Origin: Actinomyces weissii | Lineage (GTDB): Bacteria; Actinomycetota; Actinomycetes; Actinomycetales; Actinomycetaceae | DNA length: 64,000 nucleotides | Direction: 5' to 3' | NCBI RefSeq assembly: GCF_016598775.1 | Contig: NZ_CP066802.1 | Span: forward strand, 1,054,001-1,118,000 | Shown: positions 1 through 64,000 of the stretch, one piece after another | Numbering within the stretch: the first letter of the stretch is position 1 | Layout: each line of letters begins with the position of its first letter | Notes under the pieces: model-generated | What the model was told of the DNA's origin: nothing | What the model saw: the letters and a program-made list of their open reading frames with translations, nothing else | The model's database searches: none | Made by a program: the position numbers and the translations under genes

Positions 1-113
1 ACGTGAAGGTGCTGGACGAGGCGGCGCCGGTGACGGCGGAGCAGCTGCTGGCGGGGGGCGTGGTGCTGGTGCGCAAGGGGCGCCGGAACCTGGCGGTGGC
101 CCGGCAGGCCTGA
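1..113 (+). CDS. tyrS: Tyrosyl-tRNA synthetase, C-terminal end (partial)
   Basis: Only the last 36 codons are present and the gene continues upstream of the window. The tail ends in a pattern like LLAGGVVLVRKGRRNLAVA, which resembles the end of the C-terminal S4-type RNA-binding domain of bacterial TyrS, where a short strand is followed by a GKK/GRR turn. The assignment rests mainly on synteny: in M. tuberculosis tyrS precedes the Rv1691-Rv1700 block, and homologues of that block follow here after the rRNA operon. A strong hairpin follows the stop codon. The fragment is too short for certainty. Confidence 0.7.
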   Translation, partial: VKVLDEAAPVTAEQLLAGGVVLVRKGRRNLAVARQA

Positions 114-164
114 GGGCCTGCGGCAGCGCAGCCGGGGCCTGGAACGGCCTGTTTGCAGGAGGTT

Positions 165-210
165 ATGGCGGTGACGGTGCTTTGTGTGCACCGTCACCGC
201 CATTTCGTTT
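165..210 (+). terminator. Rho-independent terminator of tyrS
   Basis: A perfect 16-bp inverted repeat (165-180 with 188-203) has a 7-nt loop and is followed by TTCGTTT. It lies 52 nt after the tyrS stop codon and separates tyrS from the rRNA operon. Confidence 0.85.
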
Positions 211-238
211 GACCCTCGGCTGGAGGTCTGCGTAATGT
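209..238 (+). promoter_or_regulatory. Candidate upstream rRNA promoter
   Basis: TTGACC (209-214), an 18-nt spacer and TAATGT (233-238) resemble a sigma-A promoter. It starts in the tail of the tyrS terminator and points to the rRNA operon. No experimental support is available. Confidence 0.35.
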
Positions 239-337
239 TCCTCCCGGCCCGAGACGGACCGGAGAGATCCGAGCCGTCAAGGGAATGAGAACTAAAGAGG
301 ATCAAGCAGGTTGAGAGCGGGCTCATGGGCCACGGAT

Positions 338-366
338 TTGAGATCTGGAAAATGATTCCTTAAAGT
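338..366 (+). promoter_or_regulatory. Candidate main rRNA promoter
   Basis: TTGAGA (338-343), a 17-nt spacer and TAAAGT (361-366) form the best sigma-A-like promoter in the leader. It lies about 60 nt before the conserved leader element at 427-448, as expected for an rrn promoter. Confidence 0.5.
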
Positions 367-426
367 TTCTCAGGCGCCTTCGGGGGTGGCGGGAACGCAA
401 GGTTCCGTAGGATCCGAATGGGTGTG

Positions 427-448
427 TTGTTTGAGAACTCGATAGTGT
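427..448 (+). promoter_or_regulatory. rRNA leader antitermination element (boxA type)
   Basis: The stretch TTTGAGAACTCGATAGTGTG matches, from memory, the conserved boxA-type element of mycobacterial rRNA leaders (TTTGAGAACTCAATAGTGTG). In those operons it is believed to recruit Nus factors to the transcript. Confidence 0.6.
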
Positions 449-674
449 GTCATGTTTTTTATGCCATAGTGGGATGGCTGGTTCTTGGGATCTTTTGTGG
501 TTCTGGGGGTTGGTTGTCTTGTTTTGTTTTGGTTTTGCTTGCCCCTTTCTTTTGTTGGGGGTGGGTTGGGCCTGGAGTTTTTTCTCTGTTTGGTTGTCTT
601 GGCTTGTTTGCTGGTTGGTGGTTCTGGGCTCTGTGTGGGTCTGGGGGTGTTGGCTGGTTTATGGGTTGGATGAT

Positions 675-5715
<5,041 letters not shown>

Positions 5716-5761
5716 CACAACCCCCAACAACACACCAAGGGGGGCAGGAACACCAACGCAA

Positions 5762-5789
5762 GCGTCCACTATACGGCCCACAACCAACC
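5762..5789 (+). repeat. 3' arm of the 23S processing stem
   Basis: This is the partner of 2486-2513. GCGTCCACTATAC and CACAACCAACC are the reverse complements of the spacer arm. The surrounding 5700-5830 is A/C-rich and can extend the pairing with the G/T-rich spacer. Confidence 0.75.
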
Positions 5790-5833
5790 AACCCACAAGC
5801 ACCAACCACGAGCACCACAAACACCCCACACAA

Positions 5834-5952
5834 CGTCTCGGTGGTCACAGCGGGAAGGCAACGCCCGGCCCCATTCCGAACCCGGAAGCTAAGACTCCCA
5901 GCGCCAATGGTACTGCACCCGCCAGGGTGTGGGAGAGTAGGACACCGCCGAG
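5834..5952 (+). rRNA. rrf: 5S ribosomal RNA
   Basis: The gene is about 118 nt, with terminal complementarity between TCTCGGTGG and CCGCCGAGC and a conserved CCCCATTCCGAACCCGGAAG loop. The GGGAGAGTAGGACACCGCC 3' portion is also typical. It follows 23S by about 120 nt. Confidence 0.95.
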
Positions 5953-5967
5953 CACAAACCACACCGC

Positions 5968-5995
5968 AGGCCCCCAACCAACAGGCTGGGGGCCT
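5968..5995 (+). terminator. rRNA operon terminator hairpin
   Basis: AGGCCCCC (5968-5975) pairs with GGGGGCCT (5988-5995) around a 12-nt loop, just after 5S. There is no U tract, which is common in actinobacterial terminators. Confidence 0.65.
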
Positions 5996-6063
5996 ACGGC
6001 CACCCCAGACACGCTACCCTGGCACCAGCACACAGCCACCAGAGCGATAAAGAGGAACAGACG

Positions 6064-7818
6064 ATGCCTTACCAACGGCACAACGACCAAGGCGGCTCCC
6101 GCCGCGCTGGCAACCGGCACGGTTTCTCCGCTCGTGGTTCCTCAGGTGGCCAGGGTGGTAACGGGCAGCGGCGCAGCTGGCGGGAGCGCGAGGGCTACCA
6201 GGGCGGCCAGGACCGCCCCCGCCGCGAGGACGGCTACCAGCCCCGCGGCCCCCGCGAGGATGGCCGTCAGCAGCAGCGTGATTGGGCCCCCCGCGGGCAG
6301 CGGCGCAGCTGGCGGGAGCGTGAGGGCTACCAGGGCGGCCAGGACCGCCCCCGTCGCGAGGACGGCTACCAGCCCCGCGGTTTCCGGGACAGCGGCCCCC
6401 GCGAGGATGACCGTCAGGACCAGGGCGACTGGGCCCCCCGCGGGCAGCGTCGCAGCTGGCGGGAGCGTGAGGGCTACCAGGGCGGCCAGGACCGCCCCCG
6501 TCGTGAGGACGGCTACCACTCCCGCAGCCAGCGGGACGGCGGTGACCGCTATGACCGGCGCGAGCGCCCGGCACGTGGTGGCCGCCCCACGGACCGGCAG
6601 CGGAGCGGTGGCCGTGGCGGACGCTTCGACCGGGACGGCAGGCGCCCCAGCCGCGCCCCGCAGCACGCGCGGATCCCCGAGCCCCGCGTGCCCCAGGACG
6701 TCGAGCCTTCCATGCTGGAGGCCTCCGCCCGCCGCGAGCTGCGGGCCCTGGGCCGGGCCAACGCCGAGAACGTTGCCCGCCACCTGGTCATGCTCCAGCG
6801 CCTGCTGGAGTCCGACCCGGAGCAGGCCTACCAGCATGCCCGCTACGCCTCCTCCCACGCGGGGCGGGTCGCGGTGGTACGCGAGTCCGCCGGTATCGCC
6901 GCCTACCTGGCCGGGCACTACCAGGAGGCCCTGAGCCACATCCGGGCCGCACGGCGCCTGTCCGGGCTGGACCTGCACCACGCCATCGAGGCGGACTGTG
7001 AGCGGGCCCTGGGCCGGCTGGACCAGGCGCTCAAGGTCGCTGCCGCCGCCAGCGCCAAGCAGCTGGACGACCTGGAGGAGGCCGAGATCGCCATGGTCGT
7101 CTCCGGCGTGCGTGCGGAGAAGGGCCAGCCTGAGCTCGGCCTGGTGGTGATCGAGGACGCTATCCGCCTGTTCCGCGGAGACCGAGAGACCCTGCGGCGT
7201 ATGCACTCCGTGCGTGCGGACCGCCTCACGGAGCTGGGCCGGGAGCAGGAGGCGGACAGGATCCGCGCCCGCATAGGCATTACCCCGGAGGGAGAGGACG
7301 AGGAGGCTCCCGAGCCCGAGGAGGAGATCGTCGCCTACGACCTGGAGGAGGACTACGAGCCCGAGCAGGAGCAGCAGCCGCAGTCGGACCAGGCACGGTC
7401 CCAGGCCACCGCTCCGGCAGCCAGCAGCCAGACAGAAGGCCAGGAGGCAGGTGTCGAGACCGCGGCGGAGACCCCCGCACCGACCCTGGAGCACCCGGAG
7501 CCCGAGACGCACGGGCACGAGCCTGACACCGCCCCTTCCCCTAAGGGCCTGGACCACCGGGAGCAGGAGGAGCCGGAGCCCGGAGCCGCCGCCCCCGCGG
7601 ACCTTGAGCCCCAGGCCGCCAGCACGCCCGAGCCCAGCCCCTCAGGGCCCGGCGCCCTGGTGCAGCCGCAGGATGGCCCCGACCCCAGCAGCAGGCCCGG
7701 CTTTGCGCAGCGGGTCGAGGACGAGCTCAACGAGATCCTGGCGGAGGCGGGCATCGACCCCCGCAGCGGCACCGCCGACGCCCCGGCCCCTGAGTCTGGC
7801 CCGGAGCAGGACCAGTGA
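6064..7818 (+). CDS. Arg-rich repeat protein with helical repeat core (Rv1691-like position)
   Basis: The 584-residue protein has three parts. Residues 1-215 are disordered and very rich in R, G, D and Q, with three nearly identical copies of a unit starting QRRSWREREGYQGGQ at about residues 35, 79 and 128. Residues about 220-400 are helical and TPR-like. Residues about 400-584 are a Pro/Glu-rich acidic tail. AGAGGA lies 8 nt before the ATG. The position after tyrS and before a HAD phosphatase matches M. tuberculosis Rv1691, a TPR protein. The basic head and acidic tail suggest RNA or ribosome contact, which is inference only. The function is unknown. Confidence 0.85.
   Translation: MPYQRHNDQGGSRRAGNRHGFSARGSSGGQGGNGQRRSWREREGYQGGQDRPRREDGYQPRGPREDGRQQQRDWAPRGQRRSWREREGYQGGQDRPRREDGYQPRGFRDSGPREDDRQDQGDWAPRGQRRSWREREGYQGGQDRPRREDGYHSRSQRDGGDRYDRRERPARGGRPTDRQRSGGRGGRFDRDGRRPSRAPQHARIPEPRVPQDVEPSMLEASARRELRALGRANAENVARHLVMLQRLLESDPEQAYQHARYASSHAGRVAVVRESAGIAAYLAGHYQEALSHIRAARRLSGLDLHHAIEADCERALGRLDQALKVAAAASAKQLDDLEEAEIAMVVSGVRAEKGQPELGLVVIEDAIRLFRGDRETLRRMHSVRADRLTELGREQEADRIRARIGITPEGEDEEAPEPEEEIVAYDLEEDYEPEQEQQPQSDQARSQATAPAASSQTEGQEAGVETAAETPAPTLEHPEPETHGHEPDTAPSPKGLDHREQEEPEPGAAAPADLEPQAASTPEPSPSGPGALVQPQDGPDPSSRPGFAQRVEDELNEILAEAGIDPRSGTADAPAPESGPEQDQ
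6166..6528 (+). repeat. Three intragenic ~84-bp direct repeats
   Basis: Copies begin at about 6166, 6298 and 6445, so the spacings are 132 and 147 bp. Each starts CAGCGGCGCAGCTGGCGGGA and is almost identical at the DNA level. All spacings are multiples of three, so recombination between copies would keep the frame and change the length of the Arg-rich head. Confidence 0.9.
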
Positions 7819-8879
7819 CCCCGCCCCAGCCGGTCCCCCTGCCTGCCGGGCTGCGTGGCTGCCCCCAGCCCCTGGCCACCGCGCACGACGTCGCCCTGGT
7901 GGACCTGGACGGCGTCTGCTTCTCCGGGGCGGCGCCGGTAGCCCACGCGGCCCAGTCCCTGAACCAGGCGCGCCAGCAGGGCCTGCGTCCCTGCTTCGTC
8001 ACCAACAACGCCTCCCGGGCGCCCCAGGCCGTTGTCGACAAGCTGGCGGCCAACGGTATCGACGCCGTCGCCCAGGAGGTGTTCACCGCCGCCATGGACG
8101 GCGCCGCCCTGCTGCGGGAGCACCTGGAGCCGGGGGCGCTCGTGCTGGTGGTCGGCGGTGACGGCCTGCGCCAGGCCCTGCTGGACGAGGGCTTCCGGGT
8201 CACCAGCACCGCCACCGACCAACCCGCAGCGGTCCTGCAGGGCTGGGACCCCGCCGTCGACTGGGCCCTGCTGTCTGAGGGTGCCTACGCGATCGCCGCC
8301 GGGGCCCTGCACGTGGCCACCAACCTGGACGCCACCCTGCCTACCGAGCGGGGCTTCGCCCTGGGCAACGGCTCCCTGGTACAGGCCCTGTCACACGCCA
8401 CCGGCTCCCGGCCCCTGGCAGGCGGTAAGCCCTTCCCGGGCATCTACCAGCGGGCCCTGGCCAAGGCCGGTGGGGCGCAGGCCCCCCTGGCCGTGGGGGA
8501 CCGGCTCAACACGGACCACGTCGGGGCCCGGGAAGCTGGCATCCCCGGCCTGCACGTGCTCACCGGCGTGAACACTGCTCGGGACGTCGTGCTGGCGCCG
8601 CCGGACGAGCGGCCCGCCTACCTGCACACGGACCTGCGCGGCCTGCTGGAGCCCCAGCCTGAGCCCCAGGTGCAGGCAGACGGCGCCTGGGTGGTGGGGC
8701 AGGCCCGTGCCCGCACCGAGGGCGACCACCTGGTGCTCGACGGCGTCGGCCCCCTGCGCGCTCCCGCCCGCATCAGCCTGGACGCCTACCGGGCCCTGGC
8801 CAGCGCCGCCTGGGCCCACGCCGACACAGGCGGCAGCGTGCCCTTGCAGGTCCCTGAGCTCACCGTGGTGGCCCCGTGA
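7815..8879 (+). CDS. HAD-superfamily phosphatase, NagD/GPP type
   Basis: The predicted phosphatase has the HAD motif I VDLDGV at residues 29-34, with D30 as nucleophile and D32. Motif II is FVTNNAS, and the C-terminal GDRLNTDHVGAREAGI motif binds magnesium. These are typical of the NagD/4-nitrophenylphosphatase branch. In M. tuberculosis the syntenic Rv1692 is a D,L-glycerol-3-phosphate phosphatase, so removal of glycerol phosphate from lipid turnover is the likely role. The GTG start overlaps the previous stop codon (GTGA), indicating translational coupling. At 354 residues it is normal for the family. Confidence 0.88.
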   Translation: MTPPQPVPLPAGLRGCPQPLATAHDVALVDLDGVCFSGAAPVAHAAQSLNQARQQGLRPCFVTNNASRAPQAVVDKLAANGIDAVAQEVFTAAMDGAALLREHLEPGALVLVVGGDGLRQALLDEGFRVTSTATDQPAAVLQGWDPAVDWALLSEGAYAIAAGALHVATNLDATLPTERGFALGNGSLVQALSHATGSRPLAGGKPFPGIYQRALAKAGGAQAPLAVGDRLNTDHVGAREAGIPGLHVLTGVNTARDVVLAPPDERPAYLHTDLRGLLEPQPEPQVQADGAWVVGQARARTEGDHLVLDGVGPLRAPARISLDAYRALASAAWAHADTGGSVPLQVPELTVVAP

Positions 8880-9289
8880 GCAGGAAGCGACGGCGGCAGC
8901 GTGAGTCCCAGGACCAGGTGTCTAAGGCGCCTGCCGTCCCCTCGCCTGCAACCTTGGCCAGCACGGCTGCTAGGAACCAGTCCCAGCCTCCCTCACAGCC
9001 ACACCAGCCTCATACGGTCCAGGAGGCCCTGGCCGCGACGAGACGCGCGGCAGGGACTCCCTCGTCTCTGCCTGCTGCTATGCCTGCGGGCCAGCCCGGT
9101 GGCCCGGTGCCCGGCAGCACGCCGGCACACCCGGTCCCCACCGCCCCTCGAGGGCAGGCCCCGGCCGTGCTCACGGACCACACCGCCTCCCTGGAGCAGC
9201 TGCCCCAGCTGCCCTTGGAGGAGCACGGCGAGGTGCTGGCCAGCGTCCACGCGGAGCTGTCCCGCATCCTGCGTGAGGCGGAGGGCTGA
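8876..9289 (+). CDS. Small hypothetical protein between HAD phosphatase and TlyA
   Basis: This 137-residue protein has a GTG start overlapping the upstream stop codon (GTGA). The first 100 residues are low-complexity, rich in Pro, Ala, Gln and Ser. The last 35 or so form an amphipathic acidic helix containing LEEHGEVLASVHAELSRIL. A short protein at the same position in M. tuberculosis (Rv1693) suggests the C-terminal helix is the conserved part. No function is known. Confidence 0.7.
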   Translation: MSRKRRRQRESQDQVSKAPAVPSPATLASTAARNQSQPPSQPHQPHTVQEALAATRRAAGTPSSLPAAMPAGQPGGPVPGSTPAHPVPTAPRGQAPAVLTDHTASLEQLPQLPLEEHGEVLASVHAELSRILREAEG

Positions 9290-9292
9290 GCC

Positions 9293-10156
9293 GTGGCCCG
9301 CCTGATCCGCCTGGACTCCGAGCTGGTGCGTCGCGGCCTGGCCCGCTCCCGCGCCCACGCCGCCGAGCTCATCAGCCAGGGACACGTCACCCTGGACGGG
9401 ATGACCGCCACCAAGGCTGCCCGGCAGGTCAACCCCGCCCAGGCCATCGAGGTCATCACCCCCGCCGGGCAGGACTACGTCTCCCGGGGCGCGCACAAGC
9501 TGGCCGGGGCCCTGGACGCCCTGGAGGAGCGGGGCCTGGCCCCGCAGGTCACGGGTCGCCGCTGCCTGGACGCAGGGGCCTCCACCGGGGGCTTCACCGA
9601 CGTGCTGCTGCGCCGGGGGGCCGCCCACGTGGTGGCCGTGGACGTCGGCTACGGCCAGCTGGCCTGGTCCCTGCAGTCAGACCCCCGTGTCACCGTCATG
9701 GACCGCACCAACGTGCGCACGCTGGACCCGGCGGCGGTAGCACCCGCCCCCGAGCTGGTGGTGGGCGACCTCTCCTTCATCTCCCTGGGGCTGGTGCTGC
9801 CTGCGCTGGTGGCTGCCGCCGCCCCGCAGGCCGACCTGCTGCTCATGGTCAAGCCGCAGTTCGAGGTGGGTAAGGAGCGGCTCGGCCACGGCGGGGTGGT
9901 GCGTGACCCCCGGCTGCACGAGGACTGCGTGCTGGCGGTAGCGGCCCAGGCCCACGCCCTGGGGCTGGGCATCGACGCCGTCACCGCCTCACCCCTGCCC
10001 GGCCCCGCCGGGAACGTCGAGTACTTCCTGTCCATGCACGCTGGCCAGGCCGGTGGGCCCACGGACCTTGACGGCGAGTCCCTGCGCGCAGAGGTGCGCC
10101 GCGCCGTCCAGGAGGGACCCGCTGGCTGCGGCCAGGGAAGGAGAGACCATGCCTGA
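9293..10156 (+). CDS. tlyA: TlyA-type rRNA 2'-O-methyltransferase
   Basis: An N-terminal S4 RNA-binding domain (residues about 3-60) is followed by an FtsJ/RrmJ-type SAM methyltransferase domain. The SAM loop CLDAGASTGGFTDVLL, the VGDLSFISL segment and MVKPQFEVGK are visible. Family members methylate C1409 of 16S and C1920 of 23S rRNA, and their loss gives capreomycin resistance in mycobacteria. The GTG start follows a GGAGGG ribosome site. The gene lies 3 nt after the small ORF, and its end overlaps the NAD kinase gene. Confidence 0.93.
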   Translation: MARLIRLDSELVRRGLARSRAHAAELISQGHVTLDGMTATKAARQVNPAQAIEVITPAGQDYVSRGAHKLAGALDALEERGLAPQVTGRRCLDAGASTGGFTDVLLRRGAAHVVAVDVGYGQLAWSLQSDPRVTVMDRTNVRTLDPAAVAPAPELVVGDLSFISLGLVLPALVAAAAPQADLLLMVKPQFEVGKERLGHGGVVRDPRLHEDCVLAVAAQAHALGLGIDAVTASPLPGPAGNVEYFLSMHAGQAGGPTDLDGESLRAEVRRAVQEGPAGCGQGRRDHA

Positions 10157-11210
10157 GACGTCCCCGCTGCCGCTGGACCCGCCCGCCCAGGACCGGGGCG
10201 GCAGCGCAAGCTGTGGCCAGCAGCGCCCCGGCCCGGCCCGGCCCGGCCTAGGCGTCCGGCGCGTCCTGGTGGTAGGCCGGGAGGAAGGCGTGGAGGGGGA
10301 GGCGCCGCACGCCCGCGCCGCCACCCCCACCACCGCCACGGCTGAGCGGGTACGGCGGCTCCTGGCCGCCCAGAGGGTAGAGGCCATTGGCCTGGACGAC
10401 CTGCCCCTGCAGGTGGACGAGACCGGGCAGACCCAGGTGCAGGCCGGGGCCGGGGCCGAGCCGATCGACTTCGTGCTGGTTATCGGCGGGGACGGCACGA
10501 TCCTGCGGGCCCTGGAGATAGCCCGCCAGTACGACGTCCCCCTGATCGGCGTGAACACCGGGCACGTCGGCTTCCTGGCGGAGGCTGACCCGGAGGCCGT
10601 GGAGACCGTGGTGGAAAGGGTGGTAGCCGGGGACTACACCGTGGAGACCCGCATGGTCGTGGACGTCGAGGTGCAGCGCCCCGACGGCAGCCTGCAGCGC
10701 TCCTGGGCCCTGAACGAGGCCGCCTTGGAGAAGGCTGACCGGGCTCGGATGCTGGAGGTCGCTATCGGTGTGGACGGGCAGGCGGTGTCCTCCTTCGGCT
10801 GTGACGGCCTGGTCGTGTCCACCCCCACCGGCTCCACCGCCTACGCCTTCTCCGGCGGGGGCCCGATCGTGTGGCCGGACGTCTCCGCCATGCTGCTGGT
10901 GCCCATAGCCGCGCACGCCCTGTTCACCCGCCCCCTGGTGGTCGGCCCCGGCTCCTGCCTGGAGATCGTGGTGCAGCATGCGGGCCGCGACGGCGCGGAG
11001 GTCTGGTGCGACGGGCGCCGCCACCTGACGGTCCCGCCCGGATCCCGCCTGCGGGTGACCCCTGCCGTGCAGCCGGTGCGGCTGGCCCGGCTCAATGACG
11101 CGCCCTTCTCCCAGCGGCTCGTGGCCAAGCTCAAGCTGCCGGTTGAGGGCTGGCGCACCGGCGTGCCCGCCGTCAGCCCCAGCTGCTCCACGGCCGAGGC
11201 CCCGGCATGA
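10149..11210 (+). CDS. nadK: NAD kinase
   Basis: The enzyme phosphorylates NAD to NADP. The GGDGT motif is at about residues 113-117 within VIGGDGTILRALEI, followed by GVNTGHVGFLAE and the C-terminal STPTGSTAYAFSGGGP segment that binds NAD. The ATG at 10149 is preferred over an upstream in-frame GTG at 10053 because AAGGAG lies 6 nt before it and the earlier start would run far into tlyA. Residues 1-105 include a low-complexity stretch. The 3' end overlaps recN by ATGA. Confidence 0.95.
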   Translation: MPETSPLPLDPPAQDRGGSASCGQQRPGPARPGLGVRRVLVVGREEGVEGEAPHARAATPTTATAERVRRLLAAQRVEAIGLDDLPLQVDETGQTQVQAGAGAEPIDFVLVIGGDGTILRALEIARQYDVPLIGVNTGHVGFLAEADPEAVETVVERVVAGDYTVETRMVVDVEVQRPDGSLQRSWALNEAALEKADRARMLEVAIGVDGQAVSSFGCDGLVVSTPTGSTAYAFSGGGPIVWPDVSAMLLVPIAAHALFTRPLVVGPGSCLEIVVQHAGRDGAEVWCDGRRHLTVPPGSRLRVTPAVQPVRLARLNDAPFSQRLVAKLKLPVEGWRTGVPAVSPSCSTAEAPA

Positions 11211-12985
11211 TCGAGTCACTGCAGATCAGAGACCTGGGGGTGATCGAGCAGGCCGAGCTGGTGTTCGGCCCCGGCCTGACCGCGCTGACCGGCGAGACCG
11301 GGGCCGGGAAGACCATGGTCCTGACCTCCCTGGGGCTGCTGCTGGGGCAGCGGGCGGAGACCTCGGTGGTCCGCAGCGGCGCCGCCGCCGCCCGGGTGGA
11401 AGGGGCCTGGCTGCTGGCCCCCGGGTCCCGGGCCGCTCAGCGGGCGGGCGACGCCGGGGCGGTGCTGGACGAGGACCTGCTGATCGCCCGGCGCACGGTG
11501 CCCGCCCAGGGGCGCTCCCGCGCCCACCTGGGCGGGGCCTCGGTGCCCTCGGCGGTGCTGGCCGACGTCGGCAGCTCACTGGTGTCCGTGCACGGGCAGG
11601 CTGACCAGCTGCGGCTGCGCTCAGCCGCCGCCCAGCGCGCCGCCCTGGACTCCCTGGGCGGGAGCCGCCACGCCGCCCTGTGCCGGGAGTACGCCAGCGC
11701 CTACCGGCGTCACCAGCAGGCCTCCCAGGCCCTGGCCGCCTGGGAGGCGGGCACCCAGCAGCGGGCCGAGGAGGCGGAGTCCCTGCGCCACTGGCTGGGG
11801 CAGCTGGAGGAGCTGGACCCGCAGCCGGGGGAGGACCACGCCCTGGTGGCTGAGGCCCAGCGCCTGGACTACGCTGAGGACCTGCGGCGGGCGGCCCTGG
11901 GGGCCCGCAACGCCCTGGTCGCCGACGAGGAGGCGGGAGCAGGCATGGAGGAGGCTGACGTCACCAGCCTGCTGGCCGCCGCCCTGCGGGCGCTGGAGCC
12001 CGTGACCGGTATCGACCCGGTCCTCCAAGGGCTCGCTACCCGCCTGCAGGAGCTCAGCTACCTGGCGGCGGACGCGGCCGCCGAGCTGGGCGACCACCTG
12101 GCCCGGGTGGACGCGGACCCGGCCCGCCTGTCTGCCGTCCAGGACCGGCGCGCCCGGCTGGCCCGTGCCTGCCAGGAGACCGGCGGGGCCACCACCGTGC
12201 TGGCGGACGTTGACGCCCTGCTGGCCTGGGGCGCCCAGGCCGCTGCCCGCCTGGCGGAGATCGACGGGCCTGAAGGAACCCAGGCGGACCTGGAGGAGGA
12301 GCTGCAGGCGTCCCAGGCACAGCTCACCCAGCTTGCCCAGCAGCTCAGCGCGGCGCGCCGCCAGCTGGCCGACACCCTGCAGCAGCGGGTCACCGACGAG
12401 CTGACTGGCTTGGAGATGAAAGGCTCCCAGCTGGTGGTCGAGCTCAGCCCGCTGGAGGAGCCCGGCCCCACCGGGGCCGAGGGCGTGGGGCTGCTGCTGG
12501 TCTCCCACCCGGGCGCCCCCGCCCTGCCCCTGGGCAAAGGGGCCTCCGGGGGAGAGCTGTCCCGGGTGATGCTGGCCCTGGAGGTGGTGCTGGCCGGAGC
12601 CCGTGGTGCCGCCGCCGCAGCCGGGCGGGACCACGCCCGCACCCTGGTCTTTGACGAGATCGACGCCGGCGTAGGCGGTCGGGCCGCCCGCGAGATCGGC
12701 CGCCGTCTGGCCCGCCTGGCCCGCAGCCACCAGGTCATCGTGGTCACCCACCTGGCCCAGGTCGCCGCCTGGGCCGACACCCACCTGGTGGTGCGCAAGG
12801 AGGAGGTACTGGCAGGCCGGGGCCAGCAGGTGGTGGGGGCCCGCACCCAGGTGCACGCCGTAACGGGCCAGGAGCGGGAGCGCGAGCTCGCCCGCATGCT
12901 CTCCGGGCACGAGGACTCCCAGGCCGCCAGACGACATGCCGCTGAGCTCTTGGCCGAAGCTAGCATGGCACAATCCCAGGCGTGA
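11207..12985 (+). CDS. recN: DNA repair protein RecN
   Basis: This SMC-like ATPase acts in double-strand break repair. Walker A GETGAGKT is at residues 29-36, a long coiled-coil-forming middle covers about 160-400, the ABC signature is KGASGGELSRVMLALE, and Walker B is LVFDEIDAGVGGRAA followed by the H-loop VVTHLAQVAAWAD. At 592 residues it is full length. It starts with ATG overlapping the nadK stop codon and ends overlapping steA by 4 nt. Confidence 0.96.
   Translation: MIESLQIRDLGVIEQAELVFGPGLTALTGETGAGKTMVLTSLGLLLGQRAETSVVRSGAAAARVEGAWLLAPGSRAAQRAGDAGAVLDEDLLIARRTVPAQGRSRAHLGGASVPSAVLADVGSSLVSVHGQADQLRLRSAAAQRAALDSLGGSRHAALCREYASAYRRHQQASQALAAWEAGTQQRAEEAESLRHWLGQLEELDPQPGEDHALVAEAQRLDYAEDLRRAALGARNALVADEEAGAGMEEADVTSLLAAALRALEPVTGIDPVLQGLATRLQELSYLAADAAAELGDHLARVDADPARLSAVQDRRARLARACQETGGATTVLADVDALLAWGAQAAARLAEIDGPEGTQADLEEELQASQAQLTQLAQQLSAARRQLADTLQQRVTDELTGLEMKGSQLVVELSPLEEPGPTGAEGVGLLLVSHPGAPALPLGKGASGGELSRVMLALEVVLAGARGAAAAAGRDHARTLVFDEIDAGVGGRAAREIGRRLARLARSHQVIVVTHLAQVAAWADTHLVVRKEEVLAGRGQQVVGARTQVHAVTGQERERELARMLSGHEDSQAARRHAAELLAEASMAQSQA
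12969..12974 (+). promoter_or_regulatory. -10 box for leaderless steA transcript
   Basis: CACAAT ends 7 nt before the GTG start of steA and there is no Shine-Dalgarno sequence. This fits internal initiation of a leaderless mRNA. Confidence 0.4.
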
Positions 12986-14190
12986 GGATCTCTTTACGCC
13001 GCCGCCCAGACACCGCTGAGACAGGGCCGCTCACTGGCCCGGTGCGGGTGGACGCGCGCACCAAGCGGCTGACCAAGCGTCTGCGCCCCGGGGACATCGC
13101 CGTCATTGACCACAGCGACCTGGACCGGGTGGCCGCGGAGGCTCTGGTGGAGCGCCAGCCGCTGGCCGTCCTCAACGCGGCCCCCTCCGTGTCCGGCCGC
13201 TACCCCAACCTGGGGCCGGGCATCCTGGTGGAGGCGGGCATCCCCCTGCTGGACGACCTGGGCCCGGACGTGATGCGCCTCAAGGACGGTCAGGAGGTGC
13301 AGGTACGCGGTGCGGAGGTGCGCTCGGCTGACGGCACCCGGCTGCTGGCCGAGGGCGAGCTCCAGGACCACGACAGCGTGGAGCGGCTCATGGAGGAGGC
13401 CCGCAAGGGCCTGGCCACCCAGCTGGAGGCCTTCACCACCAACACCATGGAGTACATGCGTGCCGAGCGCGACCTGCTGCTCAACGGCGTCGGGATGCCG
13501 CAGATAAGGACCCAGATGGCGGGGCGGCACGTGCTGGTGGTGGTGCGCGGCTACTCCTACAAGGAGGACCTCAAGGTCCTAAGGCCCTACATCCGCGACT
13601 ACAAGCCCGTGCTGATCGGGGTGGACGGCGGCGCGGACGCCCTGCTGGAGCTGGGCGCCAAGCCGGACATGATCGTGGGGGACATGGACTCCGTCTCCGA
13701 CAAGGCCCTGGCCTGCGGCGCTGAGATCGTGGTGCACGCCTACCGGGACGGGCGGGCACCGGGCCGGGAGCGGGTGGAGGCCCTGGGGGTGGAGCACCTG
13801 GTCTTCTCCGCCACCGGCACCAGCGAGGACATCGCCATGCTGATGGCGGACGAGGCGGGCGCCCGGCTGATCGTGGCCGTGGGCACCCACGTGACCCTCC
13901 TGGAGTTCCTGGACAAGGGGCGCGCTGGTATGAGCTCCACCTTCCTGACCCGCCTGAAGGTCGGCTCCAAGCTCGTGGACGCCAAAGGCGTTTCCCACCT
14001 GTACAAGACCCGCATCTCCAGCTGGCAGCTGGCGCTGCTGGCGCTCTCCGGCCTGGTGGCGCTGTGGGTGGCGCTAGCCTCCACCCCGGCGGGACAGACC
14101 TTCCTGGGTCTGTCCGGGGCTGTGTGGGACGACCTGGTCAACTTCCTGCGGGGCCTGGTGGGCCTGGCCCCCGCACCGCCCTCGGTCTGA
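12982..14190 (+). CDS. steA: SteA-like cell-division protein
   Basis: The 402-residue protein matches the Rv1697/SteA family. Its core resembles thiamine pyrophosphokinase catalytic domains (GVDGGADALLELGAKPD followed by VGDMDSVSD). One membrane helix lies near the C-terminus (LALLALSGLVALWVAL). In Corynebacterium, SteA and SteB form a complex that promotes cell separation through RipA, and steB is also the next gene here. A GTG start at 12982 overlaps recN. A CACAAT box 7 nt before it suggests a leaderless promoter inside recN. Confidence 0.88.
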   Translation: MRISLRRRPDTAETGPLTGPVRVDARTKRLTKRLRPGDIAVIDHSDLDRVAAEALVERQPLAVLNAAPSVSGRYPNLGPGILVEAGIPLLDDLGPDVMRLKDGQEVQVRGAEVRSADGTRLLAEGELQDHDSVERLMEEARKGLATQLEAFTTNTMEYMRAERDLLLNGVGMPQIRTQMAGRHVLVVVRGYSYKEDLKVLRPYIRDYKPVLIGVDGGADALLELGAKPDMIVGDMDSVSDKALACGAEIVVHAYRDGRAPGRERVEALGVEHLVFSATGTSEDIAMLMADEAGARLIVAVGTHVTLLEFLDKGRAGMSSTFLTRLKVGSKLVDAKGVSHLYKTRISSWQLALLALSGLVALWVALASTPAGQTFLGLSGAVWDDLVNFLRGLVGLAPAPPSV

Positions 14191-14233
14191 GCGGTACCCT
14201 CCCGAGCCCAGCAAGCAGCAAGGAACCCATCTC

Positions 14234-15244
14234 ATGATCGACTTCCGTTACCACCTGGTCTCCCTCATCTCCGTGTTCCTGGCCCTCGCCGTGGGGGTGG
14301 TGCTGGGGGCCGGGCCCTTGCAGAACTCCCTGGGGACGGCGCTCAACGACCAGGTCACCCAGCTGCGCCAGGACCGCCAGGCCATGCAGACCCGCCTGGA
14401 GACCATTGACCAGGCCGTCAACGAACGGGACTCCTACATAGCGCAGGCCGCGGCCGCCATGCTGCCGGGCACCCTGAGCGGGCAGAAGGTGGCCCTGGTC
14501 CGTCTGCCGGAGGTTGACGACCAGGACGTCGACTCGCTGAGCAAGCAGCTGGGCGACGCCGGGGCCGAGGTCGTGGGGCAGGTGGCCCTGACGACGGCCT
14601 GGACCGACCCGGGTAAGGACTCCTACCGCTCCACCTACGCCGGGCAGCTCGCCGCCTACCTGCCGGGGCTGTCCTTGAGCAGCGGCAACTCCGTGCTGGG
14701 GGCGGCCCTGGGCAAGGCCCTGACCAGCCAGGGGGAGGAGGCGAGCACCCTTATGGACCTGCTCACCGCCACCAAGGAGCCGCTGGTCACGGTGGAGACC
14801 CAGCCCGCTTCCCCGGCCACCATGGTGGTGGTGCTGGGGCCACGGGCGCAGGAGCAGCCTGTGGCCCCGACGGCCCCGGCCACCCCTGGCAACGACCCCG
14901 GACAGTGGGTGCTGGCGGTGCACGGCCTGTCCACCAAGGCGCCCGCCGTGGTCCTGGGGGAGGCGGCCACCCCCACGGGCCTGGTCAGCCTGCTGCGCAA
15001 GGAGCAGACGCCGGTGAGCACTGTGGACTCCGTGGGGCAGGTCTCCGCCTCCGTGTCCACGGCGCTGGCCCTGGCGGCCGTGTCCCGTGGCAGCGTGCAG
15101 CACTACGGCTTCGACAAGGGAGCGGACTCGGTGATGCCGGAGGTGCCGCCGGTGCCTGTCCCGCTTGTCCCCGCCGTGCCTGCCTCTCCCGGTGAGGACC
15201 CTGGCGCCGGCACCCAGCCCGCAGACGCCCAGACCGAGGGCTGA
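14234..15244 (+). CDS. steB: SteB/MctB-family envelope protein
   Basis: The 336-residue protein begins with a conserved stretch, MIDFRYHLVSLISVFLALAVG, that forms a membrane anchor, followed by a coiled coil (about 35-70) and an extracytoplasmic domain. The family is annotated as copper transporter MctB from M. tuberculosis Rv1698; in Corynebacterium the homologue SteB partners SteA. AAGGAA precedes the ATG. The C-terminus is Pro-rich. Being next to steA favours the division role. Confidence 0.88.
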   Translation: MIDFRYHLVSLISVFLALAVGVVLGAGPLQNSLGTALNDQVTQLRQDRQAMQTRLETIDQAVNERDSYIAQAAAAMLPGTLSGQKVALVRLPEVDDQDVDSLSKQLGDAGAEVVGQVALTTAWTDPGKDSYRSTYAGQLAAYLPGLSLSSGNSVLGAALGKALTSQGEEASTLMDLLTATKEPLVTVETQPASPATMVVVLGPRAQEQPVAPTAPATPGNDPGQWVLAVHGLSTKAPAVVLGEAATPTGLVSLLRKEQTPVSTVDSVGQVSASVSTALALAAVSRGSVQHYGFDKGADSVMPEVPPVPVPLVPAVPASPGEDPGAGTQPADAQTEG

Positions 15245-15249
15245 GCCAG

Positions 15250-16146
15250 ATGACCAGGTACCTGCGCCCAGCCGTGGAGGTGGCTGCCGCGTCTGCGGCC
15301 TGCAGCTGGCTGGGAGCCACCTCCTTGACGGGAGCCAGCAGCCTGCTTAGACATAACTTCCACGACCGGGAGGTCAGCCTGCGTGGCGGCGTGGGCGCGG
15401 GCCTGGGTGCCCTGGCCGCCAGCCTGGCGGCGGGCCGGGCCCTGCGCCGTCAGCAGAAGCCGGGCGGGCCCGCGGCAGCCGCAGCCACCGCCGTCCTGTG
15501 CGCCACCGCCGCCGGACTGGTGGACGACCTGGACGCGGGCAGCCATGACGGGCAGGCTCCCGCCAAGGGGCTGCACGGGCACCTGGGCGCCCTGGCGTGC
15601 GGGCAGGTGACCACCGGGGTCCTCAAGATCGTAGTGATCGGTGGGGGCGCCCTGGTGGCGGGCAGCGCGCTGGCCCTGCAGGCCGCCAGCCACAGTGGGC
15701 CGGGCCGGAACCGGCTGCCGCTCCTGGTCGACGCCGCCGGCCGGACCACCCTGATCGCGTCCTGGGCCAACCTGGCCAACCTGCTGGACCTGCGTCCGGG
15801 GCGGGCGCTCAAGGCCTGTGGCCTGGTCGCCCTGGGGGTGGCCGCCGCGGGCGGTGCAGGTGCGGCTCCCTCCCGGCTGCTGTCCACCGGGGTGCTGGCC
15901 GTGGCCGCCGTCAGCCTGCCAGGGGACCTGGCGGAGCGCACCATGCTCGGTGACACCGGCGCGAACGCGCTGGGAGCCCTGCTGGGGGCCAGCCTGGCCG
16001 CCCACCCCTGCCCGGCGCTGCGGGCCACCGCCTGCGCCACCGGGGTGGGGCTGGTGCTGGCCAGCGAGAAGGTCTCCTTCAGCCAGGTGATAGCCACCAA
16101 CCGCTGGCTGTCCGCCCTGGACCAGCTGGGCCGCCTGCCAGCATGA
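15250..16146 (+). CDS. Divergent MraY/WecA-like phosphoglycosyl transferase
   Basis: The 298-residue multi-pass membrane protein has weak but ordered hallmarks of the polyprenyl-phosphate N-acetylhexosamine-1-phosphate transferase family: GLVDDLD (D92, D93), TGVLKI (122-127), NLANLLDLRPGRALK (174-188, in place of NxxNxxDG) and LGDTGANALGALLG (233-246). Such enzymes load a sugar phosphate on undecaprenyl phosphate at the inner membrane. It overlaps murJ by 4 nt and is followed by a GT4 gene, so a lipid-linked glycan function is inferred. The substrate is unknown and catalytic competence is unproven. Confidence 0.7.
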   Translation: MTRYLRPAVEVAAASAACSWLGATSLTGASSLLRHNFHDREVSLRGGVGAGLGALAASLAAGRALRRQQKPGGPAAAAATAVLCATAAGLVDDLDAGSHDGQAPAKGLHGHLGALACGQVTTGVLKIVVIGGGALVAGSALALQAASHSGPGRNRLPLLVDAAGRTTLIASWANLANLLDLRPGRALKACGLVALGVAAAGGAGAAPSRLLSTGVLAVAAVSLPGDLAERTMLGDTGANALGALLGASLAAHPCPALRATACATGVGLVLASEKVSFSQVIATNRWLSALDQLGRLPA

Positions 16147-17783
16147 GCGGAAGGCGGGGTCGGCTGCACCGGCTGGTGGTGCCGGGTGGCTCGGCCGCGG
16201 GGGCGGTGGCCGGACTGACCCTGGTCTCCCGCCTCCTGGGCTTCCTGCGCTGGGTGGTGCAGGCCACCACGGTGGGGGCGGGGACCGTGGCCGGGGCCTA
16301 CGCCACCGCCAACCAGGTCCCCAACGTCCTCTACGAGGTGGTGGTGGGTGGGGCCCTGGCCGCCACCGTGGTGCCCCTGCTGGCCTCCTCCGCCCGGGGG
16401 GCCGACGTCGAGCGCAGCGGCCGTCTGGCCTCCGGGCTGCTGGGCGCCGTGCTGCTGGTGCTGGTCCCGGCGTCCGCCCTGCTGGCCGTGGCGGCGGAGC
16501 CCTTGGCCAGCCTCCTGCCGGTCTCGGCAGGCACCGACCCGGGGCTGCAGCGCCAGCTGGTGGCCTCCTTCCTGCGGATGTTTGCGGTCCAGGTACCTCT
16601 GTACGGGCTAGGGGTGGTGCTTAGCGGGGTGCTGCAGGCTCACGGCTCCTTCACCTGGCCCGCCCTGGCCCCGGTGCTCTCCAGCCTGGTGGTGATGGTG
16701 ACCTACGGCTGCTACGCCCTGCTGCGGGATACGGAGCCGCAGACGGCGTTGCTGGTGCTCGGTTGGGGGACGACCGCCGGGGTGGCGGCCCTGAGCCTGC
16801 CCCTGCTCCTGCCGGTGCGGCGCCTGGGGGTACGGCTGCGGCCCGCACTGGGGCTGCCTCGCCCGGAGCGCCGCCGGGCGCTGCGCCTGGCGGGGGCCGG
16901 CACCTGGAGCCTGCTGGCGCAGCAGGCCAGCGTGCTGGTGGTACTGGCCCTGGCCCGCGCAGGCGGGGAGGCCGGGACGGTGGCGGTCTACCAGTACACC
17001 CAGGCGGTCTTCCTGCTGCCTTACGCGGTGCTGGCGGTGCCGGTGGCCACGGTCCTCTACCCCCGGGTGGCGGCGGCCTGCGCCGGGGGCGGCCACCGGG
17101 CACAGGCCGAGGCCGCCGCGCTGGCGGCGCGCTCGACCGCCCTGGTGACGGTGGTGGCCTGCGCCGGGGCCGGCCTGCTGGTGGCTGCCGCCCCAGGTGC
17201 GGAGGCCTTCTTCACCCGGCTCACACAGGTGGCGGGCATGGAGCGGGCCCTGGTGGCCCTGGCCCCGGCGGTGCTGGGCATGAGCCTGCTCTACCAGGTG
17301 AGCCGGGTGCTGCTGGCGGCGGACCGTTCCCGTTCTGCAGCCCTGGCCACCAGCCTGGGCTGGCTGGTGGTCAGTCTGGCCACGGTGCTGGCGGTGCACC
17401 GGCTGGCCCCCGGGGGCGGGCAGGGAGCAGCCACCCTCCTGGCCCTGTCCCTGGGGCAGAGCGCCGGGATGCTGGTGGCGGCCGCGGCGCTGCTCGCGCT
17501 CCTGGGCAGCTACACCGGCGCCCGGGCGCTGCGGCCGGTAGGGCGCTGCCTGCTGGTGTGCGTGCCTGTGGCGGCTGGCAGCGGCCTGCTGCTGCGGCTG
17601 CTGGCCCTGCAGGCGGGGGGCGGCTGGGGGCAGGTCCTGCTCTCGGCGGCAGGGGCCCTGCTGGCCGCCGCCCTGGTGCTGGGGGCCGGGCACCTGACCC
17701 AGCCGGGGCTGCTGGCGGTGCTGGCCCCTGGGGGAGGACCCCGTGAGGGCCAGTCGGTCCAGAAGACAGGAGAAGAAGCATGA
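16143..17783 (+). CDS. murJ: MurJ-family lipid flippase
   Basis: The 546-residue membrane protein has about 14 predicted helices. Its N-terminal sequence (GLTLVSRLLGFLRWVVQAT, then AYATANQVPNVLYEVVVGG) is diagnostic for the MviN/MurJ branch of the MOP superfamily, which flips lipid II or related undecaprenyl-linked intermediates. ATGA overlap with the preceding transferase gene and with the next glycosyltransferase gene indicates one operon. Actinobacteria often have more than one MviN paralogue, so this copy may serve a glycan other than lipid II. Confidence 0.88.
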   Translation: MSGRRGRLHRLVVPGGSAAGAVAGLTLVSRLLGFLRWVVQATTVGAGTVAGAYATANQVPNVLYEVVVGGALAATVVPLLASSARGADVERSGRLASGLLGAVLLVLVPASALLAVAAEPLASLLPVSAGTDPGLQRQLVASFLRMFAVQVPLYGLGVVLSGVLQAHGSFTWPALAPVLSSLVVMVTYGCYALLRDTEPQTALLVLGWGTTAGVAALSLPLLLPVRRLGVRLRPALGLPRPERRRALRLAGAGTWSLLAQQASVLVVLALARAGGEAGTVAVYQYTQAVFLLPYAVLAVPVATVLYPRVAAACAGGGHRAQAEAAALAARSTALVTVVACAGAGLLVAAAPGAEAFFTRLTQVAGMERALVALAPAVLGMSLLYQVSRVLLAADRSRSAALATSLGWLVVSLATVLAVHRLAPGGGQGAATLLALSLGQSAGMLVAAAALLALLGSYTGARALRPVGRCLLVCVPVAAGSGLLLRLLALQAGGGWGQVLLSAAGALLAAALVLGAGHLTQPGLLAVLAPGGGPREGQSVQKTGEEA

Positions 17784-18910
17784 GCGAGGCACAGGAACGG
17801 GAGCCGCAGGACGCGCCCGCAGGCGGGCGCCGTCGGGTGCTGGAGGTATCCGGCTCCGCCGCCGGCGGGGTGCGCGCCCACCTGGGGCAGTGCGCCCGGC
17901 TGCTGGCCCAGGCGGGGCACGACGTCATCGTGGAGGCCCCCGCCCGGCTGCTGGAGGGCCTGGACCTGGGGGGCGCCCGCGCCGAGGCCCTGGAGCTGGG
18001 GGACCGGCCCGGCCCCGGCGACCTGCTGGTGCTGGCCCGCCTCCACCGCCTGGGGCGGGAGGCAGCCGTGGTCCACGCCCACGGCCTGCGGGCAGGCGCG
18101 GCGGCGGCCCTGGCGCTGGGACGCAGGCGCGCGGGCCGGGCCCGGTTGGTGGTCACGCTCCACAACCTGCCCGTGGGGGGCCGCCTGACCAGGTGGGTCG
18201 GGGAGCGCCTGCACGCCGTAGTGTGCACCCACGCCGACCTGGTGCTGGCCGTGAGCCCCGACCTGGCTGAGCGGGCCCGGCAGGCGGGCTGCCCCCAGGT
18301 GGAGCTGGCGGTGGTGCCCTCCCCGCAGCGGTCCCCCGGCCCGGACCCCGATGCCGCTGCGACCCCCTGGCCCCAGGGGGTCGGCAGGTTGCTGACGGTG
18401 GCCCGCCTGGCTCCGCAGAAGGGGCTGGACCTGTTGCTGGACACGGCGGCGCTGCTGTCGCAGGAGGTGGCGGCCCGGCGTCTGCCGCCCCTGCTGTGGT
18501 TGGTGGCCGGGGAGGGGCCTGGCAGGCAGGGGGCTCAGGAGCGCATCCAGGCCGAGGGGCTGCCGGTGCGGCTGCTAGGACGCCGCGAGGACACCGACAC
18601 CCTCATGCGCCAGGCTGATCTGGTGGTGCAGACCAGCCTGTGGGAGGGGCAGCCGCTGACTGTCCAGGAGGCGCTGCGGGCCGGGGCCGCCGTGCTGGCC
18701 ACCGACGTCGGCGGCACCGCCTACACCGCCCGGGGGGCGGCGCTGCTGGCCCCGCCACAGGCCCCAGAGCTGGCTGAGCGGGCCAGCGGCCTGCTGCGCG
18801 ACCCGCAGGCCCTAGACACCCTGCGGCAGCGGGCCCAGCAGGCGGCAGCCGGACTGCCGGGGGAGGAGCAGCTGCGCCAGCAGCTGGTGACGGCCCTGTC
18901 CCTGGGCTGA
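17780..18910 (+). CDS. GT4-family glycosyltransferase
   Basis: The 376-residue GT-B fold protein starts its first Rossmann unit at about residue 20 (LEVSGSAAGGVRAHLGQCARLL). Its C-terminal half has TVARLAPQKGLDLLLDTAAL, LVAGEGPGRQGAQERI and the sugar-nucleotide E-x7-E segment WEGQPLTVQEALRAG. It transfers a sugar from an activated donor, probably onto the lipid intermediate handled by the adjacent MraY-like protein and MurJ. AGGAGAAG precedes the ATG, which overlaps murJ by 4 nt. Confidence 0.88.
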   Translation: MSEAQEREPQDAPAGGRRRVLEVSGSAAGGVRAHLGQCARLLAQAGHDVIVEAPARLLEGLDLGGARAEALELGDRPGPGDLLVLARLHRLGREAAVVHAHGLRAGAAAALALGRRRAGRARLVVTLHNLPVGGRLTRWVGERLHAVVCTHADLVLAVSPDLAERARQAGCPQVELAVVPSPQRSPGPDPDAAATPWPQGVGRLLTVARLAPQKGLDLLLDTAALLSQEVAARRLPPLLWLVAGEGPGRQGAQERIQAEGLPVRLLGRREDTDTLMRQADLVVQTSLWEGQPLTVQEALRAGAAVLATDVGGTAYTARGAALLAPPQAPELAERASGLLRDPQALDTLRQRAQQAAAGLPGEEQLRQQLVTALSLG

Positions 18911-18978
18911 CAGGCTGCTCGTCCCTTAGGGTTCAGGCAGGGTGGGGAGGGGCCCCGCCTAGAGAGGCGGCGTGCTTG

Positions 18979-19647
18979 ATGGGTGAGTTGCGTGACCAGC
19001 AGGACCTCAGCCGGGAGGTCACCGGCACCGAGCGGGTCTGGAGCGGCCCGGTCTTCGCCGTCGACGCCGACCTGGTGCGCCTGGACCCCCGCTCCCAGCC
19101 AGTGGCCCGCCAGGTGGTGGCGCACGACAACGCGGTGGCCGTGGTGGCCCTGCGTGAGGGAGCCGGGTCCTCGCAGCCCGGGGGCGCCCCTGAGGTGCTG
19201 ATGATCCGCCAGTACCGCCACCCCGTGCGTGCCTGCCTGTGGGAGGTTCCGGCGGGCCTGCAGGACGTGGTGGGGGAGCCCGCGGTGGAGGCCGCGCGCC
19301 GGGAGCTGGCGGAGGAGACCGACCTGGGAGCCCGCCGGTGGGACGTGCTGGTGGACGTGTACGCCTCGCCCGGCTTCTGCACGGAGGCCGTGCGCGTGTT
19401 CCTGGCCCGGGAGGTCTACGAGCTGCCCCTGGATCAGCGGGTCGTCCGGGAGGCGGAGGAGGCTGAGCTCGTGCCTACCTGGGTGCCGCTGGAGCAGGCC
19501 GTGCAGGCGGCCCTGGCCGGACAGCTGCACAACTGCTCCACGGTAGCGGGGATCCTGGCCGCGGAGAGGTGCCGCAGCCGTGGGTGGGAAGGGCTGCGGG
19601 AGGCGGACTCGCCGTGGCTCACCTCACCTGTAGCCTTCAGGAACTAA
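18979..19647 (+). CDS. ADP-ribose pyrophosphatase (Nudix)
   Basis: The 222-residue protein has a Nudix box at about residues 95-120 (AVEAARRELAEETDLGARRW), preceded by RQYRHPVRACLWEVPAGL, the pattern of the ADP-ribose pyrophosphatase branch. It hydrolyses ADP-ribose to AMP and ribose 5-phosphate. It corresponds by position to Rv1700. Start choice is open between ATG at 18979 and TTG at 18976; AGAGAGG lies about 11 nt upstream of the ATG. The stop codon lies within the iron box of the next operon. Confidence 0.88.
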   Translation: MGELRDQQDLSREVTGTERVWSGPVFAVDADLVRLDPRSQPVARQVVAHDNAVAVVALREGAGSSQPGGAPEVLMIRQYRHPVRACLWEVPAGLQDVVGEPAVEAARRELAEETDLGARRWDVLVDVYASPGFCTEAVRVFLAREVYELPLDQRVVREAEEAELVPTWVPLEQAVQAALAGQLHNCSTVAGILAAERCRSRGWEGLREADSPWLTSPVAFRN

Positions 19648-19663
19648 GTGTAGGCTAACCTAG
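19645..19663 (+). promoter_or_regulatory. Candidate DtxR/IdeR iron box upstream of suf
   Basis: TAAGTGTAGGCTAACCTAG matches 15 of 19 positions of the consensus TTAGGTTAGGCTAACCTAA, and the right half is nearly perfect. It lies just upstream of a -35-like TTGAAT (19673). Iron-loaded DtxR/IdeR proteins bind such boxes, so the suf operon is probably iron-responsive. Confidence 0.65.
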
Positions 19664-19672
19664 ATAAGTGCC

Positions 19673-19701
19673 TTGAATATATGTGTTGCGTGCGCTACAA
19701 C
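19673..19701 (+). promoter_or_regulatory. suf operon promoter
   Basis: TTGAAT (19673-19678), a 17-nt spacer and TACAAC (19696-19701) form a sigma-A-like promoter in the only gap upstream of sufR. The -10 element lies inside a palindrome. Confidence 0.5.
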
Positions 19702-19703
19702 AC
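19683..19703. promoter_or_regulatory. Palindrome over the suf -10 box, candidate SufR operator
   Basis: GTGTTG and CAACAC are perfect inverted arms 9 nt apart, and the right arm covers the -10 element. A repressor bound here would block initiation. SufR, encoded next, is the obvious candidate. Confidence 0.45.
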
Positions 19704-19830
19704 GCGCCGCTAGGCGACTTGGGGCTGCGCGCCACTAATACGGCACGGCAATCTTCGCTAAAGTGACCTCTGTGTGACCGGCCTGCTGTGCCCGCAGGCG
19801 GCACCTGGCCCAGCGAGGGAAGGGGGAGCA

Positions 19831-20565
19831 GTGACGAGTGCTGCCGACGAGGCCTCTACCCGCGCCAGGGTGCTGGAGCTCATTGTCGAGAAGGGGCCCG
19901 TCTCTGCTGCCCAGCTTGCCAAGGTCCTCTCCCTGACCCCGGCTGCCGTGCGCCGTCACATCACGGCGCTGGAGGGCGGCGGTGAGATCCAGGTCCACCA
20001 GAGCGCCGCTGGCGGCAAGCGTGGCCGCGGCCGCCCGGCCCGGCACTACGTGGCCACCTCCGCGGCCCGTACCAACCTGGGGGAGGGGTACTCCGAGCTC
20101 GCCAACCGGGCCCTGGCCTACCTGTCCCAGGTGGCGGGGGAGAAGGCCGTGGACTCCTTCGCCGCCGCGCGGGGCCGGGACCTGGAGCGCCGCTACACCG
20201 CCATCGTGGAGGCCGCCGGGCCGCACCCGGCGGACCGGGCCCGGGCCCTGGCTGACGCCCTGAGCCTGGACGGCTACGCCGCCACCATCCGTGACGTCGG
20301 CGACGGGACCTTCGCTATCCAGCTCTGCCAGGGGCACTGTCCGGTGCGGGAGGTCGCGGGCCAGTTCCACGAGCTCTGCGACGCCGAGACCGGGGCCTTC
20401 TCCCGGCTGCTGGGCGTCCCCGTGCAGCGCCTGGCCACCCTGGCCGGAGGGGAGCACGTCTGCACCACCCACGTACCTATCGCCATGCCCCGGCTGCGCA
20501 AGCGTGCTGCCAGGGTCGTGGCCGAGAACAGGGCCGCCCGGGCCCCCAGAACGGAAGGAAACTGA
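19831..20565 (+). CDS. sufR: SufR, iron-sulfur-responsive repressor of the suf operon
   Basis: The 244-residue regulator has an N-terminal DeoR/MarR-like winged helix ([20 protein letters not shown], then [13 protein letters not shown]). Its C-terminal part carries four cysteines in CQGHC, ELCDAE and HVCTTH that would hold a 4Fe-4S cluster. SufR represses suf operons when its cluster is loaded. GTG at 19831 after AGGGGGAG is chosen over an upstream in-frame start at 19774 that lacks a ribosome site. The last codon overlaps sufB (TGATG). Confidence 0.92.
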
Positions 20566-22001
20566 TGACCTCACCCACGACAGAGGCCGCGCGCAGCGAC
20601 GACGAGATCATCGAGTCGATCTCGGCCACCTACGACTTCGGCTGGCACGACTCTGACGAGGCCGGCTCCAAGGCCAGGCGCGGACTGGACGAGAGCGTCG
20701 TCAGGGAGATCTCCGCCATCAAGGGTGAGCCCGAGTGGATGCTCGCCAAGCGGCTCAAGGCCTACGAGATCTTCGAGCGCAAGCCCATGCCCAGCTGGGG
20801 CGTGGACCTCTCCCAGCTCGACATGGACGCCGTCAAGTACTACGTGCGGGCCACCGACCGGCCCGCCAGCTCCTGGGACGACCTGCCGGAGGACATCAAG
20901 GCCACCTACGACCGGATCGGTATCCCCGAGGCCGAGCGGGAGCGCCTGGTGGCCGGGGTCGCTGCCCAGTACGAGTCCGAGGTGGTCTACCACCAGATCC
21001 GGGAGGACCTGGCGGAGCAGGGCGTCATCTTCCTGGACACCGACACCGCGCTCAAGGAGCAGCCCGAGCTCATGCGCGAGTACTTCGGCTCCGTGGTGCC
21101 CGCCGGGGACAACAAGTTCGCGGCCCTCAACACCGCCGTCTGGTCCGGAGGCTCCTTCATCTACGTCCCCAAGGGCGTGCACGTGGAGATCCCGCTGCAG
21201 GCCTACTTCCGCATCAACACGGAGAACATGGGGCAGTTCGAGCGCACCCTGATCATCGCCGACGAGGGCTCCTACGTGCACTACGTCGAGGGCTGCACCG
21301 CCCCCATCTACTCCTCCGACTCCCTGCACTCGGCCATCGTGGAGATCGTCATCAAGAAGAACGCCCGCGTCCGTTACACCACGATCCAGAACTGGTCCAA
21401 CAACGTCTACAACCTGGTCACCCAGCGCGCCACCTGCGAGGAGGGCGCCACGATGGAGTGGATCGACGGGAACATCGGCTCCAAGCGCAACATGAAGTAC
21501 CCGGCGGTCTTCCTCATGGGCCCCCACGCCCGTGGGGAGGCGCTGTCGATCGCCTTCGCCGGGGCCGGGCAGCACCAGGACACCGGCGCCAAGATGGTCC
21601 ACATGGCGCCCCACACCTCCAGCCACATCGTCTCCAAGTCGATCGCCCGCCACGGGGGCCGCTCCGGCTACCGGGGTCTGGTGCAGGTCATGAAGAATGC
21701 CCGCCACTCCAAGTCCAACGTGCTGTGCGACGCGCTGCTGGTGGACGAGATCTCCCGCTCCGACACCTACCCCTACGTGGACGTGCGCACCGACGACGTG
21801 GAGATGGGCCACGAGGCCACCGTCTCCAAGGTAAGCGCCGACCAGCTCTTCTACCTCATGCAGCGGGGGCTCACCGAGACCGAGGCCATGGCCACCATCG
21901 TGCGCGGCTTCGTGGAGCCGATCGCCCGCGAGCTGCCCATGGAGTACGCCCTGGAGCTCAACCGCCTGATCGAGCTGCAGATGGAGAACTCCGTCGGCTG
22001 A
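20565..22001 (+). CDS. sufB: Fe-S cluster scaffold subunit SufB
   Basis: The 478-residue SufB belongs to the SufBCD complex that builds and releases Fe-S clusters in the cytosol. Typical stretches are [18 protein letters not shown], the beta-helix core with [13 protein letters not shown] (carrying the functional cysteine) and [14 protein letters not shown]. The end is a helical SufC-binding region ([13 protein letters not shown]). GGAAGG lies before the ATG, which overlaps sufR. Confidence 0.97.
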
Positions 22002-22082
22002 GCCCTGCGCCGCCGCCCGCCCGGGCCCGCGCAACTAGACCACCTACCCAACCAGAGCCGGAGACCCGGCACAGGAGCACCC

Positions 22083-23348
22083 ATGCCTGAACTCAAGACC
22101 GACCACTCGGAGGCGGCGCTCAGCGGCGCCCACTCCCACGGCCAGCGCGCCTACGTCTCCTCCCGCGCCGACCGTCCCACCTCCTTCGACCCCCAGGACA
22201 TCCCCGTGCCCGGTGGCCGCGAGGAGGAGTGGCGCTTCACGCCCATGCGGCGCTTCGCCCCCCTGTTCAACCTGGAGGCCGTGCAGGCCGCCACCGCCCA
22301 GGGCGGCGCCCTGACGCTGAGCGCCTCCCCCGTGGCCGGAGCCACCGTACGTACCTGCCCCCGTGACGACCAGCAGGTGGGCACGGTCGGGGCCCCCGGG
22401 GACCGCACCGGCGTCGTCGCCTGGGCCGCCTGCCAGGAGGCCACCGTAATCACCCTGGAGCCTGGTGCCCAGCTGGCGCAGGCCCTGCGGGTAGGCGTAA
22501 CCGGCGGTGACAGCCTCACGGAAGGCACCTGGTCGGCCCCCACCGCCCAGCACCTGCTGGTGCGCGCCGAGAAGGGCTCCAAGGGCACCGTGCTGCTGGA
22601 GCACCGTGGCACCGCGGCCCTGACCCAGACCGTGGAGGTCGTCGTCGCGGAGGGCGCTGAGCTGACCCTGGTCACGGTCCAGGACTGGCAGGCCCCTTCC
22701 GTGCACGCCTCCAACCACCGGGTGCGGGTGGAGGGCCGCGGCAGCCTCAAGCACGTGGTGGTCTCCCTGGGCGGGGACGTGCGCATCTGCTCCGACTTCG
22801 GCTACTCCGGGGAGGGCGGGCGCGTGGACTCCTACGGCGTCTACTTCACCGACGCCGGGCAGCACCAGGAGCACCGCCCCTATGTGGCCCACACCGAGCC
22901 GCACTGCTACTCCCGCGTCACCTACAAGGGGGCGCTGCAGGGCGACGGCGCCCACGCCGTCTGGGTAGGGGACTGCCTGATCGGCGCTGCCGCCCGCGGC
23001 ACCGACACCTACGAGCTCAACCGCAACCTGGTGCTGACCGAGGGGGCCAAGGCCGACTCGGTGCCCAACCTGGAGATCGAGAACGGCAACATCGAGGGGG
23101 CCGGGCACGCCAGCGCCACCGGCCGCTTCGACGACTCCCAGCTGTTCTACCTGCGCTCCCGCGGCATCACCGAGACGGAGGCCCGCCGCCTGGTGGTGCT
23201 GGGCTTCTTCAACGAGATCGTCGCCGAGATCGGGGTGGCCGAGGTCGAGGAGACCCTCATGGCGGCCATCGAGCGCGAGCTGGCCCTGACCGGCCTGGTC
23301 TCCGCCCGCACCGAGCCGCAGACCGGCAGCGAGCAGCCCCAGGCCTGA
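22083..23348 (+). CDS. sufD: Fe-S assembly protein SufD
   Basis: The 421-residue partner of SufB shares its beta-helix fold and the C-terminal motif FDDSQLFYLRSRGITETEA that docks on SufC. The N-terminal EEEWRFTPM is typical of SufD. AGGAG is located 6 nt before the ATG. It lies 81 nt downstream of sufB in the same operon. Confidence 0.95.
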   Translation: MPELKTDHSEAALSGAHSHGQRAYVSSRADRPTSFDPQDIPVPGGREEEWRFTPMRRFAPLFNLEAVQAATAQGGALTLSASPVAGATVRTCPRDDQQVGTVGAPGDRTGVVAWAACQEATVITLEPGAQLAQALRVGVTGGDSLTEGTWSAPTAQHLLVRAEKGSKGTVLLEHRGTAALTQTVEVVVAEGAELTLVTVQDWQAPSVHASNHRVRVEGRGSLKHVVVSLGGDVRICSDFGYSGEGGRVDSYGVYFTDAGQHQEHRPYVAHTEPHCYSRVTYKGALQGDGAHAVWVGDCLIGAAARGTDTYELNRNLVLTEGAKADSVPNLEIENGNIEGAGHASATGRFDDSQLFYLRSRGITETEARRLVVLGFFNEIVAEIGVAEVEETLMAAIERELALTGLVSARTEPQTGSEQPQA

Positions 23349-23402
23349 GCCGACCCGGGCCCCTTACAGACACACACAGAGCAAGACGCGGAAAGAAACC
23401 CA

Positions 23403-24152
23403 ATGAGCACTCTTGAGATCAAGAACCTTCACGTAGAGGTCGCCACCAACGACGGCCCCAAGCCCATCCTCAAGGGCGTGGACCTGACCATCGCCTCCGG
23501 CGAGGTCCACGCCGTCATGGGCCCCAACGGCTCCGGCAAGTCCACCCTGGCCTACTCGATCGCCGGTCACCCCGACTACGAGGTCACCGAGGGCGAGGTC
23601 CTGCTGGACGGCGTCAACCTGCTGGAGATGAGCGTGGACGAGCGCGCCCGTGCGGGACTGTTCCTGGCCATGCAGTACCCCGTGGAGGTCCCGGGCGTGT
23701 CCGTGGCCAACTTCCTGCGCACCGCCAAGACCGCCATCGACGGCCAGGCCCCCAAGGTCCGCCAGTGGGTGGGGGAGGTCAACTCCGCCATGGAGAGGCT
23801 GCGCATGGCCCCCGAGTTCAACCAGCGCGACGTCAACACCGGCTTCTCCGGCGGCGAGAAGAAGCGCTTCGAGATCCTGCAGATGGAGCTGCTCAAGCCC
23901 CGTTTCGCGGTGCTTGACGAGACCGACTCCGGCCTGGACGTGGACGCCCTGCGCATCGTCTCCGAGGGCGTCAACCGCCTGCACGCGGAGACCGACGCCG
24001 GCTTCCTGCTCATCACCCACTACACGCGCATCCTGCGCTACATCAGGCCCAGCCACGTGCACGTGTTCGTGGACGGGCGCGTGGCCGAGCAGGGCGGCCC
24101 GGACCTGGCCGAGCGCCTGGAGGAGGAGGGCTACGACCGCTTCCTGGCCTGA
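23403..24152 (+). CDS. sufC: Fe-S assembly ATPase SufC
   Basis: This 249-residue ABC ATPase powers the SufBCD scaffold. Walker A GPNGSGKS is at residues 40-47, the signature is FSGGEKKRFEILQ, Walker B is FAVLDETDSGLDVDAL, and the switch is LLITHYTRIL. It has a start ATG after GGAAAGAAA. Length and motifs are standard. Confidence 0.97.
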   Translation: MSTLEIKNLHVEVATNDGPKPILKGVDLTIASGEVHAVMGPNGSGKSTLAYSIAGHPDYEVTEGEVLLDGVNLLEMSVDERARAGLFLAMQYPVEVPGVSVANFLRTAKTAIDGQAPKVRQWVGEVNSAMERLRMAPEFNQRDVNTGFSGGEKKRFEILQMELLKPRFAVLDETDSGLDVDALRIVSEGVNRLHAETDAGFLLITHYTRILRYIRPSHVHVFVDGRVAEQGGPDLAERLEEEGYDRFLA

Positions 24153-24261
24153 GCCCGCGGCGGGCGGGTGGCCCACGACCCCGCCCGCCCGGCCCAGGCG
24201 GCCCGCCCCGGGCCGTGACCGTACAAGGACCAGCGGACCGCAGGACAGCAGGAGGATGAGG

Positions 24262-25602
24262 ATGAGCCCGCGCAGCAACGCCCAGCCGCTCAGTGAGGCC
24301 GAGGTGCAGGACCTGCGCGCCGACTTCCCCTACCTGCAGCGGCCAGCCCGCGACGGCAGCCAGGTCACCTACCTGGACTGGGCGGCCACCGCCCAGAAGC
24401 CCGCCAGCGTGATAGCTGCGGAGGAGACCTTCTACCGCCTGCACTACGGTGCCGCCGGACGCTCCACCTACCAGCTCGCTGACGACTCCACCCAGGCCCT
24501 GGAGGACGCTCGCGACGCCGTCGCCGCCTTCGTGGGGGCGCGTGCCGAGAACCTGGTGCTCACCAAGAACGCCACCGAGGCCCTGAACCTGGTGGCCCTG
24601 GCCGTCGGCCACGCCAGCCTGGGGCGCCCCGCCAGCCACGGGGGCGCCAGCCGTTCGGCCGGGGACCGCACGGACCCGGCCGAGCGCCTGCGTCTGGCCC
24701 CCGGGGACGAGATCGTGGTCACCCGGGCCGAGCACCACGCCAACCTGGTGCCCTGGCAGGAGCTGGCGGCCCGCACCGGTGCCCGCCTGCGCTGGCTGGA
24801 CCTGACCCCGGACGGACGCCTGGACCCCGGCACCGCCACGGTCATCACGGAGCGCTGCCGGGTGCTGGCCCTGACCCACGCCTCCAACGTCACCGGGGCC
24901 GTCACCCCCCTGGAGGCCTTCCTGCCCCGCGCCCGGGAGGCGGGCGCCCTGGTGGTGCTGGACACCTGCCAGTCCAGCGCGCACATGCCCCTGGACTTCC
25001 AGGCCCTAAGCCTGGCCGGGGTGGACGCCCTGGTGCTGTCGGCCCACAAGATGTGCGGGCCCAGCGGCATCGGCGCCCTGGTGGCCACCACCGCGCTGCT
25101 GGAGGCCATGCCGCCGGTGCTTACCGGTGGCTCCATGATCGAGGTGGTAACCATGGAGTCCTCCACCTACATGAGCGGCCCGGCCCGCTTCGAGGCCGGG
25201 ACCCAGGCCCTGGCGCAGGCCGTGGCCTGGCACGCCGCCGTCGACTGGCTCACCGGGGTGGGGCTGGAGCGGCTGCAGGCCACTGAGCACCTGCTGCTGG
25301 GGCGGCTCCTGGACGGGATGGCCCAGGTTCCCGGCCTGCGCCTGCTGGGCCCGGCGGAGACCACCGACCGCCTGGGCGTGGCGGCCTTCACCATTGACGG
25401 CGTGCACCCTCACGACGTAGGACAGGTGCTTGACGCCGCCGGGGTGGCGGTACGCACCGGCCACCACTGCGCCCAGCCCCTGCACCGGTACTTCGGGGTC
25501 CACGCCTCCTCCCGGGTGTCCTTCGGGCCCTGCACCACCACCGTGGAGGTGGAGCGCTTCCTGGAGGCGGTCTCAGGCGTGCGCGACTACTTCAGGAGAT
25601 GA
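24262..25602 (+). CDS. sufS: Cysteine desulfurase SufS
   Basis: The 446-residue PLP enzyme takes sulfur from cysteine. The PLP-binding lysine is K263 in LSAHKMCGPSGIG, and the active cysteine is C403 in RTGHHCAQPLHRYFG, the group II pattern. The ATG at 24262 sits 6 nt after AGGAGG; an ATG two codons earlier is too close to the ribosome site. It is followed after 1 nt by sufU, its usual sulfur-acceptor partner. Confidence 0.96.
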   Translation: MSPRSNAQPLSEAEVQDLRADFPYLQRPARDGSQVTYLDWAATAQKPASVIAAEETFYRLHYGAAGRSTYQLADDSTQALEDARDAVAAFVGARAENLVLTKNATEALNLVALAVGHASLGRPASHGGASRSAGDRTDPAERLRLAPGDEIVVTRAEHHANLVPWQELAARTGARLRWLDLTPDGRLDPGTATVITERCRVLALTHASNVTGAVTPLEAFLPRAREAGALVVLDTCQSSAHMPLDFQALSLAGVDALVLSAHKMCGPSGIGALVATTALLEAMPPVLTGGSMIEVVTMESSTYMSGPARFEAGTQALAQAVAWHAAVDWLTGVGLERLQATEHLLLGRLLDGMAQVPGLRLLGPAETTDRLGVAAFTIDGVHPHDVGQVLDAAGVAVRTGHHCAQPLHRYFGVHASSRVSFGPCTTTVEVERFLEAVSGVRDYFRR

Positions 25603-25603
25603 G

Positions 25604-26074
25604 ATGAACGACCTCGACCAGCTCTACCAGCAGGTGATCCTGGACCACTCCCGGGAGCGGCACGGCGAGGGCCTGCCTGACTCCCCCCAGGGATCCAGCC
25701 ACCAGGTCAACCCCACCTGCGGGGACGAGGTCGACCTGGCCGTGCAGGTGCAGGACGGCAGGCTGGTGGCCGTGGGCTGGCAGGGGCAGGGCTGCTCCAT
25801 CTCCCAGGCCTCCGTCTCCGTGATGCACGACCTGGTCGACGGCGCCGACCTGGCCACCATCGCCCGTCTGGAGCGGGACTTCCACACCCTCATGCACTCG
25901 CGCGGACGCGGGGTGGAGGACAGGGTCCTGGACGAGCTGGAGGACGCCGCCGCCTTTGAGGGCGTGTCAAAGTACCCGAACCGGGTCAAGTGCGCCCTGC
26001 TGGGCTGGATGGCCCTGAAGGACGCCCTGGCCAAGGCAGGGATCGCCCTGCCCCCGGCCCAGGAACAGGACTGA
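25604..26074 (+). CDS. sufU: Sulfurtransferase/zinc protein SufU
   Basis: The 156-residue SufU accepts sulfur from SufS through zinc-ligand exchange. Conserved cysteines C39 (NPTCGDEVDL), C64 (GQGCSISQAS) and C130 (VKCALLGW), plus the nearby aspartate, match the Bacillus-type zinc site. The ATG follows CAGGAGA just past the sufS stop codon. A longer reading frame starting at 25430 inside sufS is rejected because it lacks a ribosome site and has no SufU similarity there. Confidence 0.95.
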   Translation: MNDLDQLYQQVILDHSRERHGEGLPDSPQGSSHQVNPTCGDEVDLAVQVQDGRLVAVGWQGQGCSISQASVSVMHDLVDGADLATIARLERDFHTLMHSRGRGVEDRVLDELEDAAAFEGVSKYPNRVKCALLGWMALKDALAKAGIALPPAQEQD

Positions 26075-26170
26075 CGGCCTGGGGCGTAAGACCCCGGTAC
26101 CGCACCCGGCAGGCGCTAACCTGGGCCTGCCGCCGTGCCACTGCCTGACCGCACCGACACAAGGAGAAGC

Positions 26171-26569
26171 ATGAGCCAGAACCCGCAGCCGCCCGCCGAG
26201 GGGGAGGCCGTCAACCCTATGGCCGCCCAGCACCTGCCCGCCACCGGGGCCGCCGCCACCGCCGTCGACGTCGCCGAGGTGGAGGAGGCCCTGCGGGACG
26301 TGATCGACCCTGAGCTCGGCATCAACGTGGTGGACCTGGGCCTGCTGTACGGCGTCAACATCGAGCCCGACGGCGCCATCGTGCTGGACATGACCCTGAC
26401 CACCGCCGCCTGCCCGCTGACCGACGTGATCGAGGAGCAGGCCCAGCAGGCGCTGGCCGCCTTCTCCCACGACGTGCGGGTCCAGTGGGTCTGGCTGCCG
26501 CCGTGGGGCCCGGACAAGATCACCCCGGAGGGCCGCGAGCAGCTGCGGGCCCTGGGCTTCAACGTCTGA
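26171..26569 (+). CDS. sufT: SufT/MIP18-family (DUF59) Fe-S maturation protein
   Basis: The 132-residue protein carries a DUF59 domain: ALRDVIDPELGINVVDLGLLYG and MTLTTAACPLTDVIEEQ, including the conserved cysteine. Family members help transfer Fe-S clusters to targets. AAGGAG precedes the ATG. A TAACCT box around 26115 could add a second promoter after the 96-nt gap. Operon position supports the name. Confidence 0.92.
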   Translation: MSQNPQPPAEGEAVNPMAAQHLPATGAAATAVDVAEVEEALRDVIDPELGINVVDLGLLYGVNIEPDGAIVLDMTLTTAACPLTDVIEEQAQQALAAFSHDVRVQWVWLPPWGPDKITPEGREQLRALGFNV

Positions 26570-26643
26570 GCCTGCCGCGTGCTGCGGTCCCGTCCGCCGC
26601 AGCCACCGTCCCGCCACCTGCCGCTCCACGCGCCCGGTTGTGC

Positions 26644-26649
26644 CACACT
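26644..26649 (+). promoter_or_regulatory. -10 box for leaderless MerR transcript
   Basis: CACACT ends 7 nt before the GTG at 26657, with no Shine-Dalgarno sequence in between. Confidence 0.35.
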
Positions 26650-26656
26650 GCGGGCT

Positions 26657-27514
26657 GTGCGTGCCTCCGAGATCGCGGCGCTGACCGGGACGACCGTCCG
26701 CACCGTCCGCTACTACCACTCCCTGGGGCTGCTGCCTGTGCCTGCGGAGCGGGGAGGGTGGCGCGACTACGAGCTGGCGCACGTCGCCCGCCTCTCACGT
26801 ATCCGCTGGCTGGTGCGTGCCGGGCTGCCCCTGAGCGCGGTGGCCCGCGTCCTGGACGGGGCGAGCGCTCCCGCCAGCCAGGTAACCCCTGACCAGTCCC
26901 AGGTGGCTGCACGCCGCAGCCAGCTGGACGACGACGCGCCGCCGCCGGGAGCAGCCACTGTTGTAGCGGACCTGACCGCTGCCCTGGGGGCGGCCGAGGA
27001 GCACCTGGCTGAGGTCACCGCCCAGCGGGACAGGCTGCGCGCGCTGCTGGCCCGGGCCGAGCAGGGCTGTACGGTCTCGCCCATGCCCACCACCATGGCG
27101 GCCTTCTTCGACCGCCTGGAGCAGGCGGCCACCGACGAGCGGACGCGGGCGGCGGTGCGCCGCGAGCGCGACGTCGTCGACCTGGCCTGCTACCGCGGGC
27201 AGATCCCCCCGGAGGCGGAGGCCCTTTTCGGTGACCTTGACGAGCAGGACCTGCAGGAGGTCCTGAGGGCCTACGGCAGCCAGCCCCAGGAGCTGACCGA
27301 CGAGCAGGTCAGGGCCCAGGCGCGGAGCAACGTGGCGCGCCTGGAGAAGCAGCTGGGGGCCAGGCGGCTGACCGAGCTGGCCCGTAGTGTCGACGAGGAG
27401 GCCGTGCGCTCCTTCTTCCGGCTGACTGATGTGCTGCAGCCTTTCGACGCACGCCTGGCCCGGGCTATGGAGGCCGCGCTGCTGGACGCGATCAGGCGCT
27501 GGCGGTCGGCCTGA
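26657..27514 (+). CDS. MerR-family transcriptional regulator
   Basis: The 285-residue regulator has an N-terminal MerR winged helix: ASEIAALTGTTVRTVRYYHS, LGLLPVP and RIRWLVRAGLPLSAVARVL. A coiled-coil-like linker (about residues 95-140) is followed by a helical effector domain with no recognised cysteine cluster. The GTG at 26657 is chosen because it puts the helix-turn-helix at residue 2, the norm for MerR proteins. A flavodoxin-like gene follows behind a 19-bp palindrome and may be the target. The effector is unknown. Confidence 0.82.
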   Translation: MRASEIAALTGTTVRTVRYYHSLGLLPVPAERGGWRDYELAHVARLSRIRWLVRAGLPLSAVARVLDGASAPASQVTPDQSQVAARRSQLDDDAPPPGAATVVADLTAALGAAEEHLAEVTAQRDRLRALLARAEQGCTVSPMPTTMAAFFDRLEQAATDERTRAAVRRERDVVDLACYRGQIPPEAEALFGDLDEQDLQEVLRAYGSQPQELTDEQVRAQARSNVARLEKQLGARRLTELARSVDEEAVRSFFRLTDVLQPFDARLARAMEAALLDAIRRWRSA

Positions 27515-27590
27515 GCACTCGGCGCGTGGAGGCGTCCCGGTCGGTCCCGTTCCGCCCTCGGGGCGGCGGGCCGTGGCGCACCTGGCTTGC

Positions 27591-27609
27591 GTGTGACGCC
27601 ACGTCACAC
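27591..27609. promoter_or_regulatory. Palindrome before the flavodoxin-like gene
   Basis: GTGTGAC and GTCACAC are perfect 7-bp arms around 5 nt. The site lies between the MerR gene and the flavodoxin-like gene and is a candidate regulator-binding site. Confidence 0.4.
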
Positions 27610-27653
27610 CGGAGCATCGAGGTATGAGCACGGGGGAGAAGGAGGTCACGGAG

Positions 27654-28157
27654 ATGACGAAGGCACAGATGACAGCACTGGTGATCGTCGAGTCCTGCTT
27701 CGGGGGCACTCGCGCCCTGGCTGAGCAGGTCGCCGCCGGGCTGCAGCAGGAGGGGGCGGCCGTGGCGCTGGAGGACAGCGATGAGGCCCCCACCAGCCTG
27801 CCCCCGGGGCTGCAGCTGCTGGTCCTGGGCGCCCCCACCCACAACCGGGGCCTGTCCACGCCCGCATCCCGCCAGCAGGCGGTGAGCAGGGGCGGTCGGG
27901 CCGTCCAGCGTGGCATCCGTGAGTGGCTGGAGGCGGTGACGCTTCCCTCGGGGACGCCGGTCGTCGCCTTCGACACCATCTCTGGGCGCAGCTGGTTCGC
28001 TGGCTCAGCGGCCCAGCGGGTGGCTAAGGCCCTGTCCCGCAAGGGCGCTGGTCCTGCCGCCGCCACCCGCAGCTTCCTGGTCAGCCCCCAGGGGCCTGCC
28101 AGCGGTCAGGCCCAGGAGGCCCGTGCCTGGGGGCGGCAGCTGGCGACGGGCACCTAG
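27654..28157 (+). CDS. Flavodoxin-like protein
   Basis: The 167-residue protein has a flavodoxin fold. The FMN phosphate loop is VIVESCFGGTRALAEQVAAG, and a second loop, LVLGAPTHNRGLST, lies where flavodoxin_1/WrbA-type proteins contact the isoalloxazine ring. The ATG at 27654 is preceded by AAGGAGG at 8 nt; an ATG at 27624 would add ten residues. The partner and reaction are unknown. Its position after a MerR gene suggests stress-regulated redox activity, by inference. Confidence 0.75.
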   Translation: MTKAQMTALVIVESCFGGTRALAEQVAAGLQQEGAAVALEDSDEAPTSLPPGLQLLVLGAPTHNRGLSTPASRQQAVSRGGRAVQRGIREWLEAVTLPSGTPVVAFDTISGRSWFAGSAAQRVAKALSRKGAGPAAATRSFLVSPQGPASGQAQEARAWGRQLATGT

Positions 28158-28394
28158 ACGGGTGCGTTCGGGCTGGGCGCGGGGCGCGCAGGAGGCCTGC
28201 GGCGGGACCGGCCCACTGACCCCCAGGACCGGCTGGCGGCTGCGGGCCGCCTCCCAGGCCACCCCTTCCACCCCCCTTGACCGCCGTGCCCTCCACCCCC
28301 GGGACCGGCAGTGGCGGCCGTCTTGCGGCCTTGCGGTACCGCGGATGGTCAGCACTGCCCCCCTGAATCTGAGTCTGTGCTTACGGGCCGTTGC

Positions 28395-28400
28395 TAGCGT
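28395..28400 (+). promoter_or_regulatory. -10 box for leaderless lipid-module transcript
   Basis: TAGCGT ends 6 nt before the ATG at 28407. No ribosome site is present. Confidence 0.45.
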
Positions 28401-28406
28401 GGTCCT

Positions 28407-29048
28407 ATGCGCTCGCTCTATGGCTTGAAGCACTGGTACACGCGCCGTCTCGGCTTCCTGGTGCAGGCCTCCGTGCGCCGTGGGATCAGCCCGGACCTGT
28501 GGACGGTCGTCGGGGTGGCCGCCGGGGCGCTGGGGGCCGGGGCCGTGGCCCTGGGCTGGTGGCCCGCCGCCTTCGTCCTGCTGGCTGCCCGCCTGGGCGG
28601 GGCGAACCTCGACGGCGCCGTGGCCCGCGCCCGGGGCGTCTCCCGCCCCTTCGGCTTCGTGCTCAACGAGCTCGGTGACCGCCTCTCGGACCTGCTGATG
28701 ATGGCGGGCCTGGTGTGCCTGGCCTGGCGCTCCGGCCCCGCCGGTTCCCCGGTGCTGCTGCTGGTGGCTACGGTGGCCGCCACCCTGCCCACCTTCGTGT
28801 CCCTCAGCGCCGCCGGGGCCGGGGCCCCGCGCCTGAACGGCGGGCCGGTGGGCAAGACCGAGCGCTGCCTGCTGGCCGTGTTGGCCGCGGCCCAGCCCGC
28901 CTGGCTGCTGGTGATCGGCTGGGTGATTATCGTCGGCTCCCTGCTGACCGCCACCGTGCGCCTGCTGCGCACCCGGGCGGCCCTGGCCGCCCCGGGCGGC
29001 GCCAGCCCTCAGGCCACCCCGGCCGGGACCGCCCCCGCAGCCCGCTGA
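28407..29048 (+). CDS. CDP-alcohol phosphatidyltransferase, YnbA-like
   Basis: The 213-residue membrane protein has the family signature LDGAVARARG followed by FGFVLNELGDRLSD. Two of the four acidic positions of the usual D-x2-DG-x2-AR-x8-G-x3-D-x3-D signature differ: the first is Ala and the third is Asn. E. coli YnbA, as I recall it, shares the NALDG and LNETGD pattern, so this looks like a subfamily trait, not decay. It would exchange CMP of a CDP-lipid for an unknown alcohol. It is followed by YnbB-like and YnbC-like genes. The start is a leaderless-type ATG. Confidence 0.8.
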   Translation: MRSLYGLKHWYTRRLGFLVQASVRRGISPDLWTVVGVAAGALGAGAVALGWWPAAFVLLAARLGGANLDGAVARARGVSRPFGFVLNELGDRLSDLLMMAGLVCLAWRSGPAGSPVLLLVATVAATLPTFVSLSAAGAGAPRLNGGPVGKTERCLLAVLAAAQPAWLLVIGWVIIVGSLLTATVRLLRTRAALAAPGGASPQATPAGTAPAAR

Positions 29049-29057
29049 GGAGAGACC

Positions 29058-29969
29058 GTGACTGCCGTTGTGCCTGCCGGACTGCTGGACTGGCTGCTCT
29101 CCGGGCAGCGGGACTGGACCCTGCGCCTGCCCGTGCTGGACCTGGTGCTGACCGGGCGGGCGGTGTTCCTGGCGGCGGTGGCCCTGGCCGTGCTGCTCCT
29201 GGCGGGCATCGGCGTGGCCGCCTCCGGCAGCACCGAGCTGCGACGGCGCTGGACCACCTGGGCGGTCATCATCCCCGCCGTCGGCATACCCATCTGGGTA
29301 GGCAGGGGCACGACGGCGGTGCTGGCGGCCCTGCTGGCGCTGCAGGCGGTGCGGGAGCTGGCGGCCATGGTCCGCCTGCCGCGGCCCGAGACCCTGCTGC
29401 TCTACCTCCTGGCGGTGGCCTACCCGCTGGCTGCCTGGCTGCGGCCTGGCCTGCTGTCCCTGGCCCCCGTGCTGGTGCTGGTCTGCGCCCTGCCAGCCGT
29501 TCTGGCCGGGGACGTGGCCGACGGCCTGCGGCGGGCCAGCCTGACCGGCTTCGCCTCGGTGTGGATCGCCTGGTCCCTGTCGCACCTGGTGGTGCTGTGG
29601 CAGGACGCCTTCCTGATCGCCTTCGCCGCCTCCGCCGCGGACGTGGCGGCCTGGTGCGGCGGCACCGGCCTGCGCCGTTTCTCCTGGGCCCGGCGGCCGC
29701 TGTCCCCCCTGTCCCCGAACAAGACCGTAGGGGGCCTGGTGGGGGCGGTTGTCGGCGGGATGGCGGTGCTGCTGCTGCTCGGGCACCTGAGCCCCGGCTA
29801 CGCCGTCGCGGTGGCCTTGGGCGGGGTGCTGGGCGACCTGCTGGAGTCGCTGGTCAAGCGCACTAGCGGGGTCAAGGACGCAGGCAGCTGGCTGCCGGGC
29901 TTCGGGGGGCTGCTGGACCGTATCGACTCACTGCTGCTCGTACTGCCCCTAGCCGCTGTGCTGGGCTGA
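29058..29969 (+). CDS. CDP-diacylglycerol synthase-like protein, YnbB-like
   Basis: The 303-residue protein with about eight membrane helices ends with the cytidylyltransferase signature: SPNKTVGGLVGAVVGG, then GDLLESLVKRTSGVKDAGSW, then LPGFGGLLDRIDSL. The canonical LPGHGG has Phe instead of His here. The reaction would be phosphatidate plus CTP to a CDP-lipid, supplying the adjacent phosphatidyltransferase. The GTG start follows AGGAGAG. Confidence 0.85.
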   Translation: MTAVVPAGLLDWLLSGQRDWTLRLPVLDLVLTGRAVFLAAVALAVLLLAGIGVAASGSTELRRRWTTWAVIIPAVGIPIWVGRGTTAVLAALLALQAVRELAAMVRLPRPETLLLYLLAVAYPLAAWLRPGLLSLAPVLVLVCALPAVLAGDVADGLRRASLTGFASVWIAWSLSHLVVLWQDAFLIAFAASAADVAAWCGGTGLRRFSWARRPLSPLSPNKTVGGLVGAVVGGMAVLLLLGHLSPGYAVAVALGGVLGDLLESLVKRTSGVKDAGSWLPGFGGLLDRIDSLLLVLPLAAVLG

Positions 29970-29986
29970 GAAACATAGGAGACCAG

Positions 29987-31309
29987 ATGGGTGACAGGAC
30001 CGTGGACACTGAGGCCGGACCGGCGGCGCAGGCAGGCCCTGCACCAGGGGGACTGGTCGGCACCCTCAGCAGCGAGCTGGGCCGGGCAGGGCGGGCGCTG
30101 CGCTCGGTGGTGCGCACGCCCGCCAAGGTGACCTGGCGGGCGGTGGCCCGCCAGTGGATCTGGTCCGCCGTGATCTGGCCCTTCGGCGGGGTGCGCGTGG
30201 AGGGGGAGTTCGACGACGCCGGGCCCTACGTGGTGGTGGCCAACCACGGCTCGCACGCGGACACGATCGCCATGATGAGCGCCTCGCCCACCATCATGCG
30301 GGTGGTGACGGTGGCCGCCCAGGACTACTGGTTCACCCGCCGCTCGCGCCGCCTGGTGGCCCGGGGCCTACTAGGTGCCTACCCGGTGCGCCGCGACGGC
30401 GAGGGGGCCTACGAGGAGCTGCGCGGGGAGCTGGCCAACCGGGTGGCCGAGTCCATGAGCGTGCTGATCTTCCCTGAGGGCACCCGCAGCCGCGACGGGC
30501 AGCTGGGCCGCTTCCACACGGGCGCGGCCCGCCTGGCCCGGGACTTCGGGATCCCGGTGCTGCCGGTGGCCCTGGTGGGCAGCCGGGAGCTTCTGCCCAA
30601 GAAAGGCAGCCTGCCCCGCTACTCGCCGGTGGAGGTACGGGTGGGCGAGCCGATCGCCCCGGACGCCGACGTGGAGGCAGTGACCCAGGCGGCCCAGGCG
30701 CAGGTACAGGCCCTGCTGGACCGGCCCCGCCGTCCCTTCCCGGTCTCGGACGTGCACACCGTGGCCGCCCAGGCCCTGGCGGGCTGGCGCGGCGACGCCG
30801 TCATGTTCACCTGGGGCCTGGCGGAGGCGCTGTCCTTCCCGGTGATGGCGGAGATGAGCCAGGTCTGGCTGGGGGTGACCCAGCCGCGCCTGCTGTGGCG
30901 GCGTGGGGCGGCCGTGGTGGCGGGCTCTGTCACCGGGGTGGCACTGGGGCACCTGCTGGCAGCCGGCGGGGTGCGGCTGCCCGCCCCCTGGACCACCCCC
31001 GCCATGCGCCAGGCGGTCAGCCGCTACCTGGCGGACGGGCCGCGCGGCTACTGGCAGCAGGCCCTGACCGGCGTCCCCGTCAAGCTCTTTGCTGCCGAGT
31101 CGGGTCGGCGCGGGCTGCCGCTGGGCCCGGTGCTGGCCCACGCGGCGGGGGAGCGGGCCGCCCGCATGGCCGCCTCCACCGCCGTCCTGGTGGTGGCGGA
31201 AAAGCCCCTGGGGAACCTGGTACGCCAGCACTTCGGGGCCTACCTGGTGGGCAGCGGGCTGCTGTTCGGGGTGCTGCTGCGCCAGGTCGTGCGCCACTGG
31301 GAGCGTTGA
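29987..31309 (+). CDS. PlsC-type acyltransferase with extra C-terminal membrane domain
   Basis: The 440-residue protein has a PlsC domain at about residues 75-250, with the NHGSHAD catalytic box (H87, D92) and FPEGTRS (162-168). It continues for about 190 residues with several hydrophobic segments unrelated to PlsC, including VTGVALGHLLAAGGV and LVGSGLLFGVLLRQVV. It follows the CDP-lipid synthase gene by 17 nt, so all three genes are likely co-transcribed. Acyl donor and acceptor are unknown. The C-terminal domain is not recognised. Confidence 0.82.
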   Translation: MGDRTVDTEAGPAAQAGPAPGGLVGTLSSELGRAGRALRSVVRTPAKVTWRAVARQWIWSAVIWPFGGVRVEGEFDDAGPYVVVANHGSHADTIAMMSASPTIMRVVTVAAQDYWFTRRSRRLVARGLLGAYPVRRDGEGAYEELRGELANRVAESMSVLIFPEGTRSRDGQLGRFHTGAARLARDFGIPVLPVALVGSRELLPKKGSLPRYSPVEVRVGEPIAPDADVEAVTQAAQAQVQALLDRPRRPFPVSDVHTVAAQALAGWRGDAVMFTWGLAEALSFPVMAEMSQVWLGVTQPRLLWRRGAAVVAGSVTGVALGHLLAAGGVRLPAPWTTPAMRQAVSRYLADGPRGYWQQALTGVPVKLFAAESGRRGLPLGPVLAHAAGERAARMAASTAVLVVAEKPLGNLVRQHFGAYLVGSGLLFGVLLRQVVRHWER

Positions 31310-31430
31310 GGTGCTGGACCAGGGCGGGCTGGCGCTGGACCGGAGGGCAGGCAGCCACCGCCCGCCGGGGCCCCGGCCCGGGCCTGCGGAGGCAGGCCGA
31401 GGGCCTACCGGGGCTTCTACGCGGCGCTGT

Positions 31431-31436
31431 TATGCT
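31431..31436 (+). promoter_or_regulatory. -10 box for leaderless speD operon
   Basis: TATGCT ends 6 nt before the GTG at 31443. It is close to consensus, with no ribosome site between. Confidence 0.5.
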
Positions 31437-31442
31437 CTGGCC

Positions 31443-31787
31443 GTGAGCAACTTGTCTGTCAGTACCCTGGTGCTCCACCTGGAGCAGGCAGACCCCGCCT
31501 CCCTGGACGACGCCGAGCTGGTTGAGCGTCTGCTCCTGGAGATCGCGCAGGCGGTAGGGCTGCACGTGGTGGCCAGCACGAGCCACCGTTTCACGCCGCA
31601 GGGTCTCAGCGCCGTGCTGCTGCTCGCGGAGTCCCACGTGGCGGTGCACACCTGGCCGGAGGAGGCTGGCGCCTACCTGACCCTGACCACCTGCGGCCCG
31701 CTCGGGGCAGAGGCGGTCAGCACGGTCGAGAGCCTGGTGACGGCGGCCCTGGGCGGCCGGGTGCGCACGGAGCAGGTGCGTCTGTGA
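31443..31787 (+). CDS. speD: S-adenosylmethionine decarboxylase proenzyme (SpeD)
   Basis: The 114-residue small class 1B AdoMet decarboxylase generates the aminopropyl donor for polyamines. The self-cleavage and pyruvoyl site is the ESH motif E63-S64 in LLAESHVAVHTWPEE, with H69 and C84 (TLTTCGP) as expected catalytic residues. GTG at 31443 follows a TATGCT box at leaderless distance. The end overlaps the DUF4178 gene by GTGA. An aminopropyltransferase lies three genes on. No ornithine or arginine decarboxylase is in the window. Confidence 0.94.
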   Translation: MSNLSVSTLVLHLEQADPASLDDAELVERLLLEIAQAVGLHVVASTSHRFTPQGLSAVLLLAESHVAVHTWPEEAGAYLTLTTCGPLGAEAVSTVESLVTAALGGRVRTEQVRL

Positions 31788-32545
31788 GCGGGGTCAAGGC
31801 CAAGCTGCAGGTCGGCAGCGTCGTCGAGGGCGAGCAAGGCCCCCTGCACGTGCGCGGCTACCTCCTGTTCAAGGAGTGGGACCAGGAGGACGAACGCTTC
31901 TACATGTGGGAGGAGTGGCAGCTCCAGGGGGCCGCAGGCAACGAGCTGTGGCTGGAGCTCGACCACTACAGCGGTGACGTCGTCCTCTACGAGCCGTTGC
32001 CGCTAGCACCCGGACTTAACCCGGCCATCATGGCCCCCGGCCGGGTCTTTGAGCTCAGCTCACCCACCGGGCCGGTCTCGCTCAAGGTGAAGTCCATGAG
32101 CCAGGGGGTCCTGGTGGAGTCACAGGGGCAGACCACCTGCAGCCTGCGTCCAGGCGAGACCATGGGCTACGCCGAGGTGAAGGTGCGCACCGCTGACGGC
32201 AAGAGCTTCAAGGCCACGGTTGACAGCCACCGCCTGGCCGACACGGTGGTCTACCGCAGGCGGCGGCTGGGCGCGGCGGAGCAGAAGGCGCTGCTGGGCC
32301 AGGTCATCCGCCGTCCCCGGTCCGGGAGGCTCAAGGTGAACCGTACGGGCTTCATCATCGTGCTGGTTCTCTTTCTTACGCTGCATGTGGTGCCTGCGCT
32401 GCTGCGGAGGCTCTTCTCCGGGCCGAGGAGGCCCCCCTCAGGCTCCAGCACCAGCTCCGGCACTGGCAGCGGCAGCGGCAGCGGAGGAACGAGCTACCGC
32501 CCGCGTCCGGTCTACGGCGGTGGCGGCCGAGGAGTAGGAAAGTAA
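31784..32545 (+). CDS. DUF4178 protein with C-terminal membrane anchor
   Basis: The 253-residue protein has an N-terminal beta-rich DUF4178-like domain (GSVVEGEQGPLHVRGYLLF, YMWEEWQLQ), a possible second beta domain (about 80-180), one membrane helix near residue 190 (FIIVLVLFLTLHVVPALL) and a Gly/Ser-rich tail. It is translationally coupled to speD by a GTGA overlap. DUF4178, DUF350 and spermidine-synthase-like genes are known to cluster. The biochemical role is not established. Confidence 0.8.
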   Translation: MSGVKAKLQVGSVVEGEQGPLHVRGYLLFKEWDQEDERFYMWEEWQLQGAAGNELWLELDHYSGDVVLYEPLPLAPGLNPAIMAPGRVFELSSPTGPVSLKVKSMSQGVLVESQGQTTCSLRPGETMGYAEVKVRTADGKSFKATVDSHRLADTVVYRRRRLGAAEQKALLGQVIRRPRSGRLKVNRTGFIIVLVLFLTLHVVPALLRRLFSGPRRPPSGSSTSSGTGSGSGSGGTSYRPRPVYGGGGRGVGK

Positions 32546-32567
32546 GGCTGTGAAGGGAGCCGAGCTG

Positions 32568-32813
32568 ATGCTGAACATGGTTATGTCTGCTAGCGCAGGC
32601 GGAGGACTGGACGCCACCACCATCCTGGCGACGGTGGTCTACGCCGTGCTGGGCATGGTGCTGCTGCTGGTCTTCGCGGTGCTGGCCTCGGTGCTGCTGC
32701 GCCTGGACCTGCGCCGCGAGCTGGTGGAGGAGAACAACCCGGGCCTGGGCACCGCCTTCGCCGGGGTGGCGGTGGCCATCGCCATCATTATCGCCGCCAC
32801 GATTGTCGGCTGA
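32568..32813 (+). CDS. DUF350 small membrane protein
   Basis: The 81-residue protein has two hydrophobic segments (ATILATVVYAVLGMVLLLVF and AFAGVAVAIAIIIAATIVG) separated by RRELVEENNPGLGTA, the typical DUF350/YjfL charged linker. ATG at 32568 is chosen because AAGGGAG lies 8 nt before it; GTG at 32550 is an alternative. It sits between the DUF4178 and aminopropyltransferase genes. Confidence 0.82.
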   Translation: MLNMVMSASAGGGLDATTILATVVYAVLGMVLLLVFAVLASVLLRLDLRRELVEENNPGLGTAFAGVAVAIAIIIAATIVG

Positions 32814-32866
32814 GGACGTGCCGTACGCGGTCCCCCTGGCACACCGGGTGCCGGGGGTGAGGGCCT

Positions 32867-34396
32867 GTGCCTAGGGCCCAGATCTCCAAGCGGCGGGAGA
32901 ACGCGGCCCTGTTCACGGCCGCCCTGCTGGCAGCGGTAGGCGGCCTGGTCTACGAGCTGGTCCTGGGCACGGCCGCCTCCTACCTGGTGGGAGACTCCGT
33001 GCTGAGCTTCTCCCTGGCCACCGGCATCACCCTGTTCGGCATGGGCCTGGGTTCCTTGCTGGCGCCGCGCCTGCGGTGGGAGCCCGCAACGGCCTTCGCC
33101 GTCAACGAGATCCTGCTGGGCCTGCTCGGCGGAAACTGCGTGCTGCTGCTCTACGTGGCCTACGCCCGCCCGCAGTCCTACTGGCTGGTGTTCGGGGCGG
33201 TCAGCCTGGTGATAGGGGTGCTGATCGGGCTGGAGATCCCCCTGCTGCTGCGCACCTTCGACCAGCTGGGCCGCCCTTCCAGCGTGAGGCTCCTCAGCCA
33301 GGTGCTGGCTCTGGACTACTTTGGCGCGCTGGTGGCCGCGCTGGTCTTCCCCCTGGTGCTGCTGCCGGAACTGGGTCTGGTACGCGGCACCTACCTGGTG
33401 GGGGCGGTAAACGTCGTCGTGGCCCTGGTGGTGCTGGCGCAGGTGCGGGCCCGACGTCGGGTGCTGGTGGCTGCGGCGCTGGCGGCGGCCCTGCTGGTGG
33501 GACTGTTCACCGGGGCCTCCCAGCTGGAGCGGCAGGTCGGCTCCATGGCCTACCAGGACCCGGTGATCCACTACCAGCAGAGCGCCTACCAGCAGATCGT
33601 GCTGACCCGCTACCACCAGGACCTGCGCCTGTACCTCAACGGCCAGCTCCAGTTCTCCAGCCTGGACGAGGCCCGCTACCACGAGACCCTGGCCGGTGCG
33701 GCCCTGTCCTCCGTGGCCCGTCCCCGGGACGTGCTGGTCCTCGGCGGCGGGGACGGCCTGCTGGCGCGCGAGCTGCTGCGCTGGCCGGAGGTGGAGACGG
33801 TGACCGTGGTGGACATAGACCCGGCGGTCACCCAGCTGGCCCGCTCCAGCCCGCCGGTGCGTGAGCTCAACGGGGGCTCCCTGGACGACCCCCGGGTGCA
33901 GGTGCGCAACGAGGACGCCTTCACCATGACGGCGCAGGGCGCGCAGGCCTACGACGTGGTGCTGATCGACCTGGTGGACCCCTCCAACGAGCGCCTGGCC
34001 AAGCTCTACTCGGTGGAGATGTACCAGCAGGTGGACCGTCTGCTGCGGCCCGGGGGAGTGCTGGTCACCCAGGCGACCTCCTCCTTCTTCTCCCCCAACG
34101 CCTTCGCGGTGGTCGCCTCCAGCGTGGCCGCCGCCATGCCCGACGCCTCCGTCCTGCCCTTCACGGTGAACGTGCCCTCCTTCGGTGAGTGGGGCTTCGT
34201 GCTGGCCACCCGGGACCGGGGGCAGGTGCTCAGCCACAGCCTGCCGCAGGGGCAGCGCTACCAGACCCTGGAGCGGCTGCGCCTGGAGATGCTGGACAGG
34301 CCCCCGGTGCTGCCGCCGGCCGAGCCCTCGACCCTGCTGCGTCCCCGGGTGGTGCAGGTCTACAACGAGGACATGCGCCAGTGGCGCTACTACTGA
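32867..34396 (+). CDS. speE: Membrane-fused polyamine aminopropyltransferase
   Basis: The 509-residue protein fuses about seven N-terminal membrane helices (residues 12-215) to a C-terminal spermidine synthase domain. The latter has FSSLDEARYHETLAGAAL, VLVLGGGDGLLARELL, VTVVDIDP and YDVVLIDLVDPSN. It would transfer aminopropyl from decarboxylated AdoMet to a polyamine, perhaps at the membrane. It is the last gene of the speD-DUF4178-DUF350-speE set. A GTG start is assumed at 32867. Confidence 0.9.
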   Translation: MPRAQISKRRENAALFTAALLAAVGGLVYELVLGTAASYLVGDSVLSFSLATGITLFGMGLGSLLAPRLRWEPATAFAVNEILLGLLGGNCVLLLYVAYARPQSYWLVFGAVSLVIGVLIGLEIPLLLRTFDQLGRPSSVRLLSQVLALDYFGALVAALVFPLVLLPELGLVRGTYLVGAVNVVVALVVLAQVRARRRVLVAAALAAALLVGLFTGASQLERQVGSMAYQDPVIHYQQSAYQQIVLTRYHQDLRLYLNGQLQFSSLDEARYHETLAGAALSSVARPRDVLVLGGGDGLLARELLRWPEVETVTVVDIDPAVTQLARSSPPVRELNGGSLDDPRVQVRNEDAFTMTAQGAQAYDVVLIDLVDPSNERLAKLYSVEMYQQVDRLLRPGGVLVTQATSSFFSPNAFAVVASSVAAAMPDASVLPFTVNVPSFGEWGFVLATRDRGQVLSHSLPQGQRYQTLERLRLEMLDRPPVLPPAEPSTLLRPRVVQVYNEDMRQWRYY

Positions 34397-34476
34397 GCGC
34401 CTGAGGCCGCCGTAGGGCTCTGGGCAGCGGGCGCTGGCTGGGGCGGCTGGATCAGCTCAGCTCGCGGGGGCCCGGC

Positions 34477-35382
34477 TCACAGGTCGCGGGCATCCACCGA
34501 GAAGGTGTCGCACTGGAGCAGGTCGCCGTGCTCCATGCCCTGGGTGAACCAGCGCACCCGCTGCTCGGAGGAGCCGTGGGTCCAGGAGTCGGCGTCGATC
34601 CGTCCGGTGGAGCGCTTCTGGATGTGGTCGTCACCGACGGCGGCCGCCGCGTCCAGGGCGGTCTGGATCTCCTGCTGGTTGGGCTTGACCAGGAAGGGCT
34701 CACCGGTCTCTGCGTCCGGGGTGGAGGAGGCGTAGTGCACCCACACCCCGGCGTAGCAGTCCGCCTGCAGCTCGGTGCGCACCGAGTCGGAGTCTGCGCC
34801 GCTGCGGGAGCGGTTGGTGCGGCTCATGACCCCGAGCTGGTTCTGGATGTGGTGGCCGAACTCGTGGGCCACGATGTACTCCTCAGCCAGCGGCGAGTCC
34901 TTGGCTCCCAGGGTGCCTTCCATCTGGGAGAAGAAGCTCATGTCCAGGTAGACCGTGGAGTCGGCCGGGCAGTAGAAGGGGCCCACCGCCGCGGAGGCGT
35001 TGCCGCAGGCGCTGCTCACGTGGGAGCCGTCCCACAGCACGAAGTCGGGCTGCTGGTAGGCGGTGCCCGCCTGCGCGGGCAGCTGCGTGCGCCAGACGGC
35101 GTCCAGGGACTCGGCGGCGGCGATCATGCGGCACTGGGTGTACTTGTTGGCCGAGGCCCCCGTGGTGCACATGGAGGTGTCGATCCCGGAGGTGGTCTGC
35201 TGGGCTCCCTGCTGGGTGGGACCGGACACCAGGCCGGTCAGGTCCACGCCGGTCATCTGGGACAGGACCATGGCGGCGATCAGCATCAGCACGGAGCCGC
35301 CCCCGATGGCGGCGCCACGGCCCCCGGTGGAGCGGGTACGCACCCGGTCAGGGTCGAGCTGGACTCGGTTGTTGAAGGACAT
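34477..35382 (-). CDS. YpfJ-like neutral zinc metallopeptidase
   Basis: The 301-residue protein has one N-terminal membrane helix (AIGGGSVLMLIAAMVLSQ) and an extracytoplasmic domain with the zinc motif HEFGHH (H173, E174, H177), followed by TELQADCYAGVW, where the glutamate is the likely third ligand. It belongs to the YpfJ/neutral zinc metallopeptidase family. The role is unknown. It converges with the speE operon. Confidence 0.88.
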   Translation of the reverse strand: MSFNNRVQLDPDRVRTRSTGGRGAAIGGGSVLMLIAAMVLSQMTGVDLTGLVSGPTQQGAQQTTSGIDTSMCTTGASANKYTQCRMIAAAESLDAVWRTQLPAQAGTAYQQPDFVLWDGSHVSSACGNASAAVGPFYCPADSTVYLDMSFFSQMEGTLGAKDSPLAEEYIVAHEFGHHIQNQLGVMSRTNRSRSGADSDSVRTELQADCYAGVWVHYASSTPDAETGEPFLVKPNQQEIQTALDAAAAVGDDHIQKRSTGRIDADSWTHGSSEQRVRWFTQGMEHGDLLQCDTFSVDARDL

Positions 35383-35582
35383 TGGAACCTCTGGGTGTCT
35401 GTGGTGCAGGAGGAGCCTGGGGCCGGGTCTTCGGCCAGGAGGCCTTATTCAGGTGATCACGCTCAGGCGGGCAGGTCAGGTGGTCGTGGTCAGCAGGCCG
35501 TGGCGCGGCAGGGCCTGCGGCGGACAGGGCCTGGGCACCAGACTAGCCGCAGACAGGGCGCGCAGCCGACAGGCCAGGCAGG

Positions 35583-35588
35583 TACCGT
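35583..35588 (+). promoter_or_regulatory. -10 box for leaderless pyrD transcript
   Basis: TACCGT ends 7 nt before the GTG at 35596. No ribosome site is visible. Confidence 0.4.
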
Positions 35589-35595
35589 GTGCCCC

Positions 35596-36642
35596 GTGAT
35601 CTACGACCTGGTGTACAAGACCGTCTTCACCCGCCTGGACCCCGAGCTCATCCACGACCTGGCCATGGGCGTGATCGAGTACAGCGCCAAGGTGCCCCTC
35701 CTGCGGGACGTGGTGCGCCAGGCCGTGGGGCGCCGTCCCTCGATCCCGGTGCCCTCCGAGAACCAGGGCGGGCCCTTCGCCCGGCCGGTGCCCGGCGTCC
35801 TGGGCCTGGCCGCGGGTGTGGACAAGGAAGGGCGCGCCATCGAGGGCCTGGACATGCTGGGCTTCGGCTTCGTGGAGGTGGGTACCTTCACGGCCCGCCC
35901 CCAGCCCGGCAACGACAGGCCCCGCATGTGGCGCTACCCGCGCACCCGGGCCATCCGCAACCGCATGGGCTTCAACAACTCCGGGGCGGACGCCGCCGCT
36001 GCCCGCCTGCGCGCCCTGCGCTCCACCAGGCGGGGCCGGTCCATCGTGGTGGGCGCCAACATCGGCAAGACCAAGGTGACCCCGCTGACCGAGGCGGTGG
36101 CGGACTACGAGTACTCCGCCGCCCAGGTGGCCCGCTGGGTGGACTACCTGGTGGTCAATGTCTCCAGCCCCAACACCCCGGGCCTGCGCAGCCTGCAGGC
36201 GGTGGAGACCCTGCGTCCGATCCTGCTGGCGGTGCGGGCCGCCGCGGACCGCGCCGCCCGCCGTCACGTCCCGCTGCTGGTGAAGATCTCCCCCGACCTG
36301 AGCGACCAGGACGTGGACGCCGTCGCCGACCTGGTACTGGACCTGGGCCTGGACGGGGTGGTGGCCACCAACACCACCATTGACCACGACCTGGGGGAGG
36401 GGGGCCTGTCCGGGGCGCCGCTGCTGCCCCGCTCCCTGGAGGTGGTGCGCCGCCTGCGCAACCGCCTGGGGGAGTGGCCCACGATCATCGGTGTGGGCGG
36501 GATCTCTTCGATCCTGGACGCCGAGCTGATGCTGGACGCGGGCGCGGACCTGCTGCAGGCCTACACCGCCTTCATCTACAACGGCCCGGCCTGGCCGGGG
36601 CGCCTGAACCGGGCCCTGTCGCGGGTGCGCCGCCGGCCCTAG
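35596..36642 (+). CDS. pyrD: Dihydroorotate dehydrogenase (quinone), class 2
   Basis: The 348-residue FMN enzyme of pyrimidine synthesis oxidises dihydroorotate to orotate using quinone. Class 2 features are the amphipathic N-terminal helix, [52 protein letters not shown] with the catalytic serine, and ATNTTI. The GTG at 35596 follows a TACCGT box at leaderless distance. Much longer frames upstream run through antisense DNA of the peptidase gene. Confidence 0.95.
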
Positions 36643-36706
36643 GCGGATGGCGGCGGCCCTAGGCCGGGGCCCTGTCTAGGCGGGGGGTCCAGGAGCCTGG
36701 GCAGGC

Positions 36707-37324
36707 TCACTTCGGGTACTCGCCCCGCGCGACCATGGCCTTGGGGGAGCGCCACCGGCGCAGGTTGAAGCAGCGCATGAAGCTGTACCAGAACACGGAG
36801 CCCTCAGCCCGCACCTTGTCCTTGCCGAACTTGGCCTCCAGCCTGCGGCGCAGGCGCAGGGAGCAGACCACCGCGTCGATGATCGAGGACAGGAAGACCA
36901 CGTAGATCGCCACCAGCACGACGGCGTTGGCCACCGCGGCCTGCCGCACGAAGGACAGCGCCAGGCTGAAGGTCAGCAGCAGGAAGGAGGCGGGCACGAA
37001 TATCTCCCCGATCGAGTAGCGGGCGTCGATGTAGTCTCGCATGTAGCGCTTGACCGGGCCGCGGTCCTTGAGCGGGTAGTAGCGCTCGTCGCCGGTGGCC
37101 AGGGCGTCCTGCTGGCGGCGCCAGGCCTCGTCCCGCTTGGCCCGGGCGGCCTGCTTGGCGGCCTTGCGGTCGGCGGGCACCACGGGACGCAGGCGGGCGG
37201 CCTCGGCGTCGCGGCGCTTGGGCGTGGGACGGCCCTTGCGGCCACCCTTGACGGGGGCCTGCTCAGGGGCGGGGGCGGCAGTGTCTTCAGTGCCTTTGGA
37301 GGAATCGCGCTTCAACCAGCTCAC
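36707..37324 (-). CDS. DUF3043 membrane protein
   Basis: The 205-residue protein has a basic Ala/Lys/Arg-rich N-terminus (about 1-95, with DRKAAKQAARAKRDEAWRRQ), then YYPLKDRGPVKRYMRDYIDA and two membrane helices near residues 125-165. This is the actinobacterial DUF3043 family of unknown function. The GTG at 37324 is placed by a TACACT box 6 nt upstream; longer frames run antisense through the M20 peptidase gene. The C-terminus ends SPKAMVARGEYPK. Confidence 0.85.
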   Translation of the reverse strand: MSWLKRDSSKGTEDTAAPAPEQAPVKGGRKGRPTPKRRDAEAARLRPVVPADRKAAKQAARAKRDEAWRRQQDALATGDERYYPLKDRGPVKRYMRDYIDARYSIGEIFVPASFLLLTFSLALSFVRQAAVANAVVLVAIYVVFLSSIIDAVVCSLRLRRRLEAKFGKDKVRAEGSVFWYSFMRCFNLRRWRSPKAMVARGEYPK

Positions 37325-37330
37325 GGGGTG

Positions 37331-37336
37331 AGTGTA
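37331..37336 (-). promoter_or_regulatory. -10 box for leaderless DUF3043 transcript
   Basis: TACACT on the minus strand ends 6 nt before the GTG at 37324. It lies only 15 bp from the opposing -10 of the M20 peptidase gene. Confidence 0.45.
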
Positions 37337-37351
37337 AGGGGCCGGGCGCGC

Positions 37352-37357
37352 TACCCT
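37352..37357 (+). promoter_or_regulatory. -10 box for leaderless M20 peptidase transcript
   Basis: TACCCT ends 7 nt before the ATG at 37365. Confidence 0.45.
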
Positions 37358-37364
37358 GAAAACC

Positions 37365-38756
37365 ATGATCACCGTGCAGAGCGTGCGTGCCGCCGTCCAA
37401 GACCGTTTTCCCAGCATCGTCGCTGACCTGACCGAGCTGGTGGCCATCCCCTCCGTGTCCGCCGCCAGCCACGACCAGGCTGAGGTGGCCCGCTCCGCCG
37501 AGCACGTGGCCGCCCTGCTGCGTGACTCCGGCCTGGAGGCGGAGGTGCTCAGCGTCCCCGGCCCGGACGGTGTCCCTGGACGCCCGGCGGTCCTGGCCCA
37601 CCGGGAGGGTCCCGCAGGCGCCCCCCGCGTGCTGCTGTACGCGCACCACGACGTCCAGCCGGTGGGTGACCCCGGCAAGTGGCGCCAGCCTGACCCCTTC
37701 ACCGCCGTGCAGCGCGGTGAGCGCCTGTTCGGGCGCGGTGTCTCGGACGACGGCGCGGGAGTCATCACCCACGTGCACGCCCTGCGGCTGCTGGACGAGC
37801 TGGGCGAGGGCGAGCTGCCCTGCTCCGTGACCGTGTTCATTGAGGGGGAGGAGGAGGTCGGCTCCCCCTCCTTCGAGAGCTTCCTGCACACCTACCGGGA
37901 GCGCCTGGACTGCGACGTCATCATCGTGGCTGACTCCTCCAACTGGAAGGTGGGGGTGCCCGCCCTGACCACCTCCCTGCGCGGCGTGGTGCAGGTGGAC
38001 GTGCGCCTGGACGTGCTGGACCACGCCCTGCACTCGGGCCAGTACGGCGGCCCCGTGCTGGACGCCGTGACCTCCATGTGCCGCCTGGTGGCCACCCTCC
38101 ATGACGAGGCCGGGGACGTCACCGTACCCGGCCTGGTGTCCCGCCCGCAGGCCAGTGCGGACTTCCCGGAGTACCCGGAGGCTGACTTCCGGGCCGATGC
38201 CGGGGTGCTGGACGGCGTGGAGCTGGTGGGCACCGGTGACCTCACCGCCCGCCTGTGGACCAAGCCCACGCTGACCGTGATCGGCATGGACGTGACCCCT
38301 TTGAGCCTGGCGGGCAACGTGCTGGCCCCCAGCTGCACCGCGCGCCTGTCCATGAGGGTCGCCCCGGGGCAGGACCCGCGCGCCGCCCTGGAGGCCCTGA
38401 CCCGCCACCTGGAGGCCCACGTGCCCTTCGGGGCCCGTATCACCGTCAGCGAGGGGGAGGCCGGACCTGCCTTTGACGGCTCCGCCAGCGGCCCGGCCGG
38501 CCAGGCCGCCCACTGGGCGCTGAGCGAGGCCTTCGGCACCGGCTGCGTGGAGATCGGCCAGGGTGGTTCCATCCCCTTCATCTCTACCCTCCAGGAGGTC
38601 TTCCCCCACGCCGAGGTGCTGGTGACCGGTATGGAGGACCCTGACACCCGTGCCCACAGCGAGGACGAGTCCATGCACCTGGGGGACCTGGAGCGGGTGG
38701 TTGTCGGCGAGACCCTGCTGCTGGCCCGCCTGGGTGGCGCTGTCCCGGCCCAGTGA
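37365..38756 (+). CDS. M20-family dipeptidase
   Basis: The 463-residue metallopeptidase of the M20/M25/M40 family has metal-binding segments YAHHDVQPVG, FGRGVSDDGAG and IEGEEEVGSPSF, plus a dimerisation domain insertion. It cleaves dipeptides or related amidated amino acids in the cytosol. No ribosome site precedes the ATG, which sits 7 nt after TACCCT. The stop overlaps the next gene by GTGA. Confidence 0.9.
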   Translation: MITVQSVRAAVQDRFPSIVADLTELVAIPSVSAASHDQAEVARSAEHVAALLRDSGLEAEVLSVPGPDGVPGRPAVLAHREGPAGAPRVLLYAHHDVQPVGDPGKWRQPDPFTAVQRGERLFGRGVSDDGAGVITHVHALRLLDELGEGELPCSVTVFIEGEEEVGSPSFESFLHTYRERLDCDVIIVADSSNWKVGVPALTTSLRGVVQVDVRLDVLDHALHSGQYGGPVLDAVTSMCRLVATLHDEAGDVTVPGLVSRPQASADFPEYPEADFRADAGVLDGVELVGTGDLTARLWTKPTLTVIGMDVTPLSLAGNVLAPSCTARLSMRVAPGQDPRAALEALTRHLEAHVPFGARITVSEGEAGPAFDGSASGPAGQAAHWALSEAFGTGCVEIGQGGSIPFISTLQEVFPHAEVLVTGMEDPDTRAHSEDESMHLGDLERVVVGETLLLARLGGAVPAQ

Positions 38757-39979
38757 GGGTCCTGCTGGCCCCGGGGCCGCTGTGGCCCGAGCCGGGCGGG
38801 ACCCCGCTGGTGGGCGCGGTGCCGGGACTGGCGGCGCCAGCGGTAGCGCAGGCGCTGGCCGTAGGCTGGCATGAGGCCCGCCCGGCTGACGAGCTCACCC
38901 TCCTGCCCCTGGGTGACGGCGGCCCCGGCAGCGCCGCCACCCTGCCCGCCAACCTGGTGGAGGACCGTCTGTGGCTGCGGGCGGCCGACCCGTTGGGGCG
39001 GGCGCAGGAGGTCTCCCTGCTGCGTCTGCGGGCCCCCGGCCCGGCAGGTGCCGGGCTGCCGGTCGGCCCTGGGCTGCCGGTCCACCGCTACGGCGGGGCC
39101 CAGGCCCCGGTGTGGTTCCTGGACGCCGCCAGCCTCACGGCCCTGCCCGCCGACCGGTCCCTGGCAGGGCGCCATGCCCGCCAGGGCAGCAGCCGGGGGC
39201 TGGGGGAACTGCTGCTGCAGGCCCTGGAGCAGGCCGGTTCCGGTGCCACCCTGGTGGTGGGGCTGACCCGCACGGCCCTGCACGACGGCGGTGCCGGCCT
39301 GCTGGAGGCCCTGGGCGGCCTGCCACAGGCCCGGGAGCATCTGCGGCGCTGCCACGTGGTCCTGGCCCTGGGCGACGAGCTGCCCCTGGGGGGCCTGTCC
39401 GGGGCGGGGGCCAGCCTCCCGCAGGTCACCGACCTGGACCAGGCGCAGGCCCAGGAGCTGGACCGGCGCTGCGGGGCCCTGGCCCGGGCCCTGTGCCGCC
39501 AGCAGGACCAGCAGCCCGGCCGCCTGCTGCCGGTGGCCGGGCAGCGCCCGCAGCCGCTGTCCGCCACCAGCTGGGGCACGGGGGCTGCCGGGGGCGCGGC
39601 CCTGGCCCTGCGCCTGGCCGGTGCCAGTGCGGCGCCCGGGGCCCAGGTACTGGGCCGGCTGTGCGGACTGGGGGCCGCCGTCGAGAACCAGGACCTGTGC
39701 CTGGCGGCTACCGGCAGCCTGTACACCCTGGGTTCCAGCCCTACCACGGTGCTGCTGGGGCAGCTGGCCCAGCAGCAGGCGCTGCCGTTGGTGCTGGTGG
39801 CGGGCCGCTGCCGGGTACCCCGCACCGAGCTGGCCGAGGGCGGCGTCGTCAGCGTCTACGAGCTGGAGTCCCTGCCGGGGCTGCAGCCGCCGGTCCCGTG
39901 GGAGCGTCTGGGCACAGGGGTGCTGGAGCAGCGTCTGCAGCAGCTGGGTGGGCGCCTGGCCCGCAGCTGGTCGCGCTGA
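38753..39979 (+). CDS. Glycerate kinase family protein (divergent)
   Basis: The 408-residue protein aligns by pattern with the GlxK/GckA glycerate kinase family. The N-terminal LLAPGPLWPEPGGTPL replaces the usual APDSFKGSLSA segment, TLLPLGDGGPGSAATL matches the PxADGGEGT position, and TALHDGGAGLLEALGG matches the DGGAGMxxALG motif. Catalytic residues near the N-terminus are poorly kept, so it may have altered or no activity. The GTG start overlaps the upstream peptidase gene. Confidence 0.6.
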   Translation: MRVLLAPGPLWPEPGGTPLVGAVPGLAAPAVAQALAVGWHEARPADELTLLPLGDGGPGSAATLPANLVEDRLWLRAADPLGRAQEVSLLRLRAPGPAGAGLPVGPGLPVHRYGGAQAPVWFLDAASLTALPADRSLAGRHARQGSSRGLGELLLQALEQAGSGATLVVGLTRTALHDGGAGLLEALGGLPQAREHLRRCHVVLALGDELPLGGLSGAGASLPQVTDLDQAQAQELDRRCGALARALCRQQDQQPGRLLPVAGQRPQPLSATSWGTGAAGGAALALRLAGASAAPGAQVLGRLCGLGAAVENQDLCLAATGSLYTLGSSPTTVLLGQLAQQQALPLVLVAGRCRVPRTELAEGGVVSVYELESLPGLQPPVPWERLGTGVLEQRLQQLGGRLARSWSR

Positions 39980-39992
39980 GGCGCGCCGTCCC

Positions 39993-41006
39993 TCAGTCCT
40001 TGGGGGCGACCGTGGTGGAGCCGCGCACCACCAGGTCAGGTTGGAAGAACAGCTCGGTTTCCTCCACCTTCTCCCCGCTGACCTGCGCCATCAGGCAGGC
40101 GACGGCGGCCCGGGAGATCGCGTCCACCGGCTGGCGCACCGTGGTCAGGGGCGGGTTCATCATCGGGATCAGCGGGGAGTCGTCGTAGCCGATCACGGAG
40201 ACGTCCTCCGGCACGGACAGTCCCCGGGAGCGGGCCCCCTGGATGATGCCCAGGGCCAGTACGTCCGAGCCGCAGATTATGCCGGTGCAGCCCGCGTCCA
40301 GCAGCTGCTGGGCGGCACTGACCCCTGACTCGTAGGTGAACAGGCTCTCCACGGTACGCAGCGGCTCGTCGGGGAGCAGCTCGCACATGGTGCGCGTGTA
40401 TCCCTCCAGCTTGCGCTTGGCCGGGACCATCCGGTTGGCCCCCATGGCCAGGCCGATACGCCGGTGCCCCAGGGAGAACAGGTGGCGCACCCCCATGCTC
40501 GCGGCGGCGGCGTCGTCAGTGGTGAAGCCGGGGGAGCGCAGGCCGGCGGTGTTGCCGTTGACGGTGACGATCGGGATGCCTCGCTCGCGCAGGCGCTCGT
40601 AGCGGGTCAGGTCGGCAGTGGTGTCCGCGTGGCGTCCGGAGACGAAGATGATCCCGGCGACCGACCGCTCCATGAGCATGGCTATGTACTCGTCCTCGCT
40701 GGTGGCTCCCGGGTGCTGGGTGCACAGCAGGGGGGTGTGCCCGTCGGCGGCCAGGATCTGCTCGATCCGTTGGGCGAAGATCGGGAAGATCGGGTTGGAC
40801 AGCTCCGGGATTATCAGGCCCACCAGGCCGCGGGAGGTGTCCTGCAGGCTGGCGGGCCGCTCGTAGCCCAGCAGGTCCAGGGCCACGAACACCTGCTGGC
40901 GGGTGGCGTAGGCGACGTTGGACTTGCCATTGAGCACGCGGGAGACGGTGGCGGTGGAGACGCCTGCCTGCGCCGCGATGTCAGAGAGCGTGATCCGCTG
41001 CGGCAT
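39993..41006 (-). CDS. LacI-family transcriptional regulator
   Basis: The 337-residue regulator has an N-terminal LacI helix-turn-helix (ITLSDIAAQAGVSTATVSRV, then LNGKSNVA) and a periplasmic-binding-protein-like sugar domain containing GLIIPELSNPIF, FVSGRHAD, SVIGYDDSPLIP and TTVRQPVD. The ATG at 41006 is chosen because GGGAGGAG precedes it and the helix-turn-helix begins at residue 5. No sugar operon adjoins it, so the target is unknown. A possible operator lies at 41067-41093. Confidence 0.92.
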   Translation of the reverse strand: MPQRITLSDIAAQAGVSTATVSRVLNGKSNVAYATRQQVFVALDLLGYERPASLQDTSRGLVGLIIPELSNPIFPIFAQRIEQILAADGHTPLLCTQHPGATSEDEYIAMLMERSVAGIIFVSGRHADTTADLTRYERLRERGIPIVTVNGNTAGLRSPGFTTDDAAAASMGVRHLFSLGHRRIGLAMGANRMVPAKRKLEGYTRTMCELLPDEPLRTVESLFTYESGVSAAQQLLDAGCTGIICGSDVLALGIIQGARSRGLSVPEDVSVIGYDDSPLIPMMNPPLTTVRQPVDAISRAAVACLMAQVSGEKVEETELFFQPDLVVRGSTTVAPKD

Positions 41007-41066
41007 CCTTAAGTTCTCCTCCCAGAAGCGGCACCGGCGGCGCGCGGGCGGTAGCCGCTCTGCCAG

Positions 41067-41093
41067 GTGCCGTGAACGGTTAGCGCACGGCAC
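41067..41093. promoter_or_regulatory. Palindrome upstream of lacI-type gene, candidate operator
   Basis: GTGCCGTG and CACGGCAC are perfect 8-bp arms around an 11-nt centre containing AACGGTTAGC, which resembles LacI-family half-sites. It lies 61-87 nt upstream of the regulator start, so autoregulation is possible. Confidence 0.4.
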
Positions 41094-41342
41094 GCCTCCC
41101 ACGGGTGCTTATACCTTTTAATGTAACGCGCTCCTGCAAAGCCTGCAAAGAAATGGGGTGGTGTTTGCAGTCGTTGTTAACGACGGCGGCTCCGGGGAGG
41201 GCGGTAGCGCCAGAAAGGCTTGTCCTGCTTGTGAGGAGATAGCGGGGTGCTCAGAGCTGTTTGCAGGGCGGCACGGTGAGATGCAAGATCCTGACGTGTC
41301 TTGCGGGCCCGTGGTGAAACCGGTGCAGGCCGCTGCCTGCGG

Positions 41343-41348
41343 TACGGT
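41343..41348 (+). promoter_or_regulatory. -10 box for leaderless dGTPase-like transcript
   Basis: TACGGT ends 6 nt before the ATG at 41355. Confidence 0.45.
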
Positions 41349-41354
41349 GAGCCC

Positions 41355-42692
41355 ATGCCGGAGACCTGCCCACCAGCCGGGCTGTACCCCACCGGGCCCA
41401 TGGACGAGCTGGCTAACGAGCCCGCTGACTCCCTGCGCGGCTACGGCCCCGCCGACGTGGCCCGCTTCCAGCCCGAGCCCCCCAAGTCCGTCAGCCGCAC
41501 CCCCTTCGAGCGGGACCGGGCCCGTGTCCTGTACTCCTCGGCCCTGCGCAGGCTCGGCGCCAAGACCCAGGTGCTAGGGCCCGGGGCCGACGACTTCGTG
41601 CGCACCCGACTGACCCACTCCCTGGAGGTGGCCCAGGTGGGACGGGCCCTGGGGCACGCCCTGGGCTGCGACCCGGACGTCGTCGACGCCGCCTGCCTCT
41701 CCCACGACCTGGGCCACCCGCCCTTCGGCCACAACGGGGAGAAGGCGCTGGACGCCCTGAGCCAGGACATCGGCGGCTTCGAGGGCAACGCCCAGACCTT
41801 CCGCCTGCTCACCCGCCTGGAGCCCAAGACCCTGGACCCCCAGGGTCGCTCCGTGGGGCTGAACCTGACCCGCGCGAGCCTGGACGCGACCTGCAAGTAC
41901 CCCTGGCGGCAGGGCCAGGGGCCAGGCGGGCCCCAGGGCAAGAGCGCCCGCAAGTACTCCGTCTACGACGCCGACGCCGAGGTCTTCACCTGGATGCGGC
42001 AGGGAGCCCCCTGGGGCCGCGCCTGCGTGGAGGCCCAGATCATGGACTTCTCCGACGACGTCGGCTACTCCGTGCACGACGTGGAGGACGCCATCGCCCT
42101 GGGGCGCATGGACCCCGCCGCCCTGACCCGGGACGCTGAGGTCGAGGCCCTGCTGGACGACCTGCAAGGTTGGTACAAGCCCTGCACCAGCCGCGACGAG
42201 CTGGGGGCTGCCTGGCAGCGGCTCATGGCGGACCCCGCCTGGATCAGCAGCTTTGACGGCTCCCTGGCGGACCAGGCCCGCCTCAAGAACCTCACCAGCC
42301 AGGTCATCGGGCGCTTCGTCTCCGCCGTCGCCGCCGCCACCCGGCAGGCCTACGGGCAGGGCCCCCTGACCCGCTACGAGGCCGAGCTGGTGGTCCCGGA
42401 GCAGACCGCCGCCGAGATCCTGGTGCTCAAGGGCGCGGCCGTGCGCTATGTCATGGCGCCCCGTGAGCACGAGCCCACCTACCTGCGCCAACGCACCCTG
42501 CTCTTCGACCTGGCCGACGCCCTCATGGACAACCGCGGCCGCGACCTGGACCCGGTGTTCCGCGAGCTGTGGGAGCAGGCCGACGGCGAGGCCGGGCGGC
42601 GCCGCGCCGTCATCGACCAGATCGCCTCCCTGACCGACACCTCTGCCCAGCAGTGGCACGCCCGCCTGTGCGGGCTCTTCTCCCAGGTCTGA
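41355..42692 (+). CDS. dgt: Deoxyguanosinetriphosphate triphosphohydrolase-like protein
   Basis: The 445-residue HD-domain protein has H88 in TRLTHSLEVAQV and the HD pair H117-D118 in SHDLGHPPFGHNGEKAL, then DFSDDVGYSVHDVEDAI. The family hydrolyses dNTPs to nucleosides and triphosphate. It corresponds to the dgt gene upstream of dnaG in many actinobacteria, and dnaG follows here. The ATG at 41355 is taken from a TACGGT box 6 nt upstream; an earlier in-frame GTG at 41301 is less likely. Confidence 0.92.
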   Translation: MPETCPPAGLYPTGPMDELANEPADSLRGYGPADVARFQPEPPKSVSRTPFERDRARVLYSSALRRLGAKTQVLGPGADDFVRTRLTHSLEVAQVGRALGHALGCDPDVVDAACLSHDLGHPPFGHNGEKALDALSQDIGGFEGNAQTFRLLTRLEPKTLDPQGRSVGLNLTRASLDATCKYPWRQGQGPGGPQGKSARKYSVYDADAEVFTWMRQGAPWGRACVEAQIMDFSDDVGYSVHDVEDAIALGRMDPAALTRDAEVEALLDDLQGWYKPCTSRDELGAAWQRLMADPAWISSFDGSLADQARLKNLTSQVIGRFVSAVAAATRQAYGQGPLTRYEAELVVPEQTAAEILVLKGAAVRYVMAPREHEPTYLRQRTLLFDLADALMDNRGRDLDPVFRELWEQADGEAGRRRAVIDQIASLTDTSAQQWHARLCGLFSQV

Positions 42693-42721
42693 CTCCGGCC
42701 GGGCGGCGCCGGCGCCTCGCC

Positions 42722-42727
42722 TAGTAT
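42722..42727 (+). promoter_or_regulatory. -10 box for leaderless dnaG transcript
   Basis: TAGTAT ends 6 nt before the GTG at 42734. Confidence 0.45.
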
Positions 42728-42733
42728 GGGCCC

Positions 42734-44764
42734 GTGGCCGGAAGGATCAAGCGGGAGGACATCGAGGCGGTCCGCGAGCGCGCGCGCATCGAGGACGTCG
42801 TCGGGGAGCACCTGACGCTCAAGAGCGCGGGCGTCGGCTCCCTCAAGGGCCTGTGCCCCTTCCACGACGAGCGCACCCCCTCCTTCAACGTCCGCCCCCA
42901 GCTGGGCCTGTGGCACTGCTTCGGCTGCGGCGAGGGCGGGGACGTCATCGACTTCGTGCAGCGCGTCAACCACCTGTCCTTCTCCGAGGCCGTGGAGCTG
43001 CTGGCGGGCCGCACCGGCGTCCAGCTGCGCTACGAGGAGGGCGGGCAGGTCACCAGAGGCATCGAGCCGGGCACCCGCCAGCGCCTGCTGGACGCCAACC
43101 GGCTCGCCGAGGCCTGGTTCCACGAGCAGCTGGCCAGCCCGGCCGGCCAGGCCGGACGCGACTTCCTGACCTCCCGGGGCTTCACCCAGTCCCACGCCGC
43201 CCGCTACCGCCTGGGCTACGCCCCACCCGGCTGGGACCAGCTGTGCAGCTTCCTGCGCTCCAAGGGCTACACGGAGGCCGAGCTGGTGGACTCCGGCCTG
43301 GCCAGCACCGGGCGCAGCGCCAACCGCGTCTACGACCGCTTCCGCGACCGCCTCATCTGGCCGATCCGGGACATCACGGGTGCCACCGTGGGCTTCGGGG
43401 CCCGGCGCATGTCCGAGGATGACCAGGGGCCCAAGTACCTCAACACCCCGGAGACCCCGATCTTCCACAAGGGCCAGGTGCTCTACGGGCTCGACCTGGC
43501 CAGGCACGCGATCGCCGAGCAGCACCGGGTGGTGGTGGTGGAGGGCTACACCGACGTCATGGCCGCCCACGCCTCCGGGGTCACCACGGCCGTGGCCACC
43601 TGCGGCACGGCCTTTGGGGAGGGGCACACGCGCATCGTCCGCCGTCTGCTGGGGGACAGCGCCGACCCGGCTGCCGGGGTCATCCTCACCGGGGCCCGGG
43701 CGCGCGGCGGGGAGGTCATCTTCACCTTCGACGGCGACGCGGCCGGGCAGAAGGCCGCCATGCGGGCATTCGCGGAGGACCAGAACTTCGCCACCCAGAC
43801 CTTCGTGGCGGTGGCCGAGTCGGGGATGGACCCCTGTGACCTGCGCCTGGCCCACGGGGAGGAGGCTATCCCCGCCCTCATCGAGTCCCGCCAGCCCCTG
43901 TTCGAGTTCGTGATCCGTACCGCCCTGGCCGACCTGAACCTCTCCACCCCCGAGGGGCGGGTCCGGGGCCTGCACGCCGCCGCTCCCGTGGTGGCGGGCA
44001 TCCGTGACTTCGCCCTGCGCCGTGAGTACACGCGCGCCCTGGCAGGCTGGCTGGGGATGCCCGAGCGCGACGTCGTCATGGAGGTGCGTTACGCCCAGCA
44101 GCACGCTGGGCGGCCCGGGGCCCGGGCTGGCGGAGGGCGGATCGGGGAGCAGCAGCGGGGGGCCCCGGAGCCCGGGGAGGTCCCGCGCGGCTCGGTGCTG
44201 CCCGACGCCGCCGACCCCGTGATCCGCATGGAGCGCGACGTGCTGGCGGTCATGCTGCAGATGCCAGGGCACGCCGAGGACGCTGGTGCGGACGACCTGG
44301 ACCCGGAGGGCTTCACCCAGCCGGTCCACCGGGCCGTGTTCGAGGCCGTCCTCGCCGCCGGGGGAGTCAGCCAGGTCCGCCTGCTCACCGCCCAGGCCCA
44401 GGAGGCCGGGGTGCCCAAGGAGCGGCTGACCATGACGGTCATCAACCACTGGCTCAAGACCATCCGGGCCGGGGCCGTCGGTGAGGTGGACCAGGCGGTC
44501 ACCGAGCTGGCCGTGGTGGCCCTGCCTATCGCGGCGCGCCCCTCCAGGACCAACCCGGCCCTGCTGGAGGCGGACCGGGGGGCGGAGGAGGCCTACGCCC
44601 GCGGCGTGGTGCGCTCCTTCCAGCGAGTCAGCGTCACCCGGGCGCTGGCGGCCCTGCGCAGCGAGCAGCGGCGCACCGACCCGGGCAGCGAGCGCAACCG
44701 GGAGATCTTTGAACGGGTCGTGGCCCTGGAGGCGCAGCGGGCCGCCCTCTCAGAGCGGGACTGA
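42734..44764 (+). CDS. dnaG: DNA primase
   Basis: The 676-residue primase has an N-terminal CHC2 zinc finger (C41, H44, C62, C65 in CPFHDERTPSF and HCFGCGEGGD), the catalytic domain, and the Toprim motifs VVVVEGYTDVMAAH and FTFDGDAAGQKAA. The C-terminal helicase-binding domain is preceded by a variable Gly/Pro-rich linker (about 455-490). It synthesises RNA primers for lagging-strand replication. GTG at 42734 is a leaderless-type start. Confidence 0.96.
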   Translation: MAGRIKREDIEAVRERARIEDVVGEHLTLKSAGVGSLKGLCPFHDERTPSFNVRPQLGLWHCFGCGEGGDVIDFVQRVNHLSFSEAVELLAGRTGVQLRYEEGGQVTRGIEPGTRQRLLDANRLAEAWFHEQLASPAGQAGRDFLTSRGFTQSHAARYRLGYAPPGWDQLCSFLRSKGYTEAELVDSGLASTGRSANRVYDRFRDRLIWPIRDITGATVGFGARRMSEDDQGPKYLNTPETPIFHKGQVLYGLDLARHAIAEQHRVVVVEGYTDVMAAHASGVTTAVATCGTAFGEGHTRIVRRLLGDSADPAAGVILTGARARGGEVIFTFDGDAAGQKAAMRAFAEDQNFATQTFVAVAESGMDPCDLRLAHGEEAIPALIESRQPLFEFVIRTALADLNLSTPEGRVRGLHAAAPVVAGIRDFALRREYTRALAGWLGMPERDVVMEVRYAQQHAGRPGARAGGGRIGEQQRGAPEPGEVPRGSVLPDAADPVIRMERDVLAVMLQMPGHAEDAGADDLDPEGFTQPVHRAVFEAVLAAGGVSQVRLLTAQAQEAGVPKERLTMTVINHWLKTIRAGAVGEVDQAVTELAVVALPIAARPSRTNPALLEADRGAEEAYARGVVRSFQRVSVTRALAALRSEQRRTDPGSERNREIFERVVALEAQRAALSERD

Positions 44765-45030
44765 CGGCGCTGGCGGTTGTCTAACGGGAGGTGGCGGGCC
44801 GGGGTGGGGTCCTTGGCTACCATCCGCACCGTTCGTTCCGCACCGCGCTCCCGCCAGCCCCGCCACGCCTGCGGCCCCCACTTCAGCCCACCGCACCCGG
44901 GAGGTACGGACCGGGCTGGCTGCCGACCGCCTTCGGCGTCGCTGGGGTGGCTAGACCTGGGGCGCTCCTGCCAGCGGCGTCGTCTGCCGTCGTCAGGAAC
45001 GCCTGGCTAGGGTGAGGCTGACCCTGGCGC

Positions 45031-45522
45031 TCAGAGGCCCTGGGCGCGCAGCTCCTTCATGGCCTTGGCGCGGTTCTTGCGGTCCAGGCGGTCCAGGTAG
45101 AGGTGTCCCTCCAGGTGGTCGCACTCGTGCTGGATGCAGCGGGCCATCAGCTCCTCGCCCTCCAGGACGACCGGCTTGCCGTCCAGGTCTATGCCCTCAG
45201 CGCGCGCGTACCAGGCGCGCTCGGTGGGGAACCAGAGTCCGGGCACTGACAGGCAGCCCTCGTCGCCGTCCTGGTACTCGTCCTGGGAGACCTCCACCAG
45301 GCGGGGGTTGATGACGTAGCCGATCTCGCCGTCGATGTTCCAGGAGAAGGCTCGCAGACCCACCCCGATCTGGTTGGCGGCCAGGCCGGCGCGGCCGTCC
45401 TCGTCCACGGTCTCCAGCAGGTCCTCGACCAGGGACTTGACGGTGTCGTCGATATCCTTCACCCACTCGCAGGGGGTACGCAGAACTGGGTCGCCGATGA
45501 TGCGGATCTCGCGGTAAGCCAT
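45031..45522 (-). CDS. def: Peptide deformylase
   Basis: The 163-residue metalloenzyme removes N-formyl from new proteins. Motif 1 is GLAANQIGV (46-54), motif 2 is EGCLSVPG with C90, and motif 3 is QHECDHLEG with H132, E133 and H136. The ATG at 45522 follows AAAGGA. A GTG two codons earlier is possible. The 266-nt gap between dnaG and the def 3' end shows no gene. Confidence 0.95.
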
Positions 45523-45574
45523 GGTCACATCCTTTCACGCCCGCGGCGGCTCTTGCGTCCGGTGGCGCAGCAGA

Positions 45575-45580
45575 TAGCGT
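45575..45580 (+). promoter_or_regulatory. -10 box for leaderless hypothetical gene
   Basis: TAGCGT ends 6 nt before the GTG at 45587. Confidence 0.4.
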
Positions 45581-45586
45581 TGAGCC

Positions 45587-46162
45587 GTGCCACTTTCCTC
45601 CTTGCTTCCCCGACGCCGGGGCCCCCGTCGTCGTCAGGCCCGTGTACCCGCCGAGGTCCTGGCGCTGGTTGAGGCCGGTCAGAAGGTGCTGGCCGCCGTG
45701 CCGGTGTCCCCCGACAGGACGCGCTGGGCGCTGGCCCTGACCGGCTCGCTGGCGCTGGTGGAGGGGGAGCGCCTGCAAGCCTGGGACTGGCACCAGGTGG
45801 ACCGGGCCAAGTGGGAGGGGACGGAACGCGCCTTCACCCTGCGCTGGCTGGACCCGGAGCAGGCGGAGCTGGTCCTGGTGGTGCCAGAGGTGCTGGAGCT
45901 TTCGGGGGAGCAGGTCGACGTCGACCCCAACCCATTTGCCCGGGTGCTGCGGGAGCGGGTGGAGTCCGTGGTGGTGCACCGGGTCAGCGGCGAGCTGCCG
46001 GGTGTGGGGGTGGTGAGCGTCAGCGTGCGGCGCGGCCGGGACGGGGAGCTGCTCACGGCGGTCAGCGGGGTGCGTGCGGAGAGCCTCTCCGAGGCCGACC
46101 GGAAGGTGCTTGAGGAGCTCGAAAGGCGGGTCCGCGACGGTGTGGGCCTGCCCACAGAGTGA
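45587..46162 (+). CDS. Hypothetical protein next to def
   Basis: The 191-residue protein has a very basic first 20 residues (RRRGPRRRQARVP) and then a compact domain with WALALTGSLALVEGERLQAWDWHQVD and FTLRWLDPEQAELVLVVPE. I recognise it only as a type of actinobacterial protein that uses a PH-like beta-rich fold; this is uncertain. It is divergent from def and directly upstream of tRNA-Asn. No function can be given. Confidence 0.72.
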   Translation: MPLSSLLPRRRGPRRRQARVPAEVLALVEAGQKVLAAVPVSPDRTRWALALTGSLALVEGERLQAWDWHQVDRAKWEGTERAFTLRWLDPEQAELVLVVPEVLELSGEQVDVDPNPFARVLRERVESVVVHRVSGELPGVGVVSVSVRRGRDGELLTAVSGVRAESLSEADRKVLEELERRVRDGVGLPTE

Positions 46163-46253
46163 CTTTGCGTTGCGAACACGGTGTTTTCTTGGCTGTGCGC
46201 GATTCGACGGCGGGCGGCGGGCTTGCTAGAGTTCAACCCGCGCCAAGACGCAT

Positions 46254-46328
<75 letters not shown>

Positions 46329-46330
46329 CC

Positions 46331-46374
46331 CAGAGCCCCGGCCCGCCCGCCGGGGCTCTGGTCTTTTCTTTCCC
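46331..46374 (+). terminator. tRNA-Asn terminator
   Basis: A 12-bp stem (46331-46342 with 46349-46360) built from CAGAGCCCCGGC is followed by a T-rich tail. Confidence 0.85.
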
Positions 46375-46383
46375 TCCTTTATT

Positions 46384-46466
46384 CGCGAGACCGGGACATA
46401 TGTACCGCGAGACCGGGACATATATACCGCGAGACCGGGACATATGGCTCACGAGATCGGTAAGGG
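46384..46466 (+). repeat. Left-end tandem 22-bp repeats
   Basis: Three exact or near-exact units at 46384-46405, 46406-46427 and 46428-46449 share an 18-nt core, and a degenerate fourth is at 46450-46466. Each contains CATATG or CATATA. Confidence 0.9.
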
Positions 46467-47035
46467 TTGCCTTGCTTAGGTGGAGTGCGGGCTCGTGGCC
46501 AGGTGGTGCGGGTTGTGGGCGCGAAACCTTCGTGCCTTGGCTGTTGCAGATGTGCTGAGAGCTGTGGTGTGCGCGGCCGCGTAGTGGCCTTCGCGTCCTG
46601 GTAGTCGCGTGTTGCGCGCACGAGAGTGCTGGCTAGCGTGCGGGACGTTGGAGCTCCAACGGTTCTGGATTCATGGTGCTGGCGATGGCGGCGCCCTGTG
46701 TGCGCCGGGGGCGCCGTTGCAGGTCTAACGGGGGCCTGAGTGTTTGTCGGGAAGAAGGGTGTCGTGCCTGGAAACCTGTAATTGCAAGGGAAAGTCTCTG
46801 GCGGATGTTGGGGTGCGGGGCCTCGTGAGTGCAAGTGGGGCTTTGCTGGCCTCCGGCGCGAGTAGAGCTTTTGGGGGCAGGGGCTCCTGATCTGGGGCCT
46901 GCCTGCCCGGGAGGGTAAAAGGGGGTGGCAGGCGCAGGAAGTAGGCGGTGGGCTGGTTATAGGAGCTTCCCGTAGGGCAGCTGGTGGCCCAGGCTCAAGC
47001 TTGACGACGGCGCCGGTGGTCCTAACTTAGGGTCC

Positions 47036-47073
47036 CCTTACCGGTCTCGCGGTACATATGTCCCGGTCTCGCG
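47036..47073 (-). repeat. Right-end inverted 22-bp repeats
   Basis: One full inverted unit (47052-47073) and one inverted degenerate unit (47036-47051) mirror the left end. The full unit is the exact reverse complement of the first left unit. Confidence 0.9.
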
Positions 47074-47227
47074 GTAAAGGAGGGGGGTGTTAGGGGAGGG
47101 GGTGCTGGACCTGTGGGGGAATGGCAGGCACAATGTCCCTGCACGCCGCGAGCGTCATGCAGGCAGCCCAGCCGGTAATGAGGACGTTGGGGAAGACGAC
47201 CCTCAAACCGACCAGGAGGCGATCTTC

Positions 47228-47728
47228 ATGAACGGTGCCTACACCCGCGGTGTACTTTTCGTGCACTCAGCACCTCCCGCGCTTTGCCCGCATGTCGAGT
47301 GGGCTGCTGCGGAGGTGCTAGGCAGTCGTGTCCACCTGGACTGGATCGACCAGCCTGCCGCCCCGGGCATGCTGCGCGGCGAGTGCTCCTGGGTGGGGCG
47401 CGTCGGCACCGGCTCCAAGCTTGCCTCCGCCCTGCGCGGCTGGGCGAACCTCCGCTACGAGGTCACGGAGGAGGCCAGCCAGGGTGTCGACGGCAGCCGC
47501 TGGTCCCACACCCCTGACCTGGGCATCTTCCACGCCCAGACGGACGCCCACGGCAACGTCGTCGTTCCTGAGGACCGGGTGCGGGCCGCCCTGGAGCACG
47601 GCACCGACATGCTCGCCATGCGTCGCGCCCTGGACCTGGCCCTGGGGCAGGCCTGGGACGACGAGCTGGAGCCCTTCCGCTACGCCGGCTCCGGCGCCCC
47701 GGTGCGCTGGCTCCACCGCGTCGGCTGA
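47228..47728 (+). CDS. DUF3145 protein
   Basis: The 166-residue protein belongs to the actinobacterial DUF3145 family: TRGVLFVHSAPPALCPHVEW, LDWIDQPAAPGMLR, SKLASALRGW, TPDLGIFHA and DDELEPFRYAGSGAPVRWLH are characteristic. The function is unknown. ATG at 47228 is chosen because GGAGG lies 9 nt upstream, against an in-frame GTG at 47087. It lies just downstream of the MITE-like element. Confidence 0.88.
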   Translation: MNGAYTRGVLFVHSAPPALCPHVEWAAAEVLGSRVHLDWIDQPAAPGMLRGECSWVGRVGTGSKLASALRGWANLRYEVTEEASQGVDGSRWSHTPDLGIFHAQTDAHGNVVVPEDRVRAALEHGTDMLAMRRALDLALGQAWDDELEPFRYAGSGAPVRWLHRVG

Positions 47729-47764
47729 CGCGCGTCGGCCCAACCGCAGAAAGACGCCGCGGCT

Positions 47765-48697
47765 ATGACACGCATCCTGGACCTGGGCCCGGCCACCCTG
47801 GCCGCCCTGCGCGGCACGGAGCTGGTGGACGCCGTCCGCCAGGCTGAGGGCCGCACCGTCGCCGCCGAGACCATCACCGCCGTGCCGCCCCTCCAGGACG
47901 GCTGCTCCAACCCCGAGCTTGCGGCGGCCTTCGGCGCGGACATCATCTGCCTGAACCTCTACGACGTCACCAGCCCGCAGGTCTGGGGCCTGCCCGACGC
48001 TGGCACGCCGGCGGCCGCCCCCACCGATTTTGGGGGGTTCCCTGCTGGCAGAGGCCGCACCGCAGGCGACGTCGCCCGCCGCACCGGACGGGTCGTGGCC
48101 GTCAACCTGGAACCGGTGGACCCGGCCCGCGCCAGCTTCCCGGCGGGCAGGCGCGCGACCGTGGACAACGCCCTGGCCCTGGCCGAACAGGGTGGGGCGG
48201 TGGCCGTGATCACCGGCAACCCTGGCACCGGCGTGACCATGGACGCGATCGTGCAGGCCACCTCCCAGATCCGGTCCGCCACCGGCGACCGTCTGGTGCT
48301 CTTCGCCGGGCGCATGCACGCGGCGGGCGCCGGTGAGGCCGTTATGACCGCCGACCACGTCCGGCGCCTGGCTGACGCCGGCGCCCACGGCGTGCTCCAG
48401 CCAGCCCCCGGCACCACTCCCGGCTCCTCCATGCAAGCCACCACGGAGCGGGTGGAGCTCGCTCAGGCCCGTGGCCTGCTGGTGTGGAACTCCATCGGCA
48501 CCTCCCAGGAGGGCGCCAGCCGGGGCGTCATCGAGCGCATCGGCATGGACTCCAAGGCCTCGGGCGCGGACGTGCACCACATCGGGGACTCGGGCTACTT
48601 CGGGATCGCCCCGCCGGAGAACATCTACGCCTACTCCCTGGCGATCCGGGGGCGGCGCCACACCTGGCACCGCATGGCCCGCACCCAGGAGCGCTGA
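47765..48697 (+). CDS. TIM-barrel protein of the DUF7916 type
   Basis: The 310-residue protein looks like a phosphoenolpyruvate-mutase-like or amidohydrolase-like barrel: ETITAVPPLQDGCSNPELAAAFGAD, IICLNLYDVTSPQ, VAVNLEPVD, AVITGNPGTGVTMDAI and HHIGDSGYFGIAPPENIYAYS. I associate the pattern with the DUF7916 family, without a known reaction. It starts 36 nt after DUF3145, probably in the same transcript. Confidence 0.72.
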   Translation: MTRILDLGPATLAALRGTELVDAVRQAEGRTVAAETITAVPPLQDGCSNPELAAAFGADIICLNLYDVTSPQVWGLPDAGTPAAAPTDFGGFPAGRGRTAGDVARRTGRVVAVNLEPVDPARASFPAGRRATVDNALALAEQGGAVAVITGNPGTGVTMDAIVQATSQIRSATGDRLVLFAGRMHAAGAGEAVMTADHVRRLADAGAHGVLQPAPGTTPGSSMQATTERVELAQARGLLVWNSIGTSQEGASRGVIERIGMDSKASGADVHHIGDSGYFGIAPPENIYAYSLAIRGRRHTWHRMARTQER

Positions 48698-48761
48698 CGG
48701 CCCAGCCAGCCCGTTCACCTCGGCAGGCACCAGCAGGCGGTCAGGCTGGCGCCGGGCCACC

Positions 48762-49994
48762 TCAACGACTGAAGGCCAGGGCCACGTTGTGCCCACCGAA
48801 GCCGAAGGAGGTGCTTACGGCCGCCTGCAGCCCCGGCGCCTCCCGGCCTCCTGGGCCGACGACGTCCAGGCCGGTGGCCAGCACCTGCGGGTCGATCCCG
48901 CCGGGCAGCAGGGTGGGCGGCAGCCAGCCCTCCTGCAGGGCCATGACCGTTAGGACCGCCTCCAGGCCGCCCGCCCCACCCAGCAGGTGCCCGGTGGCGG
49001 ACTTGGTGGCGCTGACGGCGGCACCGGGCACGGTACGGGCCAGCACCTGCGCCTCCACGATGTCGCCCGCCGGGGTGGAGGTCGCGTGGGCGTTGACGTG
49101 CCCCACCTGCCGGGGCTCCAGGCCGCCGCGCTCCAGGGCCAGTCGCAGGGCCCGCTCCTGCTCGTGGCCCTGCGGGTCGGGGCGGGCGACGTCGTAGCCG
49201 TCCGCGGTCACGGCCGCTCCGGCCAGGCGGGCCAGCACGGTGGCGCCCCGGGCAGCCGCGTGCTCGGCGGACTCCAGCACCAGCACCCCGGCACCCTCAC
49301 CCATGACGAAGCCGTCCCGGTCGGGGGCGAAGGGCCGGGAGGCGGTGCAGGGCTGCTCCTGGCGGGTGGACAGCGCCCGCATGGCGGCGAAGGCGGCGAT
49401 GCTCATGGGGTGCAGGGCGGCGTCGGTGCCCCCGGCCACCACCACGTCAGCCCGGCCCAGGGCGATCAGGTCCGCCGCGTAGGCGATGGCCTCCCCTCCG
49501 GAGGCGCAGGCTGAGACGGGGGCGTGGCAGCCGCCGCGCGCGCCCAGCTCCAGGCTGACGGCCACCGCGGGCGCGTTGGGCATGAGGGCGGGCACCGCGG
49601 TGGGCAGCACCCGCCGGGGCCCCCTGTCCCGCAGGGCGTCCCAGGCCTGCATCACGCTGAGTACCGGCCCCATGCCGGGAGAGACGCTGACCGCCAGGCG
49701 CTGGCCGTCAACCGCGGGGGCACCGGCCTGCGCCCAGGCCTGGCGGGCGGCGAGCAGGGCGCACTGGCTGGAGCGGTCCAGACGGCGCAGCTCCTTGGCG
49801 CTCAGCAGCTCAGCCGGGTCACGGGCCAGGGGGGCTCCCAGCTGTACCGGCAGGGCGTGCTCCTGGACCCAGGCAGCGTCCAGGGGCCGCACGGCGCAGC
49901 GCCCCTCCCGCAGGGCCTGCCAGGTGCTGGGTACGTCCGCCCCCAGGGGGTTGACGGTGCCCAGCCCGGTGACGACGACCTCGGCGGCTGCCAC
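48762..49994 (-). CDS. fabF: 3-oxoacyl-ACP synthase II (FabF/KasA type)
   Basis: The 410-residue condensing enzyme of fatty acid elongation has the nucleophile C163 in APVSACASGGEA, and the histidines of GHVNAHATSTPAGD and ATKSATGHLLGGAG complete the Cys-His-His triad. GTG start at 49994, 4 nt after the acpP stop codon. It is the last gene of the fabD-acpP-fabF set. Confidence 0.94.
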   Translation of the reverse strand: MAAAEVVVTGLGTVNPLGADVPSTWQALREGRCAVRPLDAAWVQEHALPVQLGAPLARDPAELLSAKELRRLDRSSQCALLAARQAWAQAGAPAVDGQRLAVSVSPGMGPVLSVMQAWDALRDRGPRRVLPTAVPALMPNAPAVAVSLELGARGGCHAPVSACASGGEAIAYAADLIALGRADVVVAGGTDAALHPMSIAAFAAMRALSTRQEQPCTASRPFAPDRDGFVMGEGAGVLVLESAEHAAARGATVLARLAGAAVTADGYDVARPDPQGHEQERALRLALERGGLEPRQVGHVNAHATSTPAGDIVEAQVLARTVPGAAVSATKSATGHLLGGAGGLEAVLTVMALQEGWLPPTLLPGGIDPQVLATGLDVVGPGGREAPGLQAAVSTSFGFGGHNVALAFSR

Positions 49995-49998
49995 GGGC

Positions 49999-50247
49999 TC
50001 AGGCCTGGGCGTCGCAGACCAGGTCGACCAGCTGGCCGACCGTGCCCAGCTTGGTGAGCAGGGAGTCCTCCAGGGTGATCGGGTAGCGCTCCTCGATCTG
50101 GGTGGCCACGGTCAGCAGCCCCAGGGAGTCGATGTCCAGGTCCTGGGCCAGGTCAGTGTCCCGGGTGATGGTTGAGGCCTCCACGCCAGCCTCCTCCGCC
50201 AGGATCTCGGTGACGACGGTCAGGACCTCGGTGGGGTCGGCAGGCAT
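49999..50247 (-). CDS. acpP: Acyl carrier protein
   Basis: The 82-residue ACP has its phosphopantetheine serine at S41 in LDIDSLGLL (DSLG instead of the usual DSLD/DSLE). AAGGAG lies 5 nt before the ATG. It sits between fabD and fabF, as in M. tuberculosis (fabD-acpM-kasA). Confidence 0.94.
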   Translation of the reverse strand: MPADPTEVLTVVTEILAEEAGVEASTITRDTDLAQDLDIDSLGLLTVATQIEERYPITLEDSLLTKLGTVGQLVDLVCDAQA

Positions 50248-50406
50248 GGGGGCTCCTTGGGTGGGTGGCTGCGGTGGTGCCCGGCGGGCACGGGAGCATT
50301 GTCCCTCATCCGCGCCCGGCCTCGAGCACCTGGCGAGCTGGTGCTGCTGGTCGCCTGGGGCGGGCCTGCCTCTGGTAAGGGGGCTGCTTCGCCGTAGGGC
50401 CGTTCC

Positions 50407-51420
50407 TCAGGCGGCGGGGGCCCGCAGGCGCGTGACGGCGACCTGCGGCAGGTCGCGGCGGGCGAACCCAGCCAGCGTCCCGGCCGGTGCCAGCTCCACA
50501 GCCTGGGTCACCTCCAGGTCGGCCAGCCGCTGCTGCACCAGGTCCCAGCGCACCGGCGCGGTCAGGTGCGCCACCAGATCGGTGAGCAGGCGGGCGCTGG
50601 ACCCGCCTGCCGGGTGCAGGGCGCCGGTGGCCTCGTCCACCACCGCGCGTTGCAGGGGCCGGTCGGGCAGCTCGGAGACGGCCTGGGCCAGTGCAGGTGC
50701 TGCGGGGGCCATCAGGGGGGTGTGGAAGGCCCCGGCCACCTCCAGGGTCACCGCCCGGGTGCCCGCAGGCAGCTTCAGGGACCTGAGGGCGCTGAGGGGG
50801 CCAGCCACCACCGCCTGGGTGGAGCAGTTGACGTTGGCCAGGCACAGCCCCGCCGTCTGGGCGGCGGCCACCACGGCCTCCCGCTCGCCCCCCAGCAGGG
50901 CGGTCATCCCGCTGGGCTCCTCGGCCGGGTCCTGGCAGCACCGGGCCATGGCCTGGCCGCGGACGGCGGCCAGCCGCACCGCCTCCAGCGGGCTCAGGGC
51001 CCCGGCCAGGGCCAGGGCGGTCAGGGCCCCCAGGGAGTGCCCGGCCACCACCTCGCTGTGCCCGCCAGGCCTTACAGCAGCACCACCACCCACTACGGCG
51101 GTGCCAGCCCCCACGGCAGCACCACCAACCACGCCGTTTCCGTCACCGCTCCCGGCTGGGTCTGGCGCAGCCAGCAGGTCGTGGTGCAGGGCGCTGGCCA
51201 GGGAGACCAGCACGATCAGGGGCTGGGCCACAGCGGTGTCACGGATCTCCTCAGCGGGGGCCTGGGTGCCCAGGCGCAGCAGGTCCAGGCCGGTGGCCTC
51301 GCTGGCCGCCCGGGCCAGCGCCAGCACCTGCTCGCCCGGCCCCGGCTCTCCGGTGCCCAGCCAGGGGGAGAGCATCCCCGGCTTCTGGGAGCCCTGCCCG
51401 GGGCACAGCAGCGCCAGCAC
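50407..51420 (-). CDS. fabD: Malonyl-CoA:ACP transacylase
   Basis: The 337-residue FabD loads malonyl on ACP. CPGQGSQKPGM is at residues 6-16 and the nucleophile is S129 in VVAGHSLGAL. The GTG at 51420, 1 nt after the upstream stop codon and preceded by GGGAG, is preferred over a TTG at 51441. Residues about 86-119 are a Gly/Ala/Val-rich insertion directly before the nucleophile strand, with DNA of different composition. The rest is normal. Confidence 0.93.
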   Translation of the reverse strand: MLALLCPGQGSQKPGMLSPWLGTGEPGPGEQVLALARAASEATGLDLLRLGTQAPAEEIRDTAVAQPLIVLVSLASALHHDLLAAPDPAGSGDGNGVVGGAAVGAGTAVVGGGAAVRPGGHSEVVAGHSLGALTALALAGALSPLEAVRLAAVRGQAMARCCQDPAEEPSGMTALLGGEREAVVAAAQTAGLCLANVNCSTQAVVAGPLSALRSLKLPAGTRAVTLEVAGAFHTPLMAPAAPALAQAVSELPDRPLQRAVVDEATGALHPAGGSSARLLTDLVAHLTAPVRWDLVQQRLADLEVTQAVELAPAGTLAGFARRDLPQVAVTRLRAPAA

Positions 51421-51421
51421 C

Positions 51422-52606
51422 TCAGCTCCCGGCGGCGTCAAGACGCCCGATGATGATCGCCACGTGCAGCAGCAGCCCGTCCCGGGGGTCGGTGGGGTCC
51501 CAGCCGACCTGCTCCGTGACCCGCCCCAGCCGGTAGCGCACCGTGTTGGCGTGCACGAACAGGGCGCGGGCGGTGGCCTCCAGGCTGCGCCCGTGGGACA
51601 GGTAGGTGGCTACTGTCTCCTCAAAAGGCTCCCCCATCTCACGCAGCGGGGCATGCACCAGTGCCAGCAGCTGGGCGGGGGCCAGGGGGTCACCGGACAG
51701 CAGCCGCTCCGGCAGCAGCTCGTCGGCCCGCAGCGGGCAGCTGGCCTCCGGCCAGCCCGGCAGGGCCCGCAGCCCGGCCATGGCCGAGCGCAGCGACACC
51801 CCGGCCGCCGCCACCCCGGCGACCACCGGCCCGACCACCGCTGTCTGCCCGAGCTCAGCACCCAGGGCCACAGCGGCCTGGTCCAGGTGGGCCTCCAGGC
51901 TCAGGTCGGTGCGGGCGGCGTCGGTGGCCGACCTGGGGCCGCCCAGCACCACCAGCACCGAGTCGCCGCGCACGGAGACCAGGCAGTCCTCGGCCAGCAC
52001 ACGGCACTGGCGGCGCAGGTGGGACACGGCCAGGGCGTCCAGGGCGGTGCGGGCGGCGATCCCGACGGCGGGGCCGGTCCCGTGCCAGCCCGCGGTCCCG
52101 GCCCGGGTCTCAGCGTCCTGGGGGGAGTCGTGCAGCATGGCGTCCACCGCCACCGACTCCAGCCGCGCGTCCCAGGCCCCGCGCGCCTCTGCGGCCCGGG
52201 CGTACACCTGGGCGGCGGCGAAGCCGATGTCCCGGCCGAAGCGCAGCACCAGGATGCGCACGGAGTCCCGGTCCTGGGCGGGCACGACCTCGGGGAACTC
52301 CTCCTCCACCACGCTGACCACGGTGCGCACCAGGGACAGGGTCTGCTCCAGGGAGATCGTGCCGGTCAGGGCAGCCGGGGCCACGGAGAAGATCTGAGAG
52401 GGCTTGGTGGCGTTCTCCGGGTCCTCCACGGAGTCCACGAACATGGTCACGCCCATCCGGGAGACCGCCTCGATCTGGCGGCGGGAGGTCTCCGGCAGGG
52501 TGCGGTACCAGGGGTGGACCGCGCTGACACGGTCCAGGGAGTGCTCGACGATCTGGTGCTGCGCCTTGCGCAAGGCGGCTACTACGGGGGCGCTGAGGTC
52601 GGCCAT
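51422..52606 (-). CDS. PucR/CdaR-type regulator of fatty acid synthesis
   Basis: The 394-residue regulator has a C-terminal PucR helix-turn-helix (YLSHGRSLEATARALFVHAN, TVRYRLGRV) and an N-terminal domain beginning MADLSAPVVAALRKAQ. It sits directly upstream of fabD, like Streptomyces FasR (activator of the fab operon) and Rv2242. By analogy it likely controls fab genes. The ATG at 52606 is chosen from a TACCAT box 6 nt upstream. Confidence 0.88.
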   Translation of the reverse strand: MADLSAPVVAALRKAQHQIVEHSLDRVSAVHPWYRTLPETSRRQIEAVSRMGVTMFVDSVEDPENATKPSQIFSVAPAALTGTISLEQTLSLVRTVVSVVEEEFPEVVPAQDRDSVRILVLRFGRDIGFAAAQVYARAAEARGAWDARLESVAVDAMLHDSPQDAETRAGTAGWHGTGPAVGIAARTALDALAVSHLRRQCRVLAEDCLVSVRGDSVLVVLGGPRSATDAARTDLSLEAHLDQAAVALGAELGQTAVVGPVVAGVAAAGVSLRSAMAGLRALPGWPEASCPLRADELLPERLLSGDPLAPAQLLALVHAPLREMGEPFEETVATYLSHGRSLEATARALFVHANTVRYRLGRVTEQVGWDPTDPRDGLLLHVAIIIGRLDAAGS

Positions 52607-52612
52607 GAGCCG

Positions 52613-52618
52613 ATGGTA
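52613..52618 (-). promoter_or_regulatory. -10 box for leaderless regulator-fab operon
   Basis: TACCAT on the minus strand ends 6 nt before the ATG at 52606. Confidence 0.45.
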
Positions 52619-52730
52619 CGCGGCGGCTTGTAGGAATACCCAAAGTGTCAGGAAGCGGGGTGTTGTCACGACGCCGCTGGGGTCAGCTGCGCCGCCTGCG
52701 GCGTACGTGCCTGCCCGCCTCCGCGGCGGC

Positions 52731-53408
52731 TCAGCAGTAGTTGTGGACGTGGACGGCGTACTCGGCGCGGGCCACCGTGTTGCCCAGGCCCTGGTCCTGC
52801 AGGTCGGGCTTGGTGCCCGTCCACAGGACGTAGCTGCCGGCGGCCTGCGGGCCGAGCCTGACGTGGTCCACGTTGTCCACCCAGACGGTGGTAGCCAGGC
52901 CGTTGACGATCAGGGTGTCAATGTCTCCCTCGACGATGACGACGGTGCCGCCCGCGTTGACCTCGACCGTCTGTGCACCGGCCTCCACCCGCACTATGTA
53001 GGCGCTGGTGTTGTCAAAGCTGTCCTCAACCGTGGTGTGCGGGGCGGCCGGGACGGTCTTGCCGACCATGCTCAGGGCCAGCTCCCGGCTGGTCTCGGGG
53101 GAGAGGTCTTCCGGGGAGACGGGCTGCCTGAGGTCCGCCGCCGTGCAGTGGGGGCCGCGTTCCACCTGCTGCTCTGCCGGGGCGGCGCCGTCCAGGTCCT
53201 CTGGGGCTGCGGGGTCCTCAGGTGCCTCCGGCTCGGCTTCCTGGCCCCCTGCCTGTGCGCCGTCACCGCTGGCGGGGGTGGGCACGGCGTCGACGGCGGG
53301 CGTCTGCGCGGGGCGGCCAGGGGTACAGGCGCCGAGCAGGGGCAGGACCAGAACCAGGGCCGTGGCCAGGGCGCGGCGGGCCGGGGGCAGAGGTGTCAGG
53401 GTAAGCAC
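52731..53408 (-). CDS. DUF3060 lipoprotein
   Basis: The 225-residue protein has a signal peptide with lipobox LLGAC (Cys at about 28), a long acidic Pro/Ala/Glu linker (about 30-85), and a DUF3060 beta-repeat domain (VEVNAGGTVVIVEGDIDTL). It is presumably anchored to the outer face of the membrane. A TAGGAT box 6 nt before the GTG indicates a leaderless start. It interrupts the aceE-regulator order seen in M. tuberculosis. The function is unknown. Confidence 0.82.
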   Translation of the reverse strand: MLTLTPLPPARRALATALVLVLPLLGACTPGRPAQTPAVDAVPTPASGDGAQAGGQEAEPEAPEDPAAPEDLDGAAPAEQQVERGPHCTAADLRQPVSPEDLSPETSRELALSMVGKTVPAAPHTTVEDSFDNTSAYIVRVEAGAQTVEVNAGGTVVIVEGDIDTLIVNGLATTVWVDNVDHVRLGPQAAGSYVLWTGTKPDLQDQGLGNTVARAEYAVHVHNYC

Positions 53409-53414
53409 GTCTGA

Positions 53415-53420
53415 ATCCTA
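53415..53420 (-). promoter_or_regulatory. -10 box for leaderless DUF3060 transcript
   Basis: TAGGAT on the minus strand ends 6 nt before the GTG at 53408. Confidence 0.45.
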
Positions 53421-53672
53421 TAGGCAGCTCTTCTTCCGGGGCAGGCAGGCCGAGGTCCTGTCGGGGGGCGGGCCTGCGAGCAGGGCACGGGCCTGGGGGC
53501 AGGCCCGCGGCAGAAAAGCCCTGGCTGCCACCAGGTACCGCGGCTGCCAGCAGAGGGCCTGCCCGTGGCCGGGCAGCCCGCAGGCCCGGTGCCGGTACCG
53601 TCAGTGACGGCAGCCGACCCGGGCCTGCGGGGCGGGCGGCTCCCTTCAGGAGCGCCCGTGCCTGGCTGCTGC

Positions 53673-56426
53673 TCAGGCCTCACCACCGGTTGAGCCGGAG
53701 GTGCCCGCGTGTACGTTCTCCAGCTCGTAGAGGCTCAGCGCCTGGTCCAGCACCGAACGGTCCAGCCTGCCCTGACGCACCAGCGCCTGCAGGGCCTTGA
53801 CCACCACCGAGTGCGCGTCGATCAGGAAGAAGCGGCGGGCTGCGGCACGCGTGTCGGAGAAGCCGAAGCCGTCCGCACCCAGGGTGTGGAAGTCGCCCGG
53901 CACCCAGGCACGGATCTGGTCCTGCACCAGGTGGTCGAAGTCGCTCGTGGCGATGTAGGGCCCCTGCACCTCCGAGAGCCTGCGGGTCAGGTAGGGGACC
54001 TGCCCGGCGGTGTCACCAGAGAGGAAGTTGGCCTTCTCAGCGGCCAGGGCCTCACGGCGCAGCTCGTTCCAGCTGGTCACGGACCAGGTGGAGGCGCGCA
54101 CGCCCCAGTCCTGCAGCAGGATGTCGCGGGCCTCACGGATCCACGGCACACCCACGCCGGAGGCCAGCAGGGTGACCTCTGGGCCCTCACCGGCGGGGGC
54201 GTCGTCGAGCTTGTACAGGCCCTTGATGATGCCCTCCACGTCCACGCCCTCCGGCTCGGCGGGCTGGACGATGGGCTCGTTGTAGACGGTCAGGTAGTAC
54301 ATGATGTCGCGGTTGCGGCCCGAGTCGGGTCCGTACCAGCGCTCCAGGGCGTCACGCACGATGTGCCGGATCTCGTAGGCGTAGGCGGGGTCGTAGGTGA
54401 CCACGGCCTCGTTGGTCCCGGAGATGAGCGGCGAGTGGCCGTCCATGTGCTGGGTGCCCTCACCGGCCAGCGTGGTGCGCCCGGCGGTGGCGCCCATGAT
54501 GAAGCCGCGGGCCAGCTGGTCACCGGCGGCCCAGAACTGGTCCGCGGTGCGCTGGAAGCCGAACATCGAGTAGAAGATGTACACGGGGATCATCGGCTCG
54601 CCGTGGGTGGCGTAGCTGGTGCCAACCACCTGGAACAGGGCCGCGGAGCCCGCCTCGTTGATGCCGGTGTGCATGAGCTGGCCGGAGGTGGACTCCCGGT
54701 AGGACAGCATCATGTCGGCGTCCACCGGCGTGTAGTTCTGCCCCAGGGTGTTGTAGATCTTCTTGGTGGGGAACAGCGACTCCATGCCGAAGGTCCGCGA
54801 CTCGTCCGGGATGATCGGCACGATGCGCCGTCCGACGCCCTTCTCCTTGAGCAGCTCCTTGAGCAGGCGCACGAAGGCCATGGTGGTGGCGACCTCCTGC
54901 TTGCCGGAGCCGGACTTGAGGATGTCGTAGGCCTTGTCTCCGGGCAGCTCCAGCTCCTTGCCGTGGTCGCGGCGCTCGGGTACGAAGCCACCGAGCTGGC
55001 GACGCCGCTCCAGCATGTACAGCAGCGCCGGGTCGTCGGCTGCCGGACGGTAGTAGGGCGGCATCTTGGGGTTGGCCTCCAGCTGCTCGTCCGTGACCGG
55101 GATGTGCAGCCGGTCGCGCAGGCCCTTGAGGTCCTCCAGGGTGAGCTTCTTCATCTGGTGGGTGGCGTTGCGCCCCGCGAAGTGCGTGCCCAGCATGTAG
55201 CCCTTGACCGTGTGGGCCAGGATCAGGGTGGGCTGGCCCTTGTGCTCCATGGCCGCCTTGTAGGCGGCGTAGACCTTGCGGTAGTCGTTGCCGCCACGCT
55301 GCAGGGCCCAGATCTCCTCGTCGGTCCAGTCCTTGACCAGGGCCGCGGTGCGGGGGTCGCGCCCGAAGAAGTGCTCACGCACGTAGGCGCCGTCATTGGC
55401 CTTGAAGGCCTGGTAGTCGCCGTCCAGGGTCTCCATCATCAGGTGCTCCAGGGCATGGTCCTTGTCAGCCGCCAGGAGCTGGTCCCAGCCGCGGCCCCAC
55501 AGGACCTTGATGACGTTCCAGCCCGCGCCCTTGAACTGGGCCTCCAGCTCCTGGACGATCTTGCCGTTGCCGCGCACGGGGCCGTCGAGGCGCTGCAGGT
55601 TGCAGTTGACCACGAAGGTCAGGTTGTCCAGCTGCTGGTTGGCGGCCAGCTGGATCATGCCGCGGGACTCGGGCTCGTCCATCTCGCCGTCGCCCAGGAA
55701 GGCCCAGGTGTGCTGCTGGGAGGTGTCCTTGATACCAGCGCCCTGCAGGTACTTGTCGAACCAGGCCTGGTAGATGGCCTCCGCCGGGCCCAGGCCCATG
55801 GAGACGGTGGGGAACTCCCAGAAGTCCTCCATGCGGCGCGGGTGCGGGTAGGAGGGCAGGCCCCGACCCTCCTTGGGGTGGGAGTACTCCTGGCGGAAGC
55901 CGTCCAGGTCCGCCTCGGTCAGCCGCCCCTCCAGGAAGGCGCGGGCGTAGTTGCCGGGGGAGGCGTGGCCCTGGAAGAACACGTGGTCACCGCCGCCGGG
56001 GTGGTCCTTGCCCCGGAAGAAGTGGTTCATGCCCACCTCGTAGAGGGTGGCGGTGGAGGCGTAGGAGGAGATGTGCCCGCCCACGGCGACGCCGGGGCGC
56101 TGGGCGCGGGTGACCATCACGGCCGCGTTCCAGCGCAGCCAGCGGCGGTAGGTGCGCTCGGTGGCCTCGTCACCGGGGAAGTAGGGCTCGTCCTCCACGC
56201 TGATGGTGTTGACGTAGGGGGTGGCGGTCTGGGCCGGGACGGCGACGTTCTTGCGGCGCGCGTCAGCCAGCATGGACAGCAGGATGAAGCGGGCGCGGGG
56301 GGCGCCCTTCTCCTTGATCAGGGCGTCTAGCGAGTCGCGCCACTCCTTGGTCTCCTCGGGGTCGTTGTCGGTGACCTTGCTCAGGAGGCCGTCAATAAGC
56401 GGAGTGGAGTCACTGGTGGGGCTCAC
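53673..56426 (-). CDS. aceE: Pyruvate dehydrogenase E1 component (homodimeric)
   Basis: The 917-residue thiamine diphosphate enzyme decarboxylates pyruvate in the pyruvate dehydrogenase complex. The ThDP motif is [14 protein letters not shown], ending with [12 protein letters not shown]. Other conserved parts are [37 protein letters not shown] and [15 protein letters not shown] start at 56426 follows GAGGAA. The fab locus lies downstream, as in M. tuberculosis, linking acetyl-CoA supply to lipid synthesis. Confidence 0.96.
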
Positions 56427-56710
56427 GGGTTCCTCGTTCCTCGCGTCGGTGCGGTGGATGGCCCGGCTGGGGCGCTGGCTATGACAGGGCCAAATCTACG
56501 GCCTGTGCTGGGGGAGTGTGGAGAAGTCGTCAGGAAGAAGGTCCTACCTCACGTGTGTTCTGACTCACGGAGCCTTGCTGGAGGGCAGCAGATGGCGCCT
56601 ACGGGAGCGGCTGAGGCACTTGCGCGTGCGGCACCTGATGCGGTGGGCTTGTCCTATGCGGGCAACAACCGGTCAGCGCCCGCCCAGTTGGAGCCGGTGG
56701 GCTCGGAAGG

Positions 56711-57127
56711 ATGGTGCGGGCAGTGGCTAGCACGGCAGGTGCGGCTTTGGGCTTCACCTCGGGGCAGGTCGTCCAGGAGTTCTGCTGGGACGAGGACGTA
56801 GACGAGGCCCTGCGCGCAGCGGTTGAGGCGGCCACGGGCACCGAGCTCGTGGACGAGGACTACGGGGACGTGGCCGACGGCGCCGTCGTGTGGTGGCGCG
56901 CGGACGACGGTGATGTGGATGATCTCACAGACCTGCTGGTGGACGCCCAGGCCAACCTGGACGGCGCGGGCGTGATCTGGGTGCTTACGCCCAAGGCACG
57001 CACCAAGGGCGCCGTGCCCGCCTCCGACGTCGAGGAGGCCGTGAGCACCGCTGGCATGCACGCCACCTCGGCCGCCTCGGTGGGAGAGCGCTGGAGCGGT
57101 ATCCGGGTCACCAGCCGGGGGCGCTAG
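56711..57127 (+). CDS. DUF3052 protein
   Basis: The 138-residue acidic protein has GFTSGQVVQEFCWDEDVDEAL, DYGDVADGAVVWWRADDGDV and GVIWVLTPKARTKG, characteristic of the actinobacterial DUF3052 family that is usually divergent from aceE. Function unknown. GTG at 56714 is an alternative start, since GGAAGG is very close to the ATG. The last 38 codons lie in the repeat duplicated at 59916. The TAG stop forms part of TAGTAT, a possible tRNA-Val -10 box. Confidence 0.88.
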   Translation: MVRAVASTAGAALGFTSGQVVQEFCWDEDVDEALRAAVEAATGTELVDEDYGDVADGAVVWWRADDGDVDDLTDLLVDAQANLDGAGVIWVLTPKARTKGAVPASDVEEAVSTAGMHATSAASVGERWSGIRVTSRGR

Positions 57128-57233
57128 TATCTGTGCCGGTGGCCGTGCGCCGCCCTCAGGGACCTGTAGCTCAGCTGGTAGAGCAACGCGTTTACACCGC
57201 GTAGGTCGTCGGTTCGAGCCCGGCCGGGTCCAC
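57014..57233 (+). repeat. Direct repeat copy 1 (DUF3052 end plus tRNA-Val)
   Basis: This 220-bp segment recurs at 59916-60135 with only two differences seen (57019 C/T and 57158 A/G). It holds the end of DUF3052, the tRNA promoter region and a whole tRNA-Val gene. Confidence 0.93.
57160..57232 (+). tRNA. tRNA-Val (TAC), copy 1, no encoded CCA
   Basis: The 73-nt cloverleaf has acceptor GGACCTG/CGGGTCC, anticodon loop TTTACAC (TAC) and T loop TTCGAGC. The discriminator A is followed by CTC, so the CCA end is not encoded, unlike copy 2. Confidence 0.95.
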
Positions 57234-57312
57234 TCATCATCGCTGCCAGGCGTGCTGGCAAAGGCGCGCGCTCGCGAGCAGGGGCCGTGAGGGCTCAGGT
57301 AGGAGAACTGTG

Positions 57313-57927
57313 ATGTCCTGGTGGGAGGTCCTGGGATGGACCGGCTCGGCGCTGGTAGTGCTCTCCCTGGTGGTGCCCAGCGTGTGGCGCTTCCGGGTGC
57401 TGAACCTTAGTGGCAGCCTGATAGCCACCGTCTACAACCTGGTCTTCGCGATCTGGCCCTACGCCGCCATGAACGCCGCCATCACCCTGATCGACGCCTA
57501 CTGGCTGCTGCGGCTGCGCCGGGGAGGCGAGCAGCAGGTCTACGCGGTGTGCCCGGCGGAGCCTGGCTTTGCCCTGGTGGGACGCTTCGTGCAGCGGCAC
57601 GGGGCCGGTATCAGCCAGGCCTTCCCGGGTTTCGATCCCGAGTCCCTGGCGGGGGCGCGCAGCTTCCTGACCCTGTGCGGCGACGAGGTGGTGGGCCTGT
57701 TCGCCTACGAGCAGCGCGGCAGCGTGGGGCACGTGCTCCTGGACTACGTCACCGACCGTTTCCGTGACCTCAAGCCCGGGCGGGCCCTCTACGCGGACCA
57801 TTCGATCCGGGAGGGCGGGGTGCGCCAGCTGGTGGTGGCTGCCAGCGCGGTGCAGGACCAGCGCTACTTCGAGCAGCAGGGCTTCACCGCCACCGACGGC
57901 CTGCTGAGCCGCAGCCTGGCCGACTGA
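57313..57927 (+). CDS. Membrane protein with C-terminal GNAT-like domain
   Basis: The 204-residue protein has an N-terminal region of two to three membrane helices (VLGWTGSALVVLSLVVPSVW, GSLIATVYNLVFAI) resembling YgjV/CBU_0592-type small membrane domains. A soluble region from about residue 75 resembles acyltransferase folds (DEVVGLFAYEQR, GVRQLVVAASAVQDQRYFEQ, QGFTAT) but lacks a clear acetyl-CoA loop. The ATG at 57313 follows AGGAGA. It lies inside the repeat-bounded katA segment. Confidence 0.7.
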   Translation: MSWWEVLGWTGSALVVLSLVVPSVWRFRVLNLSGSLIATVYNLVFAIWPYAAMNAAITLIDAYWLLRLRRGGEQQVYAVCPAEPGFALVGRFVQRHGAGISQAFPGFDPESLAGARSFLTLCGDEVVGLFAYEQRGSVGHVLLDYVTDRFRDLKPGRALYADHSIREGGVRQLVVAASAVQDQRYFEQQGFTATDGLLSRSLAD

Positions 57928-58108
57928 GACGAGCCCGGACTGGGCCTGCCTCTCTGCTGCCTCAGGGGGCCGGGTCCCTGCCGGGCGCATAACGGCCGGG
58001 GCGGCCTGGCTACGAAGCGTCAGGGGCGGCGCGGCGTCGTCGGCTGTCCTGCTGCAGAAAGCCCTGTTACTGAAATCTGCCCCGTGCCTGAAGCCCGCCC
58101 AGGAGGAC

Positions 58109-58140
58109 GGTGGGGCGCCGGATAGCTCCGGCGCCCCACC
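58109..58140. terminator. Bidirectional hairpin between membrane-GNAT gene and katA
   Basis: A perfect 13-bp stem (GGTGGGGCGCCGG with its complement) has a 6-nt loop and lies 20 nt past the katA stop codon. There is no U tract. Confidence 0.6.
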
Positions 58141-58159
58141 GCTGCTACCTGCTAATGGG

Positions 58160-59689
58160 TTAGACAGGCAGCGCGACCAGCGGGTTGCCGAACATCGGGT
58201 CGGCCTCCTTGGAGGCCAGGGCCTCCTCCAGGTCCAGACCCAGGGCCTTGGCCACCCCGGCACCGTAGGCCGGGTCGGCGGCGTTGCAGTTACGGATGTG
58301 ACGGAACTTCACGAACTGCGGCGCGTCGCCCATGGCGCGGGCGGTGTTGGCGAAGAGCCGCTCCTTCTCGTCCGAGGGCAGCAGGCGGAAGAGATTGCCG
58401 GGCTGCTCGAAGTAGTTCGCGTCGTCGGCGTGCATGTCCCAGAAGGCGGCGTCACCGTTGATGCGCAGCGGCGGCTCCATGAACTCCGGCTGGGCGGCCC
58501 ACTGGCCGAAGCTGTTGGGCTCGTAGTGGGGCGCGGCGCCGTAGTTGCCGTCCACGCGACCGTAGCCGTCGCGGTGGTTGGAGCTCACCGGGCACTTAGC
58601 GGCGTTGACCGGGATCTGGTGGTAGTTGCCACCCAGGCGGTAGCGCTGGGCGTCGGCGTAGTTCACCAGGCGGGCCTGGAGCATCTTGTCCGGGCTGACG
58701 CCGATACCGGGAACCAGGTTGGAGGGGGCGAAGGCGGACTGCTCCACCTCGGCGAAGAAGTTCTCCGGGTTGCGGTTGAGCTCGAACTCGCCGACCTCGA
58801 TCAGCGGGTAGTCGGCGTGCGGCCAGACCTTGGTCAGGTCGAAGGGGTGGTAGGGGACCTTCTCGGCCTCCTCCTCCGGCATGACCTGGATGTACATGGT
58901 CCACTTGGGGAAGTCGCCCCGGTTGATGGCCTCGAACAGGTCGCGCTGGTGTGACTCGCGGTCCTTGCCTACGAGGGCCTCGGCCTCCTCGTCGGTCAGG
59001 TTCTTGATGCCCTGCTGGGTGCGGAAGTGGAACTTGACCCAGAAGCGCTCACCCTCGGCGTTCCAGAAGGAGTAGGTGTGGGAGCCGAAGCCGTGCATGT
59101 GCCGGTAGGAGGCCGGGATGCCCCGATCGGACATGACGACGGTGACCTGGTGCAGGGCCTCCGGCAGCAGGGTCCAGTAGTCCCAGTTGTTGGTGGCGGA
59201 GCGCATGTTGGTGTGCGGGTCGCGCTTGACGGCCTTGTTCAGGTCCGGGAACTGGCGGGGGTCACGGATGAAGAACACGGGGGTGTTGTTCCCCACCATG
59301 TCCCAGTTGCCCTCCTCCGTGTAGAACTTCAGGGCGAAGCCGCGGATGTCGCGCTCGGCGTCGGCCGCGCCGCGCTCACCGGCCACGGTGGTGAAGCGGG
59401 CGAACATCTCAGTCTTCTTGCCGACCTCGGAGAAGATCTTGGCGCGCGTGTACCTGGTGATGTCGTGGGTGACGGTGAAGGTGCCGTAGGCGCCTGATCC
59501 CTTGGCGTGCATGCGTCGCTCGGGGATGACCTCGCGGACGAAGGAGGCGAGCTTCTCATTCAGCCAGACGTCCTGGGCGAGCAGGGGGCCGCGCGGGCCG
59601 GCAGTCAGGCTGTGGCGGTTGGTGGTCACCGGGGCGCCGAAGTCGGTCGTCAGGTGGCTGACGGGGCAGCCCATGGGTTCGTTAGGCAT
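58160..59689 (-). CDS. katA: Catalase, small-subunit monofunctional
   Basis: The 509-residue haem catalase splits hydrogen peroxide. The distal histidine is H61 in [14 protein letters not shown], the distal asparagine lies in [13 protein letters not shown], and the haem-ligand tyrosine lies in [14 protein letters not shown]. Size and motifs fit clade 3 catalases. It lies on the minus strand within the segment bracketed by the 220-bp direct repeat, an unusual place for this gene. Confidence 0.95.
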
Positions 59690-59728
59690 AAGTTATCTCC
59701 GATTCAGGTCCGATTGGGGTGTGTAATT

Positions 59729-59757
59729 AGTGTACCTGAGAGGTGACCACGTGTCAT
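59729..59757 (-). promoter_or_regulatory. Candidate katA promoter
   Basis: On the minus strand, ATGACA (59757-59752), a 17-nt spacer and TACACT (59734-59729) form a sigma-A-like promoter about 40 nt before the katA ATG. The A/T-rich stretch after it, ACACTAATTACAC, may hold a Fur/PerR-type site; this is speculative. Confidence 0.45.
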
Positions 59758-59915
59758 CTACTAGACGGGCCAGGAACCGCAAGAGATGACGGTGTTCTGC
59801 GTCATGCTGGCACGGTGGCACGGCGGGCTGCGGTGGGACCCGGCAAGGCAGGTCCCGGCCGGTCGGCTGCAGGCGGCGCCTGGTGCTGGGCTACACGCCG
59901 GGACGGCCAAGGTAG

Positions 59916-60029
59916 GTGCCTGCCTCCGACGTCGAGGAGGCCGTGAGCACCGCTGGCATGCACGCCACCTCGGCCGCCTCGGTGGGAGAGCGCTGGAGCG
60001 GTATCCGGGTCACCAGCCGGGGGCGCTAG
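59916..60029 (+). pseudogene. DUF3052 3' fragment
   Basis: This matches the last 38 codons of the gene at 56711. It lacks the first two thirds of the gene and any start signal, so it is a duplication remnant. Confidence 0.8.
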
Positions 60030-60135
60030 TATCTGTGCCGGTGGCCGTGCGCCGCCCTCGGGGACCTGTAGCTCAGCTGGTAGAGCAACGCGTTTACACC
60101 GCGTAGGTCGTCGGTTCGAGCCCGGCCGGGTCCAC
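59916..60135 (+). repeat. Direct repeat copy 2 (truncated DUF3052 end plus tRNA-Val)
   Basis: This is the second copy of 57014-57233. It contains only the last codons of DUF3052, without a start, so that part is a gene fragment. The offset between copies is 2902 bp. Confidence 0.93.
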
Positions 60136-60137
60136 CA
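60062..60137 (+). tRNA. tRNA-Val (TAC), copy 2, with encoded CCA
   Basis: The body is identical to copy 1 but is followed by CCA (60135-60137) and, after 3 nt, a strong hairpin. It is probably the 3' part of the ancestral locus. Confidence 0.95.
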
Positions 60138-60140
60138 GAC

Positions 60141-60176
60141 GCAGGGGCCGCAGCCTGTCGTGGCTGCGGCCCCTGC
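60141..60176. terminator. Terminator after tRNA-Val copy 2
   Basis: A perfect 15-bp stem (60141-60155 with 60162-60176) has a 6-nt loop. It lies between tRNA-Val and the converging DUF5996 gene and may serve both. Confidence 0.75.
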
Positions 60177-60200
60177 CCTGCGTGAGGTCCTCGCGTCGGC

Positions 60201-61160
60201 TCAGAACCCAGGAGCCTCCCCTGCCTGGTAGCTGGCCAGGCGCTCGTGGGGAGTGGACTCCAGGGCCTTACGGTCCCAGCCGCCCAGGTCGGCGGCGGCC
60301 GCGTAGGTGCTCTGCAGGAACTGGCGTACCTTCTCCTCCGGGTTCTCCGCCTGCCGTACCGCCTCGTAGGGCAGTAGGAACTGCTGGTACTCCTCGCTGT
60401 AGAAGGCCTCAGCCGGCTCGATCCGAGCCGCTGAGAACCCCTCAGGCACAGGGTAGGTGTAGGAGTAGAACGCGCCCTCCTCGCCGCCACCGGCCCAGAA
60501 GCCGCAGCTGGAGAGCTGGTGGGAGTAGCCCTCGACCATCACCCAGTCGCCGCAGTTGGGCGCGCCCCCGGGGTGGCGCGGGGCCAGCCTGCCCGAGAAG
60601 CGGGTGCAGGCCAGGTCCATCGAGCCCCAGAAGAAGTGCACCGGGCTGACCTTGCCCATGAACTCCGAGCGGAACTCCTCGATGGCGAGGTGGGCCTTGG
60701 TCAGCTGCCGCCAGAACAGGTTGGCGGCCTGCTTGTCGTAGGAGTGGTGTGTGGTGTCCTGGGGGAAGGGGATCGCCGGGTCGACCTCGTTAGGCGTGTC
60801 GTTGATCTCCATGGGTACACCAATGGACTCCAGGGCGCTGCGAGTGCGGTTGTAGAAGTCCGCGACGCTCATCGCCTCTAGGGGGAAGGAGGCGCGCATG
60901 CCGTTGGAGCGGCAGAACCGGATCTGGTGGTCGTGGAAGTCCAGCTCTATGTCGAAGATGCCGCCTTCGAAGGGGATGGCCGAGGTGCACAGGCCCCGGG
61001 GGCTGACGTAGGTGGTCACCTGCCACCAGTGGTTTACCAGGGGGGCGTAGCTCATGCGGATCTTGCCGATGATCTGGAGCCACATGTGGAGCGTGTCACG
61101 GGTGTCGGTCCAGTCGTCCACCCGGAGCGCGGGCCACTGGCTGCTGGTGCTTGGCGTCAT
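60201..61160 (-). CDS. DUF5996 protein
   Basis: The 319-residue cytosolic protein has WPALRVDDWTDTRDTLHMWL, VNHWWQVTTYVSPRGLCTS and FFWGSMDLACTRFSGR, typical of the DUF5996 family. The function is unknown. Many conserved aromatic and charged residues suggest an enzyme. AAGGAGA precedes the ATG at 61160. It stands alone, converging on tRNA-Val. Confidence 0.85.
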   Translation of the reverse strand: MTPSTSSQWPALRVDDWTDTRDTLHMWLQIIGKIRMSYAPLVNHWWQVTTYVSPRGLCTSAIPFEGGIFDIELDFHDHQIRFCRSNGMRASFPLEAMSVADFYNRTRSALESIGVPMEINDTPNEVDPAIPFPQDTTHHSYDKQAANLFWRQLTKAHLAIEEFRSEFMGKVSPVHFFWGSMDLACTRFSGRLAPRHPGGAPNCGDWVMVEGYSHQLSSCGFWAGGGEEGAFYSYTYPVPEGFSAARIEPAEAFYSEEYQQFLLPYEAVRQAENPEEKVRQFLQSTYAAAADLGGWDRKALESTPHERLASYQAGEAPGF

Positions 61161-61341
61161 GGAGTCTCCTTGCTGAGGTGAGGTCTGCTAGTTGGCCAGG
61201 GCTGGCACTAGGTCGGCAGGGAAGCCGCGTCAGACAGGACTTGCCCCTCCGTCTCGCGGCACCATCCTAGTGCGTCCACAGCCTGGGGGAGCCGGAGAGC
61301 AGGAGCTGGGGCTGCGGTGTGCGCACAGCCGCGAGGAACTG

Positions 61342-61347
61342 TACTCT
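61342..61347 (+). promoter_or_regulatory. Candidate -10 box for the Ile/Leu tRNA pair
   Basis: TACTCT lies 38 nt before the first tRNA in the only gap upstream of the pair. Confidence 0.3.
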
Positions 61348-61384
61348 GTGTGCGCTGCTGCCCCGCCCCGCCGCGTGGCAGCCT

Positions 61385-61475
61385 GCCCCCGTAGCTCAGC
61401 GGTTAGAGCAGCGAGCTTATACCTCGTGAGTGCCTGATAAGCACATGGTCCTGGGTTCGAATCCCAGCGGGGGTA
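61385..61475 (+). tRNA. tRNA with UAU anticodon (Ile-AUA) and long variable arm
   Basis: Acceptor GCCCCCG/CGGGGGT (G1-U72 wobble), D arm GCTC/GAGC, anticodon stem GCGAG/CTCGT with loop CTTATAC (anticodon TAT), and T arm CTGGG-TTCGAAT-CCCAG form a good cloverleaf. Between the anticodon and T stems lie 23 nt (61428-61450), including GTGC-CTGATAA-GCAC, instead of the 4-5 nt of a normal tRNA-Ile. The discriminator is A and CCA is not encoded. Bacteria usually read AUA with a lysidine-modified CAU tRNA. It could be functional, a class II variant or a degenerate tRNA. Confidence 0.75.
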
Positions 61476-61498
61476 CCGCGCCCGGATAGCCGGGCACA

Positions 61499-61580
61499 GC
61501 CCCTGTGGTGGAACTGGTAGACACCGCGGCCTTAAAAGCCGCTGCCGCAAGGCGTACGGGTTCGAGCCCCGTCGGGGGCA
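61499..61580 (+). tRNA. tRNA-Leu (TAA)
   Basis: The class II tRNA has anticodon loop CTTAAAA (TAA), variable arm TGCCGCAAGGCGT and T arm ACGGG-TTCGAGC-CCCGT. The discriminator is A. CCA is not encoded. Confidence 0.96.
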
Positions 61581-61646
61581 CCGGTCAGGCACAGCAACCA
61601 GCGCGGTCCACCCGCCCCAGCGCATCCCCGGCCCGGGCCCTGCCGC

Positions 61647-61652
61647 TAGCCT
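61647..61652 (+). promoter_or_regulatory. -10 box for leaderless Nif3-like transcript
   Basis: TAGCCT ends 6 nt before the ATG at 61659. Confidence 0.45.
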
Positions 61653-61658
61653 GGGGCC

Positions 61659-62534
61659 ATGACCAGCACCGCGCCCGCCAGTCCCCGCCCCGCCCCCAGC
61701 ACCCCGCTGACAGTCGGCCAGGTGGAGGAGCTGCTGCGCCAGGTCGCCCCCAACGACCTGGCCGAGTCCTGGGACTCCAACCGGCTCATCTGCGGCGACC
61801 CCGCAGAACCCGTCAGCTCCGTGCTGCTGGCCGTGGACCCGGTGGCGGCCGTCGTCGACGAGGCCCTGGAACGCGGCGTGCAGATGCTCATCACCCACCA
61901 CCCCCTCTACCTGCGCGGTACCGACCAGGTCAGCGCGGCAGACCCCAAGGGGCGCCTGGTCCACCGCCTCATCCGGGCCGGAGTGGCCCTGGCCAACGCC
62001 CACACCAGCCTCGACTCCGCCCACGGTGGCGTGGCGGACGCCCTGGCACGGGCGGTGGGCCTGACCGGCGCCCGCGTGCTCAGCCCCTCCACGGCGGATC
62101 CCCAGCAGGGCATCGGCCGGGTAGCCGACCTGGAGGAGCCCACCACCCTGCGCGAGCTCGCCCAGAAGGCGGCCGCGGCCCTACCCGACTCCGCCCCCGG
62201 GCTGCTGGTCGGAGGCGACCTGGACGCTCAGGTCACCCGCGTCGCCGTCTCCGGCGGCTCCGGGGACTCCCTGCTGGGCCTGGCCCGCCAGGCCGGGGCC
62301 GACGTCTTCCTCACCGCCGACCTGCGCCACCACCCGGCCAGCGAGCACCTGGAGGCGGGCCGCCCCTTCCTGCTGTGCGGCACCCACTGGGCCACCGAGT
62401 GGGTGGGGCTGCCGCCCCTGGCCCGCCGTCTTGAGGAGCTGGCCAGCAAGCAGGGGCATAGGCTTAGCGTGACCGTCTCCCAGGCCGTCACCGACCCCTG
62501 GGCGGTCCGCCTGCCGACCGGCCCCCGCGGCTGA
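61659..62534 (+). CDS. Nif3-like dinuclear metal-centre protein
   Basis: The 291-residue member of the Nif3/YbgI (GTP cyclohydrolase 1 type 2) family has ESWDSNRLICGD near the N-terminus (usually WDNxGL), the metal-binding MLITHHPLYL, LANAHTSLDSAHGG and a C-terminal GTHWATEW. The biochemical role of the family is unsettled. A zinc-ribbon-family gene follows after 42 nt, a pairing common in actinobacteria. Confidence 0.9.
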   Translation: MTSTAPASPRPAPSTPLTVGQVEELLRQVAPNDLAESWDSNRLICGDPAEPVSSVLLAVDPVAAVVDEALERGVQMLITHHPLYLRGTDQVSAADPKGRLVHRLIRAGVALANAHTSLDSAHGGVADALARAVGLTGARVLSPSTADPQQGIGRVADLEEPTTLRELAQKAAAALPDSAPGLLVGGDLDAQVTRVAVSGGSGDSLLGLARQAGADVFLTADLRHHPASEHLEAGRPFLLCGTHWATEWVGLPPLARRLEELASKQGHRLSVTVSQAVTDPWAVRLPTGPRG

Positions 62535-62576
62535 GGCAGAACGCACACGCAAACGCAGCACCACAGGAGAGACACC

Positions 62577-63317
62577 GTGACGAGCGCCCCCATAGCCCAG
62601 CAGCGCCGCCTCATCGAGCTCCAGGAGCTCGACTCCAGCCTGGCCCGCCTGGCCCACGAGCGCTCCCACCTGCCCGTACTGGAGTCCATCGCCAGGACCG
62701 TGGCCTCCCTGAAGGCCAACCGCCGCGACGCCGTAGTCTCCCAGGGGGCGCTCGCGGACGCCAAGCACGAGCTCACCCGCCTGGAGGACGAGCTGACCCA
62801 GGTCACCAGGCGCGCCAGCACCCTGCGGGAGCGCCTGCACTCCGGGGCGGCGGGCGCGCGGGACCTGCCTGCCCTGCAGAGCGAGATCGACCAGCTCGGA
62901 CGCCGCCAGGCAGACCTGGAGGAACGCCAGCTGACGGCCTTGGAGGCGGTGGAGCAGATCCAGGCCGCGCTCGCAGAGCTGGACGCCGCCGAGCAGCGCA
63001 TCCGTGAGCAGGGCCGGGGCTTCACCGCCGTGCGGGACAAGGAGATGGCGCGGATCGACGCCGAGCGCGCCGACCTGGAGCAGCGGCGCGCGGACCTGGC
63101 CGCAGACCTGGACGGTGGGCTGCTCGCCGAGTACGAGCGGGTGCGGTCCCGCACCGGCGGGCTGGGGGCCGTGGCCCTCTACGGCAAGCGCCTGGAGGCG
63201 GCCCTGGAGATCAGCCCCCAGGAGCTGGCCCGCATCCTGGCGGCGCCTGCGGACCAGCTGCTGCACGCTGAGGAGAACGACGTCATCATCGTGCGCATGG
63301 AGGACCCCCAGGCCTGA
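62577..63317 (+). CDS. Coiled-coil zinc-ribbon-family (DUF164) protein lacking zinc cysteines
   Basis: The 246-residue protein has a long coiled coil (residues about 5-170), as in the CT398/DUF164 family. A family C-terminus would carry CxxC-type pairs. Here GKRLEAALEISPQELARI stands where GxRCxGCxLxLSP is expected, and HAEENDVIIVRM stands where CEECGRILVR is expected. No cysteine remains in the protein. The fold may persist without zinc. The GTG at 62577 follows AGGAGAG. Confidence 0.85.
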   Translation: MTSAPIAQQRRLIELQELDSSLARLAHERSHLPVLESIARTVASLKANRRDAVVSQGALADAKHELTRLEDELTQVTRRASTLRERLHSGAAGARDLPALQSEIDQLGRRQADLEERQLTALEAVEQIQAALAELDAAEQRIREQGRGFTAVRDKEMARIDAERADLEQRRADLAADLDGGLLAEYERVRSRTGGLGAVALYGKRLEAALEISPQELARILAAPADQLLHAEENDVIIVRMEDPQA

Positions 63318-63472
63318 GCCCCGCTGGGCCCAGCCGTGCAGCTGCGCCCGGTCCCTCAATCACCTGGGCCCGGCCGCCTGGACGGCCCCAGCGGTCGGGT
63401 AAGCAGCTAAGCAGCAGCCAGCCGGGTCAGCTCCAGCCAAGGCAGCCTGTTAGGCCAGCGGCACTCAGCCCG

Positions 63473-64000
63473 CTAAGCCAGCACCAGGGTCAGGTCCTGC
63501 CGACCCTGCCGGTCCGGCCGCCCCAGCTCCACCCCGCTTACAGCCTCCAGGCCCGTCGCCACCTGGGCTACCGCCTGGGGGCTGTCCAGGGCGCCCTCGC
63601 CCCGCTCCAGGGCCGTCAGCAGCGCCCCCGCCAGCAGGCCGCGGCTGTGCTTGGCGTGGTGCGAGACCACCTTGCGCCTCCCGTCCTGCTCCGTGACCAC
63701 CCGCACCCGCAGCAGCTCGCAGACCCCTTGGGAGGGCTGCCAGGCGGCGGCATAGTCGGCTGAGCGGCAGTCCACCACCACCTGGTCAGCACAGTGCCGG
63801 TCCAGCAGCCCGGCCAGCTGCGGGCGCCAGAAGCCCGCCAGGCGGCCCAGCCGCGGCAGCCGGACCCCCATGGCGGCCCGGTGGTCCGGCACCAGGTCAC
63901 CCGACCGCAGCACCCCCCACAGCCCGGAGAGCACCAGCACCTCGCGGTTGGCGACCTGCGCCGTGAGGGCGGAGGCAAAGTGCTGCGCCAAGCCAGCGGC
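63473..64000 (-). CDS. yaaA: YaaA-like peroxide-stress protein (partial at 5' end)
   Basis: At least 175 residues are visible and the frame stays open to the window end, so the N-terminus is missing. LVLSGLWGVLRSGDLVPDHR resembles the YaaA/DUF328 motif LSGLYGLLRPxDxIxxYR, and VVSHHAKHSRGLLAG resembles the conserved FKxxRG region. E. coli YaaA limits free iron and protects DNA during peroxide stress. The 155-nt gap before it, on the 62577-gene side, shows no gene. Confidence 0.75.
   Translation of the reverse strand, partial: AAGLAQHFASALTAQVANREVLVLSGLWGVLRSGDLVPDHRAAMGVRLPRLGRLAGFWRPQLAGLLDRHCADQVVVDCRSADYAAAWQPSQGVCELLRVRVVTEQDGRRKVVSHHAKHSRGLLAGALLTALERGEGALDSPQAVAQVATGLEAVSGVELGRPDRQGRQDLTLVLA

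Follow-up and report, generated by a model that had tools for sequence, protein, structure and literature searches.

Clusters that join an AdoMet decarboxylase (AdoMetDC) to an MFS/spermidine-synthase fusion and DUF350 were reportedly defined by Li et al. in 2019 (Biochem J). The fusions are said to have yielded neither spermidine nor complementation, and an acceptor other than putrescine is said to have been proposed for them, with none named. Operons combining a 7TM-spermine-synthase with DUF350 and DUF4178, which have variants with an AdoMet decarboxylase, including DUF4247-DUF2617, are described by Ravi 2024 (PMC11237479), where the passages on them suggest roles in polyamine monitoring or the 'aminopropylation of other substrates' and the main variant carries PspA and CesT/Tir. 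What clusters of SpeD and a membrane aminopropyltransferase modify is unsettled in print, and the tail lysine described below is one named residue to examine.

We analysed a window of 64,000 nucleotides from Actinomyces weissii, the window being the whole stretch of DNA under study, and found in it a four-gene cassette, all on the + strand: speD, a DUF4178-type gene, a DUF350 gene and a gene for a membrane-fused aminopropyltransferase. With the 2019 clusters, as reportedly defined, it has in common the class 1b SpeD, the membrane-fused aminopropyltransferase and DUF350 together, and it adds to them a lysine tail carried by DUF4178 or DUF4247 proteins. With the operons of Ravi 2024 it shares the same protein families in one operon, so the comparable DUF350/DUF4178/spermine-synthase neighbourhoods to which an earlier note on this DNA had pointed do exist in print (PMC11237479). 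The clusters themselves are already published; what is new here is the C-terminal lysine tag. The tail, the existence of cassettes lacking DUF350 and the presence in Saccharibacteria all go beyond the earlier note. The passages of PMC11237479 on these operons do not mention the tail, the word 'lysine' is absent from its main text, and in the literature searched we found no published description of the lysine tail or of a cassette shared by Actinomyces and Saccharibacteria.

The four genes are real and lie where the earlier note had placed them, with profile matches for speD, DUF350 and the enzyme. The gene speD (31443..31787), encoding a class 1b AdoMet decarboxylase proenzyme of 114 aa, overlaps by 4 bp (GTGA, 31784-31787) with that of the 253-aa DUF4178-type protein (31784..32545), which makes the translational coupling suggested in that note plausible. 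There follow the gene for DUF350, a two-helix membrane protein of 87 aa (32550..32813), and the speE-like gene for the membrane-fused aminopropyltransferase, of 509 aa (32867..34396). Directly upstream of speD, at 28407-31309 and on the same strand, are genes for a CDP-alcohol phosphatidyltransferase, a CDP-DAG synthase and an acyltransferase. The genome (2.56 Mb, one contig) encodes one PF02675 and one PF01564 (Spermine_synth) protein, both in the cassette, and among the genes called around the cassette there is, as had been claimed, none for a diamine-producing enzyme.

SpeD scores 82.1 bits against PF02675 and 76.9 bits against TIGR03330 (cutoff 75.65). Aligned to T. maritima 1tlu (S63/H68/C83), it has a predicted pyruvoyl serine, S64, as well as H69 and C84; in T. 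maritima S63 is the pyruvoyl serine, H68 the processing histidine and C83 the catalytic cysteine (PMC10407285). Judged by these residues and profiles it is a predicted class 1b AdoMet decarboxylase. We also considered whether it has been neofunctionalised as an ODC/ADC, and thus might be a source of diamine; the processing residues are compatible with either activity.

The aminopropyltransferase scores 534 bits against NF002956 (cutoff 472) and has an N-terminal membrane part by hydropathy. Its catalytic domain (residues 228-504, 33548..34378; Y271 H272, D296, D368, D371, Q402, F439 G440 E441 W442) matches spermidine/agmatine aminopropyltransferases, the membrane part lying outside the structural matches shown. 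D296, D368, D371 and Gln402 show little or no variation in the alignment; their counterparts are catalytic residues of spermidine synthases, and the enzyme should therefore transfer an aminopropyl group. These residues, and the polyamine names borne by TIGR03330 and NF002956, are what would be expected if the enzyme were simply a spermidine synthase tethered to the membrane and made spermidine in the ordinary way, but we consider that reading improbable. Where the aligned soluble spermidine synthases have a PTY motif, the window enzyme has PSFGEW, and the aligned tail-linked enzymes share P[ST]FG[DEN]W, a motif widened from [DE] at one position because of an Asn in L100. LysA (TIGR01048 328 bits, cutoff 297.9) is the only PF02784 protein that the genome encodes, and a PF02784 protein is absent from five of the six Saccharibacteria genomes that have the enzyme, a count that covers this fold only; the fusions of Li et al. 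reportedly made no spermidine. The Thermus thermophilus triamine/agmatine aminopropyltransferase (1uir, 3anx), which makes free polyamines, differs from the window enzyme in being soluble and in having no known tail partner. As to architecture, the seven membrane helices previously assigned to the enzyme are likely, since hydropathy and loop charges fit seven, with the catalytic domain outside, but the AlphaFold2 model draws residues 139-192 as one continuous helix.

The cassette is conserved. A scan of reference genomes for the enzyme gave 42 speE loci, in which tblastn with the window proteins found speD in 40, DUF4178 in 41, DUF350 in 37 and all four together in 35, and an HMM search added DUF350 in L045, bringing the complete set to 36 of 42. 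The four-gene grouping is far beyond chance, and the earlier note, which had named a lack of conservation in relatives as the result that would count against it, is borne out on this point. The DUF350 protein itself (PF03994 42.3 bits, cutoff 26) matches the first half of the profile; it was not found genome-wide in 6 of 11 genomes (G152, G156, G195, G196, G199 and G201, of which the locus-derived ones are perhaps incomplete) and may therefore be dispensable. No relative was found among viral contigs. The same 42 loci bear on the possibility that a phospholipid head group is aminopropylated, as the three lipid genes directly upstream on the same strand might suggest. Fragments of all three accompany the cassette in a single locus (L024) and none was detected in the other 41, so we rejected a lipid acceptor, the neighbourhood not being kept, and regard this reading as very improbable.

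What distinguishes the cassette is its DUF4178 partner. This protein consists of an N-terminal beta domain, one membrane helix (residues 187-211, 32342..32416, from AlphaFold2 secondary structure and hydropathy), an unconserved linker and a conserved C-terminal tail (residues 241-253, 32504..32542), whose last residue is the proposed acceptor lysine; the single C-terminal helix agrees with the membrane anchoring claimed before. The window protein has no Pfam match of its own and owes its DUF4178 label to relatives that match PF13785 (8 of 38 aligned homologues, with E up to 1; best 1.1e-12), and a PDB search with its fold gave no match better than E 0.2. A search with the single sequence returned only the near-identical P0121, and an alignment search listed 25 proteins. 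A Gly-rich tail with a terminal lysine ends 43 of 43 non-redundant DUF4178 partners, a count from which window duplicates, re-fetched copies (L065-L070, L072-L075), sequences more than 85% identical and, beforehand, the tail-less G180 paralog L013_1775 were left out; this paralog is the one exception among all partners found by tblastn. R241, G250 and K253 are invariant across the 43 sequences, and the five best-conserved 13-residue windows of their alignment all fall at the tail, the linker before it being unalignable. Tail-bearing partners occur in Actinomycetaceae, Cellulomonadaceae, Promicromonosporaceae, Propionibacteriaceae, Acidimicrobiales and Saccharibacteria/Patescibacteria; one database protein, P0142, has a diverging C-terminus and lacks the tail.

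Within the genus the tail follows speD. The latter occurs in 1 of 149 genomes of the order (the window's own) and in 21 of 49 of the genus, and the DNA pattern GGxG[VLI]GK-stop matches 20 of these 49, all within the 21 having speD, and none of the 28 others. All 32 matches lie at the cassette, and the reversed pattern gives 4 matches. In the 21st genome (G152, L143) speD adjoins speE, and DUF4178, DUF350 and the tail were not found. The Actinomyces oris/naeslundii-type loci examined have two diverged DUF4178 copies flanking speD.

The lysine end is also found on other proteins. PF13785 occurs in 9 of 296 Actinomycetota genomes searched, and at six of these nine loci the DUF4178 protein has no tail, and a protein encoded next to it has the C-terminus GGTK, GDGK or GTGK; ten such neighbours were checked and all match DUF4247, nine of them above the cutoff. 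Relatives on plasmids have it on small single-helix or lipobox proteins in Novosphingobium (...GYTGPSHK), Burkholderia (...YSSYGSHK), Ensifer (...GGGPESGK), Tritonibacter (...YLNSNRVK) and Gemmatirosa (...ARFRHGK, from a targeted look at a gap where a carrier was expected), and on large lipoprotein-like proteins in Alteromonas (...NRGPSSGK) and Desulfobacula (...GGGPKARGK). The Alteromonas mediterranea plasmid row (L093) reads speE, speD, a hypothetical gene, toxic anion resistance protein, DUF4178, the large lipoprotein-like protein and DUF350. Several of the small carriers were chosen by their terminal lysine, and a uniform rule was also applied, namely a frame with a hydrophobic segment, a terminal lysine and at least half of its last 14 residues G, S, T or A. 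Of the 57 cassette rows 39 satisfied this rule, against 0 of 21 control loci, the latter being shorter overall (87 kb against 666 kb of cassette DNA). Eight of the other cassette rows have a lysine tail that the rule misses and ten have none, and the rule also chose three extra frames in cassette rows that are not carriers. It covered 57 of 78 cassette loci (22 of 42 from reference genomes, L071, 10 of 10 plasmid, 17 of 18 actinobacterial and 7 of 7 further loci), the remaining 21 being close relatives or the window; the 3-kb loci from the search within the genus were left aside, and five places enter twice. Among 289 greedy ORFs, 15 end in lysine, and eight or more of these 15 are carriers. 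On a Rhodovulum plasmid (L094:5932-6636) there is a short speE-like gene with no cassette genes annotated around it.

We lean towards the reading, drawn from sequence comparisons, that the membrane enzyme aminopropylates the anchored DUF4178 protein at its C-terminal lysine and that the cassette is a protein-tail modification system. SpeD, from its conserved residues, would cleave itself and provide decarboxylated AdoMet; the enzyme would attach the aminopropyl group of this donor to the terminal lysine, at its side-chain amine, and the flexible glycine tail would then end in N-epsilon-(3-aminopropyl)lysine, whose side chain resembles spermidine; and DUF350 would be an accessory membrane subunit, missing from some cassettes. 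The cationic tail might then, speculatively, have a function at the envelope, for instance as a binder of anionic lipids or polymers or as a reporter of how much donor is available. The lysine side chain ends in the aminobutyl unit of putrescine and could therefore be a substrate for the active site of a spermidine synthase; in one study, agmatine was also accepted by 17 of the 18 bacterial spermidine synthases (PMC11107197). The earlier suggestion of an envelope acceptor, whether lipid, peptide or diamine, is accordingly narrowed: a non-putrescine acceptor at the envelope is supported, a peptide is favoured by the lysine-ended tail, and a lipid or a diamine is less favoured.

An analogy comes from the E. 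coli ygiBC and yjfKLMC operons, which resemble the cassette in having an anchored DUF1190 partner with a low-complexity C-terminus and a polyamine-type enzyme, with DUF350 in the yjf operon; the reference for this arrangement of DUF1190 and a peptide-spermidine ligase is Pederick 2023. They differ in that a Gly-Gly end is paired there with a peptide-spermidine ligase of the ATP-grasp type (PMC11237479), in place of a lysine end with an aminopropyltransferase. In both cases the last residue of the anchored partner suits the chemistry of the neighbouring enzyme, and it is partly by this analogy that the terminal lysine is proposed as the acceptor.

Alternatively, the tail could serve in docking, sorting or sensing without being the substrate, the enzyme making a small product, such as a polyamine or another aminopropylated metabolite, while the tail regulates or recruits it. 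We judge this unlikely, although conserved C-terminal peptides are often binding signals, the catalytic residues of ordinary spermidine synthases are retained, and in G152 speD and speE occur with neither DUF4178 nor tail. A docking tail has no need of an acceptor-capable last residue, and the lysine end recurs on different carriers with differing preceding sequence. G152 also counts against the tail as acceptor, as do 8 of the 19 actinobacterial places above the NF002956 cutoff, which have no tail (seven checked about 1.5 kb to either side, the eighth in a 12-kb stretch), against 11 that do. The eight are all in one family, one genome of which (G713) also has a tail-bearing system, and in the six aligned Gln402 is replaced by His or Arg and P[ST]FG[DEN]W is lost, the alignment being without L104, L111 and the second G713 place. 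Our reading is that the tail-less enzymes have diverged and lost the tail as substrate, but they could equally have a separate function.

The proposed lysine modification also raises the matter of compartment. Charge comparison puts the DUF4178 tail outside in 38 of 38 proteins, the window's own weakly so (+6 against +4), and with the tail outside the enzyme would be outside too or act before export. A catalytic domain on the outside, away from the cytosolic donor, would need an exported donor. The seven-helix charge pattern would place the enzyme outside, but the continuous helix at 139-192 is compatible with either side of the membrane. The source of the donor may also vary. Besides the window's own, only 2 of 10 tail-bearing actinobacterial genomes (G637, G818) have a class 1 SpeD, and in the eight with tail and enzyme but without it (G660, G681, G734, G788, G706, G746, G860, G713) the donor may be something else than in SpeD-bearing cassettes; class 2 AdoMet decarboxylase (PF01536) had no match in 11 genomes, the control genomes being equally blank.

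If the terminal lysine is aminopropylated, this would be a new class of bacterial protein modification and would give a purpose to SpeD in genomes that perhaps make no spermidine. It would recall deoxyhypusine and hypusine on eIF5A, where a lysine side chain likewise receives an aminoalkyl group; there, a different enzyme acts on a cytosolic factor with an aminobutyl group from spermidine, whereas the cassette would put aminopropyl from decarboxylated AdoMet on an anchored tail. More tentatively, and as a possibility that stops short of the probable, a widespread hypusine-like modification may place a spermidine-like side chain on the terminal lysine of several carriers, its cassette having been passed between oral Actinomyces and Saccharibacteria. 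Saccharibacteria live on Actinomyces cells, and a shared cassette would link the host genus biochemically with its surface parasites. In a sample of 392 genomes, drawn from the class to which one Saccharibacteria genome belongs, six have the enzyme, at 50-64% identity to that of the window (49-64% by tblastn), one copy being on a 702-kb contig titled chromosome, and the GC of the Saccharibacteria cassette stretches is 0.35-0.55, against 0.71-0.73 in two Actinomyces. The enzyme tree nests Actinomyces among Saccharibacteria and other rows, and the AU test does not reject a single Saccharibacteria clade (p 0.405); on this basis neither direction of transfer is favoured. Elsewhere in the enzyme set, the speE of L047, titled Sphaerisporangium cinnabarinum, clusters with Cellulosimicrobium and shares 98.8% identity with a protein of Cellulosimicrobium aquatile, and this genome is probably mislabelled.
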